Part shown: piece by piece, positions 1 through 64,000 of the stretch
How positions within the stretch are numbered: position 1 is the first letter of the stretch
How the letters are laid out: every line of letters begins with the position of its first letter
Assembly (NCBI GenBank): GCA_030827135.1
Contig: JAURFE010000006.1
Coordinates: forward strand, 1-64,000
Origin: Vicinamibacterales bacterium
GTDB taxonomy: Bacteria; Acidobacteriota; Vicinamibacteria; Vicinamibacterales; SCN-69-37
Direction of reading: 5' to 3'
DNA: 64,000 nt
Notes under the pieces: generated by a model
What the model was told of the DNA's origin: nothing
Seen by the model: only the letters and a program-made list of their open reading frames with translations
Database searches by the model: none
Program-made: the position numbers and the translations under genes

Positions 1-216
1 GTCGTCACGCTGCTCTCGTTAGTACAGATCGGTCTGCTCGTGCTCGCCCTCCCGGGCCTGTTCGCGCGCAAGCGCTCCGCCTGGATGCTGTTGTTCTATC
101 AGCAGCTCGTCGGTGCGGTGGGCAGCCTGTGGCAGGGGGCGGTCGTCGGCATGCTGCTCGGCCTGCTCATCGGGCTCTTCTTCCTCTTTCAGGTGCGCAG
201 CAAGTACGTGAACTGA
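1..216 (+). CDS. C-terminal end of a small integral membrane protein (5' end outside window)
   Basis: An open frame enters from the left edge and ends with TGA at 214-216, giving 71 residues without a start. It reads as two hydrophobic segments separated by a basic turn (FARKRS, then W-M-L-L-F-Y) and ends in LFQVRSKYVN. The second segment is a glycine-spaced helix (VVGMLLGLLIGLFFLF). The pattern LLFY...GxxxGxxxG...LFQVRxxY recalls a family of small uncharacterised four-helix membrane proteins, but I cannot name the family or a function. The start codon and the first half lie outside the window. Confidence 0.6.
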   Translation, partial: VVTLLSLVQIGLLVLALPGLFARKRSAWMLLFYQQLVGAVGSLWQGAVVGMLLGLLIGLFFLFQVRSKYVN

Positions 217-516
217 GCCCGTGCGGGCACGTGCGGTGGCCCCTGCCGTCAGCACGGTTGCAGAGGACCGGGATGAGAACGTCCCTTAGCTGGGGCGTAC
301 TCAATGGGTCGATGCACCGTGACAGGAGGAGAAGATGTCACGCATGCCGCGCAGCCCCTTGACCGCCACGGAAGAGACCGAGTTCTGGGTTCGATGGAAA
401 CGCGGGGAGTGGCTCCCGGCGCCCCCGAGGCCTCGGAGGATTGCACATGGAGCCCCTGCCACCACGGCACGGTGTAGCGCACCCTGGGACGTCGCGCCTC
501 CGCCACTTTCACCATC
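217..516. other. No recognisable gene
   Basis: This 300-base stretch after the membrane protein contains only unlikely, composition-driven open frames in several phases. No frame gives a recognisable motif. It may hold the degraded 5' part of the phosphoesterase-like remnant that follows, but I cannot trace it. Confidence 0.5.
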
Positions 517-849
517 GTGGCCACGACTTGTTCGATCTTCGAACTTTGGGGCGAGGTCGCTGTGCCCCTGTTGATGATGGGCGCGGTGCCGACGAGTGAC
601 ACGGGTTACGCCGCCAGCCACGCGAACATCATGGCGACGCTGCTGGACCTGATGCTCGTCCCCGAGGCTGCGCGGCCCGGCCGCTACGCCGCCTCGCTGT
701 TGCGCGCACGGCGAACACAACACGATCCGCGGCTGGTCTTTTCCGGCGCCTTTTTCGGACGCGGCACTTCTCTTGTGCAGGACTTCGATGAGCTCGCCCG
801 CGAGCACCGAACGCGGACGGCCGTCCCCTCGCCGCCCGGCAGTCCGTAG
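517..849 (+). pseudogene. Remnant of a sulfatase/alkaline-phosphatase-like protein (C-terminal fragment)
   Basis: The frame encodes a stretch typical of the C-terminal part of alkaline-phosphatase-superfamily enzymes: VPLLMMG, then SHANIMATLLDLMLVP, then a YAASLL segment and RLVFSGAFFGRG. In intact family members this part follows a metal-binding DHGE-type core and carries the S-x-x-DI-x-PTLLDL-x-G-x-P region. Here the first about 15 residues (ATTCSIFELWGEV) look only partly right, and nothing upstream in any frame resembles the catalytic core. I read it as an orphan C-terminal fragment left after deletion or frameshift. It could instead be a chance open frame, but the NIMATLLDLM match makes that less likely. 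Confidence 0.45.
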
Positions 850-1063
850 GCGAACCATGCGTGAAGTAGCTGACGGTGACGCGGACACGGCTCGCCGAGT
901 GGGTGTAGACTCCGCTCCAGCGTCGGATAAGGTCGGTTCTGGCAGGGGAACACCCACGTAATACGGACTATCGGCTTGGTGCGCGTCCGTATTGGCGACA
1001 TGGTGATTGGCTCTTTGCCCATCGGAAAATGGCGCCAGCCCACGGCCGAAGAAGTCCAGGCCC

Positions 1064-1681
1064 TCAGTAATAGACAATGACGCGGAAGTTTCCGGAGTTG
1101 TCGTTGAGGAAGTCGTCGTTCACACCGAGGAACAACCGTCCCGCTGCGCGGATGCGGATCGGGCCCGTCTGGTCGCCCAGGAAGAAGTAGTCCGTCGATT
1201 CTTCGCCGATTTTTCCGATGAGCGCCGCCGCATTGCGAGTGGGCATCGGTCGCTTATCGTTGCGGGGTGAATTCGGCTCGCCCGCCGGGCCGTGCCGGCG
1301 ATTGCGTCCCCACTGCACGCGTCCTGATGACTCCAGCCAGATTTCCTGATTGGCGCGAAGGGTGATACCGGCATCGTTCCAATCGACATCGCCGGACACA
1401 ATGACCAGGCGTTCGCGCAGGCCTGACGGCCGGGAGGGTTGGACGGGCTCATCAAACAGACTCCCGGAGCCACGATCAAACTCGATTCTGAGAACATCAT
1501 CCCGGTCGTACAATCGCACGACGGTTCGTCGGCCGGAGCCTCGTTCCTCGAACTCGATCGCATCCTCATCGGCACTGACCAGACGGCCGGTCACGCGGGT
1601 GCCATCCCTCAGGATGAGCGTGTCCGCCGACACCAACGCCCCTGCCAGTACCACCGCCACCAATACAAGCACTCTCCGCAT
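1064..1681 (-). CDS. Secreted protein with N-terminal SH3-like segment and C-terminal LecA/PA-IL-like lectin motif
   Basis: The 205-residue product starts with a clear signal peptide (MRRVLVLVAVVLAGALVSA). The ATG at 1681 is preferred over one 60 bases upstream because it has a G-rich ribosome site (CAGGGGGA) directly upstream and puts the signal peptide at the N terminus. The mature N terminus (DTLILRDGTRVTGRLVSAD) looks like the small barrel found in acidobacterial secreted proteins that begin with LxDGxxxxG. The C terminus contains FLGVNDDFLNDNSGNFRVIV, closely matching the calcium and sugar binding loop of LecA (PA-IL) type lectins (G-V-N-D-D...D-N-S-G). Binding of a sugar, perhaps galactose, is inference. 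The gene lies 63 bases downstream of the ADOP permease on the same strand and may be read through from it. Confidence 0.7.
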   Translation of the reverse strand: MRRVLVLVAVVLAGALVSADTLILRDGTRVTGRLVSADEDAIEFEERGSGRRTVVRLYDRDDVLRIEFDRGSGSLFDEPVQPSRPSGLRERLVIVSGDVDWNDAGITLRANQEIWLESSGRVQWGRNRRHGPAGEPNSPRNDKRPMPTRNAAALIGKIGEESTDYFFLGDQTGPIRIRAAGRLFLGVNDDFLNDNSGNFRVIVYY

Positions 1682-1744
1682 ATGTCCCCCTGAGCGACGC
1701 ACCAAGACATCTGAGAGATTACCCCAGAGGCTGCGACTCAAGCA

Positions 1745-4234
1745 CTATTCCGACCGCATCGCGATCATCGGCTGAATAGTCGCAGCCCGGCGCGCCGGTG
1801 CCAGGCTCGACAGGATTGCGATCAGGACGGCAATTGCCGAGCCGGCTACATAGGCGAGCGGTTCAAACATGCTCAGCGAAATGCCGAAGTCCTGCCCGTT
1901 CAGCTTCACGAACGCAACCGCGATCAATATGCCTACGGTCACACCGGGCGCAACGAGCTTGAGGACGTCGACCAGGACCATACCCACCACACGGCGTCGC
2001 GAGGCACCAAGCGCCATGCGGATCGCGATTTCGCGGACGCGGGTGGTGACCATCAGGCCGACGACGCCATAGATGCCGAGGGCAGAGAGCAGGAGGAGAA
2101 TGCCTCCGACGACCCCGGATACTGCCGATTGCGTCAGGAAGTCATCCACACTGTTCCTGCGGAGCCATGCGTCGGTGACAATCCGGGAGGGTTCAAACTC
2201 GGGATCAAGCTCGCGGATGGTTGTCTCAAGCGCGGTGGTCATCTTCACGGCGGGCTCTCCAGGCGCGCTCCTGACGACCAGCATCAACTGCGCGGAACTC
2301 CCCCGATCATCATCCACCTCGACGGAATCACGAACGACGTCCCTGTACTGTGCGAGCGGCAGGAGCAACTGCGCGCGGCTGGTGCTCATCTGCGAGGTCG
2401 GAAAGTCGGACGACACACCGATGATGGTCAGTGTCCGCTCGGTCTTTTCTCCTGCGGCAAACGTCAGGCGTTTGCCGAGCGGATCCTCATCTGGAAAGAG
2501 CTGCTCGGCGAGTGGTGTCGACACGATGGTCACCGACTCGGCCCCAGTGCCGTCGTTCGCGTCGAACTCTCGGCCGCGCAGCAGGGTGATGCCGGTTGTG
2601 TCGAAGTAGGCATCACCCACCCGTGTGACGTGGGCCGCGGCAGTTCTGGGTGCGGTGCCTGCCTCGGTCTGTGTGGCTACGCGGGTCATCCGGTAGCGGA
2701 AGTCGAGCGGAAGGCCGTCGGCGATCGACACAGAGGCCACAGCACCGGCACGAGCCAGGGCATCCCGCGCGCCCTGCAGCCTGACCCAGACGTTTTCGGC
2801 TTCAATCGCTCCAAGATTGACGGGAGCCGCATACAGCAACTCGGCATCAAACCCCAGGTCGTCGGTGGCGGTGGCCCTCACCCGATCGAGCGTCATGCCG
2901 CTGAGAATCAACAACGGAGTGGCAATCGCCACCTGCAGCGCAGTCGCCACCCGGTGCACGCGACCCACCCTGGCACTGCCGAACCCGGCATCGTCTTTGA
3001 GTGCAGTGATGATGACCGGCCGGCTGAATCGTGCGGCCGGCAGCCATCCGAAGATCAGGCTGGTCGCAAGGCAGAGCCCCATACACACGAGAATCATCAC
3101 GGCATCCACGCGCAGCGCTTCGGCCATCGGCGGCGGAAGGGGCCGGTCCATTAACCAGGCGACCAGAGGCGCCAGGTTAAAGAGCACGAGCGCGGCGAGT
3201 GCCGCACCGAGTGCCGCAAGCACAACGGACTCCGCAAGCAACTGCTGGACGAGCTTGCCCCGGCTTGCGCCGATTGCCTGCCGGATGGACAACTCGCGTT
3301 CACGAATCGCGCTGCGCACCTGCACCATCCCCGCGATGTTCAGGCACACAACAAGCAGGGGCAGTAGTGACAGCGTCTGGATGACAGCCCAGATCAAGGT
3401 CAACTGGGAGGCGTCCAGCGCCCCCATCGGGTGATATGGCGCTAGGGTTGCCGACTTGTTTTCGTTGGTCGCAGGATGGTCCTTCATCAACTGCGCCGCA
3501 AGCGCACCAACGGCGGCAGACGCCTGCGCGAGCTCGACGCCCGGAGACAGGCGTCCATGGATGCGCACCCAGTTCTGGCTGCGATCGAAGCGCACGGATG
3601 TCTCGGCGATCACGAACGGGTGGCGTTCGAGTGGCAGGTACAGATCGATGTCATGGAAATTGAGGTGTCCGCGGAACCGTTCCCGGGTGATGCCCACGAC
3701 GAGGTGTGGAACCTTGTTCAGCACCAGGATGGACCCGACCGTGTTGGCAGCAGATCCGAGCCGCCGCTGCCAGAAGGTGTGGCTGACGACCACGATCGGC
3801 TCGGCGGTGTCGCGGAGACCTGTCCCCTGGGAGAGTGGCGCTTCCATGACGGTGAAGTAGTTCGGCGAGACAAACATGGCCGTGACCGGAGTCGGACCAC
3901 CCAACGAAGGGTCGAGGTTGGCGACGGCTTCAGCAGTGGCCCAGCCCGTCAGATTGACTCCGCTGCCGGCGGCCCTGAACGCGGCGAAATCAGGGTAGGA
4001 CCACTGGTTCGTCTCCCGGCGCGGTCCTTCAGGGCTGCTGACGACTTCGACCAGCCCGTCGGTGTTGAGCGACCCCGGCGGCGACGTGAACATCCGCATG
4101 GCATAGGGAATGGCGATGACCGGCGCCATGCCGATCCCCAACGACAACACACAGACAAACGAGAAGGCCCGGGCCTTGGCCAGCGACCGCACAGCCAGGC
4201 TGAGGTCGCGCCGGATTCCCATCAGCAGTTCCAT
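1745..4234 (-). CDS. ADOP-type ABC transporter permease (MacB/FtsX family, duplicated)
   Basis: The 829-residue protein has two copies of the MacB periplasmic-core plus FtsX-permease unit. There is an N-terminal membrane helix (ARAFSFVCVLSLGIGMAPV), a periplasmic region to about residue 270, three helices at about 270-400, a second periplasmic domain, and a final three-helix permease (VVGGILLLLSALGIYGVVGL, then REIAIRMALGASRRRV). This two-fold layout without its own ATPase matches the acidobacterial duplicated orphan permease group. The motifs RERELSIRQAIGASRGKLVQ and REIAIRMALGASRRRV are the classic FtsX loops. The substrate is unknown; no cognate ATPase or PadR regulator is adjacent. An in-frame ATG 12 bases further in (4222) has a better-placed GGA upstream and could be the true start. 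Confidence 0.88.
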   Translation of the reverse strand: MELLMGIRRDLSLAVRSLAKARAFSFVCVLSLGIGMAPVIAIPYAMRMFTSPPGSLNTDGLVEVVSSPEGPRRETNQWSYPDFAAFRAAGSGVNLTGWATAEAVANLDPSLGGPTPVTAMFVSPNYFTVMEAPLSQGTGLRDTAEPIVVVSHTFWQRRLGSAANTVGSILVLNKVPHLVVGITRERFRGHLNFHDIDLYLPLERHPFVIAETSVRFDRSQNWVRIHGRLSPGVELAQASAAVGALAAQLMKDHPATNENKSATLAPYHPMGALDASQLTLIWAVIQTLSLLPLLVVCLNIAGMVQVRSAIRERELSIRQAIGASRGKLVQQLLAESVVLAALGAALAALVLFNLAPLVAWLMDRPLPPPMAEALRVDAVMILVCMGLCLATSLIFGWLPAARFSRPVIITALKDDAGFGSARVGRVHRVATALQVAIATPLLILSGMTLDRVRATATDDLGFDAELLYAAPVNLGAIEAENVWVRLQGARDALARAGAVASVSIADGLPLDFRYRMTRVATQTEAGTAPRTAAAHVTRVGDAYFDTTGITLLRGREFDANDGTGAESVTIVSTPLAEQLFPDEDPLGKRLTFAAGEKTERTLTIIGVSSDFPTSQMSTSRAQLLLPLAQYRDVVRDSVEVDDDRGSSAQLMLVVRSAPGEPAVKMTTALETTIRELDPEFEPSRIVTDAWLRRNSVDDFLTQSAVSGVVGGILLLLSALGIYGVVGLMVTTRVREIAIRMALGASRRRVVGMVLVDVLKLVAPGVTVGILIAVAFVKLNGQDFGISLSMFEPLAYVAGSAIAVLIAILSSLAPARRAATIQPMIAMRSE

Positions 4235-4249
4235 GCGTAAGCATTACGC
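4235..4249. promoter_or_regulatory. Small perfect palindrome abutting the ADOP start codon
   Basis: GCGTAA-GCA-TTACGC sits immediately upstream of the ADOP ATG, where a ribosome site would normally be. It could be an operator or a hairpin that controls translation. No regulator is adjacent, so its role is inference only. Confidence 0.25.
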
Positions 4250-4428
4250 GGAAACGACGAGTGAAGTCATCAGCGCATTGTGAGGAAAGGGTGAGATCGC
4301 GGTGAAAACGGGCAGAAGCGACCGATGGTTATCGGGCGGTGTCTGCTTTCTGGCGCAGAAGTGACGTCCAGGCCTGGATGATCTTCAGATGAGGCTGCGG
4401 CGGTTCCGGAGCCAGCGTCGGCCCAAAC

Positions 4429-4460
4429 AAAAAAAGCCCCGGGGTGAAAACCCCGGGGCT
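4429..4460 (-). terminator. Rho-independent terminator downstream of pnp
   Basis: Read on the minus strand, a nine-pair stem (GCCCCGGGG with CCCCGGGGC, closed by an extra A-T pair around a GAAA/TTTC loop) is followed by seven Ts. It lies about 95 bases after the pnp stop codon and faces the right way to end the truB-rpsO-pnp transcript. Confidence 0.85.
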
Positions 4461-4475
4461 CCGTCGTTTCAGATT

Positions 4476-4499
4476 GGCCGACTTCAAGTTCAGTCGGCC
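4476..4499. other. Second stem-loop between pnp stop and its terminator
   Basis: GGCCGACT and AGTCGGCC form a perfect eight-pair stem with an eight-base loop. There is no T-run on either side, so it is probably a 3'-end stability or processing hairpin on the pnp mRNA rather than a terminator. Confidence 0.5.
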
Positions 4500-4554
4500 C
4501 TACATCTTGACTCCCAGCCCTCCACGCCTCGCTGTGAAGCGTAGGGAAGTGCTC

Positions 4555-6756
<2,202 letters not shown>

Positions 6757-6807
6757 GTGTCTTGTCCTTCTTCTCTCTACTGGTGCTTGTGGTGCGTGCG
6801 CGGGAGG

Positions 6808-7074
6808 CTACTTGCGGATGCCGAGGCGCTTGATCAGCTCGAGGTACCGATCAGCATCCTTGCGCTTCACGTAGTCCAGCAGACGACGACGCTGGCCGAC
6901 CAGCTTGAGCAGGCCGCGGCGTGAGTGGTGGTCCTTCGCGTGCGTCTTGAAATGTTCGGTGAGGTAGGTGATGCGTTCAGAAAGAATGGCGACCTGAACT
7001 TCGGGGGAACCGGTGTCGCCTTCGTGGGTCTTGTAGGTGGTGATGACTTCTGTCTTACGGTCTTTGGTGAGCAC
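6808..7074 (-). CDS. rpsO: 30S ribosomal protein S15
   Basis: The 88-residue product begins [20 protein letters not shown] and carries the S15 signature ([17 protein letters not shown], then [20 protein letters not shown]-like). The open frame extends much further upstream, but the GTG at 7074 is chosen because it gives the normal S15 N terminus and has a strong GGAAGGA ribosome site upstream. S15 binds 16S rRNA in the platform of the small subunit. It sits between truB and pnp as in many bacteria. Confidence 0.95.
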
Positions 7075-7172
7075 GATCGATCGTCCTTCCACGAGCGCCC
7101 CAGAGTGCACGGAAGTGTGCAGGACCAGAACGCCGTAACTCTTACGCCAACAAAGGGTTAATTGTAGCCCGG

Positions 7173-8126
7173 CTACCCGAGCACTGTCGAGGGCTGGAGC
7201 ATGCCGCCGCGCAGGTCGGCCAGAGCGACGAGGGCGCCGTGTCCGTCGAGCAGGCGGATTTTCTGGAGCGTGGCCGAGGCCGGAACCCACGGTCCTTCAA
7301 TCAGTTGCGGGCCTATGGGGTTGCCGTGCCGGACCTTGATCAGGCCGGCTTCCGAGACCTGAACAGCCGGCAGGTCGGCCAGCGCCTCGGCCATCGGGGT
7401 CAGGTGGGCTTCCACCTCCGGGCCCAGACGCTCGGCCTCGGCCAGCGGGAGGGCCCGCGCCACGTCGAACGGGCCGGATCGGGTGCGGCGCAGGGCATCG
7501 AGGTGGGCGGGGCAGCCAAGGGCGTCGCCCAGGTCGCGGGCGAGCGACCGCACATAAAACCCGGCTGAAACGGACACACGAATACGGAGCAGGGCGCCCT
7601 CGCGGGCCAGCCAGGACCACTCGTGCAGCGCCACGGACGCCCGCTTCAGGTCCATGGGTTTGTTCTGACGCGCAAGGTCGTACGCCCGCTGACCATCCAC
7701 GCTTTTGGCGGAATACCTGGGAGGCAACTGTTCAAACGGGCCGACCGTCGCGTCGAGCGCCGCCCGAATCGCATCGTCTGAGACAACCCGCCCATCTTCC
7801 CAACCACCCACCTGCCCATCCGCCCATCCGCCCATCTCGATGGGCTCCCCAGCTGCGTCGTCCGTGGTCGTGGCAAAGCCGAAGCGGATAGTGGCGTCGT
7901 AGGCCTTGGTGTGTCCGGTGAGCAGTGTGGCGATGCGCGTCGCGCGGCCGAGCATCAGGACGAGCAGGCCGGTGGCTCGAGGGTCGAGCGTGCCCGCGTG
8001 GCCGATCGAGCGCTCACCACTGACACGGCGCATCCGGGCCACGACGTCGTGCGACGTCGGGCCGGATGGCTTGTCGATAAGGAGGACTCCGGTCAGCTTA
8101 CGAAACCGCTTTGCGCAGGGCCGCAA
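7173..8126 (-). CDS. truB: tRNA pseudouridine(55) synthase with an in-frame repeat insertion
   Basis: TruB makes pseudouridine 55 in the T loop of tRNAs. The N terminus ([17 protein letters not shown]) and the catalytic-Asp motif [14 protein letters not shown] (Asp about residue 48) are intact, as is the [17 protein letters not shown] segment. A PUA-like tail follows (VRHGNPIG). Residues about 98-113 ([15 protein letters not shown]) lie between [10 protein letters not shown] and the [11 protein letters not shown] helix. They are encoded by the same CCGCCCAT-type octamer array that fills intergenic regions elsewhere in the window, so the loop looks expanded by repeat insertion. The chosen ATG overlaps the metK end by 29 bases. 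A CTG at 8096 just downstream of the metK stop is an alternative start. Confidence 0.93.
7788..7837. repeat. CCGCCCAT-type octamer array inside truB
   Basis: A run of CCCATC, CACCTGCCCAT and CCGCCCAT units with mostly 8-base period lies within the truB reading frame. The same words recur between genes at 25340-25380 and 40353-40415. The array length keeps the frame open, giving a GGWADG/GGWEDG peptide repeat. Confidence 0.8.
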
Positions 8127-9273
8127 CCTTGTCGGTGCGTTCCCAGGTGATCGCGCTGATGTCGTCGGTTTTGCCGAAGTGGCCGTAGTTGGTCGTCTTC
8201 GAGTAGATCGGGCGCAGCAGCTTCAGCGTCTGGATGATGGCGGCCGGCTTGAAGTCGAACACCTTGCTGACGGCGTGCAGAATCGCGGCGTCCGAGATGT
8301 TGCCGGTGCCCATCGTGTCGATGTGCACGCTGACGGGATCCGGATAGCCGATCGCATACGCGAACTGCACTTCACATTTGTCGGCGAGTCCGGCGGCGAC
8401 GACGTTCTTGGCGACGTAGCGGCCCATGTAGGCCGCGGAGCGGTCCACCTTGGACGGGTCCTTGCCCGAGAATGCGCCACCACCGTGCCGGCCCATGCCG
8501 CCGTAGGTGTCGACGATGATCTTGCGGCCGGTGAGGCCGGAGTCCCCGTGTGGCCCCCCCACGACAAACTTGCCGGTCGGGTTGATGAGGAACTCGGTCT
8601 TCTTGTTCAGCATCCCCTTCGGCAGCACCTTGCGGATGATCTCGTTGATGCAGAAGTCTTCGATCGTCTTGTGCCGCACGGCCTCGGTGTGCTGCGTCGA
8701 GATGACGACGTTGGTGATTTCGGTGGGGACGCCGTCCACGTAGCGCACCGAGACCTGGCTCTTCGCGTCGGGGCGGAGCCACGCGACCTTGCCGGCCTTG
8801 CGCACCTTCGAGAGGTGCCGGCCGAGACGGTGGGCGAACATGATCGGGGCCGGCATGAGTTCCGGCGTTTCGTTGCTGGAGTAGCCGAACATCAGGCCCT
8901 GATCGCCGGCGCCCTGTTCGGCCTTCTTCTTGCCTTCAGCCGCGACCGCGTCCACGCCCTGACTGATGTCGGGGCTCTGGGTGGTCAGCAGGTTGGTGAT
9001 GAACACCTTGTCCGCATGAAACACGTCGTCATCGTTCACGTACCCGATGCCGCGAATCGCCTTGCGGATGACCTCGTTGTAGTCGAACTTCGCCTTGGTG
9101 GTGATTTCACCGGCGATGACGACCTGGTTGCTCTTGACCAGGGTTTCACAGGCCACACGGCTGCGCTTGTCCTGCGTCAGGCACGCGTCCAGGATCGCGT
9201 CGGAAATGGTGTCGGCAACTTTGTCGGGATGGCCTTCACCGACGGACTCGGACGAGAAGATATATTCACTCAT
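8098..9273 (-). CDS. metK: S-adenosylmethionine synthetase
   Basis: The 391-residue enzyme joins methionine and ATP to make SAM. Recognisable motifs are [17 protein letters not shown] at the N terminus (ATP-binding His in GHPDK), [11 protein letters not shown] near 120 and [23 protein letters not shown] near 265-285 (P-loop-like region with catalytic Lys). Length matches the family. It lies upstream of truB with a short overlap, which suggests co-transcription of SAM synthesis with tRNA modification and ribosome genes. A six-pair hairpin covers the region just upstream of the start codon. Confidence 0.97.
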
Positions 9274-9289
9274 AGCCGGAAAAGGCTAT
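9272..9289 (-). promoter_or_regulatory. Hairpin overlapping the metK start
   Basis: On the minus strand ATAGCC and GGCTAT form a six-pair stem with a six-base loop, and the last base pairs include the A and T of the metK ATG. Only about 30 bases separate metK from the next gene, so a full SAM riboswitch does not fit. A translational control hairpin is possible. Confidence 0.3.
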
Positions 9290-9305
9290 CACAGGGGCCC
9301 CGGTC

Positions 9306-10310
9306 CTACTCCTCGGTCTTCCAATGCCCGGGTGCGGTCGTCCCGGTGGGCGCCCGCTGGCCGGTCAGGTGGGCCACGATCTGGCGCGCGTGAAAGCGCC
9401 CGTTCTCGATGAACCAGCGTCCGGTGTTCAGCCCGCCACAGACGGTGCCCGCGATATAGACGCCCGGGCGGGTGGTCTCGAACGTCGCCGGATCACATAC
9501 CGGGGTCTGCGCCCCGTCGTCGGCAAGCGCGATCCCGAGGCGCTGCAGGAACGCGAAGTCCGGCTGATAGCCGGTCATCGCCAGCACCCAGTCGTTCGGA
9601 ATCTCGAGGAGTCCCCCGGGGCCGCGCACCACCAGCGACGTCTGGCGAATTTCCTCGACCACCGTGCTGAAGTGTGCGGTGATGCTGCCTTCCTTGATGC
9701 GGTTCTCGAGGTCGGGACGAATCCAGTATTTGATGCGATCCGAGAGCGCCGGACCGCGTACGACCAGCGTGACGGATGCGCCGTGCCGATGGCAATCGAG
9801 CGCCGCCTTCGCCGCCGAGTTCCTCGCGCCGATCACGGCGACGTGCTGGTGCGCATACGGAAAGGCCTCGCGATAGTAGTGGGTGACTTTCGGCAGGTCG
9901 GCGCCGGGCACGGTCAGCCGATTGGGATGATCGAAGAAGCCGGTGGCGACCACCAGATGCCGGGCGTGGTGGGTGCCGCGGCTGGTGGTGATTGTAAACG
10001 CGCCGCGGGTGCCTTCCAGGCCGAGCATCGTCTCGTACAGCCGCAGGTCGAGCGCTTCACGTGCGGCGACCATGCGGTAGTACTCGAGTGCATTTTCACG
10101 CGTGGGTTTGTAGCCCGTGACAGGAAACGGGTGGTCGCCGATCTCGATCAGGTCCGGCGTCGAAAAAAACTCCATGCGGGCGGGGTAGCCGAGGATGGAG
10201 TTGGTGAGGGCGCCTTTGTCGAGCACCCTGGCGGTGAGTCCGTGCCGCTGGGCTTCAATGGCGCAGGCGAGCCCAACCGGGCCGGCACCAACGACGAGAA
10301 GATCGACCAT
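9306..10310 (-). CDS. ypdA: YpdA-family putative bacillithiol-disulfide reductase
   Basis: The 334-residue flavoprotein has an N-terminal FAD Rossmann motif (VVGAGPVGLACAIEA), a second nucleotide-binding motif (VAVIGARNSAAKAAL, NADPH) and the C-terminal FAD motif (RPGVYIAGTVCGGLNTGRWFIENGR). The segment NSILGYPARMEFFSTPDLIEIG is characteristic of YpdA (Bdr), which reduces oxidised bacillithiol and bacilliredoxins. The ATG at 10310 is chosen because the upstream extension is proline and arginine-rich and unlike the family. It is divergent from acr3 with 56 bases between, so both may share a promoter region. Its partner YtxJ-like gene lies 1.1 kb away. Confidence 0.85.
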   Translation of the reverse strand: MVDLLVVGAGPVGLACAIEAQRHGLTARVLDKGALTNSILGYPARMEFFSTPDLIEIGDHPFPVTGYKPTRENALEYYRMVAAREALDLRLYETMLGLEGTRGAFTITTSRGTHHARHLVVATGFFDHPNRLTVPGADLPKVTHYYREAFPYAHQHVAVIGARNSAAKAALDCHRHGASVTLVVRGPALSDRIKYWIRPDLENRIKEGSITAHFSTVVEEIRQTSLVVRGPGGLLEIPNDWVLAMTGYQPDFAFLQRLGIALADDGAQTPVCDPATFETTRPGVYIAGTVCGGLNTGRWFIENGRFHARQIVAHLTGQRAPTGTTAPGHWKTEE

Positions 10311-10366
10311 CCGCGAATTGTACCGGACCGGCGACCGCCCCTTCGGACTGGTAGGATGTTCCGGGC

Positions 10367-11416
10367 ATGAACGTCTTCGAGCGATACCTGAGTCTGTGGG
10401 TGGTGGTGTGCATGGTGGCCGGGGTCGGCCTCGGGATGGCGGCACCGGCGTTCATGGATGGCCTTCGCAGCCTGGAGTTCGGCGAGGGGAGTCAGATCAA
10501 TGCGCCGATTGCCGTGCTCATCTGGCTGATGATCACGCCGATGATGATGAAGGTGGACTTCGGCGCGATCCGCAACGTCGGCCGCCGGCCTGTGGGGCTG
10601 TTCGTCACACTCTTCGTCAACTGGCTGGTCAAGCCGTTCTCCATGGCGCTGATTGCCTGGGTGTTCTTCCGCGTCCTCTTCAGTCCATGGATTCCCGCCA
10701 CCGACGCGGACCAGTACATCGCCGGCCTCATCATTCTCGCCGCGGCCCCGTGCACCGCGATGGTGTTTGTGTGGAGCCATCTGTCGGATGGCGACCCCGC
10801 GTACACCCTCGTGCAGGTCTCGGTGAACGACCTGATCATGCTGATCCTCTTTGCGCCGATTGTCCGCCTCCTGGTCGCCGGTGCGTCGTCACTCCACGTG
10901 CCGTTTCAGGTGCTGCTGTACTCGGTGCTCGTGTTCATTGTGATTCCGCTCAGTGCCGGGGTGCTGCTGCGCGCCTGGCTCGTGAAGTCCCGGGGGCGCG
11001 CGTGGTTCGAGCAGACACTGCTGCCGCAGTTTGCGCCGGTGAGCATGCTGGCGCTGCTGGCGACGCTGGTCCTGATCTTTGCGTTCCAGGCCGGCAATAT
11101 CCTCGGCAAGCCGCTGCATGTGGCGCTGATCGCCGTGCCGATTCTGATCCAGGTGTACTTCAACTCCTCGCTGACGTACATGCTGATGCGCTGGCTCAAG
11201 GTGGAATACGCCGTGGCTGCGCCCGGGGCGCTCATCGGCGCGAGCAACTTCTTTGAGCTGGCGGTGGCGACGGCGATCGCCCTGTTCGGACCTGAATCCG
11301 GTGCGGCGCTCGCGACGGTGGTCGGTGTGCTGATTGAAGTGCCGGTGATGTTGTCCGTGTGCGCGTTCTGCGTGCGGACCAAACACTGGTTCCCGGCGCC
11401 GGCGCCGGGGGCCTAA
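10367..11416 (+). CDS. acr3: Arsenite efflux transporter, Acr3 family
   Basis: The 349-residue protein has about ten membrane helices (for example YLSLWVVVCMVAGVGLGMAAPAF split over the first). It carries Acr3 hallmarks: LAAAPCTAMVFVWSHLSDGDP with the conserved Cys in the fourth helix, QVSVNDLIMLILFAP, and GASNFFELAVATAIALFG with the conserved Glu near residue 295. Acr3 uses proton motive force to export As(III). No ArsR or ArsC is next to it; instead a bacillithiol reductase is divergent and a bacilliredoxin is convergent, overlapping its end by four bases. A role in arsenic tolerance with low-molecular-weight thiols is a reasonable inference. Confidence 0.9.
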   Translation: MNVFERYLSLWVVVCMVAGVGLGMAAPAFMDGLRSLEFGEGSQINAPIAVLIWLMITPMMMKVDFGAIRNVGRRPVGLFVTLFVNWLVKPFSMALIAWVFFRVLFSPWIPATDADQYIAGLIILAAAPCTAMVFVWSHLSDGDPAYTLVQVSVNDLIMLILFAPIVRLLVAGASSLHVPFQVLLYSVLVFIVIPLSAGVLLRAWLVKSRGRAWFEQTLLPQFAPVSMLALLATLVLIFAFQAGNILGKPLHVALIAVPILIQVYFNSSLTYMLMRWLKVEYAVAAPGALIGASNFFELAVATAIALFGPESGAALATVVGVLIEVPVMLSVCAFCVRTKHWFPAPAPGA

Positions 11417-11778
11417 CCCTCGCGTCCGGCGGCTGCGGCGGTGTACGGCTGCAGCGCCTCGCGCATCGCCGCCGCCGTCACCCGGAAATGTGACGCGTGC
11501 CACACCACGCGGCCGTCGACGACGAGCAGGACCTGCGGCGATTCGTGGCGAACGCCGAGCGTGGCCTCAATCGTCCGCGAGACGTCACGCGCCTGCTGCA
11601 CCCGAAGCAGATACACGGCCGCGCCGACTGGGGCGCCGTCCACGAACGCCTGCATCTCTTCCATGGCCATCGCGCTCGTGCCGCACGTCAGACTGTGTTT
11701 ATAAATCACCACCGGCCGGGTGGCCGACTGCGCCAGAGCCGCCTGCCAGGCGCCGATCGAATCGAGGTCACGAAACAT
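11413..11778 (-). CDS. ytxJ: YtxJ/BrxC-type monothiol bacilliredoxin
   Basis: The 121-residue thioredoxin-fold protein carries VVIYKHSLTCGTSAMAMEEM with a single active-site Cys (about residue 32), VYLLRVQQARDVSRTIEATLGVRHESPQV and VWHASHFRVT. These are the marks of the YtxJ (BrxC) family, which exchanges mixed disulfides with bacillithiol. The usual motif in Firmicutes is CPIS; here it is CGTS, so the Pro is missing. It overlaps the acr3 stop tail to tail. Together with YpdA it suggests that this organism uses bacillithiol; synthesis genes (bshABC) are not in the window. Confidence 0.85.
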   Translation of the reverse strand: MFRDLDSIGAWQAALAQSATRPVVIYKHSLTCGTSAMAMEEMQAFVDGAPVGAAVYLLRVQQARDVSRTIEATLGVRHESPQVLLVVDGRVVWHASHFRVTAAAMREALQPYTAAAAGREG

Positions 11779-11900
11779 CGCGTTCCATTGTCCGCCATAC
11801 CGAGACTCCCTGCACCAACATTGTAATTAATCTCTGGTCGGCGATAATGGCGAATGACGATGAATTGTCGTCGTCCTCTCTTTCACTCTGGAGTCCGTCT

Positions 11901-12281
11901 ATGAAACCGAACCTGAAGTCCGCCGTCGTCGCCTTGTGCCTCGCGGTCGTCGCCCTCGCGTCTATGACCCTGCAGGCCACCCAGCAGCGCCGCAATCTCG
12001 ATTTCACGCTGGTCAACCGGACCGGCCTGACCATCATGGAGGTCTACCTCAGCCCGACCAACTCCGACGAATGGGGCGAGGACGTGATGGGCAAGGATGT
12101 ACTGGCAAACCGGGAAAAGGTGGACATCGTGTTCTCCAGCACCGAAACCGAATGCAACTGGGACCTCAAGGTCGTTGACGAAGACGACGACTCGATCGAG
12201 TGGACCAAGCTCAATCTGTGCACGGCGTCGGAGATCACGCTGATGTACGAGGGCAAGAAGCCCACTGCGATCATTAAGTAG
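11901..12281 (+). CDS. Small exported protein of unknown function
   Basis: The 126-residue product has a signal peptide (KSAVVALCLAVVALASMTLQA) and a mature part beginning RRNLDFTLVNRTGLTIMEVYLSP. It has a regular beta-rich look with the landmarks EWGEDVMGKDVL, ECNWDLKVVDEDDD and LNLCTASEITLMY. Two cysteines could pair in the periplasm. Similar small exported proteins with F-L-N-x-T-G-x-T-I and WGEDVLG patterns exist in other Gram-negatives, but I know of no function. The ATG at 11901 has a CTGGAG-like site and gives the signal peptide; the frame is open far upstream. Confidence 0.7.
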   Translation: MKPNLKSAVVALCLAVVALASMTLQATQQRRNLDFTLVNRTGLTIMEVYLSPTNSDEWGEDVMGKDVLANREKVDIVFSSTETECNWDLKVVDEDDDSIEWTKLNLCTASEITLMYEGKKPTAIIK

Positions 12282-12303
12282 GACGGCACCACGTTGTGGT
12301 CCA

Positions 12304-12933
12304 ATGGCCCCGATGGCTGACGAATGGGTCAACGTCGGGGCCGCTGAAACGCTCAAGGCAAAGCCGCTCCACCAGATTCTGGTGGGGCGGACGCGCCTGG
12401 CGGTGTCGTTCGCCAACGGCATGTTCGGCGTCGTCTCTGGCGTCTGCAATCACGCTTCATCACGTGCCCGTGGCACGCGTGGAAGTTTCATCGCGCGACA
12501 GGCGTGGGTGAGCCGGGGTTTGAAGCGGATGGCATTCCACGGTACGAGAGTGAGGTCAGGGACGGCTCCCTCTGGGTGAATCTCGCGAGTGCCACCAAGC
12601 GCGAGAAGGTCCCGCACGCCGCGCACCCGCCATCGTCCACTGGGCGGATGTGATTCTGGTGGCGACGCCCATCAGATCACGATTCGAAACAAACAGCTGA
12701 TCCGGAACACGGTGGCGGCGATGATCATCACCGGGGGGCAGGACAACGTGCAGGCGGTGGCCGGGCAACTCCTCGGCTTTTTTGCCGAGATCGGATGCAC
12801 GTTTCCGCCGTTTCCGGACGTCGCGCATTCACGAGGGTCGACCGCAGAAGACATGGACGCGAACGTGACGCAGGTCGCGACCGCCGACCTCGACCCGCTG
12901 GTGCAGGGCGGCCGGAAAGCCCACAAACTCTAG
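12304..12933 (+). pseudogene. Decayed Rieske / NAD(P)H-dependent FMN-reductase fusion gene
   Basis: Three frames each carry a recognisable piece in the right order. Frame one from 12304 gives a Rieske N terminus (DEWVNVGAAETL, then VVSGVCNHA). From about 12465 another frame gives CPWHAWKFHRATGVGEPGFE and RYESEVRDGSLWVNL. A further stretch gives VHWADVILVATPIR, then NKQLIRNTVAAMIITGGQDN, GFFAEIGCTFPPFPDVAHSR and STAEDMDANV. In an intact protein the CxH and CxxH Rieske pairs are 15-20 residues apart; here only three or four residues remain, and the flavodoxin-like domain lacks its middle. So there are at least three deletions or frameshifts. The remnant overlaps the nrnA stop by four bases. Confidence 0.85.
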
Positions 12934-13901
12934 AGCTGGGCTCCGAGGGCAAGTACGACGGCCTGAGTCACTGCCGTTCTGGACCCTGGAATCGAACACG
13001 CCGCCGCATTGATGTGGCCGCCGCCGCTGAACTGCACGGCCACCGACCGCACACTGACATCACCCTTTGACCGCATGCTGACGCGGTACTGGGTGTCGGT
13101 CTGCTTGCGCACGAGCGCGACGGCCAGCACTTCCTTCGCGCCGAGCGGCAGGTTGACCAGCCCGTCGGTGTCGTCCGAGGTCGCGCCGCATGCCGCGAGG
13201 AGTTCGTCGTCGTAATACAGCACCGCGAGACGGCCGCCGTGATGCAGTTCCATGGCATTCAGCAGGGCGCCCGTCAGGCGAATCCGGCCGATGGAAAAGC
13301 TGTCAAAAATCTCGCGGGACAGTCGCGCAGGCGCGACGCCGGTGGCGGCAATCCGCGCGCAGATCCTGAACGTGCGCTCAGAGATAGGGCCGTGCCGGAA
13401 TCCACCGGTGTCAGTGGCGATGCCGAGATACAGATGCGATGCGATGGCCTGCGTCCAGGGCACGTCGAGGACGTCGATGACGTCGGCCACCATCTCCGCG
13501 CAGGCGGCCGCTGCTCCGTCGAACCAGTTCACGCTGCCGAACATCGTATTGCCGATGTGGTGATCGATGTTGATGACGGTGGGGCGCTCGAGTCCGGCGA
13601 CTTCGGGGCGTGTCAGATCGCCGCACTCCATGACGATGGTGGCTTCCGCGTCCGGGGGCACGCCGTCAAGGGCGGGCACGGCGTCAGCCACGATGATGCG
13701 CTCCGTTCCCGGAAATCCGGCGTAGGCACCCGGGACGGCGTCCTTGTTGACCAGGCGGACGCGTTTGCCGAGGGCATCCAGGGCAAAGGCCATGGCCAGC
13801 TGCGATCCGATGGCGTCGCCGTCAGGCCGGGCGTGTGAGGTCAGCAGGAAGGCGTCGTGTGCGCGGATGGCGGCGGCGACGTCAAGGACCGAACCGCTCA
13901 T
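12930..13901 (-). CDS. nrnA: DHH/DHHA1-family phosphoesterase (nanoRNase / pAp phosphatase type)
   Basis: The 323-residue protein has the DHH motif series: TSHARPDGDAIGSQLA near residue 21-36, MECGDLTRP near 91, INIDHHIGNTMFG near 116 and GIATDTGGFRH near 165. The DHHA1 part ends with VQFSGGGHINAAAC. Relatives (NrnA/YtqI) remove short oligonucleotides and hydrolyse 3'-phosphoadenosine 5'-phosphate with manganese. Its ATG overlaps the rbfA stop (ATGA), so it is translationally coupled in the rimP-nusA-infB-rbfA-nrnA operon, the usual place for this gene. Confidence 0.9.
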   Translation of the reverse strand: MSGSVLDVAAAIRAHDAFLLTSHARPDGDAIGSQLAMAFALDALGKRVRLVNKDAVPGAYAGFPGTERIIVADAVPALDGVPPDAEATIVMECGDLTRPEVAGLERPTVINIDHHIGNTMFGSVNWFDGAAAACAEMVADVIDVLDVPWTQAIASHLYLGIATDTGGFRHGPISERTFRICARIAATGVAPARLSREIFDSFSIGRIRLTGALLNAMELHHGGRLAVLYYDDELLAACGATSDDTDGLVNLPLGAKEVLAVALVRKQTDTQYRVSMRSKGDVSVRSVAVQFSGGGHINAAACSIPGSRTAVTQAVVLALGAQL

Positions 13902-14299
13902 TGCTTGTCGTCGTCCGCCGGGTCGGCGTCCGGGTGCGGCTCACGCTCGTCGCGTTCCTTCTTGAGGTCGAGCAGGATCTGCTCAATGCGATCCTGGTGC
14001 GCGATGGCTTCGTCGTAGAAAAACTGCAGCTCGGGCACACGCCGCAGGCGTATCCGTGACCCGATCTGCCGGCGCAGGTACGGCATCGCCCGCTCGAGCG
14101 CCTTCTGGGTGTCCGTGCGCTGCTTGTCGTCCCCCATGACGGTGTAGAGCACACGCGCCAGTTGCAGGTCGGGCGTGACCTTCACACGCGTGAGCGTGAG
14201 AAAGCCGATGCCCGGGTCGTGCACCTGCTGGGCAATGATCTGGCTCAGCTCCTGCCGGATTTGTTCGCCGACACGATCGGGCCGTGAGCCTTGCGCCAT
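13898..14299 (-). CDS. rbfA: 30S ribosome-binding factor RbfA
   Basis: The 133-residue protein has the KH-like RbfA core: SRPDRVGEQIRQELSQIIAQ at the N terminus, DPGIGFLTLTRVKVTPDLQLARVLYTV in the middle and RRQIGSRIRLRRVPELQFFYDE with the conserved R-x-P-L-F-D type end. RbfA assists maturation of the 16S rRNA 5' end in the cold. It follows infB by four bases and overlaps nrnA by four. The acidic C-terminal tail (EPHPDADPADDDKQ) is variable in the family. Confidence 0.95.
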   Translation of the reverse strand: MAQGSRPDRVGEQIRQELSQIIAQQVHDPGIGFLTLTRVKVTPDLQLARVLYTVMGDDKQRTDTQKALERAMPYLRRQIGSRIRLRRVPELQFFYDEAIAHQDRIEQILLDLKKERDEREPHPDADPADDDKQ

Positions 14300-14303
14300 G
14301 GGT

Positions 14304-17195
14304 TTAGAACACCGCCGCGATCTTCTGGATGTGGAAGACCTCGATCATGTCGCCGACTTCGATGTCGTTGTACTTGTCGAGGCTGATGCCGCACTCCATG
14401 CCCGACTTGACTTCGCTGACATCGTCCTTGAACCGGCGCAGCGAACTGATGCGGCCCGTCCACAGGACCTTGCCGTCGCGGAGCAGACGCGCCTGCGCGT
14501 CCCCCGCGCGGGTGATCTTGCCTTCGGTGACCATGCACCCGGCGACGGTGCCGGCCTTGGGCGTCGAGAACGTCGCCTGCACCGCCGCTGCGCCGATGCG
14601 CGCTTCCCGGAGCGTGGGTTCGAGCAGGCCCGTCATCGCCTTCGTGATTTCGTCGGTCACGTGGTAGATGACCGAGTGCTGGCGAATCTCGACCTCTTCC
14701 CGTTCGGCCACTTCCGCCGCGTTGCGGTCGGGCTTGACGTTGAAGCCGATGATGACGGCGTCGGACGCCGTGGCCAGCAACACGTCGGATTCGTTGATGG
14801 CGCCGACGCCGGTGTGGATGATGCGCACCTTGACACGATCGTCGGAGAGTTTCGCCAGCGTGTCCGCCAGCACTTCCGCCGAGCCCTGCACGTCCGCCTT
14901 GATGATGATGGCGAGTTCCTTGAGGCTGCCCTCCGCCATCTGCTGCTGCAGCGATTCCAGCGTGAGGCGTGAGCCACGTGCGCCGAGCGCCTTGGCCTTC
15001 GCCTGCGTCTGCCGGTAGGTGACAATCTGACGCGCCTTGAGCGAGTCGTCCACGACCTGCAGGATGTCGCCGGGGGAGGGGAGCGCCGACAGGCCGAGAA
15101 TTTCGACCGGTGTGGACGGCCCCGCCGACTTGATCTTGCGGCCGAGGTGATCAAACAACGCACGGACCTTACCGTCCACGGTGCCCGCGATAAACAGATC
15201 GCCTTCCCGGATGGTGCCGTCCTGGATCAGGACGGTGGCCACCGGGCCGCGGCCCTTGTCGAGTTTCGCTTCGAGCACGGTGCCCTGGCCCATGCGGGTC
15301 GGATTGGCCTTGTGGGTGCCGATGTCCGCCACCAGCAGGATCATCTCGAGCAGCTGATCGAGGTTCGTCTGCTGCTTCGCGGACACTTCCACCGTCACCG
15401 TGGTGCCGCCCCATTCTTCCGGCTGCAGACCCAGCTCCGACAACTCGCGCTTCACGCGCTCGGGGTTCGCCCCGGGCACGTCGATCTTGTTGACCGCCAC
15501 GATGATCGGCACGTTCGCCGCCTTCGCGTGGTCGATGGCTTCCTTCGTCTGCGGCATGACGCCGTCATCGGCCGCCACGACGAGGATGACAATGTCGGTG
15601 ACCTTGGCGCCGCGGGCGCGCATCATCGTGAACGCCGCATGGCCGGGCGTGTCGAGGAACACGACGCGGCGCGTGTTGACGTCCACCGAGTAGGCGCCGA
15701 TGTGCTGCGTGATGCCGCCGGCTTCGCCCTGCGCGACCTTGGCCTTGCGGATCGCATCGAGCAGCGTCGTCTTGCCGTGGTCAACGTGCCCCATGACGGT
15801 GACAACCGGCGCGCGTTCGACCATGTCTTCCGGCTTCGACGCGGTGGTCTCAACGTCCACCACTTCTTCCTCGAACGAGCGGATGAGCACCTCGGCGCCG
15901 AAGTCGCGCGACACCAGCTGCGCGGTGTCGGCATCGAGCGTCGAGTTGATGGTCATCATCATGCGACGGTCCATCAGCTTCTTGAGGACGTCCTTCGCCT
16001 TGACCTCGAGTTTGTCCGCGAGGTCCTTGACCGTCATGCCCTCGGCGAGGGTGATGAGTTTGGTGATCGGCGGCAGTTCCATCGCCAGCGGCGCGGCCGA
16101 GGGCCGATCGTCACGACGGGGACCACTCCGCGACCGCGGGCCCGAGTAGGCCGGGCGGTAGGTGGACTGCCCGGGGCGCTGCTGGCCGAAGGGCGGCCGG
16201 CTGCCGGGGGCGCCGGACGGCTGACCGGGGCGCACGGGCTGGGACGGCAGTGGACGCGGACCGCCAAGCGGCGGACGCGGACCTGCGGGGATCGGGCGAC
16301 CCGTCATCCCGGGACGCATCGCGGTGCCGGGCGCCGCGGGACGCGTCGGGGCCGGGGCCGAGACCGTCGGGCGGACCACGGGGCGCGCCGCCACGGGCCG
16401 CGCCGCAGGGGCTTCGCCCGTGAGAGGATCTTCGATGCGCAGACGCCGCGACGGCGGCACCACGCGACCGGGACGAATGATCGGTTTGGTGACCGGGCTG
16501 ATCGCCGGTGGTGCCGGCGGCGCCGCCGGTGCCACTGGCGGGGCCGCGGCTGGAGCTACGCGTGCCGCTGGAGGGACCGGCACGGTCGCGGTCGGCGCCG
16601 GGCGCGCCGCAACGGGCGGCGGCTCGGTCTCGACGTTCAGTCTGCCGCGTGGCGCAATGGTGCGGGGCGCAGGGGCCGGTGTCGGGGCAGGCGCAGCCAC
16701 TGGTGCCGGCTCCACGGCGGGGGCCGCGTGTTCAACCGCCGGTTCGGCCACTTCGGCAACAGGAGCCGTCGCGACGGCTTCGTCCGCCGGTGCGGGAGCC
16801 TCAACGGCAGGGGCGGGCTCGGCCCCGGCGTCATGAACCGCTTCGTGGGTGTCCTCGGCGTGTCCCGCCGCCGGTTTGACCGTCTTGATCAGGCGCGGGC
16901 GCAGCGCCGGAGCGGCAGGCTTCGGCGGCTCAACCGCTTTGCCGACTTTGGCCCCCGCCTTGACTGCACCCTTCTTGGGCGGCGCCGGGGCATCCGCGAA
17001 GAGGGCGGTTGGCGGCGGCAACGCGATGCGGCGCTTGCGCGCCTCGCGTTCGACAAACTGCCGCGCAACGATTTCCTCGACGGAACTCGAGGCACTTTTC
17101 ACCTCGATGCCGGTCTCGCTCTTGAGCAGGCTCATCGCTTCCTGGCTCGACAGGCCCAGGAGCTCAGCGACTTTGTAAATCCGGACAGTGGCCAA
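14304..17195 (-). CDS. infB: Translation initiation factor IF-2
   Basis: The 963-residue GTPase positions initiator tRNA on the small subunit. An N-terminal IF2_N domain ([21 protein letters not shown]) is followed by a roughly 300-residue Pro/Ala/Gly-rich linker (about 75-375), then a second IF2_N-like segment ([22 protein letters not shown]). The G domain carries [20 protein letters not shown] (G1, about 465), [10 protein letters not shown] (G2), DTPGHAAF (G3) and VNKIDVP (G4). Domains II-IV follow to a C terminus typical of IF-2 ([20 protein letters not shown]). It lies 14 bases after nusA and upstream of rbfA. Confidence 0.97.
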
Positions 17196-17209
17196 ACGCT
17201 ACCTCACTC

Positions 17210-18487
17210 CTATTCGGTCATCGTCGCGGGACCCGCAGCTGCGAGCACCGCCTCGACCGTTTCCGCATCGAACCCGGGAATCGCGGCCAGCGCCTCGGCA
17301 CCCGCCTCGCGAATCTTGTCGGCCGACGTGTACCCCGCGGCTTTCAGCTGCGAGATGACTTCGTCGTGAATGTCGGGCAACATCAGCGGCGCCTCCGCCT
17401 CGCTGGTCTCGCCGAACTCAAGGCCGGCCAGCTGCAGCTCGACTTCCTTCTTCTTGTCTTCGTCGCTCTTGATGTCGATCTTCCAGCCGGTCAGCTTCGC
17501 GGCGAGCCGGACGTTCTGGCCCTTCTTGCCGATAGCCAGTGAGAGCTGCCGATCTTCGACCAGCACTTCCATCACACGCGCCTCGTCATCGACGATCGTG
17601 ACGCGCTGGACCCGGGCGGGGCTGAGGGCCTTCGTGACGAAGTCGACCGGATCTTCCGACCACTCAACAATGTCGATCTTTTCGCCGCGGAGTTCACGGA
17701 TGATTGCCTGCACGCGCGTGCCGCGCATGCCGACGCAGGCGCCGACCGGATCCACATCCCGCTCGCGCGAGAACACCGCAACCTTCGCGCGGTCGCCGGC
17801 TTCACGCACACACCCGCGAATCATGACGGTGCCGTCGTAAATCTCCGGCACTTCCTGTTCGAAGAGTTTGATGAGCAATGCCGGATCCGTGCGCGAGAGC
17901 ACGACCTGCGGGCCCTTGGCGTTGCGCGTCACGGTCTTGATGACCGCGCGCACCCGGTCGCCGATGGCGTAGTTTTCCGCGCGCGACTGTTCCTTGCGGG
18001 GAATCTGGCCTTCGACGCGGCCGATCTCCACGATCAGGTCGCCGCTTTCGAAGCGCTTGACGAGGGCGTTCACCACTTCGCCGACGCGCTGGCTGAATTC
18101 GCCGTGGATCTTCTCGCGTTCCGCTTCGCGCACCCGCTGGGCGATGACCTGCTTGGCCGTCTGCGCGGCAATGCGGCCGAGTTTGTCGGTTTCCTTCGGA
18201 AACTCGATTTCCATCCCGGCTTCGGCTTCCTCGCCGTATTCCGCCTGGGCATCAGCCAGGGCGATTTCGCGGTGCGGGTCGGCGACCGCTTCCACAATCT
18301 GCTTCACCGCGTAGAGTTCCACGAGCCCGGTGTCGAGGTTGAACCGCGTGCGCAGATCTTCTTCTTCCTTGAAGACTTTGCGCGCGGCCGCGAGATACGC
18401 GTCCTCAATCGCTCCGACGACGATGGACGGGTCGATGCCCTTGTCCTTCGCCACCACGTCAATCATCTGCTGCAGTTCGGTCGCCAT
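17210..18487 (-). CDS. nusA: Transcription termination/antitermination protein NusA
   Basis: The 425-residue protein binds RNA polymerase and nascent RNA. The N-terminal domain (about 1-125, GIDPSIVVGAIEDAYLAAARK) is followed by an S1 domain, two KH domains (DPVGACVGMRGTRVQAIIREL; LSLAIGKKGQNVRLAAKLTGWKIDI near 320-345) and a short helix-hairpin-helix tail (EVISQLKAAGYTSADKIREAG, DAETVEAVLAAAG). The intact GxRGxR and GKKGQN loops support normal RNA binding. It follows rimP by three bases. No ylxR or L7Ae-like gene lies between nusA and infB, unlike in many Firmicutes. Confidence 0.96.
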   Translation of the reverse strand: MATELQQMIDVVAKDKGIDPSIVVGAIEDAYLAAARKVFKEEEDLRTRFNLDTGLVELYAVKQIVEAVADPHREIALADAQAEYGEEAEAGMEIEFPKETDKLGRIAAQTAKQVIAQRVREAEREKIHGEFSQRVGEVVNALVKRFESGDLIVEIGRVEGQIPRKEQSRAENYAIGDRVRAVIKTVTRNAKGPQVVLSRTDPALLIKLFEQEVPEIYDGTVMIRGCVREAGDRAKVAVFSRERDVDPVGACVGMRGTRVQAIIRELRGEKIDIVEWSEDPVDFVTKALSPARVQRVTIVDDEARVMEVLVEDRQLSLAIGKKGQNVRLAAKLTGWKIDIKSDEDKKKEVELQLAGLEFGETSEAEAPLMLPDIHDEVISQLKAAGYTSADKIREAGAEALAAIPGFDAETVEAVLAAAGPATMTE

Positions 18488-18490
18488 AAT

Positions 18491-19003
18491 CTAGAACTCC
18501 ACGTCCAGCCGGGCGCGTTTGACCGCCGCCACCGGCACCCGGTGTGTCCGCCGGCCTTCCGCCAGCAACACCGATCCTTCGTCCACTCCCGTGATCCGGC
18601 CCGAGAAACTCGTCTGACCGTCCACCGGCGTCAACGTCACAATCTTCGCGAGACGTCCGGCGAACCGCCGGTAGTCGTCTTCGCCTCGTAACGGTCGATC
18701 CAACCCCGGCGAGGACACTTCCAAGGTGTAGGCCTTGTCGAGCGCCGCCGCGAGATCGTCTTCCACGTCGAGCAGGGCACTCAGGTCGTGACTGACCTTC
18801 TGGCAATCCCCGATCCCGACCGCGTCGCCGGGCTGTTCGGGGCCCTTCGACACGTGCCATGGCCGATCAACCATCACCCGCAACACCCAGCCGATGGATT
18901 CGCGCCGGAACTGAAGATCAAAGATCGTCAGTCCGTGGCTTTCGGCCACGCGTTGTGCCGCTTCGCGCACACGGTCGACGGCTTGCTCGCGGGTCGTAGC
19001 CAC
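18491..19003 (-). CDS. rimP: Ribosome maturation factor RimP
   Basis: The 170-residue protein helps early 30S assembly. It shows the RimP sequence order: an N-terminal alpha/beta domain (GLTIFDLQFRRESIGWVLRVMVD), the ISDC-like segment here VGIGDCQKVSHDLSALLDVED, YTLEVSSPGLDRPLRGEDDYRRFAG, and a C-terminal Sm-like barrel (AKIVTLTPVDGQTSFSGRITG). The insert SKGPEQPGDA after VDRP is slightly long. It is the first gene of the operon and is preceded by a terminator-like hairpin. Confidence 0.95.
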   Translation of the reverse strand: MATTREQAVDRVREAAQRVAESHGLTIFDLQFRRESIGWVLRVMVDRPWHVSKGPEQPGDAVGIGDCQKVSHDLSALLDVEDDLAAALDKAYTLEVSSPGLDRPLRGEDDYRRFAGRLAKIVTLTPVDGQTSFSGRITGVDEGSVLLAEGRRTHRVPVAAVKRARLDVEF

Positions 19004-19053
19004 GTCGGGGTCCTGCAGGTTGCCGGAGCGGGAAAAAGGGGCCTAAAAACAGA

Positions 19054-19076
19054 AAAAGTGGGCACGGGCCCACTTA
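19054..19076 (-). terminator. Terminator or attenuator upstream of rimP
   Basis: On the minus strand AAGTGGGC pairs with GCCCACTT over a four-base loop and is followed by a T-rich stretch. It lies between the SGNH lipoprotein gene and rimP, about 50 bases before the rimP start. It may end the upstream transcript or act as a leader attenuator for the rimP operon. Confidence 0.65.
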
Positions 19077-19117
19077 CCACCGCATTCCAGCTACGAGCAC
19101 CGGTAAGTATACACCGC

Positions 19118-19186
19118 CGGCGGGTTCCTGGTTCATCGGTTCATGGTTCAGGGGCTACCAACCGCCCAGTCACCCAGTGGCCCAGC
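19118..19186. repeat. Short-word repeats (GGTTCA and CCCAGT types)
   Basis: Four GGTTC words with 7-8 base spacing are followed by five CCCAGT/GCCCAG words. They occupy the space between the SGNH gene stop and the rimP leader. They resemble in style, but not in sequence, the octamer arrays elsewhere in the window. Confidence 0.55.
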
Positions 19187-19189
19187 CGC

Positions 19190-20044
19190 TCAGTTCATGA
19201 AGGTGCAGGCGGTGGCCGGTGTCCCCGGGGGCGCGGCGATAGCCGCTGAGACCAGGTCGGCCAGATGCCGGTAGCCGGCGTCATTCGGGTGGAAGCCGTC
19301 GGACGAGTAGTGCCCGGGGTCGTACATCGGGGCCTGACACATGAGGTCGATGACGAGGACGTTCGCGGACCGGGTGGCGTTCATGGCGGCCGAGTAGCCC
19401 ACCGCAAGCCGGCGCATCCACTCCCGCTCGGTGGCAGTGAGCCCGGTGGCATAGGGCAGCCGGGACAGGTTGGGCAGGTTCAGCACAATGACCTTGGCGG
19501 TTGTGGCCCGGGCCCGGATGCCGGAGACCAGATCCTGGAATTCCTGCGCGAAGGACGCGATCTGGGTGGTGATGTACGCATCCACATTGCCATTGGCCTG
19601 GCCGGCCTTGACGGCGGCCGCGACGACGTTGACGTCATTCCCGCCGGCAAACAGGGTCACAAGCGTGGAGGCCCTCGGGACAAACGGCATTTGACCGTCA
19701 ATGAAATTGGTCACCGGGTCCCGCCCGACGGCCTTGCCCAGGTCCATCAACCGGCGGCTGACGACCGCCCCGGGAATGCCCAGGTTGGTGTCCGAAAAAT
19801 CCGGATGGGCCGATTTCAGGCGCCGGCTGACGGTCTGGACGTAGCCCGTCCCGTCCGGACACGCGGCAAACGGCTGGCAGACCACGGAGCCCCCGTAGCC
19901 AATGGCGTCACTGGCACCCACGGCCGAATACCGCACCGCGCCAACCGGCAGCCCCGGCTCGGTGGGGGTCTTCAAGGCCTCGCAGGCGCTCAGTGTGGCG
20001 GCCAACAGCAGCGCAAGAACAGGTCGCAGAAGGCGATGCACCAT
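19190..20044 (-). CDS. SGNH/GDSL-family hydrolase, probable lipoprotein
   Basis: The 284-residue product starts MVHRLLRPVLALLLAATLSAC, a lipoprotein signal with lipobox LSAC, so it is likely anchored in a membrane. SGNH blocks are visible. Block I is SAVGASDAIGYG (Ser replaces the GDS context as GAS-D, common in this subgroup), followed by TLVTLFAGGNDVN (block III Asn) and SSDGFHPNDAGYRHLAD (catalytic Asp and His). The enzyme probably cleaves an ester on a lipid or carbohydrate; the substrate is unknown. The frame extends upstream into the palindrome at 20078-20134, but the ATG at 20044 is chosen for the signal peptide. Confidence 0.85.
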   Translation of the reverse strand: MVHRLLRPVLALLLAATLSACEALKTPTEPGLPVGAVRYSAVGASDAIGYGGSVVCQPFAACPDGTGYVQTVSRRLKSAHPDFSDTNLGIPGAVVSRRLMDLGKAVGRDPVTNFIDGQMPFVPRASTLVTLFAGGNDVNVVAAAVKAGQANGNVDAYITTQIASFAQEFQDLVSGIRARATTAKVIVLNLPNLSRLPYATGLTATEREWMRRLAVGYSAAMNATRSANVLVIDLMCQAPMYDPGHYSSDGFHPNDAGYRHLADLVSAAIAAPPGTPATACTFMN

Positions 20045-20077
20045 GGTCCTCTCGGTTGTTGGGGGGCACCCCATTAT

Positions 20078-20134
20078 AAGAAAAAGACGTCGGGAGGTTT
20101 TTTTCACGAAAAAGCCTCCCGACGTCTGTTTCTT
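20078..20134. terminator. Palindromic terminator, copy 1, after the globin gene
   Basis: AAAGACGTCGGGAGG and CCTCCCGACGTCT form a 20-base arm pair (one mismatch over the full arms) around a T/A-rich loop. T-runs occur on both strands, so it could end transcripts in either direction. It starts two bases after the globin stop on the minus strand. Copy 2 at 20528-20586 has the same stem sequence. Confidence 0.85.
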
Positions 20135-20135
20135 G

Positions 20136-20516
20136 TCAACTGCGGTTCACCATAAACGTCGCGGTCTGGTCGAAAAAACTCCGCAACGTGTCGGTAATGT
20201 CGGCCGGCAAGGCGGCCTGGTCGAGCGCACTGGACATGAGCTGCATCCAGCGGTCGCGCGCCGCCTGGTCGATCGCAAACGGCGCGTGGCGCTGACGCAG
20301 CCGCGGGTGCCCGCGCTGCTGAATATAGCGATCCGGCCCGCCAAACCGGCCGATCAGGAAGTCCCGGAGCCTCGCTTCCGCGCCGGCCATGTCGTCGGGC
20401 GGATACATCGGACCCAGGATGTCGTCGTCGGGAACCTGCGCATAAAACGCCCGCACCAGGCGTGCAAAGCCGTCCTCGCCGATGCGGCTGTAAATTTGGA
20501 GTTCACCAATCTGCAT
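20136..20516 (-). CDS. Truncated hemoglobin, group II type
   Basis: The 126-residue protein shows the truncated-globin pattern: YSRIGEDGFARLVRAFYAQV (helices A-B), LGPMYPPDDMAGAEARLRDF, IGRFGGPDRYIQQRGHPRLR with the proximal His region (RGHPRLRQRHAPF), and ARDRWMQLMSSALDQA. The PMYP and FGGP-x-x-Y features place it in group II (trHbO-like). Such proteins bind oxygen or detoxify nitric oxide and peroxide. The ATG at 20516 is chosen because the long upstream frame runs through the palindrome and lacks globin sequence. It is bounded on both sides by near-identical terminators, so it may need its own promoter. Confidence 0.9.
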   Translation of the reverse strand: MQIGELQIYSRIGEDGFARLVRAFYAQVPDDDILGPMYPPDDMAGAEARLRDFLIGRFGGPDRYIQQRGHPRLRQRHAPFAIDQAARDRWMQLMSSALDQAALPADITDTLRSFFDQTATFMVNRS

Positions 20517-20527
20517 TTTTGTTGTCC

Positions 20528-20586
20528 AAGAAAGGAAAAAGACGTCGGGAGGCTTTTCAACGAAAAAGCCTCCCGACGTCTTTTCT
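20528..20586. terminator. Palindromic terminator, copy 2, after rimO
   Basis: AAAAAGACGTCGGGAGGC pairs with GCCTCCCGACGTCTTTT around a short loop, with T-runs on both strands. It touches the rimO stop codon on the minus strand. The stem is identical to that of copy 1 450 bases away, which suggests duplication or conversion. Confidence 0.85.
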
Positions 20587-21949
20587 AGATGGGGGTGACG
20601 ACGAGGTCGTAGCCGCGGGCGCCGGTGATGGTGGCGTCCACCAGGGAGCCGGGGACCAGCGTCGCCGGGTCGCACTGGTCAAAGACCACGAGCGCGTCGA
20701 TGTCGGGCGCCTGGCCTTCGAGGCGGCCCAGCACGACCAGGTCGGAGTCCGGCGACGGCCCGTCGACCATGACACGGACAGTCTGGCCCTTCCGGGCCTT
20801 CATCCGCGCGGCCACGATTTGCTTCTGCAGCTTCATCACACGGTCGCGCCGCGCCTTCTTCTCGGCCGCCGGGACGTCATCGACCATCTCGAATGCGCGC
20901 GTGTCTTCCTCGTGCGAATACGTGAACACCCCGACGTGATCGAAGTTGGTGTCGCGCACAAACGACAGCAGTTGCTCAACATCCTGCTCGGTCTCCCCAG
21001 GGAAACCGACGATGAAGGTCGTACGAAGGGTGACATCGGGCAGGAACCGCCGGATCCGCGCGAGCAATTTGTCGTAGCTGTCGCGATTGCCGGGGCGTCG
21101 CATGCGGCGCAACACATCCGCCGACGCGTGCTGCAGCGGCAGGTCGATATAGCGGCAGACCTTTGGGCACTCCGCCATCGCCTGCAACACGTCGTCGGTA
21201 ATCGTCGTGGGGTAGAGGTAGAGCAACCGGATCCAGGCGAGGCCTTCGACCTCGTTCAGACGCCGGAGCAACTCGGCGAGGGCTCCACGTCTGCCCTTGT
21301 CGATCCCGAAGAATGTTGTGTCCTGCGAAATCAGAAGCAGCTCGCGCACGCCGCGGGAGGCGAGTGATTCGGCCTCCTGCACAATCGCGTCGATGTCGCG
21401 GCTGCGATAACTGCCGCGCAAGGTCGGGATGATGCAGAACGCACACGTATAGTCGCAGCCTTCCGCGATCTTCACGTAGGCGAAATGTTTGGGGGTGGTC
21501 TGGACGCGCGGAGTGTCTGCGCCGTAGAGATAAGTAATCTGTGGTGCCGGGTGCTCAGTGCCGGTGGCTTCCGCTCGCGAGCGAAACAACCGCATCGGTG
21601 TCGGCTGTCCGGCGATCGCAGGCACGATGTCGGGGACCTCGCCGGTGCCGAGGCACACGTCGATTTCAGGAATTTCGGCTTGAAGCTGGTCGCGGTACCG
21701 CTCGGCCAGACAGCCCGTGACGATCAGCTTCTTGCACGACCCGTCGCGTTTGTACTGCGCCATCTCCAGGATGGCATCCACCGATTCCTCTTTCGCGTTG
21801 TCGATGAACGCACACGTGTTGACGACGATCACGTCCGCAGTGGACGCATCACTGGTCAACTCGTGACCGGCCGCCTGCGCCATGCCCAGCATGACCTCGC
21901 CATCGACGAGATTCTTCGGGCAGCCGAGCGATACAAAACCGATCTTCAC
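20585..21949 (-). CDS. rimO: Ribosomal protein S12 methylthiotransferase RimO
   Basis: The 454-residue radical SAM enzyme adds a methylthio group to an Asp of ribosomal protein S12. Visible parts are the N-terminal UPF0004 domain with [29 protein letters not shown] and VTGCLAER (three Cys for the second cluster), then the radical SAM motif [22 protein letters not shown] (CxxxCxxC), and a C-terminal TRAM domain. GCPKNLVD favours RimO over MiaB. The GTG at 21949 is the best start because it overlaps the asnS stop as GTGA and gives the normal N terminus. The longer upstream frame is inside asnS. Confidence 0.95.
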
Positions 21950-23238
21950 GGGTACATCCGATACAGCATCCGGGGGTAGGGAATCGCTTCGCGCAGATGG
22001 TCGAGTCCGCAGATCCAGGACACGACGCGTTCGATGCCCATGCCGAAGCCGGCGTGCGGCACGCTGCCGAACCGGCGCAGGTCGAGATACCACTCGAACG
22101 CTTCCTGCGGCAGATTGTGCTCCTTGATGCGCTTCAACAGCAGGTCGAGGTCCTCGAGGCGCTGACCGCCGCCGATGATCTCCCCATATCCTTCCGGCGC
22201 GAGGATGTCGACCGACAGCGACACTTCAGGACGCCCGTCCATCGGCTTGAAATAAAACGCCTTGATTTCGCTCGGATACCCGGTGACCGCGACGGGGCCG
22301 TCAAAGTGCTCTGACAGCGCCGTTTCGTCAGGGCTTCCAAAGTCCCCGCCCCACTCAAACGGCAGCCCTTTACTCTTCAGCAACGTCACCGCATCGTCAT
22401 ACGTGATGCGCGCGAAGGGTTTCGCAATGCGTTCCAGCTTCGTGGTGTCCCGTTCAAGCACCTTCAACTCGCGCTGCTTCTTTTCGAGCACGCGCCCGAC
22501 CACCGAGACGACGAGGCCCTGGGCGAGCTCAATGATGTCCTCGAGGTTGGCATACGCCACCTCGGGTTCCACCATCCAGAACTCCGTGAGATGGCGACGG
22601 GTCTTCGACTTCTCCGCGCGGAATGTCGGGCCGAAGCAGTACACGCGGCCGAGGGCCATCGCGTTCGCTTCGTTGTAGAGCTGACCGCTCTGCGTCAGAT
22701 ACGCCGTCGCGTCGTCGAAGTACTGCACCGGGAAAAGCGTGGTCGTGCCCTCGCAGGCGGACGGCGTGAAGATCGGCGTGTCGGCCAGCACAAAGCCGAG
22801 GTTGTTGAAGTAGTCGCGGACCGCGTCGATCACTTCGTGCCGGATGCGCAGGACGGCCTGCTGCCGCTGCGAACGAATCCACAGGTGGCGCCGGTCCATG
22901 AGGAAGTCCACGCCATGTTCCTTCGGCGTGATGGGGAAGTCGGTCGCCGCACTCACCAGTTCGAGGCCGGTGACATCCAGTTCGAAGCCGCCCGGGGCCC
23001 GGGCATCCGCGCGCGCGGCGCCGTGGACGATGATGGCGCTTTCCTGGGAGAGGTGGCCGGCCACTTCAAATGTGTCGTCGCCGACCTGGGCCTTCGACAT
23101 GACGGCCTGGATGAACCCGGACCCGTCGCGCACCTGGAGGAAGTGAATCTTGCCGCTGGATCGGCGATTTGCCAGCCACCCCTTGATGGTGACCGGGGAG
23201 CCGACGTGCCTGGCGATGTCTTCGATGTAGACGTGCAT
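21946..23238 (-). CDS. asnS: Asparaginyl-tRNA synthetase
   Basis: The 430-residue class IIb synthetase charges tRNA-Asn. The N-terminal OB-fold reads [29 protein letters not shown]. The catalytic core shows motif 2 ([25 protein letters not shown]) and motif 3 ([15 protein letters not shown]). [21 protein letters not shown] distinguishes AsnRS from AspRS. The ATG at 23238 has an AGGTGGG ribosome site. Its stop overlaps the rimO start, so the two are translationally coupled. Confidence 0.95.
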
Positions 23239-23287
23239 CCCACCTAGTTTACGCCGGACCTGAAGGTCAGGTCTCCATTGGGTGGAT

Positions 23288-24286
23288 TCAGCGGAATTCT
23301 TCGACGTACCGGGCCAGCAGGTCCCGCAGGGGAGCAAACCGCTCGTACTTGTGGAGCTGGGCCCGGGCGTAGCGAAGGGTTCTGGGGATGTACTGGATGT
23401 AAACCGTGTTCGACTTGGCGGTGGTCTGGTAGCCGAACGTGCCGAGCGCCTTGATGTTGCGCTGCAGGGCCATCTCGTCGAACCGACGGCGGAAGTCGGG
23501 GCCTTCCGCAGACCGGCCGGCCAGTGCCAGGAAGTAGGCGAGCAGTTCGTCCACGTCCTCCTCGGAGATATCGACGTACGAGTCCCGAAGCAGCGACACC
23601 AGGTCGTAGGTGTCGGGGCCCATCCGGGCGTCCTGGAAGTCGATGATCCACAGCTGCCCGTGCGCGAGCATCAGATTCCGGCTGTGGTAATCGCGGTGAC
23701 ACAACACCCGAGGCTCTGCCGCCAGTGTGGCCACGAGCGCTCCAAGCTCCGCGCGCAGCGCATCCCGATCCCCCGGTGCAAACTCCACGCCGCGAAACGC
23801 TTCAAGAAAGTGCTTGATGAAGAAGTCCATCTCCCACGTGAGCTTCTCGACGTCAAACGCGATGCCGTACGGCACGTACTTCGGACTTGCGAGCTCCCGG
23901 CCACGCCGCTGCATCGTCTCGATGAACCCCACCGCCTGGCGATAGAGGGCCGCGTGTTCCGCCGACGGCGCCGCCCCGACATGCGCCTGCATCGTGACAT
24001 CGCCGAGGTCGCTCAGGGCGAGCACGCCGTGATCGGCCGCCTCACCGAGGATGGTCGGCACCGGCACGGGCATCGCGGCGAACAGCTCCGCGACGTTCAC
24101 AAAGGGCAGCGACCCATAGTCAAACGGCGCCGCATTCACCGCCAGGACAAACGACCGTCCCTGCCTGGGGATGACCCGGAAGTACCGGCGGTCGGACGCA
24201 TCGCCGGTCAGAGGCACGACGCGTGCGGACGTTTGTTTGGTGCGGTCGAGATAAATCTGGACGGGAGCGGGGAGCGCGCGAGACAC
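23288..24286 (-). CDS. Aminoglycoside-phosphotransferase-fold sugar kinase, AmgK-like
   Basis: The 332-residue protein has the APH kinase fold: a Gly/Asp loop ([13 protein letters not shown]), the catalytic loop [14 protein letters not shown] and the metal-binding [18 protein letters not shown]. This is the pattern of AmgK-type kinases that phosphorylate the anomeric position of N-acetylmuramic acid or N-acetylglucosamine. A sugar-1-phosphate nucleotidyltransferase is divergent next door, as in amgK-murU pairs, which supports a role in recycling cell-wall sugars. The frame continues upstream into the ATTGAGG array; the GTG at 24286 is the most likely start, but the exact start is uncertain. 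Confidence 0.82.
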
Positions 24287-24305
24287 GTGACTAGTGTACT
24301 CGCGC

Positions 24306-24419
24306 GCATTGAGGATTGAGGAGGGAGGATTGAGGATTGGCAATTGGAGGATTGCGGATTGTGTGATTGCGATTGAGGGATTGAGGGATTGAGGGATTGA
24401 GGGATTGAGGGATTGAGCG
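24306..24419. repeat. ATTGAGGG octamer array between divergent genes
   Basis: About 114 bases made almost only of GATTGAGG, GGATTGCG and ATTGAGGG words. The last third is a clean tandem of ATTGAGGG with exact 8-base period (about five or six copies). It fills the space between the AmgK-like gene and the nucleotidyltransferase, where both promoters would have to lie. The same words recur as a hairpin at 33881-33949. Confidence 0.9.
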
Positions 24420-24429
24420 ATGATTAAAC

Positions 24430-25326
24430 GTGATGCTGCCTACGATTGTCTTGACCGCCGGACTTGGCACTCGTCTCGCGCCGCTGACGCGGATGCTGGC
24501 CAAGCCGGCGGTGCCGGTGGCCGGCAAGGCGTTGGTGGTGCGCGTCCTTGAATGGCTCCAGCGGGAGGGCGTTCGGGACGTCGTCCTCAATCTCCACCAT
24601 CTGCCGGCGACCGTGACGGGCATTGTCGGCGATGGTGCGCAGTTCGGCCTGCGGGTTCGGTACTCCTGGGAGCGCGAGATCCTCGGGTCGGCCGGCGGTC
24701 CGAAGCGTGCCTTGTCCTTGTGGCCGGGGCACGACGGCCCGTGTCTCATCGTGAACGGCGACACCTTGACTGATTGCTCGCTGGCCCCCCTCATCGTGGC
24801 GCACGAGATCGCTCGCGCCGCCGGAGCCGTGGCCACGATGGCCGTGGTGCGGAATCCCCGTCCGGACCATTACAACGGGCTGCGTCTGGACGAGGACGGC
24901 CGGGTGCTCGCGGTGGTGCCGAAGGGCCACGCCGAAGAGACGTGGCATTTCATCGGCGTCCAGGTGGTGGAGTCGCGGGTCTTTGCGGACGTTCCTGCCG
25001 ACACACCTGCCGAAACTGTTGCCGGCATTTACCGCGATCTCGTGGCCCACCAGCCCGGCGCCATTCGCGCGTGGCGGGTCGACGCCCCATTCCTTGATGT
25101 CGGCACGCCGGCCGACTACCTGGATGCGGTGCTGCGTGTGGCGCGTGCGGAAGGCAAGGAAACAAACCCGGTGGTCGAGCCGCCGTGGACGCCGGACATG
25201 GCCCCTGCGGTCATCGATTCAACGGCGCGGCTTACGGAGTGTGTGGTGTGGCCGGGCGCTGTCGTCGGGCCTGGCACGACGCTTCAACGGTGCGTCGTGC
25301 TACCCGATGAGCTGGTGAGCGGATGA
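24430..25326 (+). CDS. Sugar-1-phosphate nucleotidyltransferase, MurU/mannose-1-P guanylyltransferase-like
   Basis: The 298-residue protein has the nucleotidyltransferase signature TIVLTAGLGTRLAPLTRMLAKP near the N terminus, an ILGSAGGPKRAL loop, and the metal-binding LIVNGDTLTD. The C terminus has part of a left-handed beta-helix (STARLTECVVWPGAVVGPGTTLQRCVV). It would make an NDP-sugar from a sugar-1-phosphate, probably the product of the divergent kinase. The start is GTG at 24430 or the ATG directly after it. The usual first residue context is xxAMILAAGxGxR; here it is LPTIVLTAGLGTR. The last codons (VSG, TGA) run directly into a GCGGATGA-type repeat. Confidence 0.88.
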   Translation: MMLPTIVLTAGLGTRLAPLTRMLAKPAVPVAGKALVVRVLEWLQREGVRDVVLNLHHLPATVTGIVGDGAQFGLRVRYSWEREILGSAGGPKRALSLWPGHDGPCLIVNGDTLTDCSLAPLIVAHEIARAAGAVATMAVVRNPRPDHYNGLRLDEDGRVLAVVPKGHAEETWHFIGVQVVESRVFADVPADTPAETVAGIYRDLVAHQPGAIRAWRVDAPFLDVGTPADYLDAVLRVARAEGKETNPVVEPPWTPDMAPAVIDSTARLTECVVWPGAVVGPGTTLQRCVVLPDELVSG

Positions 25327-25380
25327 GCGGCTGCGCGGATGGCATCTGCCCATCCGCCCAGCTGCCCATCCGCCCATCCG
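25326..25380. repeat. GCGGATG/CCGCCCAT octamer array
   Basis: GAGCGG, GCGGATGG, CCGCCCAG and CCGCCCAT units with mostly 8-base spacing fill the gap between the nucleotidyltransferase stop and the HtrA stop. The first half reads as GCGGATG and the second half as the complement, so the block can fold back on itself. Confidence 0.75.
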
Positions 25381-26946
25381 TTAGCGCTTACGAATCGGCA
25401 CCGACTGTTCGTCGCCGTCGCGCCACACTTTGACAACGATGAGCGAACCGGCGCGGGCGCTGCTGAGACGCTTGGCGACCTCATCGACTGACGTCACGGC
25501 CACGCCGTTGACGGCGAGGATGACGTCGCCCCGCGTAAACAGGCCCCGCGCCGCTCCGGACGGATCGACGTTGGCGACCACCGCGCCACCCTGCCCCTGT
25601 GGAATCCGCAGCTGGCGCGCGGTCGCCGGCGTGATCGGCTCGATCGAGAGGCCGAGGCCAATCTCGGTCGGCGCGTCAGGCTCCGGCGTGTTCTCCGGAC
25701 GTTCGTCACCGCCGGCGGTCTCCAACTCGGTCGCCAGGTCCAGTTCCTCGATCGTCACGTTCAGCGTCAGCGGCTTGCCGCCACGCACCACCTTGAGCGG
25801 CACCTTGGTCCCGGGCGCCGTCCGCGTGACCATGTTGATCAGGTCGTCGCTCTTGCTCACGGGCTTGCCGTTGTATTCCACGATGAAGTCGCCCGACTTC
25901 ACGCCGGCGAGATCCGCCGGTCCCTTCGGATTGACCTGGGAGACGAGGGCGGCGCCGGTGGACGGCAGCCCCAGGTCGCGCAGGTCGGCCGCGCTGATCG
26001 GCTGGTTCGACACGAGCACGCCGATGCGCCCGCGCACCACCTTGCCGCCGCGCAGTCCCGGCAGAATTTCCTTGACCGTGTTGATCGGCACCGCGAAGCC
26101 GATCCCGATGTTGCCGCCCGACCGGTCGGAGATGATCGCGGTGTTCACACCGACCACTTCACCCCGTACGTTGAGCAGGGGACCGCCCGAGTTGCCCCGG
26201 TTGATGGCGGCGTCGGTCTGAATCATTTCAAGGTCGCGCCCCGGGACCGGCCGGAGGTCCGCATCGGTCCTGGCCACCGCGCTGACCACGCCGACGGTCA
26301 CCGTGTTCGTGAAGCCGAACGGGCTGCCGATGGCCATGACCCAGTCGCCGGGGCCGAGCTGATCAGAATCACCAAACCTGGCTTCGGTCAGCGGCGCTTC
26401 CGGCATCTCGGTCAACTGCAGCAACGCGCTGTCGGTCAGCACATCGCGGCCGACCACCTTGGCCGACAGACCCGACTCAAGCCCATTCGGGTCCATGCCG
26501 TAGAGAAACACCTCGATGCTCGACGCATCTTCCACCACGTGGTTGTTCGTCAGGATGTAGCCCGCCTTGTCGATCACAAAGCCACTGCCACCCCCTTCAG
26601 CCGGCGGCAACTGCGGCGCGGGCTGCTGACGGCCACGGGGCTGCCCGGGCATCTGGAAGAACTCTTCGAGCAGGCCCCCGCCGCCCTGGCCACCACCGGG
26701 GGCGGCGCGACGCTCCGTGCGCGTCCGGATGCTCACGACGACCGGATTCTGCGACGAGGCGATCGTCCTGAAAGTGGACGCATCCAGCGGCCCTTCCAGG
26801 GGCGCGCTGTTGGTGGCCGGAATATTCACCGTGCCGGCAAAGGACGCGGGTGTCAGATCCAGCTGTGACGCGATCACCATGCCGGCCGCCAACGAGGCGA
26901 CGGCGATCAGGAAACCATAGAAGAACGTGGCTTTACGGTTCGACAT
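25381..26946 (-). CDS. HtrA/DegP-like periplasmic serine protease
   Basis: The 521-residue Do-type protease has an N-terminal membrane anchor or signal (FFYGFLIAVASLAAGMVIASQL), then a trypsin-like domain with His136 (ILTNNHVVED), Asp172 (TDSALLQL) and Ser253 (GNSGGPLLNV). Two PDZ domains follow (PISAADLRDLGLPSTGALV-like near 325-410 and LRIPQGQGGAVVANVDPSGAA near 450-510). A Gly-rich loop (APGGGQGGGGLLEEFFQMPG) precedes the His, like the LA loop of DegP. It would degrade or refold misfolded envelope proteins. It stands alone, convergent with the nucleotidyltransferase. Confidence 0.94.
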   Translation of the reverse strand: MSNRKATFFYGFLIAVASLAAGMVIASQLDLTPASFAGTVNIPATNSAPLEGPLDASTFRTIASSQNPVVVSIRTRTERRAAPGGGQGGGGLLEEFFQMPGQPRGRQQPAPQLPPAEGGGSGFVIDKAGYILTNNHVVEDASSIEVFLYGMDPNGLESGLSAKVVGRDVLTDSALLQLTEMPEAPLTEARFGDSDQLGPGDWVMAIGSPFGFTNTVTVGVVSAVARTDADLRPVPGRDLEMIQTDAAINRGNSGGPLLNVRGEVVGVNTAIISDRSGGNIGIGFAVPINTVKEILPGLRGGKVVRGRIGVLVSNQPISAADLRDLGLPSTGAALVSQVNPKGPADLAGVKSGDFIVEYNGKPVSKSDDLINMVTRTAPGTKVPLKVVRGGKPLTLNVTIEELDLATELETAGGDERPENTPEPDAPTEIGLGLSIEPITPATARQLRIPQGQGGAVVANVDPSGAARGLFTRGDVILAVNGVAVTSVDEVAKRLSSARAGSLIVVKVWRDGDEQSVPIRKR

Positions 26947-27083
26947 TGCTTTCAGCTCCCAACCTTGTGGAGTTATGTGGCGCCGATGGGCGCCAGAATC
27001 AGGGAATCAGCAGTATACCCAACCGGTAGGACGGCCCCGGACGCCGGAAAGTTTTGGGAAGACCGCCCCTATTAACACCGGTT

Positions 27084-27542
27084 TTACATTTCACCGTTCC
27101 AGTCCTCAGGCTCGGGCGCCGTGGACCGGAACACTTCGAGATGCCATTTCCCGCCGCCCCAGGGCTCGATGATGTCGGCCGCGATCACGTCCACGAGGAT
27201 TTCGTGGAATGTACGCTGCTCGGGGTCCTTGTCGAGGTGGTACGCCGGGTCGTCCCAGGTAAAGGTCGGGTAGAGCAGCACCGTCAGAAACAGGTCAAAG
27301 CCATCGTCAATCACCGTGATCATGCCGACCGGCCGTTTCTGGGTCGCGTGATAGACGAGGTACTTCTCGGCGCTTTGCGCCCGGATGTACCGCTTGAGGG
27401 TGAACTCGCGGGCGACGATGTCCTCGACGGCGATCTTCTTGTCCCAGCAGTCGCGGCAGTAGCGCTCGTCGCCGCGCGGTTCGACGACCTCCTTGGCGCT
27501 GCAGAGCGCACACCGGATGGGTTCCGTCCCTTTTCGAGCCAT
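27084..27542 (-). CDS. Zinc-ribbon-containing protein of unknown function
   Basis: The 152-residue protein starts with a four-cysteine zinc ribbon (IRCALCSAKEVVE...RYCRDCWDKK; pairs CxxC about 17 residues apart). It is followed by an alpha/beta region (YLVYHATQKRPVGMITVIDDGFDLFLTVLLYPTFTWDDPAY) and a Trp-rich end (EPWGGGKWHLEVFR). No signal peptide is visible, so it is cytoplasmic. I do not recognise a named family. It is downstream of glycogen phosphorylase on the same strand, 17 bases away. Confidence 0.6.
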   Translation of the reverse strand: MARKGTEPIRCALCSAKEVVEPRGDERYCRDCWDKKIAVEDIVAREFTLKRYIRAQSAEKYLVYHATQKRPVGMITVIDDGFDLFLTVLLYPTFTWDDPAYHLDKDPEQRTFHEILVDVIAADIIEPWGGGKWHLEVFRSTAPEPEDWNGEM

Positions 27543-27559
27543 GCGTCAGTGGTCCAATT

Positions 27560-29707
27560 CTATCGCTTGAAGGCAGGCGCATACGCCCGCTCGATGTAGT
27601 CCTTCAGCATGCGACGGGTGCTGAAGCGCGGAGTCACGGTGGCGATGGACTGGCGCACGATCGTCAGCCAGCGTGTGGGGATGTTCTTCGGGCCGCGCGC
27701 GTAAAACGCCGGGATGACCGCCTGCTCGAGCAGGTCATACAACGCCGACGCATCGGCATCATCCACGACACCCGGATCCGAGGTCGCCGCGTGCCCATCG
27801 ATCAGCCAGCCGTTGTCCCCGGTGAATCCTTCCGCCCACCAGCCGTCGCCGATGGACAGGTGCGGCACCCCGTTCATCGCGGCCTTCATGCCGGACGTGC
27901 CGGAGGCTTCCAGCGGTTTCCGTGGGTTGTTGAGCCACACGTCGCACCCCTGTACGAGCAGGTGGGCGACGTGCAGGTCGTAGTCCTCCACAAACGCAAT
28001 GCGGCCACCGAACCGCGAGTCGAGCGCATGGCGGAAGATCTGCTGCAGGTGGTGCTTGCCGGCCTCGTCGGCCGGATGCGCCTTGCCCGCAAACACGAAT
28101 TGAACCGGCCGTCGCGCGTCGCCGACCAGGCGCGACAGACGCTCGACGTCGCGGAAGATGAGGTCCGGGCGTTTGTAGCCGGTGAACCGCCGCGCAAAGC
28201 CGATGGTCAGCGCGTCCGGATCCAGCATCGCGCCGCCGGCGACGGCCCGGGACGCGCCGCCCTCGTCGGCGAAGCGTTCGCGCGCGCGCTCGCGCACAAA
28301 CTGGAAGAGCGAGTGCCGCAACGCCTGCCGGGCGGCCCACAGTTCGTCATCGGGAATCTCGGGGAGACGGCGCCACAGCTCGGGGTCGTCGTAGCGGTCG
28401 CGCCACTGCGCGCCGAGGTGGCGGTCGAAGAGGCGGGCGAGGCCGCCGGCGATCCACGTCGGCACATGGACGCCGTTGGTGATGGCCCCGACCGGCCGAT
28501 CACCGATGGCGAGGTCAGGCCACAACGGCGCGAACATCTCGCGCGTGACTTCGCCGTGCAGCTGGCTGACCGCATTGATGGCGCCGGCGGAGCGCATGGC
28601 GAGCGCGGTCATGTTGAACTGCGGCCCCGCGCCGTTGTCGTACGTGCCGAGGGCGAGGAAATGGTCGCGTTCGGCGCCCATCGATCCCCAGCAGCCGGCC
28701 AGATGTTGTTCCACCAGGTGGAACGGAAACGCGTCGTGCCCGGCCGGTACCGGGGTGTGGGTCGTGAAGACGGTTGACCGTCGCACCTCGACCAGAGCGT
28801 CTTCCCACGGCGTGTCCGCGGCGAGCAGGTCGCGCAGCCGCTGGAGGATCACAAAGGCCGCGTGGCCTTCATTCAGATGCCAGACCGCCGGCGTCAGCCC
28901 GAGGGCACGCAGCGCCAGCACGCCACCAAGCCCGAGGACGATCTCCTGCTGGAGCCGCGTGTCCTGCCCGCCGCCATACAGCCGTGCAGACAGCTCGCGG
29001 TCCCACGGCTGGTTCTGTTCGAGGTCGGTGTCGAGCAGAAGGAGGCGCACGCGGCCGAGGCGCACTTCCCAGACCTGGACCAACACGGTGCGCGTGCCGA
29101 GCGGCACCTGCACGACGCACGGCTTGCGATCGCGCGTCTGCGCGCGCTGCACCGGGGCGTTTGCCCAGTCGATCCGTTCGTACTGTTCCTGCTGCCACCC
29201 TTCCGGCGACACCCGCTGGCGGAAGTACCCCTGCGGATACATGAATCCGACACCGATGAGCGGGATGCCCAGGTCGCTGGCTTCCTTGCAGTGGTCGCCG
29301 GCCAGGACGCCAAGGCCGCCGGCATAGATCGGCAGCGACTGGTGCAGCGCAAACTCGGCGGAAAAGTACGCGACGACATCCGAGGTGCTGGCGGGCACCA
29401 CACGGTGCCACCACGTCCGCGGCTGGGTGTGCCCGGCGTGGCCGTTGCCGCCCCGCAGTGCCTCCAGGCCCGCCACGGCGCGGTCGTAGACCGCGAGCAG
29501 ATCGGATTCGTTGGCCGCGCGCTCGAGCGTCTCGGCGTCCATCAGCCGCAACATCAACACCGGGTTGTGCCGCGTCTGCTGCCAGAGGCGATAGTCGAGC
29601 CGGCGGAACACTTCGCGCGCGGGACTCCAGGTCCAGGACAGGTCCAACGCCAGTTCGTGGAGGCGGGACAGGCGTTCTGGCAGAGCGGTGAGATCAGAAG
29701 GTGTCAT
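27560..29707 (-). CDS. glgP: Alpha-glucan (glycogen/maltodextrin) phosphorylase
   Basis: The 715-residue GT35 enzyme releases glucose-1-phosphate from alpha-1,4-glucan using PLP. An N-terminal DUF3417-like segment (RLSRLHELALDLSWTWSPAREVFRRLD) precedes the catalytic body with VVAYFSAEFALHQSLPIYAGGLGVLAGDHCK, VWHLNEGHAAF, FTTHTPVPAGHDAF, and the PLP-lysine region EASGTSGMKAAMNGV. It is shorter than E. coli GlgP (about 815), matching the archaeal and actinobacterial type. The ATG at 29707 overlaps the stop of the threonine dehydratase (ATGA); the longer upstream frame lies inside that gene. Confidence 0.93.
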   Translation of the reverse strand: MTPSDLTALPERLSRLHELALDLSWTWSPAREVFRRLDYRLWQQTRHNPVLMLRLMDAETLERAANESDLLAVYDRAVAGLEALRGGNGHAGHTQPRTWWHRVVPASTSDVVAYFSAEFALHQSLPIYAGGLGVLAGDHCKEASDLGIPLIGVGFMYPQGYFRQRVSPEGWQQEQYERIDWANAPVQRAQTRDRKPCVVQVPLGTRTVLVQVWEVRLGRVRLLLLDTDLEQNQPWDRELSARLYGGGQDTRLQQEIVLGLGGVLALRALGLTPAVWHLNEGHAAFVILQRLRDLLAADTPWEDALVEVRRSTVFTTHTPVPAGHDAFPFHLVEQHLAGCWGSMGAERDHFLALGTYDNGAGPQFNMTALAMRSAGAINAVSQLHGEVTREMFAPLWPDLAIGDRPVGAITNGVHVPTWIAGGLARLFDRHLGAQWRDRYDDPELWRRLPEIPDDELWAARQALRHSLFQFVRERARERFADEGGASRAVAGGAMLDPDALTIGFARRFTGYKRPDLIFRDVERLSRLVGDARRPVQFVFAGKAHPADEAGKHHLQQIFRHALDSRFGGRIAFVEDYDLHVAHLLVQGCDVWLNNPRKPLEASGTSGMKAAMNGVPHLSIGDGWWAEGFTGDNGWLIDGHAATSDPGVVDDADASALYDLLEQAVIPAFYARGPKNIPTRWLTIVRQSIATVTPRFSTRRMLKDYIERAYAPAFKR

Positions 29708-30675
29708 GACTGTACGATTGAGCAGAACCGGGAAAGATCGATATTGCCGCCGGAGACGATCACCACAATCTTCCGGTGGCCGGCGTCGCGGATCTGCGGC
29801 GAGAGCGCGGCCGCGATGGCGCACGCGCCCGCGCCTTCCGCAATGATGTGACAGCGTTCCGCGGCGAGACGCATCGCGCGGCCGGTGGCGTCGAGTGACA
29901 CGACCACCGACGCGTCGACCCACTGTTCGAGCAGCGGCCACATCGACGGCAGGACGGACTTGCCGCCGGCGCCATCCACGTAAGATGCGGTCCAGGCATC
30001 GAAGCGCATCGGGTGACCGGCAGCCATCGATGCCGCCAGCGGCGCCGCCGTTTCCGGCTCCGCGGCATACACCTTGACGTGCGGCCGCGCCGCGCGCATC
30101 ACGCAGCCCACGCCGGCGAGCAACCCGCCGCCGCCGATCGAGGCCACCACGGCATCCACGTCGGGCACCTGGTCAAGAATCTCGAGCGCGCACGTGCCAT
30201 TGCCGCTGATGAAGTCATCGTCATCAAACGGATGCACGAAGCGACCGGTCATGCGATCGGAGCGGTGCTCTTCGACGGCGCGCCAGCATTCCTCGTAGGG
30301 CGCGCGGTGGATGGTCGCGCCGAGGCGTTCGATGTTGGCGATTTTGGTGGCCGGCGCGGTGTCCATCACGAGGACGGACGCCCTGGCTCCCGCCTCTCGC
30401 GCGGCGAGCGCCACGCCCTGCGCCGCATTGCCTGCGCTGACCGTCCAGACGCCCTGGGCCAGCGCGTCCGGCGACAGTTTCGCCACCGCGTTGGCCGCAC
30501 CACGCAGCTTGAACGACCCGATGGGCTGGAAAATTTCCAGCTTCAGAAAAATCTCAGGACCGCCGCGCGCAATCGGATCGAGCCGGATGACGGGCGTACG
30601 CACCGCGACCGAATAGACCCGGCTGGCGGCGTCTGTCACGGTAGCGAGCGAGATGGCACGGGCGGGACCAGACAT
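29704..30675 (-). CDS. PLP-dependent threonine/serine dehydratase
   Basis: The 323-residue fold-type II enzyme has the PLP lysine in IGSFKLRGAANA (Lys56), the phosphate-binding glycine loop SIGGGGLLAGVG, and VIVSGGNIDLSRF at the end. Relatives deaminate threonine or serine to a keto acid; it lacks the regulatory ACT domain of biosynthetic IlvA, so it is of the catabolic or racemase-like type. The ATG at 30675 has GGAG upstream and is preferred over a TTG 12 bases before it. Its stop overlaps the glycogen phosphorylase start, so translation is coupled. Confidence 0.9.
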   Translation of the reverse strand: MSGPARAISLATVTDAASRVYSVAVRTPVIRLDPIARGGPEIFLKLEIFQPIGSFKLRGAANAVAKLSPDALAQGVWTVSAGNAAQGVALAAREAGARASVLVMDTAPATKIANIERLGATIHRAPYEECWRAVEEHRSDRMTGRFVHPFDDDDFISGNGTCALEILDQVPDVDAVVASIGGGGLLAGVGCVMRAARPHVKVYAAEPETAAPLAASMAAGHPMRFDAWTASYVDGAGGKSVLPSMWPLLEQWVDASVVVSLDATGRAMRLAAERCHIIAEGAGACAIAAALSPQIRDAGHRKIVVIVSGGNIDLSRFCSIVQS

Positions 30676-30706
30676 CGGAATCTCCAATCCTATCAGGACC
30701 CTCGAG

Positions 30707-30742
30707 CCCCTGGACCCCTGGACCCCTGGACCTCTGGACCTC
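30707..30742. repeat. CCCTGGAC octamer array
   Basis: Four to five copies of CCCTGGAC (last ones CTCTGGAC) with exact 8-base period lie between the divergent threonine dehydratase and asparaginase genes, in the likely promoter region. Confidence 0.85.
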
Positions 30743-30772
30743 TTATAGACTTACCGCCGACGGAGGAACGCA

Positions 30773-31903
30773 ATGAATCGGCGGGATTTCATGACGGCGA
30801 CAGCAGCAGCGGGGGTGGCGGCAGCGACAGGCCCGATCGCGCGGGCCAGTGGCGTGGAGCCGGGCGCAGGCAAAGCGCCGGAGGTGCGTGTGCAGAGCAG
30901 TGTGCGACCGGTGGTGATTGCCTCGGCGAATGGACAGACGCGCCGGAACGGCGGGCCCAAAAGCTGCGTCGAGACGGCCTACGAAAAGATGATGGCGGGC
31001 GAGGATGTGCTTGATGCGCTGATTGCCGGCGTCACAATCGTGGAACTTGATCCCGACGACACCAGTGTCGGCTACGGCGGACTGCCCAATGCCGATGGCG
31101 TCGTCCAGTTGGATGCGTCGGTCATGCACGGCCCGAAAAAACGCGCGGGTGGTGTCGGCGCGCTGGAAGGCGTGCGCACGGCGGCGGCCGTGGCCAGGGC
31201 CGTCATGGATCACACCGACCATCACCTCATCGTCGGCAAGGATGCCCAGGTGTTCGCGCGCAACATGGGGTTTACGATCGAAGCGGACCTCAACACGCCG
31301 CGGTCGCGCGGCGCGTGGCTCGAATGGAAACGTCGCACAGACCCGTTGCGGTACCTCGACCCGAAGCGTCGGGAGAAGGCGATGGGCGACGTCATGCTGG
31401 CCATGGTCGCTGAAGGGCTCGTGGATGAGAACCATATCTACGGGACGATCAATTGCAACGGCGTGAATGCGAAGGGTGAGATCTGCGGCGTGACGACGAC
31501 CAGCGGCCTCGCGTGGAAGATTCCTGGCCGGCTTGGCGATTCCCCCATCCTTGGCGCAGGCCTGTATGTCGACGGGGAGGTCGGTGCCGCCGGTTCCACC
31601 GGTCGCGGCGAAGCCAACCTGTTCAGTCTGGCCTCGATGCTGATCGTGGAGGAGATGCGGCGCGGCAAACATCCCAAGGATGCCGGGATGGAAGCCTGTC
31701 GCCGCATCCAGCGCTACACGATTGAGCCACGGCTTCTGAATGACCGCGGTCTGCCGAACTTCAATGTCAACTTCTATGTCGTGAACGCCAGGGGGGAACA
31801 TGCCGGCGTCGCGTTGTATTCGCGGAATGGACAGTACGCCGTCTGTGACGCCAAGGGTGGACGCCTGGAGTCCGTCGAACCATTGTTTGAAGGTAATCCG
31901 TAA
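30773..31903 (+). CDS. N4-(beta-N-acetylglucosaminyl)-L-asparaginase family protein, Tat-exported
   Basis: The 376-residue Ntn-hydrolase begins with a twin-arginine signal (MNRRDFMTATAAAGVAAATG), so it is probably exported folded. The family self-cleaves before a Thr that becomes the nucleophile; here Thr225 lies in HIYGTINCNGVNAKGEICGVT, and the downstream TTTSGLAWKIPGRLGDSPI plus GAAGSTGRGEANL match the substrate loop. It would cleave the GlcNAc-Asn link of glycopeptides. The N-terminal part (VDALIAG-like, GYGGLPNADGVVQLDAS) is complete. The next gene, an exported M14 peptidase, starts 21 bases later, so the two probably form an operon for glycopeptide use. Confidence 0.92.
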   Translation: MNRRDFMTATAAAGVAAATGPIARASGVEPGAGKAPEVRVQSSVRPVVIASANGQTRRNGGPKSCVETAYEKMMAGEDVLDALIAGVTIVELDPDDTSVGYGGLPNADGVVQLDASVMHGPKKRAGGVGALEGVRTAAAVARAVMDHTDHHLIVGKDAQVFARNMGFTIEADLNTPRSRGAWLEWKRRTDPLRYLDPKRREKAMGDVMLAMVAEGLVDENHIYGTINCNGVNAKGEICGVTTTSGLAWKIPGRLGDSPILGAGLYVDGEVGAAGSTGRGEANLFSLASMLIVEEMRRGKHPKDAGMEACRRIQRYTIEPRLLNDRGLPNFNVNFYVVNARGEHAGVALYSRNGQYAVCDAKGGRLESVEPLFEGNP

Positions 31904-31924
31904 CGCGGAGAGAAGGAACGGACC

Positions 31925-33871
31925 ATGAAAAAGCACCTCGTGACACCAATCGGATTGGCGCTGGGCGCCGTGCTGCTATGGACGGCCACGACCGGAACGC
32001 AGGGACTGCAGTTGCCGGGGGGCGACAACCCGACGATGTACCGCGTCGGCGGGGGGCATCGGGACGGCCCGTCCGTGTTTCCGCGGTCGAACTACACGCA
32101 GGTGAAGCCGCTGGTTGAGGGGGAGGTGGACTTCAAACACTTCCACACGTACGAGGAGGCCACCGCGATTCTGCGCAAGTGGGAGCGTGAGTTTCCGAAC
32201 CTGGTCGAGGTGTACTCGGTTGGCCAGTCACTCGAAGGGCGGCAGATCTGGCAGATGACGTTGACGAACAAGCAGACGGGCCGTCACACCGACAAGCCCG
32301 CGATGTTCATCGAAGGCGGCCGGCACTCGGGCGAGATCTCCGGCATCGAGGCGACGCTCTACTTCGCGAATCATCTGATCACCAACTACGGCAAGGACCC
32401 GGCGATGACGAAGCTGGTCGACACGAAGACCTTCTACGTGAAACCGCACAACAACCCGGATGGTGCGTCGGTCTATCACTACACGGCGCAGACGCTGCGA
32501 TCGTCGGTGCGGCCGATGGACAACGACGGCGACGGCCTGTTTGATGAAGACCCGGGCGACGATCTTGACGGTGACGGATTTGTTCGACAGATGCGGCAGT
32601 TTGTCGGCCCCGGCAAGGGCAACGCCACCGTCGACAAACGCGACCCGCAGGGGCGGCTGATGCTCAACGTGCCGATGGGGCAGGGCGAATACCTGATGTT
32701 CTCCGAAGGCTATGACAACGACGGCGACGGCCGCGTCAATGAGGATGGGATCGGCGGTCTCGACCTGCATCGCAACTATCCCGAGAACTGGCGTCCGGAA
32801 ACCGAAGCGAGCGGCCGTGGCTGGACGCAGGGCGGCGCCGGTGCGTATCCGCTGTCCGAGCCGGAAACCCGCGCGGTGTTCGACTTCCTGATCCGTCATC
32901 CGCACATCGGCGTTGTGCAGTCGCTCGACACGTCGGTGCCGATGATTCTGCGTGGACCATCCACGTCGAAGTCGGAAGAGTCCGTGTTCCCGGACGATCT
33001 CGTCTACTTGAAGAAGTTCGACGCGAAGGGTATCGAGATCACGGGCTACCCGTGGGCAGGTGACACGTACTGGAACTATTCCAACCGGGGCCGCGGCGGC
33101 GCGGCCCCGAGTCCGGACGCACCGGGGTCGCCGCTGTTCGGGCACGGGCCGGACTTCGGCTACCTCTATTACGGCGCCATCTGGTACGGCAATGAGATCT
33201 GGGACGGCGGCCGTCTGCCCGAGGCCGACGCGGATGGCAATGGCCAGTCCGACGACCTCGAGCGCCTGCAGTGGCTCGACAAAAACCGCCCCGGCAAGAA
33301 CGACTTCCAGCCCTGGACGAAGACCACGCATCCGACGATGGGTGCGGTCGAGGTCGGCGGATGGAATCCGAAGTTCTGGTCGCAGAACCCGCCGCCCGAG
33401 ATGCTCGAAAAGTGGGCGCGCAACGAAGCCCTCTTCAACATCTACCTGGCCGAACAGATGGCCCAGGTGAAGATCGTCTCAGTCAATACCAAGTCGGGCG
33501 CCGATGGAGCGACCGAACTCACGGTCGTGGTCACCAACGAAGGGGCCTTACCCACCGCGCTTGAAATGGCGAAGCGCGTCAAGATCGTGCGCGAAGACAG
33601 CGTGGCGATCGACTTCGCCGCGTCGCAGACGGTCACCCGCGCCGGCCAGACCGCCGGCGGTGGCGGCGCGGGCCGCGCCGGCGGCTTCGGGGGCCGTGGG
33701 GGTGCGGCTCCCGATCCCAACGCCCGTCGTCGCACAGCAGAAGGCATCGGGTGGCTGAAGCCGGGTGAAACGCGGACGCTCTCATGGACCATCCGCGGCG
33801 CGGGGCCCGTGACCGTGTCGATCGGATCGACGCGCGGCGGCACAGACTCGCGGACGGTGGAAATTCGCTGA
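31925..33871 (+). CDS. Exported M14-family zinc carboxypeptidase-like protein
   Basis: The 648-residue protein has a signal peptide, then an M14 domain with the zinc motif FIEGGRHSGEISG (His134, Glu137) and the substrate-binding NPDG and NRNYP-like segments (HNNPDGASVY; LDLHRNYPENW). Where family members keep a third zinc His, this protein reads GVVQSLDTSVP (Asp335). Calcium-type loops occur three times (DNDGDGLFDED, DNDGDGRVNEDG, DADGNGQSDDLE). A Gly/Arg-rich linker (GGGGAGRAGGFGGRGG) and a beta-rich tail end the protein. Expected role is peptide degradation in the periplasm; the Asp change may alter metal binding. Confidence 0.88.
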   Translation: MKKHLVTPIGLALGAVLLWTATTGTQGLQLPGGDNPTMYRVGGGHRDGPSVFPRSNYTQVKPLVEGEVDFKHFHTYEEATAILRKWEREFPNLVEVYSVGQSLEGRQIWQMTLTNKQTGRHTDKPAMFIEGGRHSGEISGIEATLYFANHLITNYGKDPAMTKLVDTKTFYVKPHNNPDGASVYHYTAQTLRSSVRPMDNDGDGLFDEDPGDDLDGDGFVRQMRQFVGPGKGNATVDKRDPQGRLMLNVPMGQGEYLMFSEGYDNDGDGRVNEDGIGGLDLHRNYPENWRPETEASGRGWTQGGAGAYPLSEPETRAVFDFLIRHPHIGVVQSLDTSVPMILRGPSTSKSEESVFPDDLVYLKKFDAKGIEITGYPWAGDTYWNYSNRGRGGAAPSPDAPGSPLFGHGPDFGYLYYGAIWYGNEIWDGGRLPEADADGNGQSDDLERLQWLDKNRPGKNDFQPWTKTTHPTMGAVEVGGWNPKFWSQNPPPEMLEKWARNEALFNIYLAEQMAQVKIVSVNTKSGADGATELTVVVTNEGALPTALEMAKRVKIVREDSVAIDFAASQTVTRAGQTAGGGGAGRAGGFGGRGGAAPDPNARRRTAEGIGWLKPGETRTLSWTIRGAGPVTVSIGSTRGGTDSRTVEIR

Positions 33872-33880
33872 CGTCCGCGA

Positions 33881-33949
33881 GATTGAGGATTGGGGATTGA
33901 GGATTGAAGGACGCCTCAATCCCTCAATCCTCAGTCCTCAATCCTCAAT
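33881..33949. repeat. ATTGAGG palindrome between convergent genes
   Basis: ATTGAGGATTGGGGATTGAGG on the left is answered by CCTCAATCCCTCAATCCTCAG...CCTCAAT on the right, with a few bases between the arms. Both arms are made of 8-base words. The right arm overlaps the end of the DmpA-type gene and supplies its last codons (LRIED) and stop. Confidence 0.9.
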
Positions 33950-35058
33950 AATTTGAGCGCTTCCAACGGAAGCGCTCTCACCGTTCGTCCATTGGCGGTG
34001 GTGTCGGTTGCCTTGAGCAACGAGTTGTAGATCGCTTCTTCGGTCGCGTCCATGGCCGCTTCAAAGAGGCCTGAGACCGCGTCGGTCGGCAGGAAGGACC
34101 GCGCCTGCGGGCCGTTCGCGGCGTTGACGCGGTTGACTGTGGCTGTGGAAAACGCGATGGCGTAGTCGCCGGATCCATTCGAGAACGTGGACCCGGTGCG
34201 CGCCATCGCGAAGACGGCGCGCGCGGCGAGCCGCTCGAGATCACGCGCGTCCAGCGGCGCATCCGTCGCCACAATGATCATGCAGGAGCCGTCGGCGTCC
34301 TGCGCCCACGTCGTCGACGCGCCACCAGCGCGACCCGGCGTCAGTGTCCGCCAGATCTGGCGGCCGTCGATCGTCAACCGTCCCCCGAAATTCGACTGCA
34401 CCAACACCCCGACCGTCCACGACGGGCCCTGGGCGCCCTGCTGCACCACGCGTGACGCCGTGCCGATCCCGCCTTTCCATCCAAACGCGATCGTGCCCGT
34501 CCCCGCGCCCACCGCGCCCTCAGCGACCGGGCCGGATGCCGCACTCGTGATTGAGGCGATCACATGTTCCCTGGTCACAGGCAGGCTGCGAATGTCGTTC
34601 AGGCCGCCGTCATTGGTCTCGCCCACGAGCGCATTCACCGAGCGCACGTTCTCGTTGCCCTCCTGCGCCAGCGTCCAGCGCACCACGGCCTCAACAGCCG
34701 TGCCCACGGCCAGTGTGTTGGTCAGCACAATGGGGCTCTCGATGGTGCCCAGCTCGCGCACCTGGGTTGAGCCCGCGAGTTTGCCGAAGGCATTCCCGAT
34801 GAACACGGCGCCGGGCACCTTGTCGCGGAACAGGTTCCCGCCGTGAGGCAGCACGGTCGTGACACCCGTGCGCACGCGGTCGCCATCGATCAGCGTGGTC
34901 TGGCCCACCCGCACGTCCGGCACATCCGTGATCGCGTTGAGCGCTCCGGGCGTTCCCGCGCCCGGCGCAATGCCCAGATCCCTCGCCCGCGGACGGTCCT
35001 GGGCGACCACAGCAGCAACAAGGAGCACGCCCATGGCGGAAGCTACGACGGTTTTCAC
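33931..35058 (-). CDS. P1 (S58) family peptidase, DmpA/beta-aminopeptidase type, exported
   Basis: The 375-residue protein has a signal peptide (MKTVVASAMGVLLVAAVVAQ) and the DmpA order: ARDLGIAPGAGTPGALNAITDVPDVRVGQTT, GGNLFRDKVPGAVFIGNAFGKLAGSTQV, IESPIVLTNTLAVG, and the autocleavage Ser in DGSCMIIVATDAPLDARDL. The proenzyme self-cleaves before this Ser (about residue 264), which then hydrolyses N-terminal D- or beta-amino acids. The last five residues are encoded by the ATTGAGG repeat, so the native C terminus may have been replaced. Confidence 0.9.
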   Translation of the reverse strand: MKTVVASAMGVLLVAAVVAQDRPRARDLGIAPGAGTPGALNAITDVPDVRVGQTTLIDGDRVRTGVTTVLPHGGNLFRDKVPGAVFIGNAFGKLAGSTQVRELGTIESPIVLTNTLAVGTAVEAVVRWTLAQEGNENVRSVNALVGETNDGGLNDIRSLPVTREHVIASITSAASGPVAEGAVGAGTGTIAFGWKGGIGTASRVVQQGAQGPSWTVGVLVQSNFGGRLTIDGRQIWRTLTPGRAGGASTTWAQDADGSCMIIVATDAPLDARDLERLAARAVFAMARTGSTFSNGSGDYAIAFSTATVNRVNAANGPQARSFLPTDAVSGLFEAAMDATEEAIYNSLLKATDTTANGRTVRALPLEALKLLRIED

Positions 35059-35076
35059 AGGACGAGCCTTTCAGTA

Positions 35077-35231
35077 AATGAGGCAATGGGGCAATGAGGC
35101 AATGGGGCAATGGAATGGGGCAATGAGGCAATGGGCCAATGGAATTGGCGGAATTGCGGGAATTGCATTGCCTCATTGCCGAATGCAGCCATTCCATTGC
35201 CCCATTGCCTCATTGCCTCATTGCCCCATTT
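35077..35231. repeat. GGCAATGR palindromic element, copy B (divergent genes)
   Basis: The left half is a tandem of GGCAATGA/GGCAATGG octamers, then GGAATTGGCGGAATTGCGGG. The right half is the inverse, ending in CATTGCCTCATTGCCCCATT. Both halves pair over more than 100 bases. It fills the whole gap between the DmpA-type and S9 peptidase genes. Confidence 0.9.
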
Positions 35232-35291
35232 GAATGTGACTTCATGGATAATAGCCGCGACTTTCCCCTCTATGTATTGCAAGGAGCATCT

Positions 35292-38200
35292 ATGAGCAAG
35301 CGGTTGATTCGGCAAATGGCCCGCGTCGTCACGGTGATGGCGGTTGTGGCGGTGTGGGCGTGGACGCCTGTGAGCGTCGGCGCGCAGGCGCCGGTGAAAC
35401 GTCCCCTGGGCTACGACGCGGTCGACTACTGGCGGTCGATTGCCGGCACGCGGTTGTCGGAGGACGGCCAGTGGCTCGCGTATGCGGTGACGTCGCAGGC
35501 GGTCGACGGCGAACTGATCGTGCGCAATCTGGCGTCGGGTCAGGAGTTCCGCCATCCGCGCGGATCGGCGCCGGTGTTCACGCCCGACAGCAAGTTCGTG
35601 GTCTTCACCATCGTGCCGCCGAAGACGACCGACGAAGAAACGCCGGCCGCCGGCGCGCCTGCGGCCGCGGGCGGCGAAGGCGAGGCGGCTGGGGGCGCGG
35701 CTGCCGCCAACCGCAACGTCGCGGGCATCATGGCCTTGCCGAGTGGGCAGGTGACAACGGTTGATCAGATTGCCACGATCCGACTCGCGCCCGAGTCGTC
35801 CACGTGGGTCGCCCTGCACAAGGGGCGTGCGCCGGCGGCCGGTGGCCGCGGTGGTCGCGGCGGCGGTGGTCGCGCGGGCGGGGCCCCTGCCGCAGGGCAG
35901 GCCGCGGCCGCGACGCCCCCGGCCGCAGCTGCGGCCGCTGAACAGACGCCCCCGGCGGCGGCTGGCCGCGCGGGCGGTGCCCCCGCCACGCCGCCTGAGA
36001 AGCGCAAGGACCCCGGCTCCGATCTGATCATCCGCAACCTCGCGACGGGCACGGACATCACGATTGCCGAGGTCACCGAGTTTGCGTGGAACAAGGGCGG
36101 CTCGTGGCTGGCCTACACCGTGTCGTCGCCTGATGCAGCGAAGGACGGCGCGTTTGTCCGCCAGATGAGTGACGGCACTGTGCGCACGCTGCACGCCGGC
36201 AAAGGCCGCTACAAGAGCCTCGCGTTCGACGAGGCGGGCACGCAGCTGGCCTTCCTCAGCGATCAGGCCGAATACGACAAGCCCGTGTCGCCGTTCCGCG
36301 TCTACTACTGGAAGGCCGGCGAGACTGCGGCGACCGAGTTCATTTCCGGAGCGACGCGCGGGATGCCGGCCGGCATGGTCGTCCACGACACCGCGCCACG
36401 ATTCTCGAATGACGGCCGGATGCTGCTGGTGAACACGGCGCCGCCGCCCCCGCCACCCGCCGCGACAGGCGCGAATGCGCCGCCGCGTCCCATCAACGTG
36501 GACCTCTGGCATTACAAGGACATGCAGTTGCAGCCGATGCAGCGCGTGCGCGCCACCCAGGCGCGCAACCGCAGCTACAGCGCGGTGATGCACATCGGCG
36601 ACAAGCGGTTTGTGCAGTTGGCCACGCCGGATCTTCCGACGGTGAGTGTGAACGTGGCCAGCACGTCCCCCTGGGCTATCGGCACGTCGTCGTTGCCCTA
36701 CGAGCAGGAGATCTCGTGGGATCGCACATACAACGATGTCTTCCTCGTGGATGTGCGGAACGGCCAGCGTCGGCGGCTGCTTGAGAAAGTGGGCGGGGGC
36801 GCCACCCTGTCGCCCGGTGGACAGTACGTGACGTTCTTCGACGACACAGTGGGCCACTGGTTCTCGCAGCGTGTGTCCGATGGCCTCCGCGTGAACCTGA
36901 CCGAGCGGCTGCCGGTGAAGTTCTTCAACGAAGAACACGACTCCCCGAGTCAGCCCGGTTCGTACGGCTTCGGCGGCTGGACGGACGGCGATCGTACGTT
37001 GTGGGTCTATGACCGGTACGACATCTGGGAAATGCGTCCCGACGGCACCAACGCGCGTAACGTCACCGGTGGGGAAGGCCGCAAACAGGAAATCGTGTTC
37101 CGCTATCTGTCGCTTGACCCCGAACAGCGCACGATCCCGACGACGGGGCAGGTACTGCTGACCGCGACCAACGATCGCACGAAAGCCACCGGGTTCTTCC
37201 GGTTGACGGCACCGGCCGGCGCGCCACAGCAGGTTGTGATGCTCGACAAACGATTCGGCGCGGTGACGAAGGCAAAAAACGCCGATCGGTTGGTGTTTAC
37301 GCTGACGCGTTTCGAGGAGTTCGCGAATCTCTGGGTGAGTGACGGCAACTTCGGCAACATGCAGAAGGTGTCGGATGCCAATCCGCAGCAGGCCGAGTAC
37401 GTGTGGGGCAAGTCGGAGTTGATCGAGTACATCAATGCGGATGGCATCAAGCTGCGCGCCATCCTCACCAAGCCGGAGAACTTCGATCCGTCGAAGAAGT
37501 ATCCGCTGATGGTCTACATCTACGAAGGCCTGACCGATGGCCTGCATTCGTACGGGACGCCCAACGTCGGCACGAGCGTGAACATCGCGCGCTACGTGAG
37601 CAACGGCTACATTGTCCTCCAGCCGGACATCATCTACAACACCGGTTTCCCGGGTGAAGACGCCGAGAAGTGCGTGATTCCCGCGGTGAACACGGTGGTC
37701 GCGCAGGGGTACATCGATCCGAAGCGCGTCGGCATCCAGGGGCACTCGTGGGGCGGCTACCAGATCACGCACCTCATCACGCGCACGAACATGTTCGCGG
37801 CGGTGCAGGCCGGCGCGTCGGTGTCGAACATGATCAGCGCCTACGGCGGCATTCGCTGGGGCACCGGCATGGTGCGGCAGTTCCAGTACGAAAAGACGCA
37901 GAGCCGCATTGGCGCTCCGCCCTGGGACAAGACGCTGGAGTTCATCGAGAATTCGCCGATCTTCTGGGTCGAGAAGGTACAGACGCCGTATCTGACGATT
38001 CACAACGACGCCGACGATGCGGTGCCGTGGTACCAAGGCATCGAGTTCTTCACCGCGCTCCGCCGGTTGGGGAAGGAAGCGTACTTCTTCAACTACAACG
38101 GCGAGCTGCACGGCCTGCGGAACCGCGACAACATGAAACACTGGACCGTCCATCAGGACGAGTTCTTCGACCACTATCTGCTCGGCAAGCCGAAGCCCGA

Positions 38201-38297
38201 GTGGATGGACAAGGGCGTGCCGTTCCTCGAGCGCGGCACCCGTGACGTGTTGGGCCTGTTCAAGCGCCCGACGCCGCCACCTGCGAGCGGCAAATAA
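35292..38297 (+). CDS. Exported S9-family prolyl-oligopeptidase-like peptidase
   Basis: The 1001-residue protein has a signal peptide (MARVVTVMAVVAVWAWTPVSVGA), a long beta-propeller-like N-terminal region, and a C-terminal alpha/beta-hydrolase domain. The catalytic Ser lies in GIQGHSWGGYQITH (Ser819), Asp in IHNDADDAVPW and His in NGELHGLRNRDN. Residues about 180-240 are a Gly/Ala/Arg/Pro-rich insert (GGRGGRGGGGRAGG and similar). The ATG at 35292 has AAGGAG six bases upstream; the frame runs far back into the repeat. It would cleave short peptides outside the cytoplasm. dut follows after three bases. Confidence 0.92.
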   Translation: MSKRLIRQMARVVTVMAVVAVWAWTPVSVGAQAPVKRPLGYDAVDYWRSIAGTRLSEDGQWLAYAVTSQAVDGELIVRNLASGQEFRHPRGSAPVFTPDSKFVVFTIVPPKTTDEETPAAGAPAAAGGEGEAAGGAAAANRNVAGIMALPSGQVTTVDQIATIRLAPESSTWVALHKGRAPAAGGRGGRGGGGRAGGAPAAGQAAAATPPAAAAAAEQTPPAAAGRAGGAPATPPEKRKDPGSDLIIRNLATGTDITIAEVTEFAWNKGGSWLAYTVSSPDAAKDGAFVRQMSDGTVRTLHAGKGRYKSLAFDEAGTQLAFLSDQAEYDKPVSPFRVYYWKAGETAATEFISGATRGMPAGMVVHDTAPRFSNDGRMLLVNTAPPPPPPAATGANAPPRPINVDLWHYKDMQLQPMQRVRATQARNRSYSAVMHIGDKRFVQLATPDLPTVSVNVASTSPWAIGTSSLPYEQEISWDRTYNDVFLVDVRNGQRRRLLEKVGGGATLSPGGQYVTFFDDTVGHWFSQRVSDGLRVNLTERLPVKFFNEEHDSPSQPGSYGFGGWTDGDRTLWVYDRYDIWEMRPDGTNARNVTGGEGRKQEIVFRYLSLDPEQRTIPTTGQVLLTATNDRTKATGFFRLTAPAGAPQQVVMLDKRFGAVTKAKNADRLVFTLTRFEEFANLWVSDGNFGNMQKVSDANPQQAEYVWGKSELIEYINADGIKLRAILTKPENFDPSKKYPLMVYIYEGLTDGLHSYGTPNVGTSVNIARYVSNGYIVLQPDIIYNTGFPGEDAEKCVIPAVNTVVAQGYIDPKRVGIQGHSWGGYQITHLITRTNMFAAVQAGASVSNMISAYGGIRWGTGMVRQFQYEKTQSRIGAPPWDKTLEFIENSPIFWVEKVQTPYLTIHNDADDAVPWYQGIEFFTALRRLGKEAYFFNYNGELHGLRNRDNMKHWTVHQDEFFDHYLLGKPKPEWMDKGVPFLERGTRDVLGLFKRPTPPPASGK

Positions 38298-38300
38298 CAC

Positions 38301-38723
38301 GTGCGGATTCACCGCCTTGATCCCGCCGTGCCGCTGCCGTCCTACCAGACGGCCGGTGCGGCGGGGTTCGACCTGGCGTCCAACGCCGACATGACGATCG
38401 CGCCTGGCGCGATCGTCCTCATTCCAACCGGACTTGTCGTGGAAGTGCCCGCAGGGCACTTCCTCGGCATCTTTGCGCGCAGCAGCACGCCGCTGAAAAA
38501 GGGTCTCATTGTCGCCAACGGCGTCGGCGTGCTCGACAGTGACTACTGCGGTCCGACCGACGAACTGAAGATTCAGGTGATGAACGTGACGCCATCACCG
38601 GTGTCGGTCATCAAAGGCGACCGCATCGCCCAGGGCGTCGTGATGCCATACGCGCGTGTGGACATCGAAGACGGCACCGGCGCCACGGCGGCCTCACGCG
38701 GGGGCTTCGGGTCTACGGGGTGA
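38301..38723 (+). CDS. dut: dUTP diphosphatase
   Basis: The 140-residue trimeric enzyme hydrolyses dUTP to dUMP and keeps uracil out of DNA. Motifs in order: AAGFDLASNAD (I), ARSSTPLKKG (II), ANGVGVLDSDYCGPTDELK (III, catalytic Asp and Tyr/Cys variation at DYCG), KGDRIAQGVVMP (IV) and RGGFGSTG (V). It starts with GTG three bases after the S9 peptidase stop, a polycistronic arrangement with an unrelated exported enzyme. The TGA leads directly into GCGGATGGGCAGATGG repeat words. Confidence 0.95.
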   Translation: MRIHRLDPAVPLPSYQTAGAAGFDLASNADMTIAPGAIVLIPTGLVVEVPAGHFLGIFARSSTPLKKGLIVANGVGVLDSDYCGPTDELKIQVMNVTPSPVSVIKGDRIAQGVVMPYARVDIEDGTGATAASRGGFGSTG

Positions 38724-38727
38724 GCGG

Positions 38728-39003
38728 ATGGGCAGATGGGCGGCGATTCGCGCGACGCTGACGGGCGTCACGCTCGCCGGTTCGGCGCCCCAACTGCCGC
38801 GGCCGCAGGATGACCTGTTCGTGTTCGCCAATCAGCAGTGGCTGCGCGAGACGCCCATTCCCGACGATCGCGTGACGTACTCGGCAGCCGCCGAGTTGGT
38901 GGATCGCGTCGAGGGCCAGCTGCGTGTGCTGATCGAGGATGCCGAGCGCGCCGGTGACCTTCAGAGTGGTTCGGAGCCGCAGCAGATCGTCGACCTCTAC
39001 CGG
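38728..39003 (+). pseudogene. N-terminal fragment of an M13-family metallopeptidase
   Basis: The fragment reads DDLFVFANQQWLRETPIPDD, then TYSAAAELVDRVEGQLRVLI and SEPQQIVDLYR. This is the N-terminal region of neprilysin-like M13 peptidases (D-x-F-x-x-x-N-x-x-W...I-P-x-D). Intact members are about 650-700 residues with HExxH; only about 90 residues remain here, and the frame then changes. No catalytic domain follows. The first ATG lies in GATGGGCAGATGG repeat words. Confidence 0.8.
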
Positions 39004-39208
39004 CACGGCCGGCGGCATCGTGCCGTCGCCGGATCAGGTTGCGGCGGAAATCCGCGCCCGGGTGTCCGTGGCGGCGGAGACGGCTGCGTCACCGCTGATC
39101 TGGTCGGGCACGGGACTCTGTGCCTGCTCGCAGGGCGACGGTGTGCTCTGTGAAGGTACCGCGGGCACGTGTGAGACCTGCGGCAGGGCGCTGGCGGTGC
39201 CGGCCTAG
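39004..39208 (+). other. Unidentified coding-like remnant with Cys pairs
   Basis: In the next frame the sequence reads GGIVPSPDQVAAEIRARVS, then GTGLCACSQGDGVLCEG and TCETCGRALAVPA before a TAG at 39206-39208. It does not continue the M13 domain. It looks like the C-terminal end of another gene fused by a deletion, but I do not recognise it. Confidence 0.35.
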
Positions 39209-39211
39209 CCG

Positions 39212-39961
39212 CTACCAGCGGACGACGATGGCGCCGCCGCCGGGTGTGGCAACGGGCGTGATCGACCACGACGGCGTCTCGTGCCCGTGCGTGACGGTCC
39301 AGGCGGCTGCAATGCCGATCGCGGCGCCGAAGACGGTGTCACTGACCCAGTGTGCGCGGTCGCGTACACGGGTCACGCCCACGAAGCCGGCGGCCGCATA
39401 CGCGGGCAGGCCCGCCTTCCACCCAAAATGCCGATGGAGCACACCCGCTGTGGCGAACGTGGCCGACGTGTGGCCGGACGGAAACGCGTGGTCACCACCC
39501 GACGGTCGCGCGCGGTTCACCCCGAGTTTCAGCACCCACGTGGTGACGCCGTTGAGCGCCTGCGCCCGAATCAGATCGCTGCCGACATGAGTGGTCAGCC
39601 GATGGTCGGTCAGCGAGCCCACGGCCCACGTGCCGATCGCAATCGCGCCCTGCGTCCAGCCGTCCCCGCCCACTTTTCCGATCTTCGTCCACGACTCGGC
39701 CGGACGGGCGAGCGTCCATTCATCCACGTCATCGTCATGCCGGCTGGTCACGATGGCGGCAGACCCGCCAATGCCCAGAATCGTGACGGTCTGCAGGCTC
39801 GCCAGTCCCCTCAGGTCCGTGCCCAGGTTCTGCACGATGTGTGTCAGGGGGTTGGGTTCGTGGAGGGGTGGGTGAGATTGCGTGAGGTTGGGTGGGGTTG
39901 GGTGCGGTAGCGCTGCGGTGGCGGAGATGACGATGGCGCAGGTCCAGGTGAGGTGCAGCAC
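39212..39961 (-). CDS. PAP2-superfamily membrane phosphatase
   Basis: The 249-residue protein carries the three acid-phosphatase motifs KLGVNRARP (145-153), FPSGHTSATF (160-169) and TRVRDRAHWVSD (197-208), with several membrane helices. Relatives dephosphorylate undecaprenyl pyrophosphate or phosphatidic acid. Near the N terminus, residues about 19-39 (PHPTPPNLTQSHPPLHEPNP) are encoded by CCCAACC/CACCC repeat words like those upstream of sppA. The signal or first helix is before this insert. It is bounded on both sides by pseudogenes. Confidence 0.85.
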   Translation of the reverse strand: MLHLTWTCAIVISATAALPHPTPPNLTQSHPPLHEPNPLTHIVQNLGTDLRGLASLQTVTILGIGGSAAIVTSRHDDDVDEWTLARPAESWTKIGKVGGDGWTQGAIAIGTWAVGSLTDHRLTTHVGSDLIRAQALNGVTTWVLKLGVNRARPSGGDHAFPSGHTSATFATAGVLHRHFGWKAGLPAYAAAGFVGVTRVRDRAHWVSDTVFGAAIGIAAAWTVTHGHETPSWSITPVATPGGGAIVVRW

Positions 39962-39974
39962 CCGCGGAGGATAT

Positions 39975-40371
39975 CAGCGCGTGAGGCCGAACGCGAAGCC
40001 GAGCGCCACGTGGTGCGACAACGTCGTCGTCTGTCCGGTGCCGTTGTGGGCCGTCGAGATGGTGGGGCGCGCGTAGGTGAGTTTGTATTCGGTGATGAGG
40101 GACAGGCGTCCTTTCAGCCGGACGTCGAATCCGGCTGCGAGATGGGCAGGCGCCAGCCGTAGTATTGCGGCGAGGTCAGCGACTCTGCCCGAAAGTCGAC
40201 CGTGGGAAAGGTGAGGTCATACCCGTCCCCCTGGACCCGGACGTCCGCCGGCCGCGTTGTATGGCCCCCCATATACAGGCCCGCATACCACTGGGCCGAC
40301 GCCACCCCCGGCACCAGCAACACACCCACGACCATCAGCGCCCGGATTGCCACCCGCCCATTCTCGCCCAT
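39975..40371 (-). pseudogene. Split outer-membrane beta-barrel protein gene
   Basis: The 5' part gives a signal peptide (MVVGVLLVPGVASAQ) and a first strand region (WYAGLYMGGHTTRPADV, YDLTFPTVDFRAE, YYGWRLP). At about 40155 the frame changes, and the other frame gives HLAAGFDVRLKGRLSLITEY, KLTYARPT and SHHVALGFAFGLTR followed by the stop at 39975. The C-terminal strand pattern is typical of OmpA-like small barrels. The total is about 130 residues instead of about 180-200, so the middle is deleted as well as frameshifted. Confidence 0.8.
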
Positions 40372-40415
40372 CCGCCCATCCGCCCATCCGCCCACCTGCT
40401 CATCCGCCCAACTGC
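40353..40415. repeat. CCGCCCAT octamer array
   Basis: CCGCCCAT is repeated four times with exact 8-base period, flanked by CTCGCCCAT and CACCTGCTCAT variants. It sits between the split barrel gene and the ALDH7 gene and supplies an ATG for the barrel frame on the minus strand. Confidence 0.9.
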
Positions 40416-40460
40416 TCGGGTTATCGTTAGTGGTTGGGTTTTGGGCTCAGGGAGACAGAT

Positions 40461-41990
40461 GTGGCTGACACCAAGGCGTTGCTGAAGAAGCTCGGAATCG
40501 ACGAGGTCAATGCGGGGGCGTGTATCGGGCCTGATGGCTGGATGCGGGACGATGAGGCCGGACGGATCGTATCGATCAATTCGTCCACCGGCGAGCCCAT
40601 TGCGAGTGTGATGCTGGCGACCGAAGCGACCTGTGACCAGGTGGTGGCGGCGTCGGCCGAGGCGTTTACCCGGTGGCGCGAGGTGCCGGCCCCCAAGCGC
40701 GGCGATCTCGTGCGTGATTTGGGCAACGCTCTCCGCGAGATGAAGGAACCGCTGGGGGATCTCGTCAGCCTCGAGATGGGGAAAATTCGCGCCGAGGGCC
40801 ACGGCGAAGTGCAGGAGATGATCGACATCTGTGACTTCGCGGTCGGCCTGTCGCGGCAGTTGTATGGCCTGACGATGGCGTCGGAGCGTCCGGGGCACCG
40901 GATGATGGAGCAGTGGCACCCGCTCGGCCCCGTGGGGGTGATCTCGGCGTTCAACTTTCCCGTCGCCGTGTGGGCGTGGAACTCCGCGCTGGCGGCCGTC
41001 TGTGGGGATCCCACGATCTGGAAGCCGGCCGAGCCGGCCCCGCTGTGTGGTGTCGCCGTGCAGCACATCTGCAACCGGGTGATGGCCGATCACGGGGTGA
41101 CCGGCATCTTCTCGCTGGTGGTCGGCAAGGGCAGCCTGGTCGGTGAGCGGCTGATTCGCGACCCGCGTGTGCCGCTGATTTCGTTCACGGGATCCACAGC
41201 CGTCGGCCGCCACGTCAGTGAGGTGGTGGCGGGCCGGTTCGGCAAGTCGATTCTGGAACTCGGTGGGAACAACGCCATCATCGTGTGTGAGGATGCGCGG
41301 CTGGATCTCGCGATCCGGGCGATCGTGTTCGGCGCAGTCGGGACAGCGGGGCAGCGGTGCACCACGACGCGCCGGTTGATCGTGCAGCGATCGATCGCGG
41401 CGGACGTGGTCGCGCGTCTGGCGACCGCGTATCAGCAGGTGCCGATCGGCGACGCGCTCGACTCGAAAACGCTGATGGGACCGCTGGTCAACATGCACGC
41501 GGTGGACGACATGTTCGAAGCCATCGAGCAGGCCAAAGCGCAGGGCGGCGACGTGGTGTGTGGCGGCAAACGTCGGCCGGACATCGGTCCGTTCTTCGTG
41601 GAGCCGACCATCATTCGCATGCCCGCACAGTCCGCCATCGTCAAACACGAGACGTTCGCGCCGATTCTGTATGTGATGGAGTACGACACCTTCGACCAGG
41701 CGCTGGCGATGCACAACGACGTGCCGCAGGGGCTGTCGAGCGCGATCTTCACCGAGAGCATGCGCCGCGCCGAAGAATTCCTCTCCGCGCGCGGGTCTGA
41801 CTGCGGTATCGCCAACGTCAACATCGGCACGTCGGGCGCCGAGATTGGTGGCGCCTTCGGTGGTGAAAAGGAAACCGGCGGCGGCCGCGAATCCGGGTCA
41901 GACGCCTGGAAGGCCTACATGCGCCGCCAGACCAACACGGTCAACTGGTCCGAGAAGCTGCCGCTCGCGCAGGGCATTCAGTTCGGTTGA
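40461..41990 (+). CDS. ALDH7-family aldehyde dehydrogenase (piperideine-6-carboxylate / aminoadipate semialdehyde type)
   Basis: The 509-residue NAD-dependent enzyme has the catalytic Cys in GTAGQRCTTTRRL (Cys300), Glu in LELGGNNAIIVCEDA and the NAD loop FTGSTAVGRHV. The C terminus GGAFGGEKETGGGRESGSDAWKAYMRR matches antiquitin (ALDH7A1) and AmaB, which oxidise aminoadipate semialdehyde in lysine breakdown. The GTG at 40461 with an AGGGAGA site is chosen over an upstream TTG. It stands alone, so the pathway is inferred from family only. Confidence 0.9.
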   Translation: MADTKALLKKLGIDEVNAGACIGPDGWMRDDEAGRIVSINSSTGEPIASVMLATEATCDQVVAASAEAFTRWREVPAPKRGDLVRDLGNALREMKEPLGDLVSLEMGKIRAEGHGEVQEMIDICDFAVGLSRQLYGLTMASERPGHRMMEQWHPLGPVGVISAFNFPVAVWAWNSALAAVCGDPTIWKPAEPAPLCGVAVQHICNRVMADHGVTGIFSLVVGKGSLVGERLIRDPRVPLISFTGSTAVGRHVSEVVAGRFGKSILELGGNNAIIVCEDARLDLAIRAIVFGAVGTAGQRCTTTRRLIVQRSIAADVVARLATAYQQVPIGDALDSKTLMGPLVNMHAVDDMFEAIEQAKAQGGDVVCGGKRRPDIGPFFVEPTIIRMPAQSAIVKHETFAPILYVMEYDTFDQALAMHNDVPQGLSSAIFTESMRRAEEFLSARGSDCGIANVNIGTSGAEIGGAFGGEKETGGGRESGSDAWKAYMRRQTNTVNWSEKLPLAQGIQFG

Positions 41991-41991
41991 T

Positions 41992-42163
41992 CAATGAGGC
42001 AATGGGGCAATGAGGCAATGAGGCAATGGAATTCTCGAAATGGGTGAATGAGCCAATGCAATGGCCGCAATCATTCCGCATCCATTTCGGGAATTGCATT
42101 GACCCACTAGCCAATTGCGGCAATTCCATTGCCCCATTGCCCCATTGCCTCATTGCCTCATTG
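41992..42163. repeat. GGCAATGR palindromic element, copy C (convergent genes)
   Basis: The left arm is GGCAATGR octamers then GGAATTCTCG; an inner block GCCAATGCAATGGCCGCAAT follows. The right arm inverts this (GGGAATTGCATTG, then GGCAATTCCATTGCCCCATTG and CCTCATTG units). It begins next to the ALDH7 stop and overlaps the end of the BNR gene, supplying its last codons (SMRQ) and TGA. Confidence 0.9.
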
Positions 42164-45092
42164 AGGTGACGCGCTCCACAGCGTCCGCAACCGCGGCTTC
42201 TTGATCCATGGTCGGACGTGCGTCAGCGCTCTGCAGCGCACTCAAGAGCGCGGGCAGCGGGGCATAGGCCTGCTGAATCTGCGCGAGGCGCTCGGGTGAT
42301 GCGCCGGTGCGCATGGCGGCGAGCTGGCCGATCAGGTCGTGCACGGTGCGGGACAACTTGAACTGCAGCGTCAGATCAACAGCAGGCGTCTGCACCCGCG
42401 GATCCATCCGCACGGTCACCGCCTGTCGATACACCTGACCACCGACAGTCAGACGAACCTGATACGTGCCGGGCAGCACCCAGATGCCCTGCGGACTCTG
42501 AGGCGTGTTCCCCCGGATCGCCGCGATGGCGTAACTGAAACTGGTCACGGCCGGCGGCGTGTATCGCACATCCCACACAAAACGATGCAAGCCGGGCGTC
42601 GCCGCAAGTCGTTGGGTCGGCCGGATCCAGTAGTCCGGCAGGTTCGGCGCGATCACTGGAGGAGGCTCGGGGTCGTCGCTGGAGTAGCGACGAATGACGG
42701 GGCCATCGACTTCCACGATCTCCAGCGTGACCGGCCCCTGCACATCGGGACCGAGGAAGTAACTGATGGTCACCCCGTCCGGAGGATTCGGCATGGCGGG
42801 TTCATCGGGTGGAAGCGGCGTATCGGTGTTCTTGTTCCACCGGAATCGCCATGCGACCGGCGGCCGGAAGAGGTACGCCGCCGATGCGGTGACTGAGGGC
42901 GTGATCTGCCGCAACGGCGACATGTCGTCGAGAATCCAGAAACCACGGCCATGGGTGCCGACCACGAGGTCGGCATCCTTGATCACGAGGTCACGAATCG
43001 ACGTGGCGGGCATGTTCAATCGCAACGACTGCCACTGATCCCCGTCGTCAAACGACACCGACACGTTGAGTTCGCTCGCGGCAAACAGGAGACCCCGCCG
43101 AATGGGATCCTCACGCACCGCGTTGATCGTTGCCCCGTCAGGCAGGCCGGAGACGATACGCCGCCAGGACTTGCCGCCGTCGCGGGTGCGATAGATGTGC
43201 GGGCGCAGGTCGTCGAGCCGCAGGGTGTTCACCGCGATGTACGCCGCATTGGCGTCAAAGTGTGACGCCTCGACCAGCGAGATCTTCTGCCACGGCTGCA
43301 GGTCCGGCGGCGTCACGTCGGTCCAGGTGCTGCCGCCATTCCTGGTGACATGCACCAGACCATCGTCGGTGCCGACCCAAATGGTGTCGCGGTCCACGTA
43401 GGAGGGACCGATCGTATAGATCACGCCACGCTGCGTCGGCTGGGCGTTTGGCCGTGAACGGTAGACGCCGACACTGGCCGGCACCTCCCAGGTGTGGCGG
43501 GTGAGGTCAGGACTGATCTGTGTCCACTGTCTGCCGCCGGTGGTCGTTTTCCAGAGTGTGTTGGACGCGAAATACAGCGTCCGCGGGTCGAGCGGCGAGA
43601 ACAGGATCGGTTGTGTCCTCACCGTGCGATAGCCTGGGTCCCGGGGCGGCGATACATTCTGGGTCTGTCGCGTGCGGCGGTCATATCGCGACACCTTGCC
43701 GCCGTAGACGACATCTGGATCGAGCGGATCAGGCGCGACGTATCCGTACTCTTCAACGCCGACCGGGCTCCACTCCCGGAACGTGATCTGTCCCTCGTCG
43801 CCGCGACTCTGCACACACGCCGATCCCGACTCCTGCTGGCCCCCGCACACGCGATAGGGGAACGCGTTGTCCGTGCTCACGTGGTAGAACTGCGCGGTCG
43901 GCTGGTTGTACCAGGAACTCCATGTGCGTCCGCCGTTCAGCGTGACGATCGCGCCCTGATCGGCCGTCATAAGGATGATGTCCGGCTGCGTCGGGTGAAT
44001 CCACATGCGCTGATAGTCGTCACCGCCGGGCGCGCCACGCCACCCGGTGAACGTCGCCCCGCCGTCGGTGGATTTCCAGGCGACGATGGTCGGCACGTAG
44101 ACCGTGTCCGGGTCCGTCGGGTGTACGCGGATGTCAGCCGCATCGGCGGGACGGGCGACGACGCGCGAATCCGTGTTGGTCCGCCGCCATGTCTCGCCGC
44201 CGTCGTCGGACCGGAAGATGCCGCCGTTGCGGCCGGCATCCACTGCGGCGTAAAGCCGCCGCCTGTTGCTCGGGGCGACGGTGATGCCGATGCGGCCGAG
44301 GCCCTCCTCGAACGTCGGCAGGCCGTTGGTCAGCGGCCGCCAGGTGGTGCCGCCGTCCGTGGATTTGAAGAGACCGCTGCCGGGGCCGGTCCACACCGCG
44401 TTTTCCCACGGGCCCTGTCGCTGTTCCCAGAGCACCGCATAGATGGTGTTGGGGTCCACCGGATCGAGCGCGAGGTCGATGCCGCCGGTGTTGTCATCCT
44501 TGTAGAGCACCTTCTCGAAGGTCTGCCCCCCGTTGAGCGAACGGAAAATGCCACGCTCGGTGTTTGGCCCGTACGGGTGTCCCAGCACGGCGACGAACAG
44601 CCGATTGGGATTGGTCGGGTCGACCACGATCTGCGGAATCTGCTGGGCGTCCCGCAGGCCGAGATGGGTCCACGTGCGGCCCGCATCGGTGGACTTGTAC
44701 AGGCCGTCGCCGGTGGAGAGGTCCGGGCGAGGCATACCCTCGCCGCTGCCCACGTACACGATGTCGGGATCCGATTCGGCGACGGCGATTGCGCCAATCG
44801 ACCCGGTCGGTTGGTCGTCGAAGATCGGATTCCACGTGCGACCGGCGTCGTCGGTCTTCCACACGCCGCCGTTGACGACGCCGACGTAGAACGTGAAGGG
44901 CTGCGACGGCACACCGGCGGCGGCTTTGGTGCGGCTGGCGCGCAGGGGGCCGATGGGACGCCATCGCAGTTCGGAGAACAAGGCCGGAGCAACGCCCGGC
45001 GAGGCCGGCTGGGTGGTGACGCCGGCGAGCGTGACGACGAGCAGGGTCCCCGCAAGGGAGACACCCAGAACGGTGCGGAAGGCGGGTCGCAT
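42150..45092 (-). CDS. Large exported BNR/VPS10-sortilin-like beta-propeller protein
   Basis: The 980-residue protein has a signal peptide (MRPAFRTVLGVSLAGTLLVVTLAG) and many BNR repeats of the type SxDxGxTW (GVWKTDDAGRTW, LYKSTDAGRTW, IFRSLNGGQTF, LFKSTDGGTTW and more), forming a two-propeller body. The C-terminal 250 residues are a beta-rich domain (PPAVTSFSYAIAAIRGNTPQ, GTYQVRLTVGGQVYRQAVTV). Such proteins are often labelled sialidase or glycosyl hydrolase, but no catalytic triad is evident, and a binding or scaffold role is as likely. A GTG six codons upstream (45110) is an alternative start. The 3' end is inside repeat C. Confidence 0.85.
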   Translation of the reverse strand: MRPAFRTVLGVSLAGTLLVVTLAGVTTQPASPGVAPALFSELRWRPIGPLRASRTKAAAGVPSQPFTFYVGVVNGGVWKTDDAGRTWNPIFDDQPTGSIGAIAVAESDPDIVYVGSGEGMPRPDLSTGDGLYKSTDAGRTWTHLGLRDAQQIPQIVVDPTNPNRLFVAVLGHPYGPNTERGIFRSLNGGQTFEKVLYKDDNTGGIDLALDPVDPNTIYAVLWEQRQGPWENAVWTGPGSGLFKSTDGGTTWRPLTNGLPTFEEGLGRIGITVAPSNRRRLYAAVDAGRNGGIFRSDDGGETWRRTNTDSRVVARPADAADIRVHPTDPDTVYVPTIVAWKSTDGGATFTGWRGAPGGDDYQRMWIHPTQPDIILMTADQGAIVTLNGGRTWSSWYNQPTAQFYHVSTDNAFPYRVCGGQQESGSACVQSRGDEGQITFREWSPVGVEEYGYVAPDPLDPDVVYGGKVSRYDRRTRQTQNVSPPRDPGYRTVRTQPILFSPLDPRTLYFASNTLWKTTTGGRQWTQISPDLTRHTWEVPASVGVYRSRPNAQPTQRGVIYTIGPSYVDRDTIWVGTDDGLVHVTRNGGSTWTDVTPPDLQPWQKISLVEASHFDANAAYIAVNTLRLDDLRPHIYRTRDGGKSWRRIVSGLPDGATINAVREDPIRRGLLFAASELNVSVSFDDGDQWQSLRLNMPATSIRDLVIKDADLVVGTHGRGFWILDDMSPLRQITPSVTASAAYLFRPPVAWRFRWNKNTDTPLPPDEPAMPNPPDGVTISYFLGPDVQGPVTLEIVEVDGPVIRRYSSDDPEPPPVIAPNLPDYWIRPTQRLAATPGLHRFVWDVRYTPPAVTSFSYAIAAIRGNTPQSPQGIWVLPGTYQVRLTVGGQVYRQAVTVRMDPRVQTPAVDLTLQFKLSRTVHDLIGQLAAMRTGASPERLAQIQQAYAPLPALLSALQSADARPTMDQEAAVADAVERVTSMRQ

Positions 45093-45130
45093 GGCGTGAT
45101 TGTGCCCCACTTCCCGTACAATTCTCTGGC

Positions 45131-46165
45131 GTGGAATCGAGTCGGGTGCGCGTCGGGGTTGTCGGGTGTGGACATTGGGGCCCCAATCACATCCGGGTGT
45201 TTTCGCAGTTGCCGGGGTCGGTCGTGACGTGTGCTGCGGACCCGGACGCGAAGCGCCGGGCCGTGGTGGCCGGTCAATTTCCAGGCCTGGCGGTCGTGGA
45301 TGACTACACGGCGCTGGTCTCGCGCCCGGATGTGGACGTGGTGGTGGTCTGCGTGCCGACGCGGAAACACGAGGAAGTCACCCGTGCCGCCCTGGAGGCC
45401 GGCAAACATGTGCTCTGTGAGAAGCCGCTGACGGTCGGCGCCGCAGAGGCCGTCGCGCTGACGGACCTGGCGGCATCACGCGGCCTGACCCTGATGACCG
45501 GGCATGTGTTTCTGTTTAATCCCGGCATCCTGAAGCTGCGGGAACTGATGGTGTCCGGACAGGCCGGCCGGATCCACTACCTTCGTGCGCTTCGCACAAA
45601 TCTGGGACCGATCCGTCAGGACGTCAACAGCGTGTATGACCTGGCCTCCCACGACATCTCGATCTTCAACTTTCTGCTCGACGCCGAGCCGGTGACGGCC
45701 TCGGCCGTCGGCGCCTCGTTTCTTAGCCCTGGCATTGAGGACGTGGCATTCATCACGTTGACGTACCCGAACGGCGTGGTGGGCGCGATTCAGGTGAGCT
45801 GGCTCGATCCCAAGAAGTTGCGCGAAATCGTGGTGGTGGGCGACACGAAGATGGTGGTCTGGGACGAACTCGCGCCGGCGGGCCCCATCAGCATTTACGA
45901 CAAGAGTGTGGTGCGGGAGCAGTACTACGACGACTTCGGACATTTCCACCTGCTCGCGCGTGAGGGCGACCTGACGATTCCGCGTGTGCCGCCGCAGGAA
46001 CCCCTGAAGGTCCAGAACCAGTACTTCCTCGACGCCGTGAAGGCCGGACAACTCGGCAGGAGCGGCGGCGCCTTCTCCGTGTCGGTCGTGCGGGTGCTTG
46101 AAGCCATTGCACAGTCGATCGCGCAGGGCGGCGCGCCCGTCGAGATTGCGCAGGCGTCCAGGTGA
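45131..46165 (+). CDS. Gfo/Idh/MocA-family sugar-nucleotide dehydrogenase (WbpB/WlbA-like)
   Basis: The 344-residue protein has an N-terminal Rossmann fold (RVGVVGCGHWGPNHIRVF), the catalytic Lys in VLCEKPLTVG and a C-terminal alpha/beta domain (YDLASHDISIFNFLLDAEP). Together with the next acyltransferase and the DegT aminotransferase it matches the WbpB-WbpD-WbpE series, in which UDP-GlcNAc uronic acid is oxidised at C3, aminated and acetylated to a 2,3-diacetamido sugar. The start is GTG at 45131; the BNR gene is divergent with 38 bases between. It overlaps the next gene by GTGA. Confidence 0.88.
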   Translation: MESSRVRVGVVGCGHWGPNHIRVFSQLPGSVVTCAADPDAKRRAVVAGQFPGLAVVDDYTALVSRPDVDVVVVCVPTRKHEEVTRAALEAGKHVLCEKPLTVGAAEAVALTDLAASRGLTLMTGHVFLFNPGILKLRELMVSGQAGRIHYLRALRTNLGPIRQDVNSVYDLASHDISIFNFLLDAEPVTASAVGASFLSPGIEDVAFITLTYPNGVVGAIQVSWLDPKKLREIVVVGDTKMVVWDELAPAGPISIYDKSVVREQYYDDFGHFHLLAREGDLTIPRVPPQEPLKVQNQYFLDAVKAGQLGRSGGAFSVSVVRVLEAIAQSIAQGGAPVEIAQASR

Positions 46166-46755
46166 CCGGCGTGTTCGTACATCCGCAGGCGCTGGTCGAA
46201 ACGCGCCGGATCGGACCGGGTACGCGTGTGTGGGCCTTCGCGCACGTGATGAAGGGCGCATCGATTGGCCGCGACTGCAACGTCGGCGACCACGCGTTCA
46301 TCGAAGCGGGCGCCAGAGTAGGCCATGGCGTCACCATCAAGAACGGCGTCACGATCTGGGAAGGCGTGACGATTGAGGACCAGGCGTTTCTCGGGCCGTG
46401 TGTGGTCTTCACCAACGACCTGCGGCCGCGCTCGCCGAGAGCACGCAGCGCAAAGACACGGTATGCGTCCAAAGACTGGCTGGTGAAGACGCGCGTGGGG
46501 CAGGGGGCCAGCCTCGGCGCGAACGCCACGGTGGTGTGCGGCGTACGCATCGGCCGATTTGCGATGGTCGGTGCGGGCACGGTCGTCACCGAGGATGTTC
46601 CCGCCCACGCGTTATGGCTCGGTGTGCCTGGTCGTCTGGCGGGCTACGTCTGCGAGTGTGGCGAGTCGCTGACGTTCACGGCCGACAAGGCTCGTTGCGC
46701 GTCCTGTCGCGTCCGGTACGTGATGCGGCGCGGCACGGTCACGCGCGTCGTCTGA
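46162..46755 (+). CDS. Left-handed beta-helix N-acetyltransferase (WbpD/WlbB-like) with C-terminal zinc ribbon
   Basis: The 197-residue protein is made of hexapeptide repeats (IGPGTRVWAFAHVMKGASIG, VTIKNGVTIWEGVTI, VGQGASLGANATVVCG, IGRFAMVGAGTVVT) ending in a VPAHALWLGVPGRLAG loop. The C terminus is a four-Cys ribbon (YVCECGESL...ARCASCRVRY). WbpD-type enzymes acetylate the 3-amino group of UDP-sugar uronic acid. The GTG start overlaps the stop of the dehydrogenase, and its TGA overlaps the ATG of the glycosyltransferase, so the operon is tightly coupled. Confidence 0.9.
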   Translation: MTGVFVHPQALVETRRIGPGTRVWAFAHVMKGASIGRDCNVGDHAFIEAGARVGHGVTIKNGVTIWEGVTIEDQAFLGPCVVFTNDLRPRSPRARSAKTRYASKDWLVKTRVGQGASLGANATVVCGVRIGRFAMVGAGTVVTEDVPAHALWLGVPGRLAGYVCECGESLTFTADKARCASCRVRYVMRRGTVTRVV

Positions 46756-47480
46756 TGGCTCTTCGCGTCCTGGCCTGCCCGATTGCCTTTAATGAGAAGG
46801 CCAAGCTCGTGCGTGTGATTGCCCGCGCGCGAGAAGCGGACATTCCGGGTGTCACCGACTTCATGGTGTGCGACGACGGGTCGACGGACGGGACGGCGGA
46901 AGCAGTCGAGGCCCTCGGTGTGCGGGTGCTGCGGCAGTCGCCGAGAAGCGGCGTTGGGGCTGCCATTCGCCGGGTCATCGACTTTGCCCGCGCCCACAAA
47001 TACGACGTGGTGGTAATCATGGCCGGCAACGACAAGGACCGGCCCCAGGAGATTCCGCGCCTGCTGGCGCCGATTGTCGACCAGGGGGCGGATTTTGTGC
47101 AGGGCTCGCGGTACCTGCCGGGCGGCGATTACGGCAACATGCCGCTTTATCGACGGGTGGCGACGCAACTCGTGCACCCGTGGTTGTTCACGCTGGTGAC
47201 GCGACGGCGGATCACCGACAGCACCAACGGGTTTCGGGCTTTTCGTGTCGCGTTGTGTGACGATCCCCGCCTGAATCTGGAGCAGGCGTGGCTCGATGCC
47301 TACGAACTCGAACCCTACCTGTTCTTCAAGGCGGTGACCCTTGGTTACCGGGTCGTCGAAGTGCCCGTGACAAAGATCTATCCGCCGCATGAACTCGGCT
47401 ACACGAAGATGGCGCCCATCGTCGGCTGGTGGAGCATTCTCCGGCCGCTGGTGTTGCTCGGCCTCCGTCTGAGGAATTGA
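46755..47480 (+). CDS. Family 2 glycosyltransferase (dolichyl-phosphate-mannose-synthase-like)
   Basis: The 241-residue enzyme has the GT-A start [20 protein letters not shown], the nucleotide-binding [20 protein letters not shown] and [20 protein letters not shown] with the acidic metal site. [21 protein letters not shown] and [11 protein letters not shown] match polyprenyl-phosphate sugar transferases. No membrane helix is present. It starts at the ATG overlapping the previous stop (TGATG) and stops one base before the aminotransferase. In this operon it may transfer the diacetamido sugar or a related one to a lipid carrier; that link is inference. Confidence 0.88.
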
Positions 47481-47481
47481 C

Positions 47482-48588
47482 ATGACTGCTGTAGAGACGA
47501 TTCCGTTTGTTGACCTCGCCACCCAGTACCGTTCGATTCAGTCCGACATTGATGCCGCGATGGCGGCCGTGTTGTCGCGGGGGGATTTCATCCTTGGCCA
47601 GGACGTGCGGCTGTTCGAACAGGAGTTCGCAGCCTACTGCGGCACGTCCCATTGCCTCGGCGTGGCGTCGGGCACTGACGCGCTGCGGCTGGCCTTGCAG
47701 GCGTGTGGGATCGGACGCGGCGATGAGGTCATCACCACCGCGCACACGTTCATTGCGACCACGCTCGCGATTATGGAAGCCGGGGCGACGCCGGTGCTCG
47801 TGGATTGTGACCCCGAGTACGGCCTGATCGACGTGACGAAAATTGCCGCCGCGATCACGCCGCGCACCAAAGCCATTCTGCCCGTGCACCTCTATGGGCA
47901 GCCGGCCGACATGGACCCCATCCTGGAGATTGCGCGCGCCCATTCGTTGGCGGTGATTGAAGACGCGTGTCAGGCGCACGGGGCGTTCTACAAGGGCCGC
48001 CGGTGCGGATCGCTCGGTGACATCGCAGCCTTCAGCTTCTACCCGGGCAAAAACCTCGGCGCGTACGGCGACGGGGGCGCCGTGACCACCGGTCGGGCCG
48101 ACCTGGCGGACAAAGTCACGCTCCTGCGCAACTATGGGCAGCGCGTCAAGTACGAGCACCTTGAGAAAGGCGGCAACAGCCGGCTCGACACGATCCAGGC
48201 TGCGATACTGCGCGTGAAGCTGCGCCATCTTGATGCGTGGAATGCCGCACGGCAGCGCGCGGCAGCCGCCTACAACCGCGCGCTGGCCGATCTGTCCGTC
48301 GGGTTGCCGCACGTGGTGCCCTGGGGCACACATGTGTTCCACCTCTACGTCGTCCGCACCAACGACCGCGCCGGCCTGCAGCAGCGGCTCGATGCGGCGA
48401 AGAGCCAGCACGGCATCCACTATCCGATTCCCGTCCATCGCCAGAAGGCGATGGCGGAGCTTGGGTATGCCGAAGGCGCGTTCCCGGTCGCCGAGGCGCT
48501 GGCGCCGTCAATCCTGTCGCTGCCGATGTTCCCTGAACTGAGCGATGCCCAGATCGCGCGTGTTGCTGCGGCGATCGCCGGCACGTAG
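47482..48588 (+). CDS. DegT/DnrJ/EryC1/StrS aminotransferase (WbpE-like)
   Basis: The 368-residue PLP enzyme has [21 protein letters not shown] at the start, the substrate loop [15 protein letters not shown], and the PLP Lys in [18 protein letters not shown] (Lys190). [16 protein letters not shown] and [10 protein letters not shown] are the usual cofactor contacts. The family adds an amino group to a keto-sugar nucleotide; in this operon it would act on the 3-keto product of the dehydrogenase. It is the last gene of the four-gene operon and is convergent with the membrane protein gene. Confidence 0.92.
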
Positions 48589-48611
48589 GGCGGTGAATGG
48601 CCCGCTACAGT

Positions 48612-50291
48612 TCAGCGGGCGCTGCTCAGGAGATACGCGCGGCCGTCGACCTCTTCGTGGACGAGGAGCAGGGAGTGGGCGAACGGCGCGAACAGACCAT
48701 CCACCCAGCCCCGTTCTTCTGAATTGTTCATATCCGCGTGAAAAATCACGTACGTGACGCCGAGTTTCCGCATCCGATCAAGCGCATCGTCTGATGGAAA
48801 CGCGGCCATGGCGCGGTACAGGTTGTGGTGCTCGTCAGGCAACACGCCGGAGAACCCATGAACGGTTTTCTGCCAGTGTGCCATTGAGTGAACCATGTAC
48901 AGCGCGTTGCGGGCATTCTGTGCGCTGATGTCGTCAGGGTCGCGGGGCATCGGCCCCTCGGCCACCACAAACGGCTTGAGCTGCGTGTTGAGCCAGCGGT
49001 CGATGGCGGGTATCTCGTGCCGTGAGTCCGACACCTCAAGCGGGGTCGCCGCGAATTCGCCGACCAGCAGCACGCTGACGAGTACGGCCGCACCGGTCCG
49101 GACCCTCGCGGACCGGTGGCGGATCAGGCGTTCGAATCCAAGTGCCGCGCTGACGGCCAGCGCCAGCATCATCACGAGCGAGAAGCGGGTCGGGACTCGA
49201 ATGAAGTTCAGGACCGGCCAGTCATAGACCCACTGCCAGATGCCGAATGGCGGCCCCAGCAGCAGCCAGAAACACCCAATCGCCAGCAGGGCGTAGAACA
49301 GCGCGCTATTCTGCCGCAGCGGACGGTGCGTTGTGTCGCCGCGACGGGTCCAGAGCCAGGCCAGCAGGCCGGTCAGTGGCAGCAGGAGGGGCAGGTAGCC
49401 GGGAAACAGATAGGCGTCGGGGCCGACACGCCAGGTCTCGGGGAAGTACCGGGCGATCCAGGTGTGGACGTGCGAGGGCGAGGCGAAAAAGCTGGCCGTC
49501 GATGTGCCCCAGCCGTCGAGATTGCGTACGAGCCCGGCATTCCGTTGCGCATCGAGATACGGCAGGAACACCAGGACGATGGGTGCGAGGGTGAGGATGC
49601 CGATGACGCCGGCGTCGCGCAGCCTCCGCAGCGGCGCGAGCGGTTCCCCCAGGACGACGCGATAGAGGAGCAGTCCCCCGACGCTGACGGCCAGAAAGAC
49701 CGCCCCGTGGCCGCCCGAGATTGCCTGCAGCGTGAACATGAGCAACGCCAGCCGAAGATGGCGCGGCCGGCCTCCATCCAGGTACTGATGCACCCACGCC
49801 AGGCAAAACGGGATCCACTGGATCGTGGTCAACTGCAGCTGGGCGAGGCGGAAGAATCGCGGTGGCGCAAACGCGAAGATCAGGCCGGCGAGAAACGCCG
49901 CGGGAGGACTCGCACCCAGGCGCCTCGCGAGAAGATACGCGCCCAGGCCACTCAGCGGAATCGACAGCAGTGCGACCAGGTTGGTCGCCAGAAAGTAGTT
50001 GTCGGTCAGCCAGATCACCGGTGCCGCCAGCAGGGCGCTCCCGATCAGGTGTTCCGCGTACGCAAGGGTGTTGGGGAGCGGCGCGAAGATGTTGGCGTCG
50101 AAGATGGCGAGGGGCTGGGCCAGAAACGCATGGACGTCCCACCCCAGAATCCACTGGATCAGTTTCGCGTCCGAGTCGTGCCGGAACGCATGGCTCTGGG
50201 GATTGACTGACAGCGGGTACGCGAGGCCCGCGGTCAGGAGCGCGTAGACCGCAAAGACCAGCCAGGCATGGTCGCGACGATCGGGCAACAC
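48612..50291 (-). CDS. Polytopic membrane protein, GT-C/YfhO-like
   Basis: The 559-residue protein has about eleven to twelve membrane helices in the first 420 residues. An early extracytoplasmic loop carries SDAKLIQWILGWDVHAFL, where GT-C transferases keep an acidic pair. A soluble C-terminal domain follows (IDRWLNTQLKPFVVAEGPMP, KLGVTYVIFHADMNNSEERG), like that of uncharacterised YfhO-like proteins. It may be a lipid-linked sugar transferase. The neighbouring operon supports a role in surface glycan assembly, but this is inference. The start is GTG at 50291 with a weak ribosome site. Confidence 0.72.
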   Translation of the reverse strand: MLPDRRDHAWLVFAVYALLTAGLAYPLSVNPQSHAFRHDSDAKLIQWILGWDVHAFLAQPLAIFDANIFAPLPNTLAYAEHLIGSALLAAPVIWLTDNYFLATNLVALLSIPLSGLGAYLLARRLGASPPAAFLAGLIFAFAPPRFFRLAQLQLTTIQWIPFCLAWVHQYLDGGRPRHLRLALLMFTLQAISGGHGAVFLAVSVGGLLLYRVVLGEPLAPLRRLRDAGVIGILTLAPIVLVFLPYLDAQRNAGLVRNLDGWGTSTASFFASPSHVHTWIARYFPETWRVGPDAYLFPGYLPLLLPLTGLLAWLWTRRGDTTHRPLRQNSALFYALLAIGCFWLLLGPPFGIWQWVYDWPVLNFIRVPTRFSLVMMLALAVSAALGFERLIRHRSARVRTGAAVLVSVLLVGEFAATPLEVSDSRHEIPAIDRWLNTQLKPFVVAEGPMPRDPDDISAQNARNALYMVHSMAHWQKTVHGFSGVLPDEHHNLYRAMAAFPSDDALDRMRKLGVTYVIFHADMNNSEERGWVDGLFAPFAHSLLLVHEEVDGRAYLLSSAR

Positions 50292-50345
50292 GGCGCTGAT
50301 TCTACACTGCCACGTGTTAGGCTCCCGTCACGGAGGACGACCCCC

Positions 50346-52559
50346 ATGACATCACAGACAGTGCTGCGGTTCCTGACGGGCAGCGTGAGTGCGCTGGCCC
50401 TTGCCGTGACCGTGTGGCCGGCGACGCCGCTGGCACAGACCCGACCGACGGCGGCTGATTACGTGAGCCCCGCGTATCCGTTCGGCCTTGTATCCGCGCG
50501 GACCACGGATCGGCTTGCCTGGATCAGCTACGACGAAGGCAAACGCAACGTGTTCACGGCGGTCGGCCCCGACTTCAAACCGGTGCGCATCACCTCGTTC
50601 ATGAATGACGATGGCGTGGATCTGACGGACCTGAGTGTCTCGGCTGACGGCAGTGTGGCGGTGTTTGTGCGGGGCCACGCGCGCAACCGCGACGGGTGGG
50701 TCGCCAATCCGCTGTCCAACTCCGATGGCACCGAGCGGGCCATCTGGGCCGTCCGTACGACCGGTGGCAGCTCCGCCTTCCGCCTGGCTGAAATTGACAC
50801 GGGCGCGCCAGTGCTTTCCCCGGATGGCCGGCATGCGCTGTACGTAAAGGGCGGTCAGATCTACAACGCCCCCGTCGTGGCCACGGCCGGCAAGACCCCG
50901 CGGGATCGGGGTGAGGAGCCCTTCATCACGGTCTTCGGGGAGAACAGCAACCCGCGCTGGTCGCCCGACAGTTCGCGGTTTGCGTTCGTCAGCAATCGCA
51001 CCGATCACAGTTTCATCGGCGTGTACGAACTCGCGACACGCAGGATCACCTGGCTCGCGCCGGACGTGGACCGCGACACCAGCCCGACCTGGTCGCCCGA
51101 CGGTACGCGCATCGCCTACATCCGCCGGCCGGGCCTGCCGTTCGGGCAGCAGCAACAACAGGGCGCGGCAGGCATTGGCAACCCGGCGGGGCCGGCGGCG
51201 GGGCGACAGGGCGGCCAGGGGGGCCGCGAGATCGGCGGCCTGACGATTCCCGGATTGTTCCGCGCGGAGTTCCGCGGCGGCGGCACCCTCGCGTTCTGGG
51301 TAGCTGACGTGAAGTCGGGGGAGGCACGCGAATTCTGGCGGCACGATCCCGCGGGCACCACCTTCCGCACCATCAACGCCATCCAGTGGGCGGGCGATCA
51401 CGTGATCTTCACGACCCAGATGCCCGACGATGAATACGACCGGTACTTCTCCGTGGCGCTCAACGGCTCGACGAAGGAGCCGGTGATGCTGACGACCACC
51501 AATGGCATCATCGAAGACGCGTCATCCATCAACCTGTCGGTCGACGGCAAGACGCTGTTCTACACCACCAACCACGGGGATATCGATCGCCGCGACATCT
51601 TTGCGGTGTCCACCGGCGGAGGCACTCCCAGGCAGGTGACCGAGACGCCGGCAATCGAAACGCAGCCGGTGCCTCTGCCGTCCGGCAAGGTGGCCGTGCT
51701 GTATGCCGATTACCGCGTACCGCAGTCGGTCGGCGTCGTGCCGGCGACGGGCGGGAACGCCACGGTCGTGTACCCCACGCTGCCCGCGCGGTATCCATTG
51801 TCCGCGCATGTCGAACCCACCAACGTCACGCTGGAAGCGTCGGACGGCGTCAAGTTCAACAATCAGCTGTTCCTGCCGAAGGACCTGAAGCCGGGCGACA
51901 AACGTCCGGCCATGGTGTTTGTCCACGGCGGACCGCAGCGGCAGATGCTGCTCGGCTACCACTATCGGCACGTCTACCACATGTTCTACGGCATCAATCA
52001 GTGGCTCGCCGACAAGGGCTACATCGTCTTGTCGGTGAACTACCGCCGCGGCGTGGGCTACGGCCGCTCGTTCCGTCAGGCCCCGAATTCCGGCGGTCAG
52101 GGCAACGCCGAATATCTCGACGTGCTCGCGGCCGGCAGGTACCTGCACTCCCGACCCGATGTCGATCCGGCACGTGTGGCGATCTGGGGACTGTCGTACG
52201 GCGGCGTGTTGACGGCGCAGGCGCTCGCGCGCAACTCCGATCTGTTTGCGGCCGGCATCGACCTCGCCGGCGTGCACCTCTGGGGCAACTCACTTGATCC
52301 GGAGAGCACGTCATTCAAATCGTCCGTGATCGGGGCGATCGACGGATGGAAGTCGCCCGTGCTCCTGCAGCATGGCGATGACGACCGCAACGTCGCGTTC
52401 ACGCAGACGACCGGCCTCGTGCAGATGCTGCGCGCGCGCAACATCGAATACGAGCTCATCGTGTTTCCAGACGACGTGCACGACTCGCTCGTGCACAGCC
52501 GCTGGATCTACATCTACGAGCGGATGGATGCGTTCCTGAAGAAACACATTGGGCAATGA
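50346..52559 (+). CDS. Exported S9-family (DPP-IV-like) peptidase
   Basis: The 737-residue protein has a signal peptide (VLRFLTGSVSALALAVTVWPATPLAQ), a beta-propeller with WSPD/PDG-type blades (PRWSPDSSRFAFVSN, PTWSPDGTRIAYI) and a C-terminal hydrolase domain. Catalytic residues lie in AIWGLSYGGVLTAQ (Ser617), LQHGDDDRNVAF (Asp) and FPDDVHDSLVHSRW (His). A Gln/Gly-rich insert (QQQQQGAAGIGNPAGP, then GRQGGQGGREIGG) interrupts the propeller near 270. The ATG has a GGAGGA site. The stop TGA is the first TGA of the GGCAATGA array that follows. Confidence 0.92.
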   Translation: MTSQTVLRFLTGSVSALALAVTVWPATPLAQTRPTAADYVSPAYPFGLVSARTTDRLAWISYDEGKRNVFTAVGPDFKPVRITSFMNDDGVDLTDLSVSADGSVAVFVRGHARNRDGWVANPLSNSDGTERAIWAVRTTGGSSAFRLAEIDTGAPVLSPDGRHALYVKGGQIYNAPVVATAGKTPRDRGEEPFITVFGENSNPRWSPDSSRFAFVSNRTDHSFIGVYELATRRITWLAPDVDRDTSPTWSPDGTRIAYIRRPGLPFGQQQQQGAAGIGNPAGPAAGRQGGQGGREIGGLTIPGLFRAEFRGGGTLAFWVADVKSGEAREFWRHDPAGTTFRTINAIQWAGDHVIFTTQMPDDEYDRYFSVALNGSTKEPVMLTTTNGIIEDASSINLSVDGKTLFYTTNHGDIDRRDIFAVSTGGGTPRQVTETPAIETQPVPLPSGKVAVLYADYRVPQSVGVVPATGGNATVVYPTLPARYPLSAHVEPTNVTLEASDGVKFNNQLFLPKDLKPGDKRPAMVFVHGGPQRQMLLGYHYRHVYHMFYGINQWLADKGYIVLSVNYRRGVGYGRSFRQAPNSGGQGNAEYLDVLAAGRYLHSRPDVDPARVAIWGLSYGGVLTAQALARNSDLFAAGIDLAGVHLWGNSLDPESTSFKSSVIGAIDGWKSPVLLQHGDDDRNVAFTQTTGLVQMLRARNIEYELIVFPDDVHDSLVHSRWIYIYERMDAFLKKHIGQ

Positions 52560-52634
52560 GGCAATGAGGCAATGGGGCAATGAGGCAATGGAATGGGCGA
52601 ATGGGGCAATGGGTGAATGGAATGTGCGCAATGG
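52553..52634. repeat. GGCAATGR half element, copy D (between same-strand genes)
   Basis: Four clean GGCAATGR octamers followed by looser GGCGAATGG and GGTGAATGG words. Only the left arm is present; there is no inverse arm. It supplies the stop of the S9 gene and the start region (MRQWNGRMGQW) of the next gene. Confidence 0.85.
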
Positions 52635-53641
52635 TCCTCATGGGGGCTGTTGCGCTCGCGGCGCAGACCTGGACGCCGCAAACCAGTGGCGTGACCGTGA
52701 CGTTCCGGGGCGTCAGTGCGGTTGATGCCGGGACGGCGTGGGTGAGTGGGGCGCGGGGCACCGTGCTGCGCACCACTGATGGCGGAGCGACCTGGGTGAA
52801 TGTGTCGCCACCGGACGCCGCCACGCTGGACATTCGCGACATTGACGCCATCGATCGCCGCACGGCCTACGCCCTCAGCATCGGCAACGCCGACCAGTCG
52901 AAAATCTTCAAGACCACGGATGGCGGGCAGACGTGGGGGACCCAATTCGTCAGCCCGGATCAGGACGCGTTTTTTGATGCCATGGCGTTCTGGGATGAGC
53001 AGCGTGGCATCGCATTCAGTGATTCCGCCAACGGCCGGCATCGTGTGATCATGACGGCCGATGGTGGTGGCACCTGGACCCGGATTGATCCGGCCGTGTT
53101 GCCGGCGGCCCTCGACAACGAAGGGGCATTTGCCGCCAGCGGCACGAATGTCGCGGTGTACGGCACCCAGCACGCCTGGATCGGCACCGGGGCGGCAGCG
53201 TCCGCGCGTGTGCTCCGCACGACTGATGGCGGAAAGACATGGGCGGTCGCTCCGACGCCGCTGGCCGCCGGTCCGACCTCCGGTATCTACTCAATCGCAT
53301 TTCGTGACGCGCGACACGGCGTGGTGGTCGGTGGTGACTACAGCAAGGAAGCGGAGGCGGTGGACAACGCGGCCATCACGTCGGATGGCGGCGCCACCTG
53401 GACGCTCGTGAAAGGACTCGGCGGGTTCCGATCGGTGGTCACCTGGCTGCCTGGCGGGACGGGCCGACAGTGGGTTGCGGTCGGGCCCTCAGGGGCCGAC
53501 CGCAGTGACGACGACGGCGCAACCTGGACTCCGGTGGAGCTTCCGGTGCGCGGCCTGCACACGTTCAGCCTGTCGCGTGATGGCGTCAGCGGTTGGGCCG
53601 CCGGAGGTCGCGGCCAGGTCGCCAAGTTTGTCACACGGTAG
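52580..53641 (+). CDS. Exported YCF48/BNR-repeat protein
   Basis: The protein of up to 353 residues is a single beta-propeller of BNR-like repeats: TVLRTTDGGATWVN, KIFKTTDGGQTWGTQF, VIMTADGGGTWTRID, RVLRTTDGGKTWAVA and AITSDGGATWTLV, with a VGPSGADRSDDDGATW end. This is the pattern of plant-type YCF48 photosystem II stability factors, which in non-photosynthetic bacteria are exported proteins of unknown role. The N terminus is odd: the first 14 residues come from the repeat array, and the hydrophobic signal (MVLMGAVALAA) lacks its own basic start. ATGs at 52622 and 52631 are alternatives. Confidence 0.8.
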   Translation: MRQWNGRMGQWVNGMCAMVLMGAVALAAQTWTPQTSGVTVTFRGVSAVDAGTAWVSGARGTVLRTTDGGATWVNVSPPDAATLDIRDIDAIDRRTAYALSIGNADQSKIFKTTDGGQTWGTQFVSPDQDAFFDAMAFWDEQRGIAFSDSANGRHRVIMTADGGGTWTRIDPAVLPAALDNEGAFAASGTNVAVYGTQHAWIGTGAAASARVLRTTDGGKTWAVAPTPLAAGPTSGIYSIAFRDARHGVVVGGDYSKEAEAVDNAAITSDGGATWTLVKGLGGFRSVVTWLPGGTGRQWVAVGPSGADRSDDDGATWTPVELPVRGLHTFSLSRDGVSGWAAGGRGQVAKFVTR

Positions 53642-53693
53642 TAGAATGCCGATGCCCAATCGGTCGAGCACGTAACACGGAGATCCAGAGACA

Positions 53694-56579
53694 ATGATGA
53701 AACGATTTTCACTAGTACTCGCGGTGGCGCTGATCGCCGCGACGGTCAATACCGCCGGGCAGGCGCCTGCGCAGGGGCTGACGACGGACACGTTGAATGC
53801 GATGACGTGGCGCAGTCTGCCGACGAACATTGTGACGGGGCGTGTGCAGGACATCGCCATCGACCCCAAAAATCCCAACATCTGGTACGTCGCGGCCGCG
53901 TTCGGCGGTGTGTGGAAGACCGAGAATCGCGGGATAAGCTTCACGCCCATCTTCGAAAACTACCCCGCGCACAACATGTGCTGCATCGTGATCGATCCGA
54001 AGAACTCGAACATCCTCTGGCTGGGCACGGGGGAGAACAAGAGCCAGCGGTCGGCGCACTTCGGCGATGGTCTCTACAAGTCCACGGACGCGGGCAAGAC
54101 GTGGACACGATCGGGCCTCGCAAACTCGGAGCACATCGGCAAGATCCTCGTGGATCCGAACAACTCGAACATCGTGTGGGTCGCCTCGCAGGGCCCCCTC
54201 TTCTCAGCGGGCGGGGACCGCGGCGTCTACAAGACGACCGACGGCGGTGCCACGTGGAACCGCGTGCTCCATGTGAACGAAGACACCGGGTTCACCGACC
54301 TGGCGTTTGATCCGCGCAACTCAAACACCATCTTCGCCGGCACCTACCAGCGTCGCCGGCACGTCGGCCAGATGATTGGCGGCGGGCCGGATGGCGGCAT
54401 CTTCAAGTCGACCGATGGCGGCCGCAACTGGATCAAGCTCACCAACGGTCTTCCCCCGGGAGAAGTCGGGCGCATTGCGCTGGCGACCGACCCGAAGAAG
54501 CCGGGCCGCGTGTATGCGCTGATTGATGCGAAGACCCCCCCGGGAGCTGGTCGTGGGGGGCGCGCGGGCGGTGGGCAGCCCGCGTCGGAACTGCCGCCGA
54601 TGAATCCGCCGACGCCGAACGACTCAATGGGCTTCTACAAGTCCGACGACAACGGGGCCACCTGGGAACGCACAGCGCGCGAGCGCGGAGGCGGCCCGGC
54701 CTATTACTCGGAAATTTATGTGGACCCGCGAACGGAGGACACCGTGTGGGTGATCGACACCTACATGAAGTGGACGAAGGACGCCGGCAAGACCTTCTCG
54801 CAGATTGGGTTCGACCTGGGTCAGGGCCCCCTCGCGGTGCACGTGGACCATCACAACGTGACGTTTGATCCAAGCAATCCGCAGCACATCCTCGTCGGCA
54901 ACGACGGCGGCGTGTACGAGACGTACGACGAGGGGAAGACGTGGCGGTTCTTCTCCAACCTGCCCATCACGCAGTACTACCGCGTCGGCATCGGCAACGA
55001 AGCGCCGTTCTACTCGGTGTGCGGCGGCACGCAGGACAACTTCTCGCTGTGTGGCCCCTCCGGCACGACGGACTCGTGGGGCATCCGCACGAGTGACTGG
55101 TACATCGTGAACGGCGGCGACGGCTTCCAGCCGCTGCCCGATCCGGTCGACCATCACTACATCTATGCGACGTCGCAGACCGGTGGACTGACGAGGTTTG
55201 ACCGTCGGACCGGACGTGGCCAGAGCATCCGGCCGCCGGCAGGCGGCACGCTCGCGGCGCAGGCGGCCGGGGCGGCCGGTGGTGGGCGTGGGGGCGGTGG
55301 TGGCGAGCGGGTGAACTGGGACGCGCCGTACGTCATCAGTCCGCACCTCAACACGCGCCTCTACTGGGGGAACAACTTCCTCTACAAGTCAGAGGACCGC
55401 GGCGCCAGCTGGGCGCGGGTCAGCCCGGACCTCACGCGCAACCTGGACCCCCGTGAAATTCCGATCATGGGCAAGTTGTGGCCGCCCGACTCCATCGCGT
55501 TCCGCGAGTCAACCACCGATCTCAGCACCATCGTGTCGGTGGATGAGTCTCCGCTCAAGGCCGGCCTGCTTTATGTCGGCACAGACGACGGCCTGCTGCA
55601 GGTCAGCGAAGACGACGGCAAGACGTGGCGCCGCGTGGAAGACTTCCCGGGCGTGCCGAAGTGGACCTACGTGAGCGACGTGTTTGCGTCGCACCTCGAT
55701 CAGAACACGGTGTTTGTGGCGCTCAACAACTGGCAGACGGGCGACTACAAGCCGTATCTGGTCAAGAGCACTGATCGCGGCCGGACGTTCACCAACATCA
55801 CCGGCAACCTGCCGGCGAAACACAACGTGTGGTCGGTGATTCAGGATCACGTGAACGCGAACCTGCTGTTTGCGGGCACGGAGTTCGGCGTGTTTGTCAC
55901 GGTGGACGGTGGCCGCCAGTGGACGCAGCTCAAGGGCGGGTGGCCGACGGCCCAGGCGCGCGACATGCAGGTACAGAAGCGCGAGAACGACCTGGTCATC
56001 GGCACCTTCGGACGCAGCTTCTTCGTCCTCGACGACTACAGCCCGCTGCGTGAGCTCACGCCGCAGTCTCTGACCGAAGAAGCGCGGCTGTATCCCGTGA
56101 AGAACCCCTGGCTCATCACGCCTGGTGGCCTGGCTCCCGCAGGCGCGGCTGGTGTCGGCACGCTCGGCGGTAACGTGCTCAGCCCGAATCCCCCGATCGG
56201 CGCGAACTTTGCCTACTCGGTGGGGCAGGCAATCCCGGAGGGCACGGACCTCGTGCTGACTGTGACGGATGCGCGCGGCCAGAAGGTGCGCGAGATGGCG
56301 CTCGACAAGTCGACGGGCTTCCGCCGGGTCCTCTGGAACCTCCGTGGCGATGCCCCGGCGGCGCCGGCGGGTGCGGGCGCGGGTGGTCGCGCTGGCGGCG
56401 CCCCCGGTGGCGCGGCGGGTGGTCCGCCTGCGGGCTTCCAGGGTGGTCGTGGCGGCGGCGTGGGCGGCGGCCAGCTCGTGGCACCCGGCACCTACCACGC
56501 GCAGATTGGCAAGAAGACCGGCGACACCGTGACGCCGGTGGGCCCGATGCAGACCTTCCGCGTGCTGGAAGTGAGCTAG
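53694..56579 (+). CDS. Large exported BNR/VPS10-sortilin-like beta-propeller protein
   Basis: The 961-residue protein has a signal peptide (MKRFSLVLAVALIAATVNTAG) and at least eight SxDxGxTW repeats (GVWKTENRGISFTP, LYKSTDAGKTWTRSG, VYKTTDGGATWNRV, IFKSTDGGRNWIKL, LYKSEDRGASWARV). Low-complexity Gly/Arg/Ala linkers occur near 280, 525 and 895-925 (GGGRGGGGGERV; GGRAGGAPGGAAGG). It is a paralogue in layout of the protein at 42150-45092: both share the NDGGVYETYDEGKTWR and QYYRVGIG-like blades and a C-terminal beta domain. No enzymatic residues are evident. A strong terminator follows. Confidence 0.88.
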   Translation: MMKRFSLVLAVALIAATVNTAGQAPAQGLTTDTLNAMTWRSLPTNIVTGRVQDIAIDPKNPNIWYVAAAFGGVWKTENRGISFTPIFENYPAHNMCCIVIDPKNSNILWLGTGENKSQRSAHFGDGLYKSTDAGKTWTRSGLANSEHIGKILVDPNNSNIVWVASQGPLFSAGGDRGVYKTTDGGATWNRVLHVNEDTGFTDLAFDPRNSNTIFAGTYQRRRHVGQMIGGGPDGGIFKSTDGGRNWIKLTNGLPPGEVGRIALATDPKKPGRVYALIDAKTPPGAGRGGRAGGGQPASELPPMNPPTPNDSMGFYKSDDNGATWERTARERGGGPAYYSEIYVDPRTEDTVWVIDTYMKWTKDAGKTFSQIGFDLGQGPLAVHVDHHNVTFDPSNPQHILVGNDGGVYETYDEGKTWRFFSNLPITQYYRVGIGNEAPFYSVCGGTQDNFSLCGPSGTTDSWGIRTSDWYIVNGGDGFQPLPDPVDHHYIYATSQTGGLTRFDRRTGRGQSIRPPAGGTLAAQAAGAAGGGRGGGGGERVNWDAPYVISPHLNTRLYWGNNFLYKSEDRGASWARVSPDLTRNLDPREIPIMGKLWPPDSIAFRESTTDLSTIVSVDESPLKAGLLYVGTDDGLLQVSEDDGKTWRRVEDFPGVPKWTYVSDVFASHLDQNTVFVALNNWQTGDYKPYLVKSTDRGRTFTNITGNLPAKHNVWSVIQDHVNANLLFAGTEFGVFVTVDGGRQWTQLKGGWPTAQARDMQVQKRENDLVIGTFGRSFFVLDDYSPLRELTPQSLTEEARLYPVKNPWLITPGGLAPAGAAGVGTLGGNVLSPNPPIGANFAYSVGQAIPEGTDLVLTVTDARGQKVREMALDKSTGFRRVLWNLRGDAPAAPAGAGAGGRAGGAPGGAAGGPPAGFQGGRGGGVGGGQLVAPGTYHAQIGKKTGDTVTPVGPMQTFRVLEVS

Positions 56580-56587
56580 GCATGTAG

Positions 56588-56653
56588 GGCCGCCTGGGTT
56601 GCAGGCGGCCAAACACAGGGCGCCGGTGGTGTACACCGCCGGCGCCCTTTCTG
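56588..56653 (+). terminator. Double hairpin terminator after the BNR gene
   Basis: A first stem (GGCCGCCTG with CAGGCGGCC, five-base loop, 56588-56610) is followed by a second, longer one (AGGGCGCCGG...CCGGCGCCCT, inner GGTG/CACC pairs, 56617-56648) and then TTTCTGTTT. The second is a good plus-strand terminator between convergent genes. Confidence 0.8.
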
Positions 56654-56667
56654 TTTCATCCGCCCAA

Positions 56668-57291
56668 CTACTTGGCCAGGCTGCGAATCAGCGTCAGCAA
56701 CATGTCGATGGCCACCACGTTGTGACCGCCCGACGGGATGATGACATCCGCGTAGCGCTTGCTGGGTTCGGCAAACTCCAGGTGCATCGGCTTGACGGTC
56801 GAGAGGTACTGGTCGATCACGGACTCGACGGTGCGTCCACGTTCGGTGATGTCGCGCTGCAGGCGGCGGATGAACCGCAGGTCACTGTCGGTGTCCACGA
56901 ACACCTTCACGTCCATGAGCTTGCGGAGCGCGGCATCCGTGAAGATCAGAATGCCTTCCACGATGATTGCCGTGCGCGGCTCGAGGGGCTCCGTGGTGGC
57001 CTTGCGGGCGTGGCGGGCGAAGTCGTAGACCGGCATCTCGATCGCATGTCCGGCGCGCAGTTCCTTGACGTGCCGCACGAGCAGATCTGTCTCCAGTGCA
57101 TCCGGATGGTCGTAGTTGAGTGCGGCGCGGTCCTCAAACCGGAGCGCCGGATGGTCGCGGTAGTACCGATCGTGCTCGAGCACCGAGACGTGACCGTCGC
57201 CCAGGGCTTCAATGATGTTGCGTACGACGGTCGTTTTGCCGGAGCCTGAGCCGCCGGCGACGCCGATCACAAGGGGAGCGCGGGAAGTCAT
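56668..57291 (-). CDS. udk: Uridine kinase
   Basis: The 207-residue P-loop kinase phosphorylates uridine and cytidine with GTP or ATP. It has IGVAGGSGSGKTTVVRNI (Walker A), the base-binding DRYYRD...LNYDHPDALETDLL, VYDFARHARKA and VEGILIFTDAALRKLMD (Walker B-like), and the lid RFIRRLQRDITERGRTVESV. Length fits the family. It is divergent from the SDR gene, 24 bases apart, and convergent with the BNR gene. Confidence 0.95.
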   Translation of the reverse strand: MTSRAPLVIGVAGGSGSGKTTVVRNIIEALGDGHVSVLEHDRYYRDHPALRFEDRAALNYDHPDALETDLLVRHVKELRAGHAIEMPVYDFARHARKATTEPLEPRTAIIVEGILIFTDAALRKLMDVKVFVDTDSDLRFIRRLQRDITERGRTVESVIDQYLSTVKPMHLEFAEPSKRYADVIIPSGGHNVVAIDMLLTLIRSLAK

Positions 57292-57315
57292 GGGTTTCAG
57301 TGTACCCTGCGCCTC

Positions 57316-58107
57316 ATGGACCTCGGGTTGAAGGGCAAAGTGGCGATGGTGGCCGGCGCGAGTCGCGGCCTTGGGTACGCCGTGGCGCGCGGGCTCGCGG
57401 CCGAAGGCGCCGTGGTGTCGCTCGGTGCGCGCAACGCAGACAGCATTGCCGCGGCGGCGGCACGGATCGCAACTGAGACGGGTGCGACGACACTGGGGAC
57501 CGCGGTTGACGTGCGATCGGCCGACGCCATACAGGCGTGGTTCGAGGCGACCCGGAAGGCGTACGGCGGTGTCGACCTGCTGTTCGTGAATGCGGGTGGC
57601 CCCCCGGCGGGACAGTCGTTGTCGTTTGATGACGCGGCCTGGAACGACGCGTTTGAGCTGCTCGTCCTCAGCGCCGTCCGGATGATCCGCCTGGCAGTGC
57701 CGTCAATGCGCGCTCGTGGCGGGGGAGCGATTGTGGTGTCCACATCCGCCGCGGTGAAGGAACCGATACCGAATCTCGCCTTGTCCAACGTGGTGCGGTC
57801 GGCGGTTTCGGCGTTGTCCAAGACCATGGCGAATGAATTGGCCGGCGACGGGATTCGCGTCAACCATCTGCTGCCGGGCCGCATCGAAACCGATCGCATT
57901 CGTGAACTCGATCAGATTCGCGCGACAGCCACCGGGCAGACACCGGCCGACGTGAAAGCCGGATTCGCGAAGGTGATTCCCCTCGGACGGTACGGCGCGC
58001 CCGACGAGTACGGGCATGCGGCGGTGTTTCTGTTTTCGGATGCGGCGCGGTACATCACCGGCGCGTCGCTGCAGGTGGATGGCGGCATGATCAAGGCCGT
58101 CATGTAG
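57316..58107 (+). CDS. Short-chain dehydrogenase with non-canonical catalytic residues
   Basis: The 263-residue SDR has the cofactor motif VAGASRGLGYAVARGL, the NAGGPP variant of NNAG, and VDGGMIKAVM at the C terminus. The catalytic Tyr-x-x-x-Lys is replaced: after VVSTSAAVKEP the sequence is LALSNVVRSAVSAL, so Ser157 and Arg161 take the Tyr and Lys positions. This S-x-x-x-R pattern is seen in a known SDR subgroup that resembles FabG (NAGGPP and LALSN). Reaction and substrate are unknown; it may be catalytically altered or non-catalytic. It is in a short divergent pair with udk. Confidence 0.85.
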   Translation: MDLGLKGKVAMVAGASRGLGYAVARGLAAEGAVVSLGARNADSIAAAAARIATETGATTLGTAVDVRSADAIQAWFEATRKAYGGVDLLFVNAGGPPAGQSLSFDDAAWNDAFELLVLSAVRMIRLAVPSMRARGGGAIVVSTSAAVKEPIPNLALSNVVRSAVSALSKTMANELAGDGIRVNHLLPGRIETDRIRELDQIRATATGQTPADVKAGFAKVIPLGRYGAPDEYGHAAVFLFSDAARYITGASLQVDGGMIKAVM

Positions 58108-58111
58108 GCGC

Positions 58112-58148
58112 GGCAATGAGACAATGGGGTAATGGAATGGGCGCAATG
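58112..58148. repeat. GGCAATGR half element, copy E
   Basis: GGCAATGAGACAATGGGGTA and further ATGG words form a short left arm only. It lies between the SDR stop and the start of the serine hydrolase and would add ten extra residues if the upstream ATG were used. Confidence 0.75.
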
Positions 58149-59213
58149 AAGCGAATGGCGCTCGTGATCGTGCTGACGGGTGCGGTTGCGCGTCTGACGG
58201 CACAGGCGCCAGTGGTGCCTGGCGCTGAGTGGGCACGCGTGGGTGATCCGAAGTCGGCAGGGTATTGCCAGGCGCCGCTCGATGCGGTGACGAGTCATCT
58301 GCAGACACTGGGCACCACGGCGGTGACCGTCGTTGTTGGCGGCAAGGTGTTGTTCGACTACGGCCCGCAGGATGAGGTGACGTACCTCGCGTCGGTCCGC
58401 AAGAGCATCCTGGCGATGATGTTCGGGCAGTACATCGCCAACGGCACCATTCGACTCGATGCCACGATGGCCGATCTCGGAATCGATGACGTGCAGGGGT
58501 TGCTGCCGAAGGAAAAGACGGCGACGGTGCGCCAGTTGCTGGCGTCACGGTCGGGCGTGTATCACGAGGCCGCCAATGCCGCGTGCACCGGGTGCGGCAG
58601 CACGTCGGGCGACCCGCCGGGGCCGCGCGGCAGCGTGGAGCCGGGCAGTTATTTCCTCTACAACAACTGGGACTTCAACGCGCTCGGGACCATCTTCGAG
58701 AAGGCGACGGGCAAAGACATCTACGTCGCGTTCGAGGAGGATTTCGCGAAGCCGCTGCAGTTCCAGGACTATCGCCTCGATGCCCAGCGCAAGGCCCGTC
58801 GTCCCCAGGCATCGCAGCACCCGGCGTATCACTTCTATCTTTCCACTCGTGACATGGCGCGACTTGGACTCTTGATGCTCCGCAACGGTCGATGGGGCAG
58901 CACGCGTCTGCTGTCAGAAGAGTGGGTTGAAGAAATGATCACGCCGGTCACGCCGGTGTCAGCAATGAACCCTGCGCCCCTCCGCGATGGCCCGTTCGGC
59001 TATGGGTACCTCTGGTGGATCTGGGACGGCCCGCACAACACCGGTATCTATCGCGACGCCTACACCGGCATCGGCGCCATCGGCCAGTTCATCACGGTGC
59101 TGCCTGAACTCGACATGGTCATCGCGCACAAGACCCGCGCGAATGCGACAGCGGTGTCCCGGGCGCAGTATTTGGATGTCGTCGACAGGGTGGCACGGGC
59201 GCGTTGTCAATGA
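58146..59213 (+). CDS. Exported serine hydrolase, beta-lactamase/class C fold
   Basis: The 355-residue protein has a signal peptide (MKRMALVIVLTGAVARLTAQ), the S-x-x-K motif in TYLASVRKSILAM (Ser83, Lys86), the Y-x-N motif in FLYNNWDFNALG (Tyr172, Asn174) and an HKT-like third motif (VIAHKTRANA). It belongs to the beta-lactamase/D-aminopeptidase/esterase clan; a penicillin-binding or esterase role is more likely than true beta-lactamase. The ATG at 58146 is chosen because the upstream ATG is in repeat sequence. The stop TGA is the first repeat TGA. Confidence 0.9.
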   Translation: MKRMALVIVLTGAVARLTAQAPVVPGAEWARVGDPKSAGYCQAPLDAVTSHLQTLGTTAVTVVVGGKVLFDYGPQDEVTYLASVRKSILAMMFGQYIANGTIRLDATMADLGIDDVQGLLPKEKTATVRQLLASRSGVYHEAANAACTGCGSTSGDPPGPRGSVEPGSYFLYNNWDFNALGTIFEKATGKDIYVAFEEDFAKPLQFQDYRLDAQRKARRPQASQHPAYHFYLSTRDMARLGLLMLRNGRWGSTRLLSEEWVEEMITPVTPVSAMNPAPLRDGPFGYGYLWWIWDGPHNTGIYRDAYTGIGAIGQFITVLPELDMVIAHKTRANATAVSRAQYLDVVDRVARARCQ

Positions 59214-59365
59214 GGCAATGAGGCAATGGGGCAATGGGGCAATGGAATTTCCGCAATTAGGTAATTCCGCAATGCAATGGCCGTAAGTGTGGTCATTCCA
59301 TTCGCCCATTCAAGAATTAGGGGAATTCCATTGCCCCATTGCCCCATTGCCTCATTGCCCCATTC
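59208..59365. repeat. GGCAATGR palindromic element, copy F
   Basis: CAATGAGGCAATGAGG and GGCAATGG octamers, then GGAATTTCCGCAATTAGG, GCAATGCAATGGCCG, then the inverse (CATTCCATTCGCCCATTC, GGGGAATTCC, ATTGCCCCATTGCC). It ends one base before the four-helix-bundle stop on the other strand. Confidence 0.9.
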
Positions 59366-59734
59366 TCAGAGCAACGCCCGTGTCGTCTTCCTCGCCTTGG
59401 CGAACATCGCCCTGAGCTGACGGGCTTCGTTGAGCAATGCGTCAAGATCCGTTGGCGCCCGACAGGTGCCTGTCGCCACGAGGATCTCCAGCCAGTGCAC
59501 GGCTTCATCGATCTCTTCGTTGACGACTTGAAGCTTCGACGCGAATTCCTTGGTTGAACGTGCCCGTCGGACCGCACGGTGATTCGCGCTCACGCTCGTC
59601 GCCGATGCGGCCAGTTGTTGGGTGACGCGAACCATCGCTGGCGGCCACGGCTGACCGCCCAGCAGCGTCAGGATGCTGACGGCAAACCGTTGTGTCCGCG
59701 CCTCAAACGCGTCCAACTTCGCGTGGCGTTCCAT
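59366..59734 (-). CDS. Four-helix-bundle protein (S23 / 23S rRNA intervening-sequence type)
   Basis: The 122-residue protein matches the four-helix-bundle family: LDAFEARTQRFAVSILTLL, MVRVTQQLAASATSVSANHR, RRARSTKEFASKLQVVNEEI and DEAVHWLEILVATG, followed by LLNEARQLRAMFAKARKTTR. Members are found inside 23S rRNA intervening sequences, as free genes of unknown role, and as accessory (Avd) proteins of diversity-generating retroelements. Neither an rRNA nor a reverse transcriptase is here. The ATG at 59734 gives the family N terminus; the frame extends upstream without similarity. Both flanks are GGCAATGR palindromes. Confidence 0.88.
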   Translation of the reverse strand: MERHAKLDAFEARTQRFAVSILTLLGGQPWPPAMVRVTQQLAASATSVSANHRAVRRARSTKEFASKLQVVNEEIDEAVHWLEILVATGTCRAPTDLDALLNEARQLRAMFAKARKTTRALL

Positions 59735-59771
59735 TGGGACGCGGCATTGCACGGCCCATGCCGCATGATGA

Positions 59772-60016
59772 GAATGGGGCAATGGGGCAGTGAGGCAATG
59801 GAATTGCTGCAATTACTCAAGAGCCCGATGCAATTCTCAAGAATGTCAGGAATGGCCCCCTACCAGCTCGGGAAGTTCGTTCCCGTCCTCCCGCAACTGG
59901 GGCATTTCATTCCCGAACACTCATCACAACGCGGCAGGACCCAATTGTGGCCATTGCATTGCGGAATTGAAGCATTGCGGCAATTCCATTGCCCCATTGC
60001 CCAATTGCCCAATTCT
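59772..60016. repeat. GGCAATGR palindromic element, copy G, adjacent to tRNA-Leu
   Basis: The largest copy, about 245 bases. The outer arms are GGCAATGR octamers with GGAATTGCTGCAATT on the left and the inverse on the right. A nested inner palindrome has GGAATGGCCCC answered by GGGGCATTTCATTCC. The right end is five bases from the CCA end of the tRNA-Leu gene. Confidence 0.88.
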
Positions 60017-60020
60017 TGAA

Positions 60021-60107
60021 TGGTGCGGAAGAAAGGACTCGAACCTTCACCCTATTGCTAGGACTAGCTCCTGAGGCTAGCGCGTCTGCCAATTCCGCCA
60101 CTTCCGC
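60021..60107 (-). tRNA. tRNA-Leu (anticodon CAG)
   Basis: On the minus strand the seven-pair acceptor stem GCGGAAG / CTTCCGC is followed by discriminator A and an encoded CCA (60021-60023). The D arm is GTGGCGGAATTGGCAGAC, and the anticodon arm is CTAGC-CTCAGGA-GCTAG with anticodon CAG. A long variable arm typical of class II tRNAs and a GGTTCGAGTCC T arm complete it. It reads CUG codons, the most used Leu codon in this GC-rich genome. Confidence 0.97.
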
Positions 60108-60156
60108 ACGAAGAGGGTCTTGCAGGCAGGTCCGGCCACGAAGACCGGAAGCCGCG

Positions 60157-60162
60157 ATTATA
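60157..60162 (-). promoter_or_regulatory. -10 box of the tRNA-Leu promoter
   Basis: TATAAT on the minus strand lies about 50 bases upstream of the mature tRNA 5' end. A weak TTGGGT lies 18 bases further upstream, inside the CCCAACC repeat (60181-60186). The perfect -10 hexamer in an otherwise GC-rich gap makes this the likely promoter; the -35 is poor. Confidence 0.55.
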
Positions 60163-60199
60163 GCCCAACCACCCAACCTGACCCAACCCCACCCAACCC
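60163..60199. repeat. CCCAACC array in the tRNA-Leu / sppA gap
   Basis: Four CCCAACC words at 8-10 base spacing. The block lies between the TATAAT of the tRNA promoter and a TATACT on the other strand just before sppA, so both promoters would have their -35 regions in the repeat. Related words are encoded inside the PAP2 gene. Confidence 0.75.
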
Positions 60200-60200
60200 T

Positions 60201-60206
60201 TATACT
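60201..60206 (+). promoter_or_regulatory. Possible -10 box for a leaderless sppA transcript
   Basis: TATACT ends eight bases before the sppA GTG. A start site seven bases downstream would fall at the start codon, and no ribosome-binding site is visible. A leaderless mRNA is a reasonable inference. Confidence 0.35.
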
Positions 60207-60213
60207 GATTACC

Positions 60214-61950
60214 GTGAGCTCCAAGAAGGGCGTCGCCCTTGTTCTGTTCCTGATTTTCCTTGCCGTGATGGCGTCGGCGGCCCTGGTGCTGATTGGGACG
60301 TTGCTGATCGCGCCGAGCCGGCCATCGGCGACGGTGCCGTCCAACGCGACCTTGTTTCTGAAGATTCAGGCGCCGTTCCCCGAAGTCGACTCCATCAGCC
60401 TGTTTGCGCCCCTCGCCACGCAGCAGACGCTGCGGGGGGTCATCGGCACGATCGAACGGGCCCGCACCGATCCGCGCATCCGGGGCATGGTCGTGATTCC
60501 ACAGACGACCGGGGCGATGTGGGCCCAGCTCCAGGAATTGCGCGACGCTCTCGTCAGGTTCCGGGCGGCCGGCAAGTCCCTGGTCGTGTATTTCGAATTT
60601 GGCGGGGCCGGCGAGTATTTCCTCGCGTCCGCCGCCGAGCGCATTCTCGTGATGCCGGCCGGCACCTTGGATCTGTCAGGCCTGGCCACCTACGAAGTGT
60701 TCTTCCGCGGCGCGCTCGACAAGATCGGCGTGTACCCCGACATGCTCCACATGGGGGACTACAAGACCGCCGCCAACACGTTCACCGAACGCGGGTTCAC
60801 ACCGGCGCATCGCGAGATGTCCCGCTCGCTCAACCGCGACATGTACGACCAGCTCGTGCGGGCCATCGCCGAGGGCCGCAACCGGGACGAGGCCGAGGTG
60901 CGGCGCCTGCTGGACGATGGGCCGTTCCTGCCGGAAGCCGCCAAAGCAGCCGGCCTGATTGACGACCTCGCCTACGACGACCAGATCGATGATGCTCCGC
61001 CGGTACAGGGCACCCGGCGGTTTGACGGCGACGACTACGTGCGCTCGCTGTCGACGGGACGTGGGGACAAGGTGGCCCTGCTCTACGCGGTTGGCACCAT
61101 CGCGAGCGGCGACTCGAGTTTTGACGGCCCCGGGGGGGCCGTGCTCGGGTCGGACACCTTCGTCGAGTGGGTGCGGAAGGTGCGCGCCGACAGCTCGATT
61201 CGCGCGATTGTCATCCGGATCGACAGCCCGGGCGGATCCGCGATTGCCTCGGAGGTCATCTGGCGCGAGTTGATGCTGACCAAAGCGGTGAAGCCCATCA
61301 TCGTGTCGATGGGAGACGTCGCCGCGTCGGGGGGCTACTACATGGCCGTCCCCGCGCACGCCATCGTCGCGCAGCCGGGCACGTTGACCGGCTCGATCGG
61401 CGTCGTGACCGGCAAGTTTGTGGTGCAGGGGGCTCTCGACAAGCTGGGGGTCGGCACCGGCGCGGTGAGCGACGGCCAGTTCGCGGAGATCTATTCGCCG
61501 TTCCGCGTCTTCTCGCCGTCCGAACGCGCAAAGGTCGAAGAGCAGATGCAGTCGACGTACGAGTTGTTTGTGAAACGCGTGGCCGATGGCCGCTCGTCCA
61601 CGCCGAAAGACATCGATGCGATCGCCCAGGGGCGCGTCTGGACCGGGCGTCAGGCTCGTGAACTCGGCCTCGTCGACGAGTTGGGGGGACTCGATCGCGC
61701 AATTGCGCTGGCCGGGGAGCACGCAAAGCTCGCCGCTGACGCCGATGTCCACCTCGTGGTCTACCCGCCGAAACGAAGCTTGTACGACATCGTCTCGAAC
61801 CCGCTGGGGATGGGCATGGGCGCCAGCCTGCGCCTGATGTTCCAGCAGCCGGAAGTGCGGATGATCGACGACTTGGCGTCACGGTTCCGCCTGTTCCGCC
61901 GCGGCGAGACGCTGATGTTGATGCCGAATCTCTTCCTGCGCGAACCCTGA
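60214..61950 (+). CDS. sppA: Signal peptide peptidase SppA (long form)
   Basis: The 578-residue membrane protease degrades cleaved signal peptides. An N-terminal helix (GVALVLFLIFLAVMASAALVL) anchors two S49 domains. The first contributes the catalytic Lys in HMGDYKTAANTF, the second the Ser in MGDVAASGGYYMA; IRIDSPGGSAIASEVIW and GTLTGSIGVVTGKF are the conserved surrounding segments. This is the 67 kDa type of E. coli. The GTG at 60214 is chosen because the upstream frame runs through the tRNA and repeats. No ribosome site is seen. Confidence 0.94.
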   Translation: MSSKKGVALVLFLIFLAVMASAALVLIGTLLIAPSRPSATVPSNATLFLKIQAPFPEVDSISLFAPLATQQTLRGVIGTIERARTDPRIRGMVVIPQTTGAMWAQLQELRDALVRFRAAGKSLVVYFEFGGAGEYFLASAAERILVMPAGTLDLSGLATYEVFFRGALDKIGVYPDMLHMGDYKTAANTFTERGFTPAHREMSRSLNRDMYDQLVRAIAEGRNRDEAEVRRLLDDGPFLPEAAKAAGLIDDLAYDDQIDDAPPVQGTRRFDGDDYVRSLSTGRGDKVALLYAVGTIASGDSSFDGPGGAVLGSDTFVEWVRKVRADSSIRAIVIRIDSPGGSAIASEVIWRELMLTKAVKPIIVSMGDVAASGGYYMAVPAHAIVAQPGTLTGSIGVVTGKFVVQGALDKLGVGTGAVSDGQFAEIYSPFRVFSPSERAKVEEQMQSTYELFVKRVADGRSSTPKDIDAIAQGRVWTGRQARELGLVDELGGLDRAIALAGEHAKLAADADVHLVVYPPKRSLYDIVSNPLGMGMGASLRLMFQQPEVRMIDDLASRFRLFRRGETLMLMPNLFLREP

Positions 61951-61987
61951 TCCGTCTCTCCGCGTGGCGCGCTCCTGCCCTGGATGT

Positions 61988-62016
61988 GCCCCCCGGCGGG
62001 TATTCCCACCGGGGGC
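61988..62016. other. GC-rich stem-loop between convergent sppA and ppiD genes
   Basis: GCCCCCCGGCGGG and CCCACCGGGGGC form a twelve-pair stem with one bulge and a TATT loop. No T-run follows on either strand, so it is at most a factor-dependent terminator or mRNA-end stabiliser. Confidence 0.5.
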
Positions 62017-62040
62017 TCCAGGTCTTGCTGACGTTCGCGG

Positions 62041-63960
62041 CTACCGTCCGATGACGGCCTGCAGGGCGGCGTCGTTGAAGTCGATCGTCATCTTCAGCTT
62101 GGCCTTGGTCATGTAGGCCGAGAAGAACTCCTGCCGGCGGCGCTGGAGGAGTTCGTTGGTGAGCTGGATGCGCTCGGCCGCCAGGCCCTCCGCCGTGCCT
62201 GTGGTCTTTTCCACCACCTTGGCGACGACGACCGCAGTCGGGGTCGAAATCGGGGCCGACACGGCACCCTGCTCGAGTGTGAAGACGGCGTCGTCCACCA
62301 CCGAACTCACGCCGACGTCCGGCAAGGGAGCGCCGCGGGTCACCAGTTCGGTCGTTTTCACCGTCACGCCCGCGGCCTTGGCCGCGGCGGCGAACGAGCC
62401 ACGCTGGGCGGCGGCAGAGAGCGTCGCCGCGCGGCTCCTGGCGACTTCGATGGCCTTGAGCCGAATCACGTCGTCTTTGACCCGTTCCTTGACCGTGTCA
62501 AAAGCCGGCACGGCAGGCGGAGCGATTTCCACCAGGGCGATGAACGCAAAGCCCTGGCTCGTGCGCAGTTGTCCGGACACTTTGCCCTGCTCAAGCGTGA
62601 AGGCCTGCGCGGTGACGGCCGGCACAAAGCCGAGACCGGCCAGCGGTTCCTCACGTGAGAAGAGCCCCGAATCGCCGACGGTCAGGCCACGCGACTGCGC
62701 CACGCGATCGAGGTCCGACGGGTCGTCAATCTCCCTGGCCGCCTCGTCGGCAATGCGCTGCGCTTCCTGCTGGGCCTTCTCGAACTTGATCTGGTCCTCA
62801 ATCTGGCCACGCACCTCGGCGAGCGACCGCACGGCGCCGGGCCGCTTGTCGGTGGTCTTGATGATGTGGAACCCGAACTGCGACTTCACCAGGTCGGTGA
62901 CTTCGCCGACGTCCTGGCCAAACGCCGCAGTGGAGAACTCGGGCACCATGGCCTCGCGCGCGAAGAAGTCCAGGTCGCCGCCACGGTCCGCCGACGAATC
63001 TTCCGAAAACTGCTTCGCCAGCGCCGCAAAGTCTTCTCCGGCCCCGACACGCGCGAGCACGGCCCGCGCCGCCTTTTCAACGGCGGCGACATCCTTGCCC
63101 TCGGTCTTGAAGAGAATGTGGCTGGCGCGCACCTGTTCGGGGGTGGTGAACGTCGAGAGGTTGTCGCGGTACCGCGCTTCCACCTCGGCGGACGTGACGG
63201 TCATTCCAGTGCGGAGGGCATCCGCGTCGATCGAAATGTAGCGCACGCGGCGTTTCTCAGGCGCGCGATACGTCTCCTGATTCGCGGCGAAATGGGCGCT
63301 CACTTCGGCGTCGGTCGGCGCAATGCCCTCCCGGAACGCGTCGGCGATCAGGACCGCCATTTCGAGTTTCACCTTGTCGTTGCGCTGGCGATATTCCTGC
63401 GCGACGTCTGCCTCCGAGACGTGCACCCAGCCGGTGACGGCCGCCTGCAGTTTTTCCGCCATCAGACTCTTGCGCAGCTGGTCTTCAAACTCGCTGGCGC
63501 GCAGGGGCGGCCGCTGCATCTGCAGGACCTGCCGGTAGCGCTCGTCGCCGATGAACTGGCCGTCCTGCTGAAAGCCGGGCATCCGCAGGATGCGCTCGCG
63601 CAGTTCGGCGTCCGTCACCGTCAGGTTCAGGCGCGCAGCCTCGACGATCATCGCTTCCTCGTCGATCATCTGCTGCACCACGCGCTGCGGAATCCCCAGC
63701 TGCTGGATCATCTCGCTGGTCAACTGGCCGCCGTAGGCCTGCTGCACGGACGCCATCTGCTGCTGATACAACCGCTGGAACGTGCCGACCGTAATCCGGC
63801 GGCCATCGACGGTCGCGATCGCGTCATTGGAGTTCGCGCCGGTGCCCGCGGCCGGGTCCAGGAACGAGGGAACGTACAACAGAACAAAAGTGACGACCAC
63901 CAGTCCGAGGCTCCATTTCAGCCAGGTCTTGTGGCGACGCATCCGGTCGAGCATTGTCAT
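62041..63960 (-). CDS. ppiD: Membrane-anchored peptidyl-prolyl isomerase, PpiD-like
   Basis: The 639-residue protein has one N-terminal helix (TWLKWSLGLVVVTFVLLYVPSF), a SurA-type N domain (GTFQRLYQQQMASVQQAYGG, VVQQMIDEEAMIVEAARLNL) and a parvulin domain near 265-365 (VRASHILFKTEGKD, EDFAALAKQFSEDSSADRGG, FGFHIIKTTDKRPG). A second, weaker parvulin-like region follows (AFTLEQGKVSGQL, VFTLEQGAVSAPI). PpiD helps outer-membrane and secreted proteins as they leave the Sec channel. It stands next to SppA, another Sec-linked envelope protein, in convergent orientation. ATG at 63960 or 63954. Confidence 0.92.
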   Translation of the reverse strand: MTMLDRMRRHKTWLKWSLGLVVVTFVLLYVPSFLDPAAGTGANSNDAIATVDGRRITVGTFQRLYQQQMASVQQAYGGQLTSEMIQQLGIPQRVVQQMIDEEAMIVEAARLNLTVTDAELRERILRMPGFQQDGQFIGDERYRQVLQMQRPPLRASEFEDQLRKSLMAEKLQAAVTGWVHVSEADVAQEYRQRNDKVKLEMAVLIADAFREGIAPTDAEVSAHFAANQETYRAPEKRRVRYISIDADALRTGMTVTSAEVEARYRDNLSTFTTPEQVRASHILFKTEGKDVAAVEKAARAVLARVGAGEDFAALAKQFSEDSSADRGGDLDFFAREAMVPEFSTAAFGQDVGEVTDLVKSQFGFHIIKTTDKRPGAVRSLAEVRGQIEDQIKFEKAQQEAQRIADEAAREIDDPSDLDRVAQSRGLTVGDSGLFSREEPLAGLGFVPAVTAQAFTLEQGKVSGQLRTSQGFAFIALVEIAPPAVPAFDTVKERVKDDVIRLKAIEVARSRAATLSAAAQRGSFAAAAKAAGVTVKTTELVTRGAPLPDVGVSSVVDDAVFTLEQGAVSAPISTPTAVVVAKVVEKTTGTAEGLAAERIQLTNELLQRRRQEFFSAYMTKAKLKMTIDFNDAALQAVIGR

Positions 63961-64000
63961 GGTCGGGATCTCTCCAACGGTCCGAAAGGACGCATTATGC

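Follow-up and report, generated by a model that had tools for sequence, protein, structure and literature searches.

The palindrome at positions 33881-33949 of the window (the whole 64,000-nucleotide stretch of DNA analysed here) belongs, as a single copy, to a dispersed family whose arm is fixed as GTTATTGAGGATTGAGGA..GAGGATTGGCAATTG. Probably it is a shortened, non-autonomous version of a selfish hairpin element reliant on a four-helix-bundle (FHB) partner protein; recognition by this protein and mobility of the element are our inference.

The initial annotation had described an octamer palindrome between two convergent genes. An inverted structure is clearly present, as the arms at 33882-33911 and 33920-33949, each of 30 nt, are 90% complementary across a loop of 8 nt. 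The RNA fold of the palindrome has a free energy of -50.3 kcal/mol against -22.4 ± 3.3 for dinucleotide shuffles (z = -8.5; none of 200 as good), and both strands fold far better than 200 shuffles. The convergent placement was likewise correct, the neighbours being an M14 peptidase gene (+) and an S58 peptidase gene (-). The repeat unit, by contrast, is not an octamer, but the 7-nt GATTGRG (TRF period 7 in both arms); octamer versions, GATTGAGGG, are present in other copies of the family. With up to three mismatches allowed, the unit pattern has eight matches in the window, compared with a mean of 0.00 in 100 shuffles. The features concerned are as follows.

24308-24421, + strand: second family copy, a half element in which heptamers, a GGCAATTG core and GATTGAGGG octamers are present but the inverted half is missing
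31925-33871, + strand: M14 zinc carboxypeptidase gene, converging on the palindrome from the left
33881-33949, no strand: palindrome (7-nt GATTGRG array, 8-nt loop, inverted array)
33881-33911, + strand: left arm, GATTGAG GATTGGG GATTGAG GATTGAA GGA
33920-33949, - strand: right arm, inverted, with the family's terminal sequence ATTGAGGATTGAGGACTGAGGATTGAGG when read on the - strand
33931-35058, - strand: S58 peptidase gene, converging on the palindrome from the right, its final codons and stop encoded by the array

The palindrome starts nine bases past the M14 stop codon, and the end of the S58 gene (the LLRIED codons and the stop) is encoded by the array itself. No Rfam family scored above its gathering threshold at the palindrome, the sole such match in the window being a tRNA at 60024-60107; the sub-threshold matches at the palindrome were of miRNA type and look like generic hairpin matches.

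Across the 3.24-Mb genome (G000), which in sequence style looks like that of an acidobacterium of the Vicinamibacterales, a strict unit pattern gave 58 matches. In the G000 stretches sampled, the element runs from GTTATTGAGGATTGAGGA..GAGGATTGAGGATTGGCAATTG through a variable core to GATTGAGGG octamers and then the inverse, with a length of 126-212 nt in the eight copies having both exact ends. The start base at the 25 NTTATTGAGGA sites of the sampled sequence is G in 22 and C in one, the remaining two being the A-variant of the 33881-33949 palindrome and one unrelated match, and GGCAATTG lies within 56 nt at 19 of these 25 sites. The sister species G004 has a longer version in the gap occupied by the 33881-33949 palindrome (113 compared with 69 nt), which includes the GGCAATTG core, and the window copy is therefore probably a deletion form. 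The copies have the features of MITEs in that they are short, gene-less and have terminal inverted repeats in common with a longer, gene-bearing element. No transposition was observed, and no target-site duplication was evident by eye in the flanks of the eight full copies. Concerted evolution of the arms, although striking in some copies, was not significant, arms within one element being no more alike than arms between elements (permutation p = 0.24). We also observed two GATTGAGG elements (the name used here for members of this family) flanking a tRNA-like stretch at G000:C22:165.1-165.5k (L163 15071-15506), an arrangement found likewise in G004 (L173).

The PF05635 profile has six matches in G000, and all six of these FHB genes sit between inverted arrays, every one with a different unit (GGTTCATG, GGGGTCCA, GATTGAGG, GGGCGGATG, GGAATCGG and GGCAATGR). 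The gene at C22:171597 is flanked by full inverted copies of the palindrome family's own arm, which gives a gene-bearing GATTGAGG element of approx. 680 nt (G000:C22:171.4-172.1k) composed of an array arm, the FHB gene and an inverted array arm. The gene between these ends matches PF05635 at 2.5e-13 and TIGR02436 at 2.7e-17 and was scored as 23S_rRNA_IVP. It had been suggested that palindrome formation is itself part of the process that makes such arrays; formation in place is not supported, given the ends and core common to copies at many sites and the presence of a partner gene between the same arms. In G004, arrays adjoin all five FHB genes, one of them weakly on the downstream side. Within a 466-kb sample of G000, partly picked around GATTGAGG and thus enriched for it, and with unit words chosen by hand, 66 of the 74 intergenic arrays of 6-10 nt belong to the six FHB-linked unit families.

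Several of these families, and one FHB gene, are represented in the window.

19123-19150, + strand: GGTTCAT array, partner FHB at G000:C11:1370891
25306-25380, no strand: GGGCGGATG/CATCCGCC palindrome, partner FHB at G000:C33:377621
30696-30740, no strand: CCCCTGGA (GGGGTCCA) array, partner FHB at G000:C11:1350566
35077-35230, no strand: GGCAATGR palindrome in the divergent gap between the S58 (-) and S9 peptidase (+) genes
41992-42163, no strand: GGCAATGR palindrome
52552-52633, + strand: GGCAATGR array without an inverted half
59208-59364, no strand: GGCAATGR palindrome downstream of the FHB gene
59366-59734, - strand: FHB (S23/23S-rRNA-IVP) gene, 122 amino acids, the GGCAATGR partner (PF05635 6.9e-9, TIGR02436 3.4e-17)
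59773-60014, no strand: GGCAATGR palindrome upstream of the FHB gene

Further short arrays in the window, of CCGCCCAT, CCATCCGC, CGCCCAGT and ACCCA, lie at 7788-7836, 40350-40417, 19163-19194 and 60169-60199. The FHB gene between its two GGCAATGR palindromes also adjoins the tRNA gene at 60024-60107. The parallel architecture proposed for the GATTGRG and GGCAATGR palindromes thus holds in so far as unrelated units recur in one palindromic design, but does not extend to gene context, because the GGCAATGR palindrome at 35077-35230 is in a divergent gap. The predicted structure of the window FHB protein has four helices (pLDDT 89.6), and a Foldseek search with this model returned the S23 family structures 2rld and 2gsc and, with weaker similarity, the diversity-generating retroelement protein Avd (4dwl and 8ub7). 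We know of no catalytic activity of FHB proteins.

The pairing of FHB genes with inverted arrays was assessed against control ORFs at two levels. At the level of the order, 80 PF05635 places were found in 21 genomes, of which 51 were extracted and 46 had full 300-nt flanks; 8-mers common to the upstream flank and the reverse complement of the downstream flank were compared with those of 60 shuffles. A first cut-off on raw shared 8-mers (at least ten inverted) let through 11 of the 44 control ORFs from relatives and was for this reason dropped in favour of shuffle-based tests. The match exceeded all 60 shuffles for 34 of 46 FHB genes, and for only 8 of 329 other ORFs in the G000 and G004 stretches and 1 of 44 in the loci of relatives. 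The strongest exceptions among the controls were a RAYT gene with classical direct REPs and a GxxExxY gene (TIGR04256/PF13366). GxxExxY genes, with three fragments left out of 17 matches, passed the inverted-array test in 8 of 14 cases, which indicates that FHB is not alone and that a second small gene family occupies the same array setting. Such genes (PF13366, PD-(D/E)XK-like) were seen in relatives between inverted short arrays, some of ACAGAGGC type (L143-L159; L044 2756-3157).

For the bacteria-wide scan of named genomes we used the Xanthomonas S23 protein (2gsc) as query and analysed the best 80 of at least 579 loci, which span Proteobacteria, Bacteroidetes, Nitrospirae, Planctomycetes, Chloroflexi, Firmicutes, candidate phyla and others; six of the 80 were too short or contained a run of N. 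Among these best 80, the local-alignment test for inverted flanks, with a pass defined as beating all 99 shuffles, was passed by 48 of 74 FHB loci compared with 12 of 159 other ORFs at those loci. The tests were failed by 12 of the 46 loci at order level and 26 of the 74 loci here, and a cruder 8-mer test, into which 75 loci were put, gave 29 passes in 68. A tandem array of 6-10 nt adjoins the FHB gene in 62 of the 74 loci, compared with 8 of 48 ORFs with flanks clear of the FHB gene's own, and the best period was 7 in 71 of the 92 array-bearing flanks. These data show that the pairing of a short tandem repeat, usually a 7-mer, with an FHB gene recurs in many bacterial phyla. In addition, six FHB genes on cyanobacterial plasmids, out of 28 plasmid records found, adjoin arrays of GGGAGTA, GGGAACA, GTGACAG, AGTCAGA or GGGAAGA type as judged by eye, with just a partial unit kept on the downstream side in two of the six. 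In the four Xanthomonadaceae loci among the best 80 (three Xanthomonas and one Luteimonas), GGGAATCGGGA lies upstream of the FHB gene in every case; Dokdonella, a possible fifth relative, was left out of this count. The reading frames adjoining FHB at these four loci are presumably accB and accC.

Between species of the order, the array families mostly track the FHB gene, with exceptions. The GATTGRGG pattern was found 58 times in G000, 36 in G004, four in G017 and twice each in G006 and G018, with none in the other 16 of the 21 genomes, and both rich genomes possess the partner FHB. Three successive AGATGKY units occur 38 times in G004, where they are borne by the FHB gene at C18:23248, and in none of the other 20 genomes, the control with the pattern read backward giving three matches in G004 and one in G017. 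Doublets of GGAATCGG number 29 in G011, seven in G000, three in G005 and two in G002, with none elsewhere; in both G000 and G005 an FHB gene is enclosed by arrays of this unit, and in G011 (C83), judged from coordinates, they lie on either side of an FHB match. The FHB genes at G000:C33:344257 (L125 2058-2327) and G004:C18:23248 (L127) are clearly diverged, with GGAATCGG and AGATGKY as their respective units, and look to share one site. GGCAATGR doublets are the most widespread, with 129 in G000, 82 in G011, 56 in G003, 33 in G002, 30 in G004, eight each in G001 and G006, one in G005 and none in the remaining genomes of the 21. Their partner FHB is present in G000 and, from coordinates, in G003 (C250), but the PF05635 search found no matching FHB in G004 or in G002, whose assembly is 85% complete. 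Perfect concordance of array and partner was thus not found, and either strict dependence is contradicted or the partner has been lost: the arrays may outlive or do without it, as relics, or G002 may simply miss the gene.

We compared 13 GATTGAGG sites of G000 with G004, a further query flank (C11:1335k) having no confident match. The element is present in both species at five sites (33881, 24308, C22:165k, the C22 FHB unit and C11:633k). At five more (C11:489k, C22:22k, C22:51k, C11:669k and C11:877k) both flanks aligned and the G004 site has either no element, as at C22:22k, or another palindrome; among the replacements are palindromes of GTGCTGGG, of CACAACGAGAC type and of GACGTCGGGTG REP type. 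The remaining three (C11:636k, C11:1020k and C11:1349k) aligned at a single flank or differed greatly, and were not comparable. A near-clean empty site was found at C11:489.0k, where G004 has approx. 8 nt in place of a 177-nt element plus approx. 20 nt in G000. The gap of the 33881-33949 palindrome itself holds another palindrome in G006 and a short hairpin in G001. The same intergenic slot can thus be taken by different palindromes, a pattern that would suit both a site preference and selection for hairpins.

Taken as a selfish element, the full form would comprise the array arm, the FHB gene and the inverted arm, with the gene-less copies retaining both arms and folding into long hairpins, and one repeat unit would be tied to each FHB protein. 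By analogy with its solved relatives, FHB is probably a ring-shaped oligomer, and it may recognise, as ssDNA or RNA, the tandem units of its own family within the hairpin. Together with host enzymes, and by analogy with REPINs, it would bring about copying to new intergenic sites, after which unit number would drift through slippage and deletion, as the two lengths of the 33881 copy suggest. We infer this role for FHB and for host-enzyme chemistry, which is favoured because the RAYT and reverse-transcriptase routes are disfavoured.

The rather unlikely alternative that FHB proteins are regulators or chromosome organisers that bind the arrays, which would have spread by selection and slippage without any mobility, would explain why each partner gene is flanked by its own units, as autoregulation would have it, and has a precedent in the paired octanucleotide sites read as global-regulator sites in passages on Geobacter metallireducens (PMC2700814); however, orthologous gaps show gain, loss and replacement between sister species, and the copies are discrete elements with fixed ends. 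That the arrays are ordinary simple-sequence repeats into which FHB or GxxExxY genes merely insert is very unlikely, for although array length is variable and two gene families share the setting, the units match FHB species-specifically and both ends and core are fixed. Movement of REPINs by RAYT transposases is extremely improbable: G000 does have two PF01797 genes, and inverted doublets do form hairpins, but both genes adjoin other palindromes (AAAAAGACGTCGGGTG... and GTAGGACGCGCTGGG...) rather than heptamer or octamer arrays, which disfavours RAYTs as the driver. These two genes, at G000:C11:1080.3-1081.0k (L090 10320-11044) and G000:C51:143.0-143.8k (L092 13000-13800), each have their own REP-type palindrome. 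Retro-copying, in which FHB would act in the manner of Avd, to which its fold is related, together with a reverse transcriptase in trans, can be given equally little weight; the FHB model does resemble Avd, but none of the genus's seven genomes has an RVT_1 (PF00078) match.

Finally, the palindromes might end or block transcription in both directions, having arisen or been retained at convergent gaps, and selection as transcript ends had been proposed for them. The hairpin is strong on both strands, and the gap at 33881-33949 is filled by other hairpins in G006 and G001. The GATTGAGG elements lie in nine convergent, five divergent and eight co-directional gaps, with two outside gaps, and the GGCAATGR elements in six, four and three, with one outside; the sampled stretches as a whole contain 52 convergent, 61 divergent and 122 co-directional gaps. 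Pooled, 15 of the 35 gap-located elements are in convergent gaps compared with 52 of 235 gaps (p = 0.005), a mild excess in counts made with a home-made gene caller on non-random stretches, in which the elements lengthen their own gaps. Against this, 20 of the 35 lie in divergent or co-directional gaps, no intrinsic terminator (GC-rich stem plus T-run) was found within 33500-35400, and the partner gene, common ends and species-specific units are left unexplained. As a primary explanation termination is distinctly unlikely; a secondary, co-opted role as a transcript end or barrier is possible, since in sister species the corresponding gap carries a different palindrome.

With the FHB-dependent hairpin element as the preferred reading, many bacterial 7-8-nt tandem repeats may well form one class of transposase-free hairpin mobile element, with an S23/IVP protein as specificity factor and a unit that changes as the protein diverges; on the same footing, its candidates would be Xanthomonas GGGAATC, the cyanobacterial heptamers and arrays in Chloroflexi, Planctomycetes, Nitrospirae, Bacteroidetes and others. 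The orphan S23/IVP family (2gsc, 2rld) would gain a likely DNA or RNA partner and the long-described heptamer repeats a likely source, and a protein that reads tandem 7-mers would constitute a novel type of sequence-specific factor. Unit specificity is testable at once, because the six protein-repeat pairs in one genome control each other. In the literature searched, which covered few subscription journals and preprints, no link between the S23/IVP FHB protein and heptamer repeats was found in titles, abstract openings or passages.

Among known systems, passages on the Xanthomonas GGGAATC heptamers describe 70-75 inverted pairs, mostly intergenic and species-variable, and interpret them as G-quadruplex repeats (PMC4692102). 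Our arrays resemble these in 7-nt unit, inverted pairing, location and variability, and GGGAATCGGGA is the unit of the published repeats; a term search of that paper's text found no mention of the FHB gene. The G. metallireducens sites, described in part as four tandem octamers in opposite-strand pairs and many copies, are similar in each of these respects, but were interpreted as sites for the regulators IHF/HU (PMC2700814). The Beggiatoaceae TAACTGA repeats are likewise tandem, intergenic heptamers of patchy distribution, but direct, with one inverted case in the passages describing them (PMC4679880). Neither the Geobacter nor the TAACTGA unit occurs in the 80 named FHB loci (the best 80 of at least 579). 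Similar in gene content are the 23S rRNA intervening sequences, called selfish in passages of PMC4990558, in which an S23 family protein lies inside a hairpin with terminal inverted repeats; in contrast, the elements described here are multicopy, lie between protein genes and have arms of tandem units. In organization they are like the REPIN-RAYT system, described in part in PMC3116915 as dispersed, mostly extragenic inverted doublets that form hairpins, each family beside its own partner gene and gene-less copies dominating. They differ from it in that the G000 RAYTs have other REPs and the family is not found at a Y1/HUH transposase gene, the partner here being a four-helix bundle rather than a Y1 transposase and the arms tandem 7- or 8-mers.

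Follow-up and report, generated by a model that had tools for sequence, protein, structure and literature searches.

We propose that a small gene beside tRNA-Leu in a Vicinamibacterales genome, encoding a four-helix-bundle (4HB) protein, and the two palindromes that bracket it are probably a minimal mobile stem-loop element. The 4HB protein, its sole gene product, would recognise the element's own repeat, gene-less hairpins would be its satellites, and host enzymes would insert it. This copy lies in a window of 64,000 nucleotides, by which we mean the whole stretch of DNA that was analysed. In the family to which it belongs, the sole gene encodes an S23/Avd-like protein under purifying selection, and the ends are inverted arrays of a 7-9 bp unit private to each element. 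Close relatives lack the element at the intergenic or intercistronic sites that members occupy, and the two cleanest of these sites show probable 5-bp target duplications. Internal deletion can remove the gene and leave only the hairpin behind, and the highest numbers of hairpins with a given unit are found in genomes that have the matching 4HB gene. Mobility of the family is well supported by cyanobacterial plasmid sites; for the window copy, sequence comparison indicates presence versus absence in a relative that is about 15% divergent.

The window element and other arrays in its genome

The 4HB gene, the tRNA-Leu(CAG) gene and palindromes F and G all lie where the original prediction had placed them (Table 1), and the ATG at 59734 is most likely the start of the 4HB coding sequence. 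The protein matches both TIGR02436 (E 4.5e-17, 62.3 bits against a cut-off of 24) and PF05635 (E 8.8e-9, 36 bits against a cut-off of 33.8). F and G share an 8-bp repeat unit, CATTGCCC/CATTGCCT, and fold strongly when modelled as RNA (predicted energies of -104 kcal/mol for F, taken as 59200-59372, and -117 kcal/mol for G). They also match each other, with 73-nt arms that are 84% complementary and score 91 (99th percentile of the null, 38.5), so that together they form a larger inverted repeat with the 4HB gene in its loop. The beta-lactamase-like ORF upstream (58116-59213) has its stop codon within the first repeat units of F. An Rfam scan of the window returned the tRNA as its sole match and no other known RNA family.

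Table 1. Positions of the window element, its neighbours and other arrays of the same unit type
Feature	Position in window	Strand	Remarks
Palindrome F	59208-59364		Inverted arrays of 8-bp units (GGGGCAAT / ATTGCCCC); arm downstream of 4HB gene
S23 / TIGR02436 four-helix-bundle (4HB) CDS	59366-59734	-	122 aa; ATG at 59734; the element's only gene
Palindrome G	about 59769-60018		Second inverted array; arm upstream of 4HB gene; ends beside tRNA-Leu
Large inverted repeat, left arm	59217-59289		Pairs with 59942-60014 at 84%; encloses 4HB gene
Large inverted repeat, right arm	59942-60014		Pairs with 59217-59289
tRNA-Leu(CAG)	60021-60107	-	Neighbour of the element, outside it; Rfam match
Gene-less satellite hairpin, CATTGCCC-type unit	35077-35230		Absent at syntenic site of G004
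Gene-less satellite hairpin, CATTGCCC-type unit	41986-42169		Absent at syntenic site of G004
Partial satellite (one array side), CATTGCCC-type unit	52544-52632
Half array, CATTGCCC-type unit, upstream of beta-lactamase-like gene	58109-58150		G004 counterpart C3:156157-156209

The motif CATTGCCNCATTG has 154 copies in the 3.24-Mb genome (0 for the reversed pattern), grouped at 38 separate loci, and the window locus alone has a 4HB gene. Within the CATTGCCC type, this locus is a gene-bearing copy of the element and the 37 others in the genome are satellites. Six PF05635 genes are present in the genome, and reading their flanks showed that each is flanked by short-repeat arrays of a different unit (GGTTCAT, GGACCCCT, GGATTGAG, GGTGGGCG, CAATGGGG and AATCGGTA). 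Elsewhere in the window there are arrays of GATTGAGG, GATGAGCGG, GGACCCCT and CCACCTGCC types (24303-24428, 33894-33953, 25302-25383, 30695-30753, 7796-7839 and 40355-40412). Several of these other-unit arrays have syntenic counterparts in the nearest relative, G004 (84-86% identity to the window's genome, G000), indicating that hairpins from several types of element are found together in the region; several sites in the two genomes keep a common array.

Arrays, units and satellites across bacteria

We surveyed a near sample, with 74 TIGR02436 loci in 16 Vicinamibacterales genomes, and a broad sample chosen by similarity to Xcc0516, with 80 loci representing more than 20 phyla; many of the surveyed genomes are drafts or MAGs. 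An inverted repeat that spans the gene and exceeds the 99th percentile of a cross-genome null was found at 53 of the 74 near loci; the broad sample gave 37 of 80 loci, compared with one of 238 control ORFs from the same loci. By self-match at periods of 6-10, tandem arrays accompany 115 of 154 4HB elements (75%) but only 15 of 281 control regions (5%), leaving about a quarter of 4HB genes without an array by this criterion. The array period peaks at 7, with 8 and 9 also occurring, and the arms have a consistent polarity, G-rich upstream (67:9) and C-rich downstream (75:14). The pairing of the 4HB gene with palindrome arrays is general, and the unit is private to each element. The original prediction had set against itself the case in which most palindromes lack such a gene and most such genes lack palindromes; the first half is what we see (37 of 38 loci), and the second is the reverse of what we see (115 of 154 genes with arrays). 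Gene-less palindromes that are common, together with arrays at most of the genes, are what one would expect if gene-bearing elements had many derivatives without the gene. A tblastn search with Xcc0516 of 50,697 phage records gave no match, and hence no sign of phage carriage.

Units and proteins are associated. Among the near loci, elements with similar proteins tend to have similar arms (Mantel r 0.35, 0 of 2000 permutations), and among non-syntenic pairs alike arms were seen in 14 of the 87 whose proteins are related versus 30 of the 2599 others (Fisher p 2.5e-11, although the pairs are not independent). For most diverged 4HB pairs dN/dS is 0.03-0.19; the high exceptions are a Xanthomonas pair (L196-L199, 0.65) and L194-L303, whose value of 0.86 comes from 4 changes only. 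The low dN/dS values and the association between unit and protein together mean that the protein is maintained while travelling with its unit. The 4HB protein probably recognises its own repeat.

At least one satellite retains a trace of the gene. At a site occupied in G004 by a complete GGTTCAT-type element, the window's genome has a gene-less hairpin (G000 C11:1379166-1379336) whose loop still matches coding sequence for the 4HB C-terminus (translation DPPQGPKRP, read by eye), so some gene-less hairpins are internal-deletion derivatives. Another deletion derivative, L302, is in the cyanobacterial plasmid set. We also counted four unit patterns in seven genomes of the genus. CATTGCC occurs 154 and 70 times in genomes with the cognate 4HB gene versus 1-52 times in those without; the corresponding counts are 14, 35 and 39 versus 1-5 for AATCGG, 108 and 129 versus 0-1 for GGTTCAT, and 68 and 39 versus 0-8 for GGATTGA. 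Genomes with the cognate gene rank top for four of four units across the seven genomes (Mann-Whitney p 6e-5), a value to be read with the close relationship of G000 and G004 in mind, since the count cells are not all independent and represent few independent lineages. Some hairpins persist without their cognate gene, as with the 52 CATTGCC copies in G004.

Filled and empty sites

The claim that the gene and palindromes form a small moving unit is borne out at near-identical cyanobacterial plasmid sites where elements are present or absent. Upstream of a virB10-like gene, the site is filled in Trichormus and Scytonema and empty in Aulosira, N. linckia and Fremyella, at about 97% identity, with filled junctions of AAAAAGTAAT-element-GTAATTAAC versus AAAAAGTAATTAAC at the empty site; Nostoc C052 has a truncated copy at the same point. 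At a TraM locus, an element is present in Nostoc C052 and N. edaphicum and absent from C057, and Nostoc ATCC 53789 has a gene-less hairpin with the same unit as the two filled sites. The same ATCC 53789 strain carries one operon on three plasmids (pNsp_a compared with pNsp_c and pNsp_b) in three states: with an element between genes 2 and 3, with a different element between genes 3 and 4, and with none. The junction of the gene 2/3 element is GGTTCTA-element-TTCTAGTTATG versus GGTTCTAGGTTATG when empty. Elements are likewise present in one organism and missing from a relative at the cmr2/cmr3, cas6/cas4 (twice, independently) and nrdB/nrdA junctions. Among the filled/empty pairs compared are PCC 7003 versus PCC 7002 and Anabaena 90 versus Dolichospermum. 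At the two cleanest sites the element is likely flanked by 5-bp target duplications, GTAAT and TTCTA; both sites hold elements of one subfamily, and other junctions are blurred.

Two further sets of plasmid loci deserve mention. Identical 4HB genes lie beside an integrase gene on plasmids 1 and 2 of Calothrix brevissima (L186, L187), and the matching junction in Tolypothrix (L312) has no element. Three cyanobacterial plasmids carry 4HB elements within CRISPR-Cas operons, two at cas6/cas4 (L184, L307) and one at cmr2/cmr3 (L190).

At the site in G004 that is syntenic with the window element, the element is absent and another gene and another hairpin are found instead; intergenic divergence between the two genomes is too high for a clean junction, and we therefore claim only presence versus absence for the window copy. 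In G004, the stretch from the beta-lactamase-like gene to tRNA-Leu contains the different gene (C3:157260-158480) and, beside the tRNA, a short GGTGCTC-type hairpin. Short CATTG hairpins occupy the tRNA-Leu side in G001 and G006, and none is present in G005. The original prediction had also pointed to the tRNA 3' end as an integration site. That palindrome G adjoins this end, and that G001 and G006 have hairpins there as well, are what could be said for a tRNA-Leu-specific integrative element, to which we give almost no credence: neither an integrase nor a duplicated tRNA end was found, the 37 other family loci and the five other 4HB genes were not found at tRNA-Leu, and the hairpin units at tRNA-Leu differ between species. 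Integration directed by tRNA-Leu is refuted for the family, and the adjacency of the window element to the tRNA is incidental. At another syntenic place, G000 (L006, C33:344257) and G004 (L114, C18:23227) each have a 4HB element, in opposite orientation and with proteins less similar than expected of orthologues, which suggests inversion or replacement at a preferred site.

Possible means of movement and relation to known repeats

The AlphaFold model of the window protein has four helices (mean pLDDT 91.8), and its top matches include the S23 proteins 2RLD and 2GSC; it also matches 4DWL and 8UB7, which represent Avd of diversity-generating retroelements (DGRs). TM-scores to the target are about 0.8, and 0.80-0.84 for 2GSC and the Avd structures. 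The suspected link to S23 and retroelement accessory proteins is thereby upheld at the level of predicted fold. To our knowledge, S23 proteins have no known function, even though structures have been solved since 2006. The 2GSC protein, Xcc0516, is a pentamer (PMC4990558). The 4HB protein has no known catalytic domain, and a search for a partner enzyme found none: there was no transposase among the gene-bearing copies that we inspected, and none of the seven genomes of the genus, one of them rated 100% complete and rich in hairpins, has a match to RVT_1 (PF00078). Most probably, a pentameric 4HB protein would bind its own arm repeats, either as an extruded DNA hairpin or as an RNA stem, and the bound protein would bring in host replication or recombination enzymes; these would then carry out the insertion both of the element and, acting in trans, of its gene-less satellites.

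Several other explanations deserve consideration. The hairpins could be moved in trans by an ordinary transposase, either RAYT/Y1 as for REPINs or that of an IS, with the 4HB gene as a passenger. Indeed, all seven genus genomes have one or two Y1 transposase genes, REPINs too are short inverted hairpins, and a 5-bp target duplication fits many DDE transposases. RAYT genes, however, are usually flanked by their own REPs, and none of six Y1 genes has repeat arrays within about 1-2 kb; moreover, unit counts track the cognate 4HB gene but are not matched by changes in Y1 copy number, and in more than 20 phyla the element contains this same 4HB gene. We therefore consider this explanation unlikely. 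The two Y1 genes of the window's genome are at C11:1080581 and C51:143181, with no arrays nearby. Retro-mobility, in which the 4HB protein would act like DGR Avd while a host reverse transcriptase copies the stem-loop RNA, draws on the predicted match to Avd of the DGR ribonucleoprotein (8UB7, 4DWL). With RVT_1 in none of the seven genus genomes, a reverse transcriptase acting in trans is disfavoured, and we noticed no template or variable repeats; we regard this route as very unlikely.

It is about equally improbable that the hairpins are mainly terminators or mRNA-processing stems regulated by an RNA-binding 4HB protein, with mobility secondary. Hairpins do lie at gene ends and between cistrons, and RNase III cuts the stems of 23S rRNA intervening sequences (IVSs) (PMC4990558), but elements inside cas6/cas4, cmr2/cmr3 and accB/accC operons are unlike terminators, and the private unit of each element would be left unexplained. 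Less probable still is a non-mobile origin, in which slippage and template switching would produce the arrays locally, and the 4HB gene would be a host gene lying among them by chance. Unit and array length vary, G000 and G004 share arrays at several sites, and the accB/accC copy is old and stable, all of which fit such an origin. Nonetheless, elements are missing from sites with about 97% identical flanks, the ATCC 53789 plasmids have two different elements at two junctions of one operon and none on the third plasmid, and non-syntenic loci have a subfamily and unit in common. The filled and empty sites contradict a non-mobile origin.

Among known systems, the nearest to the 4HB element is the 23S rRNA IVS, of which that of Coxiella burnetii is an example: about 0.4 kb, with an S23 ORF in a stem of terminal inverted repeats (PMC4990558). 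These IVSs have long been suspected of being selfish or mobile; their mobility has been hypothesised since the 1990s, and a role of the ORF product in it is likewise only a hypothesis (PMC4990558). The window element has the same enclosed S23 ORF; unlike IVSs, however, the elements described here lie outside rRNA, between genes and cistrons, and have inverted arrays of private 7-9 bp units, many gene-less satellites, and sites seen in both filled and empty form, with probable 5-bp duplications. A rough motif check of the fetched loci gave no convincing 23S rRNA context. REPINs and RAYTs resemble the element in having short inverted intergenic hairpins whose many non-autonomous copies are tied to a protein-coding locus; the element differs in lacking a Y1 transposase, in the absence of arrays beside the Y1 genes of the genus, and in its likely 5-bp target duplication. 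MITEs, like the satellites, are internal-deletion derivatives with inverted ends that are moved in trans, but the gene-bearing relative here encodes only a 4HB protein and no transposase. DGR Avd shares the four-helix-bundle fold, whereas the genus has no detectable reverse transcriptase.

We also consider a wider reading, which we hold at a little below even chances: S23/TIGR02436 genes would define a bacteria-wide class of transposase-free mobile elements. A small pentameric protein would recognise its private heptad arms and, by way of host enzymes, drive the insertion of itself and of gene-less satellites; orphan heptamers of Xanthomonas and other lineages would be such satellites, 23S IVSs would be rRNA insertions of this class, and the CRISPR linkage of the IVP family would be the outcome of insertion into cas operons. 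One paper (PMC10910872) counts the IVP family as CRISPR-linked; insertion between cas genes offers a simpler reason for this linkage and calls for caution over the label. In the literature that we searched, with preprints and most subscription papers beyond reach, nothing linked S23 genes to tandem-repeat hairpins, and nothing matched an intergenic class with private arrays, satellites and filled/empty sites. A tiny, widespread element with no recognisable transposase, and so a candidate mobile element that encodes no known recombinase, may explain several "orphan" repeat families and the puzzle of 23S IVSs. Self-specific arrays, filled/empty sites and satellite copy number make both S23 function and IVS mobility testable.

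The same reading offers one origin for heptamer repeats reported without a known mover: GGGAATC, of which each Xanthomonas genome has about 70 inverted pairs, and the Nostoc heptamer GGGGA(C/T)T. The authors who described them reported no general link to mobile elements (PMC4692102). These orphan heptamers have the same 7-bp tandem architecture as the arms of 4HB elements; what differs here is that the Xanthomonas unit was found flanking a 4HB gene. Cyanobacterial STRR sequences likewise have a 7-bp tandem architecture. The Xanthomonas element, with unit GGGAATC, lies exactly between accB and accC, and this placement is kept in Xanthomonas, Luteimonas and Dokdonella (L196-L200), with arms of GGGAATC or GGGATTC, which means that some copies are stable for long times.
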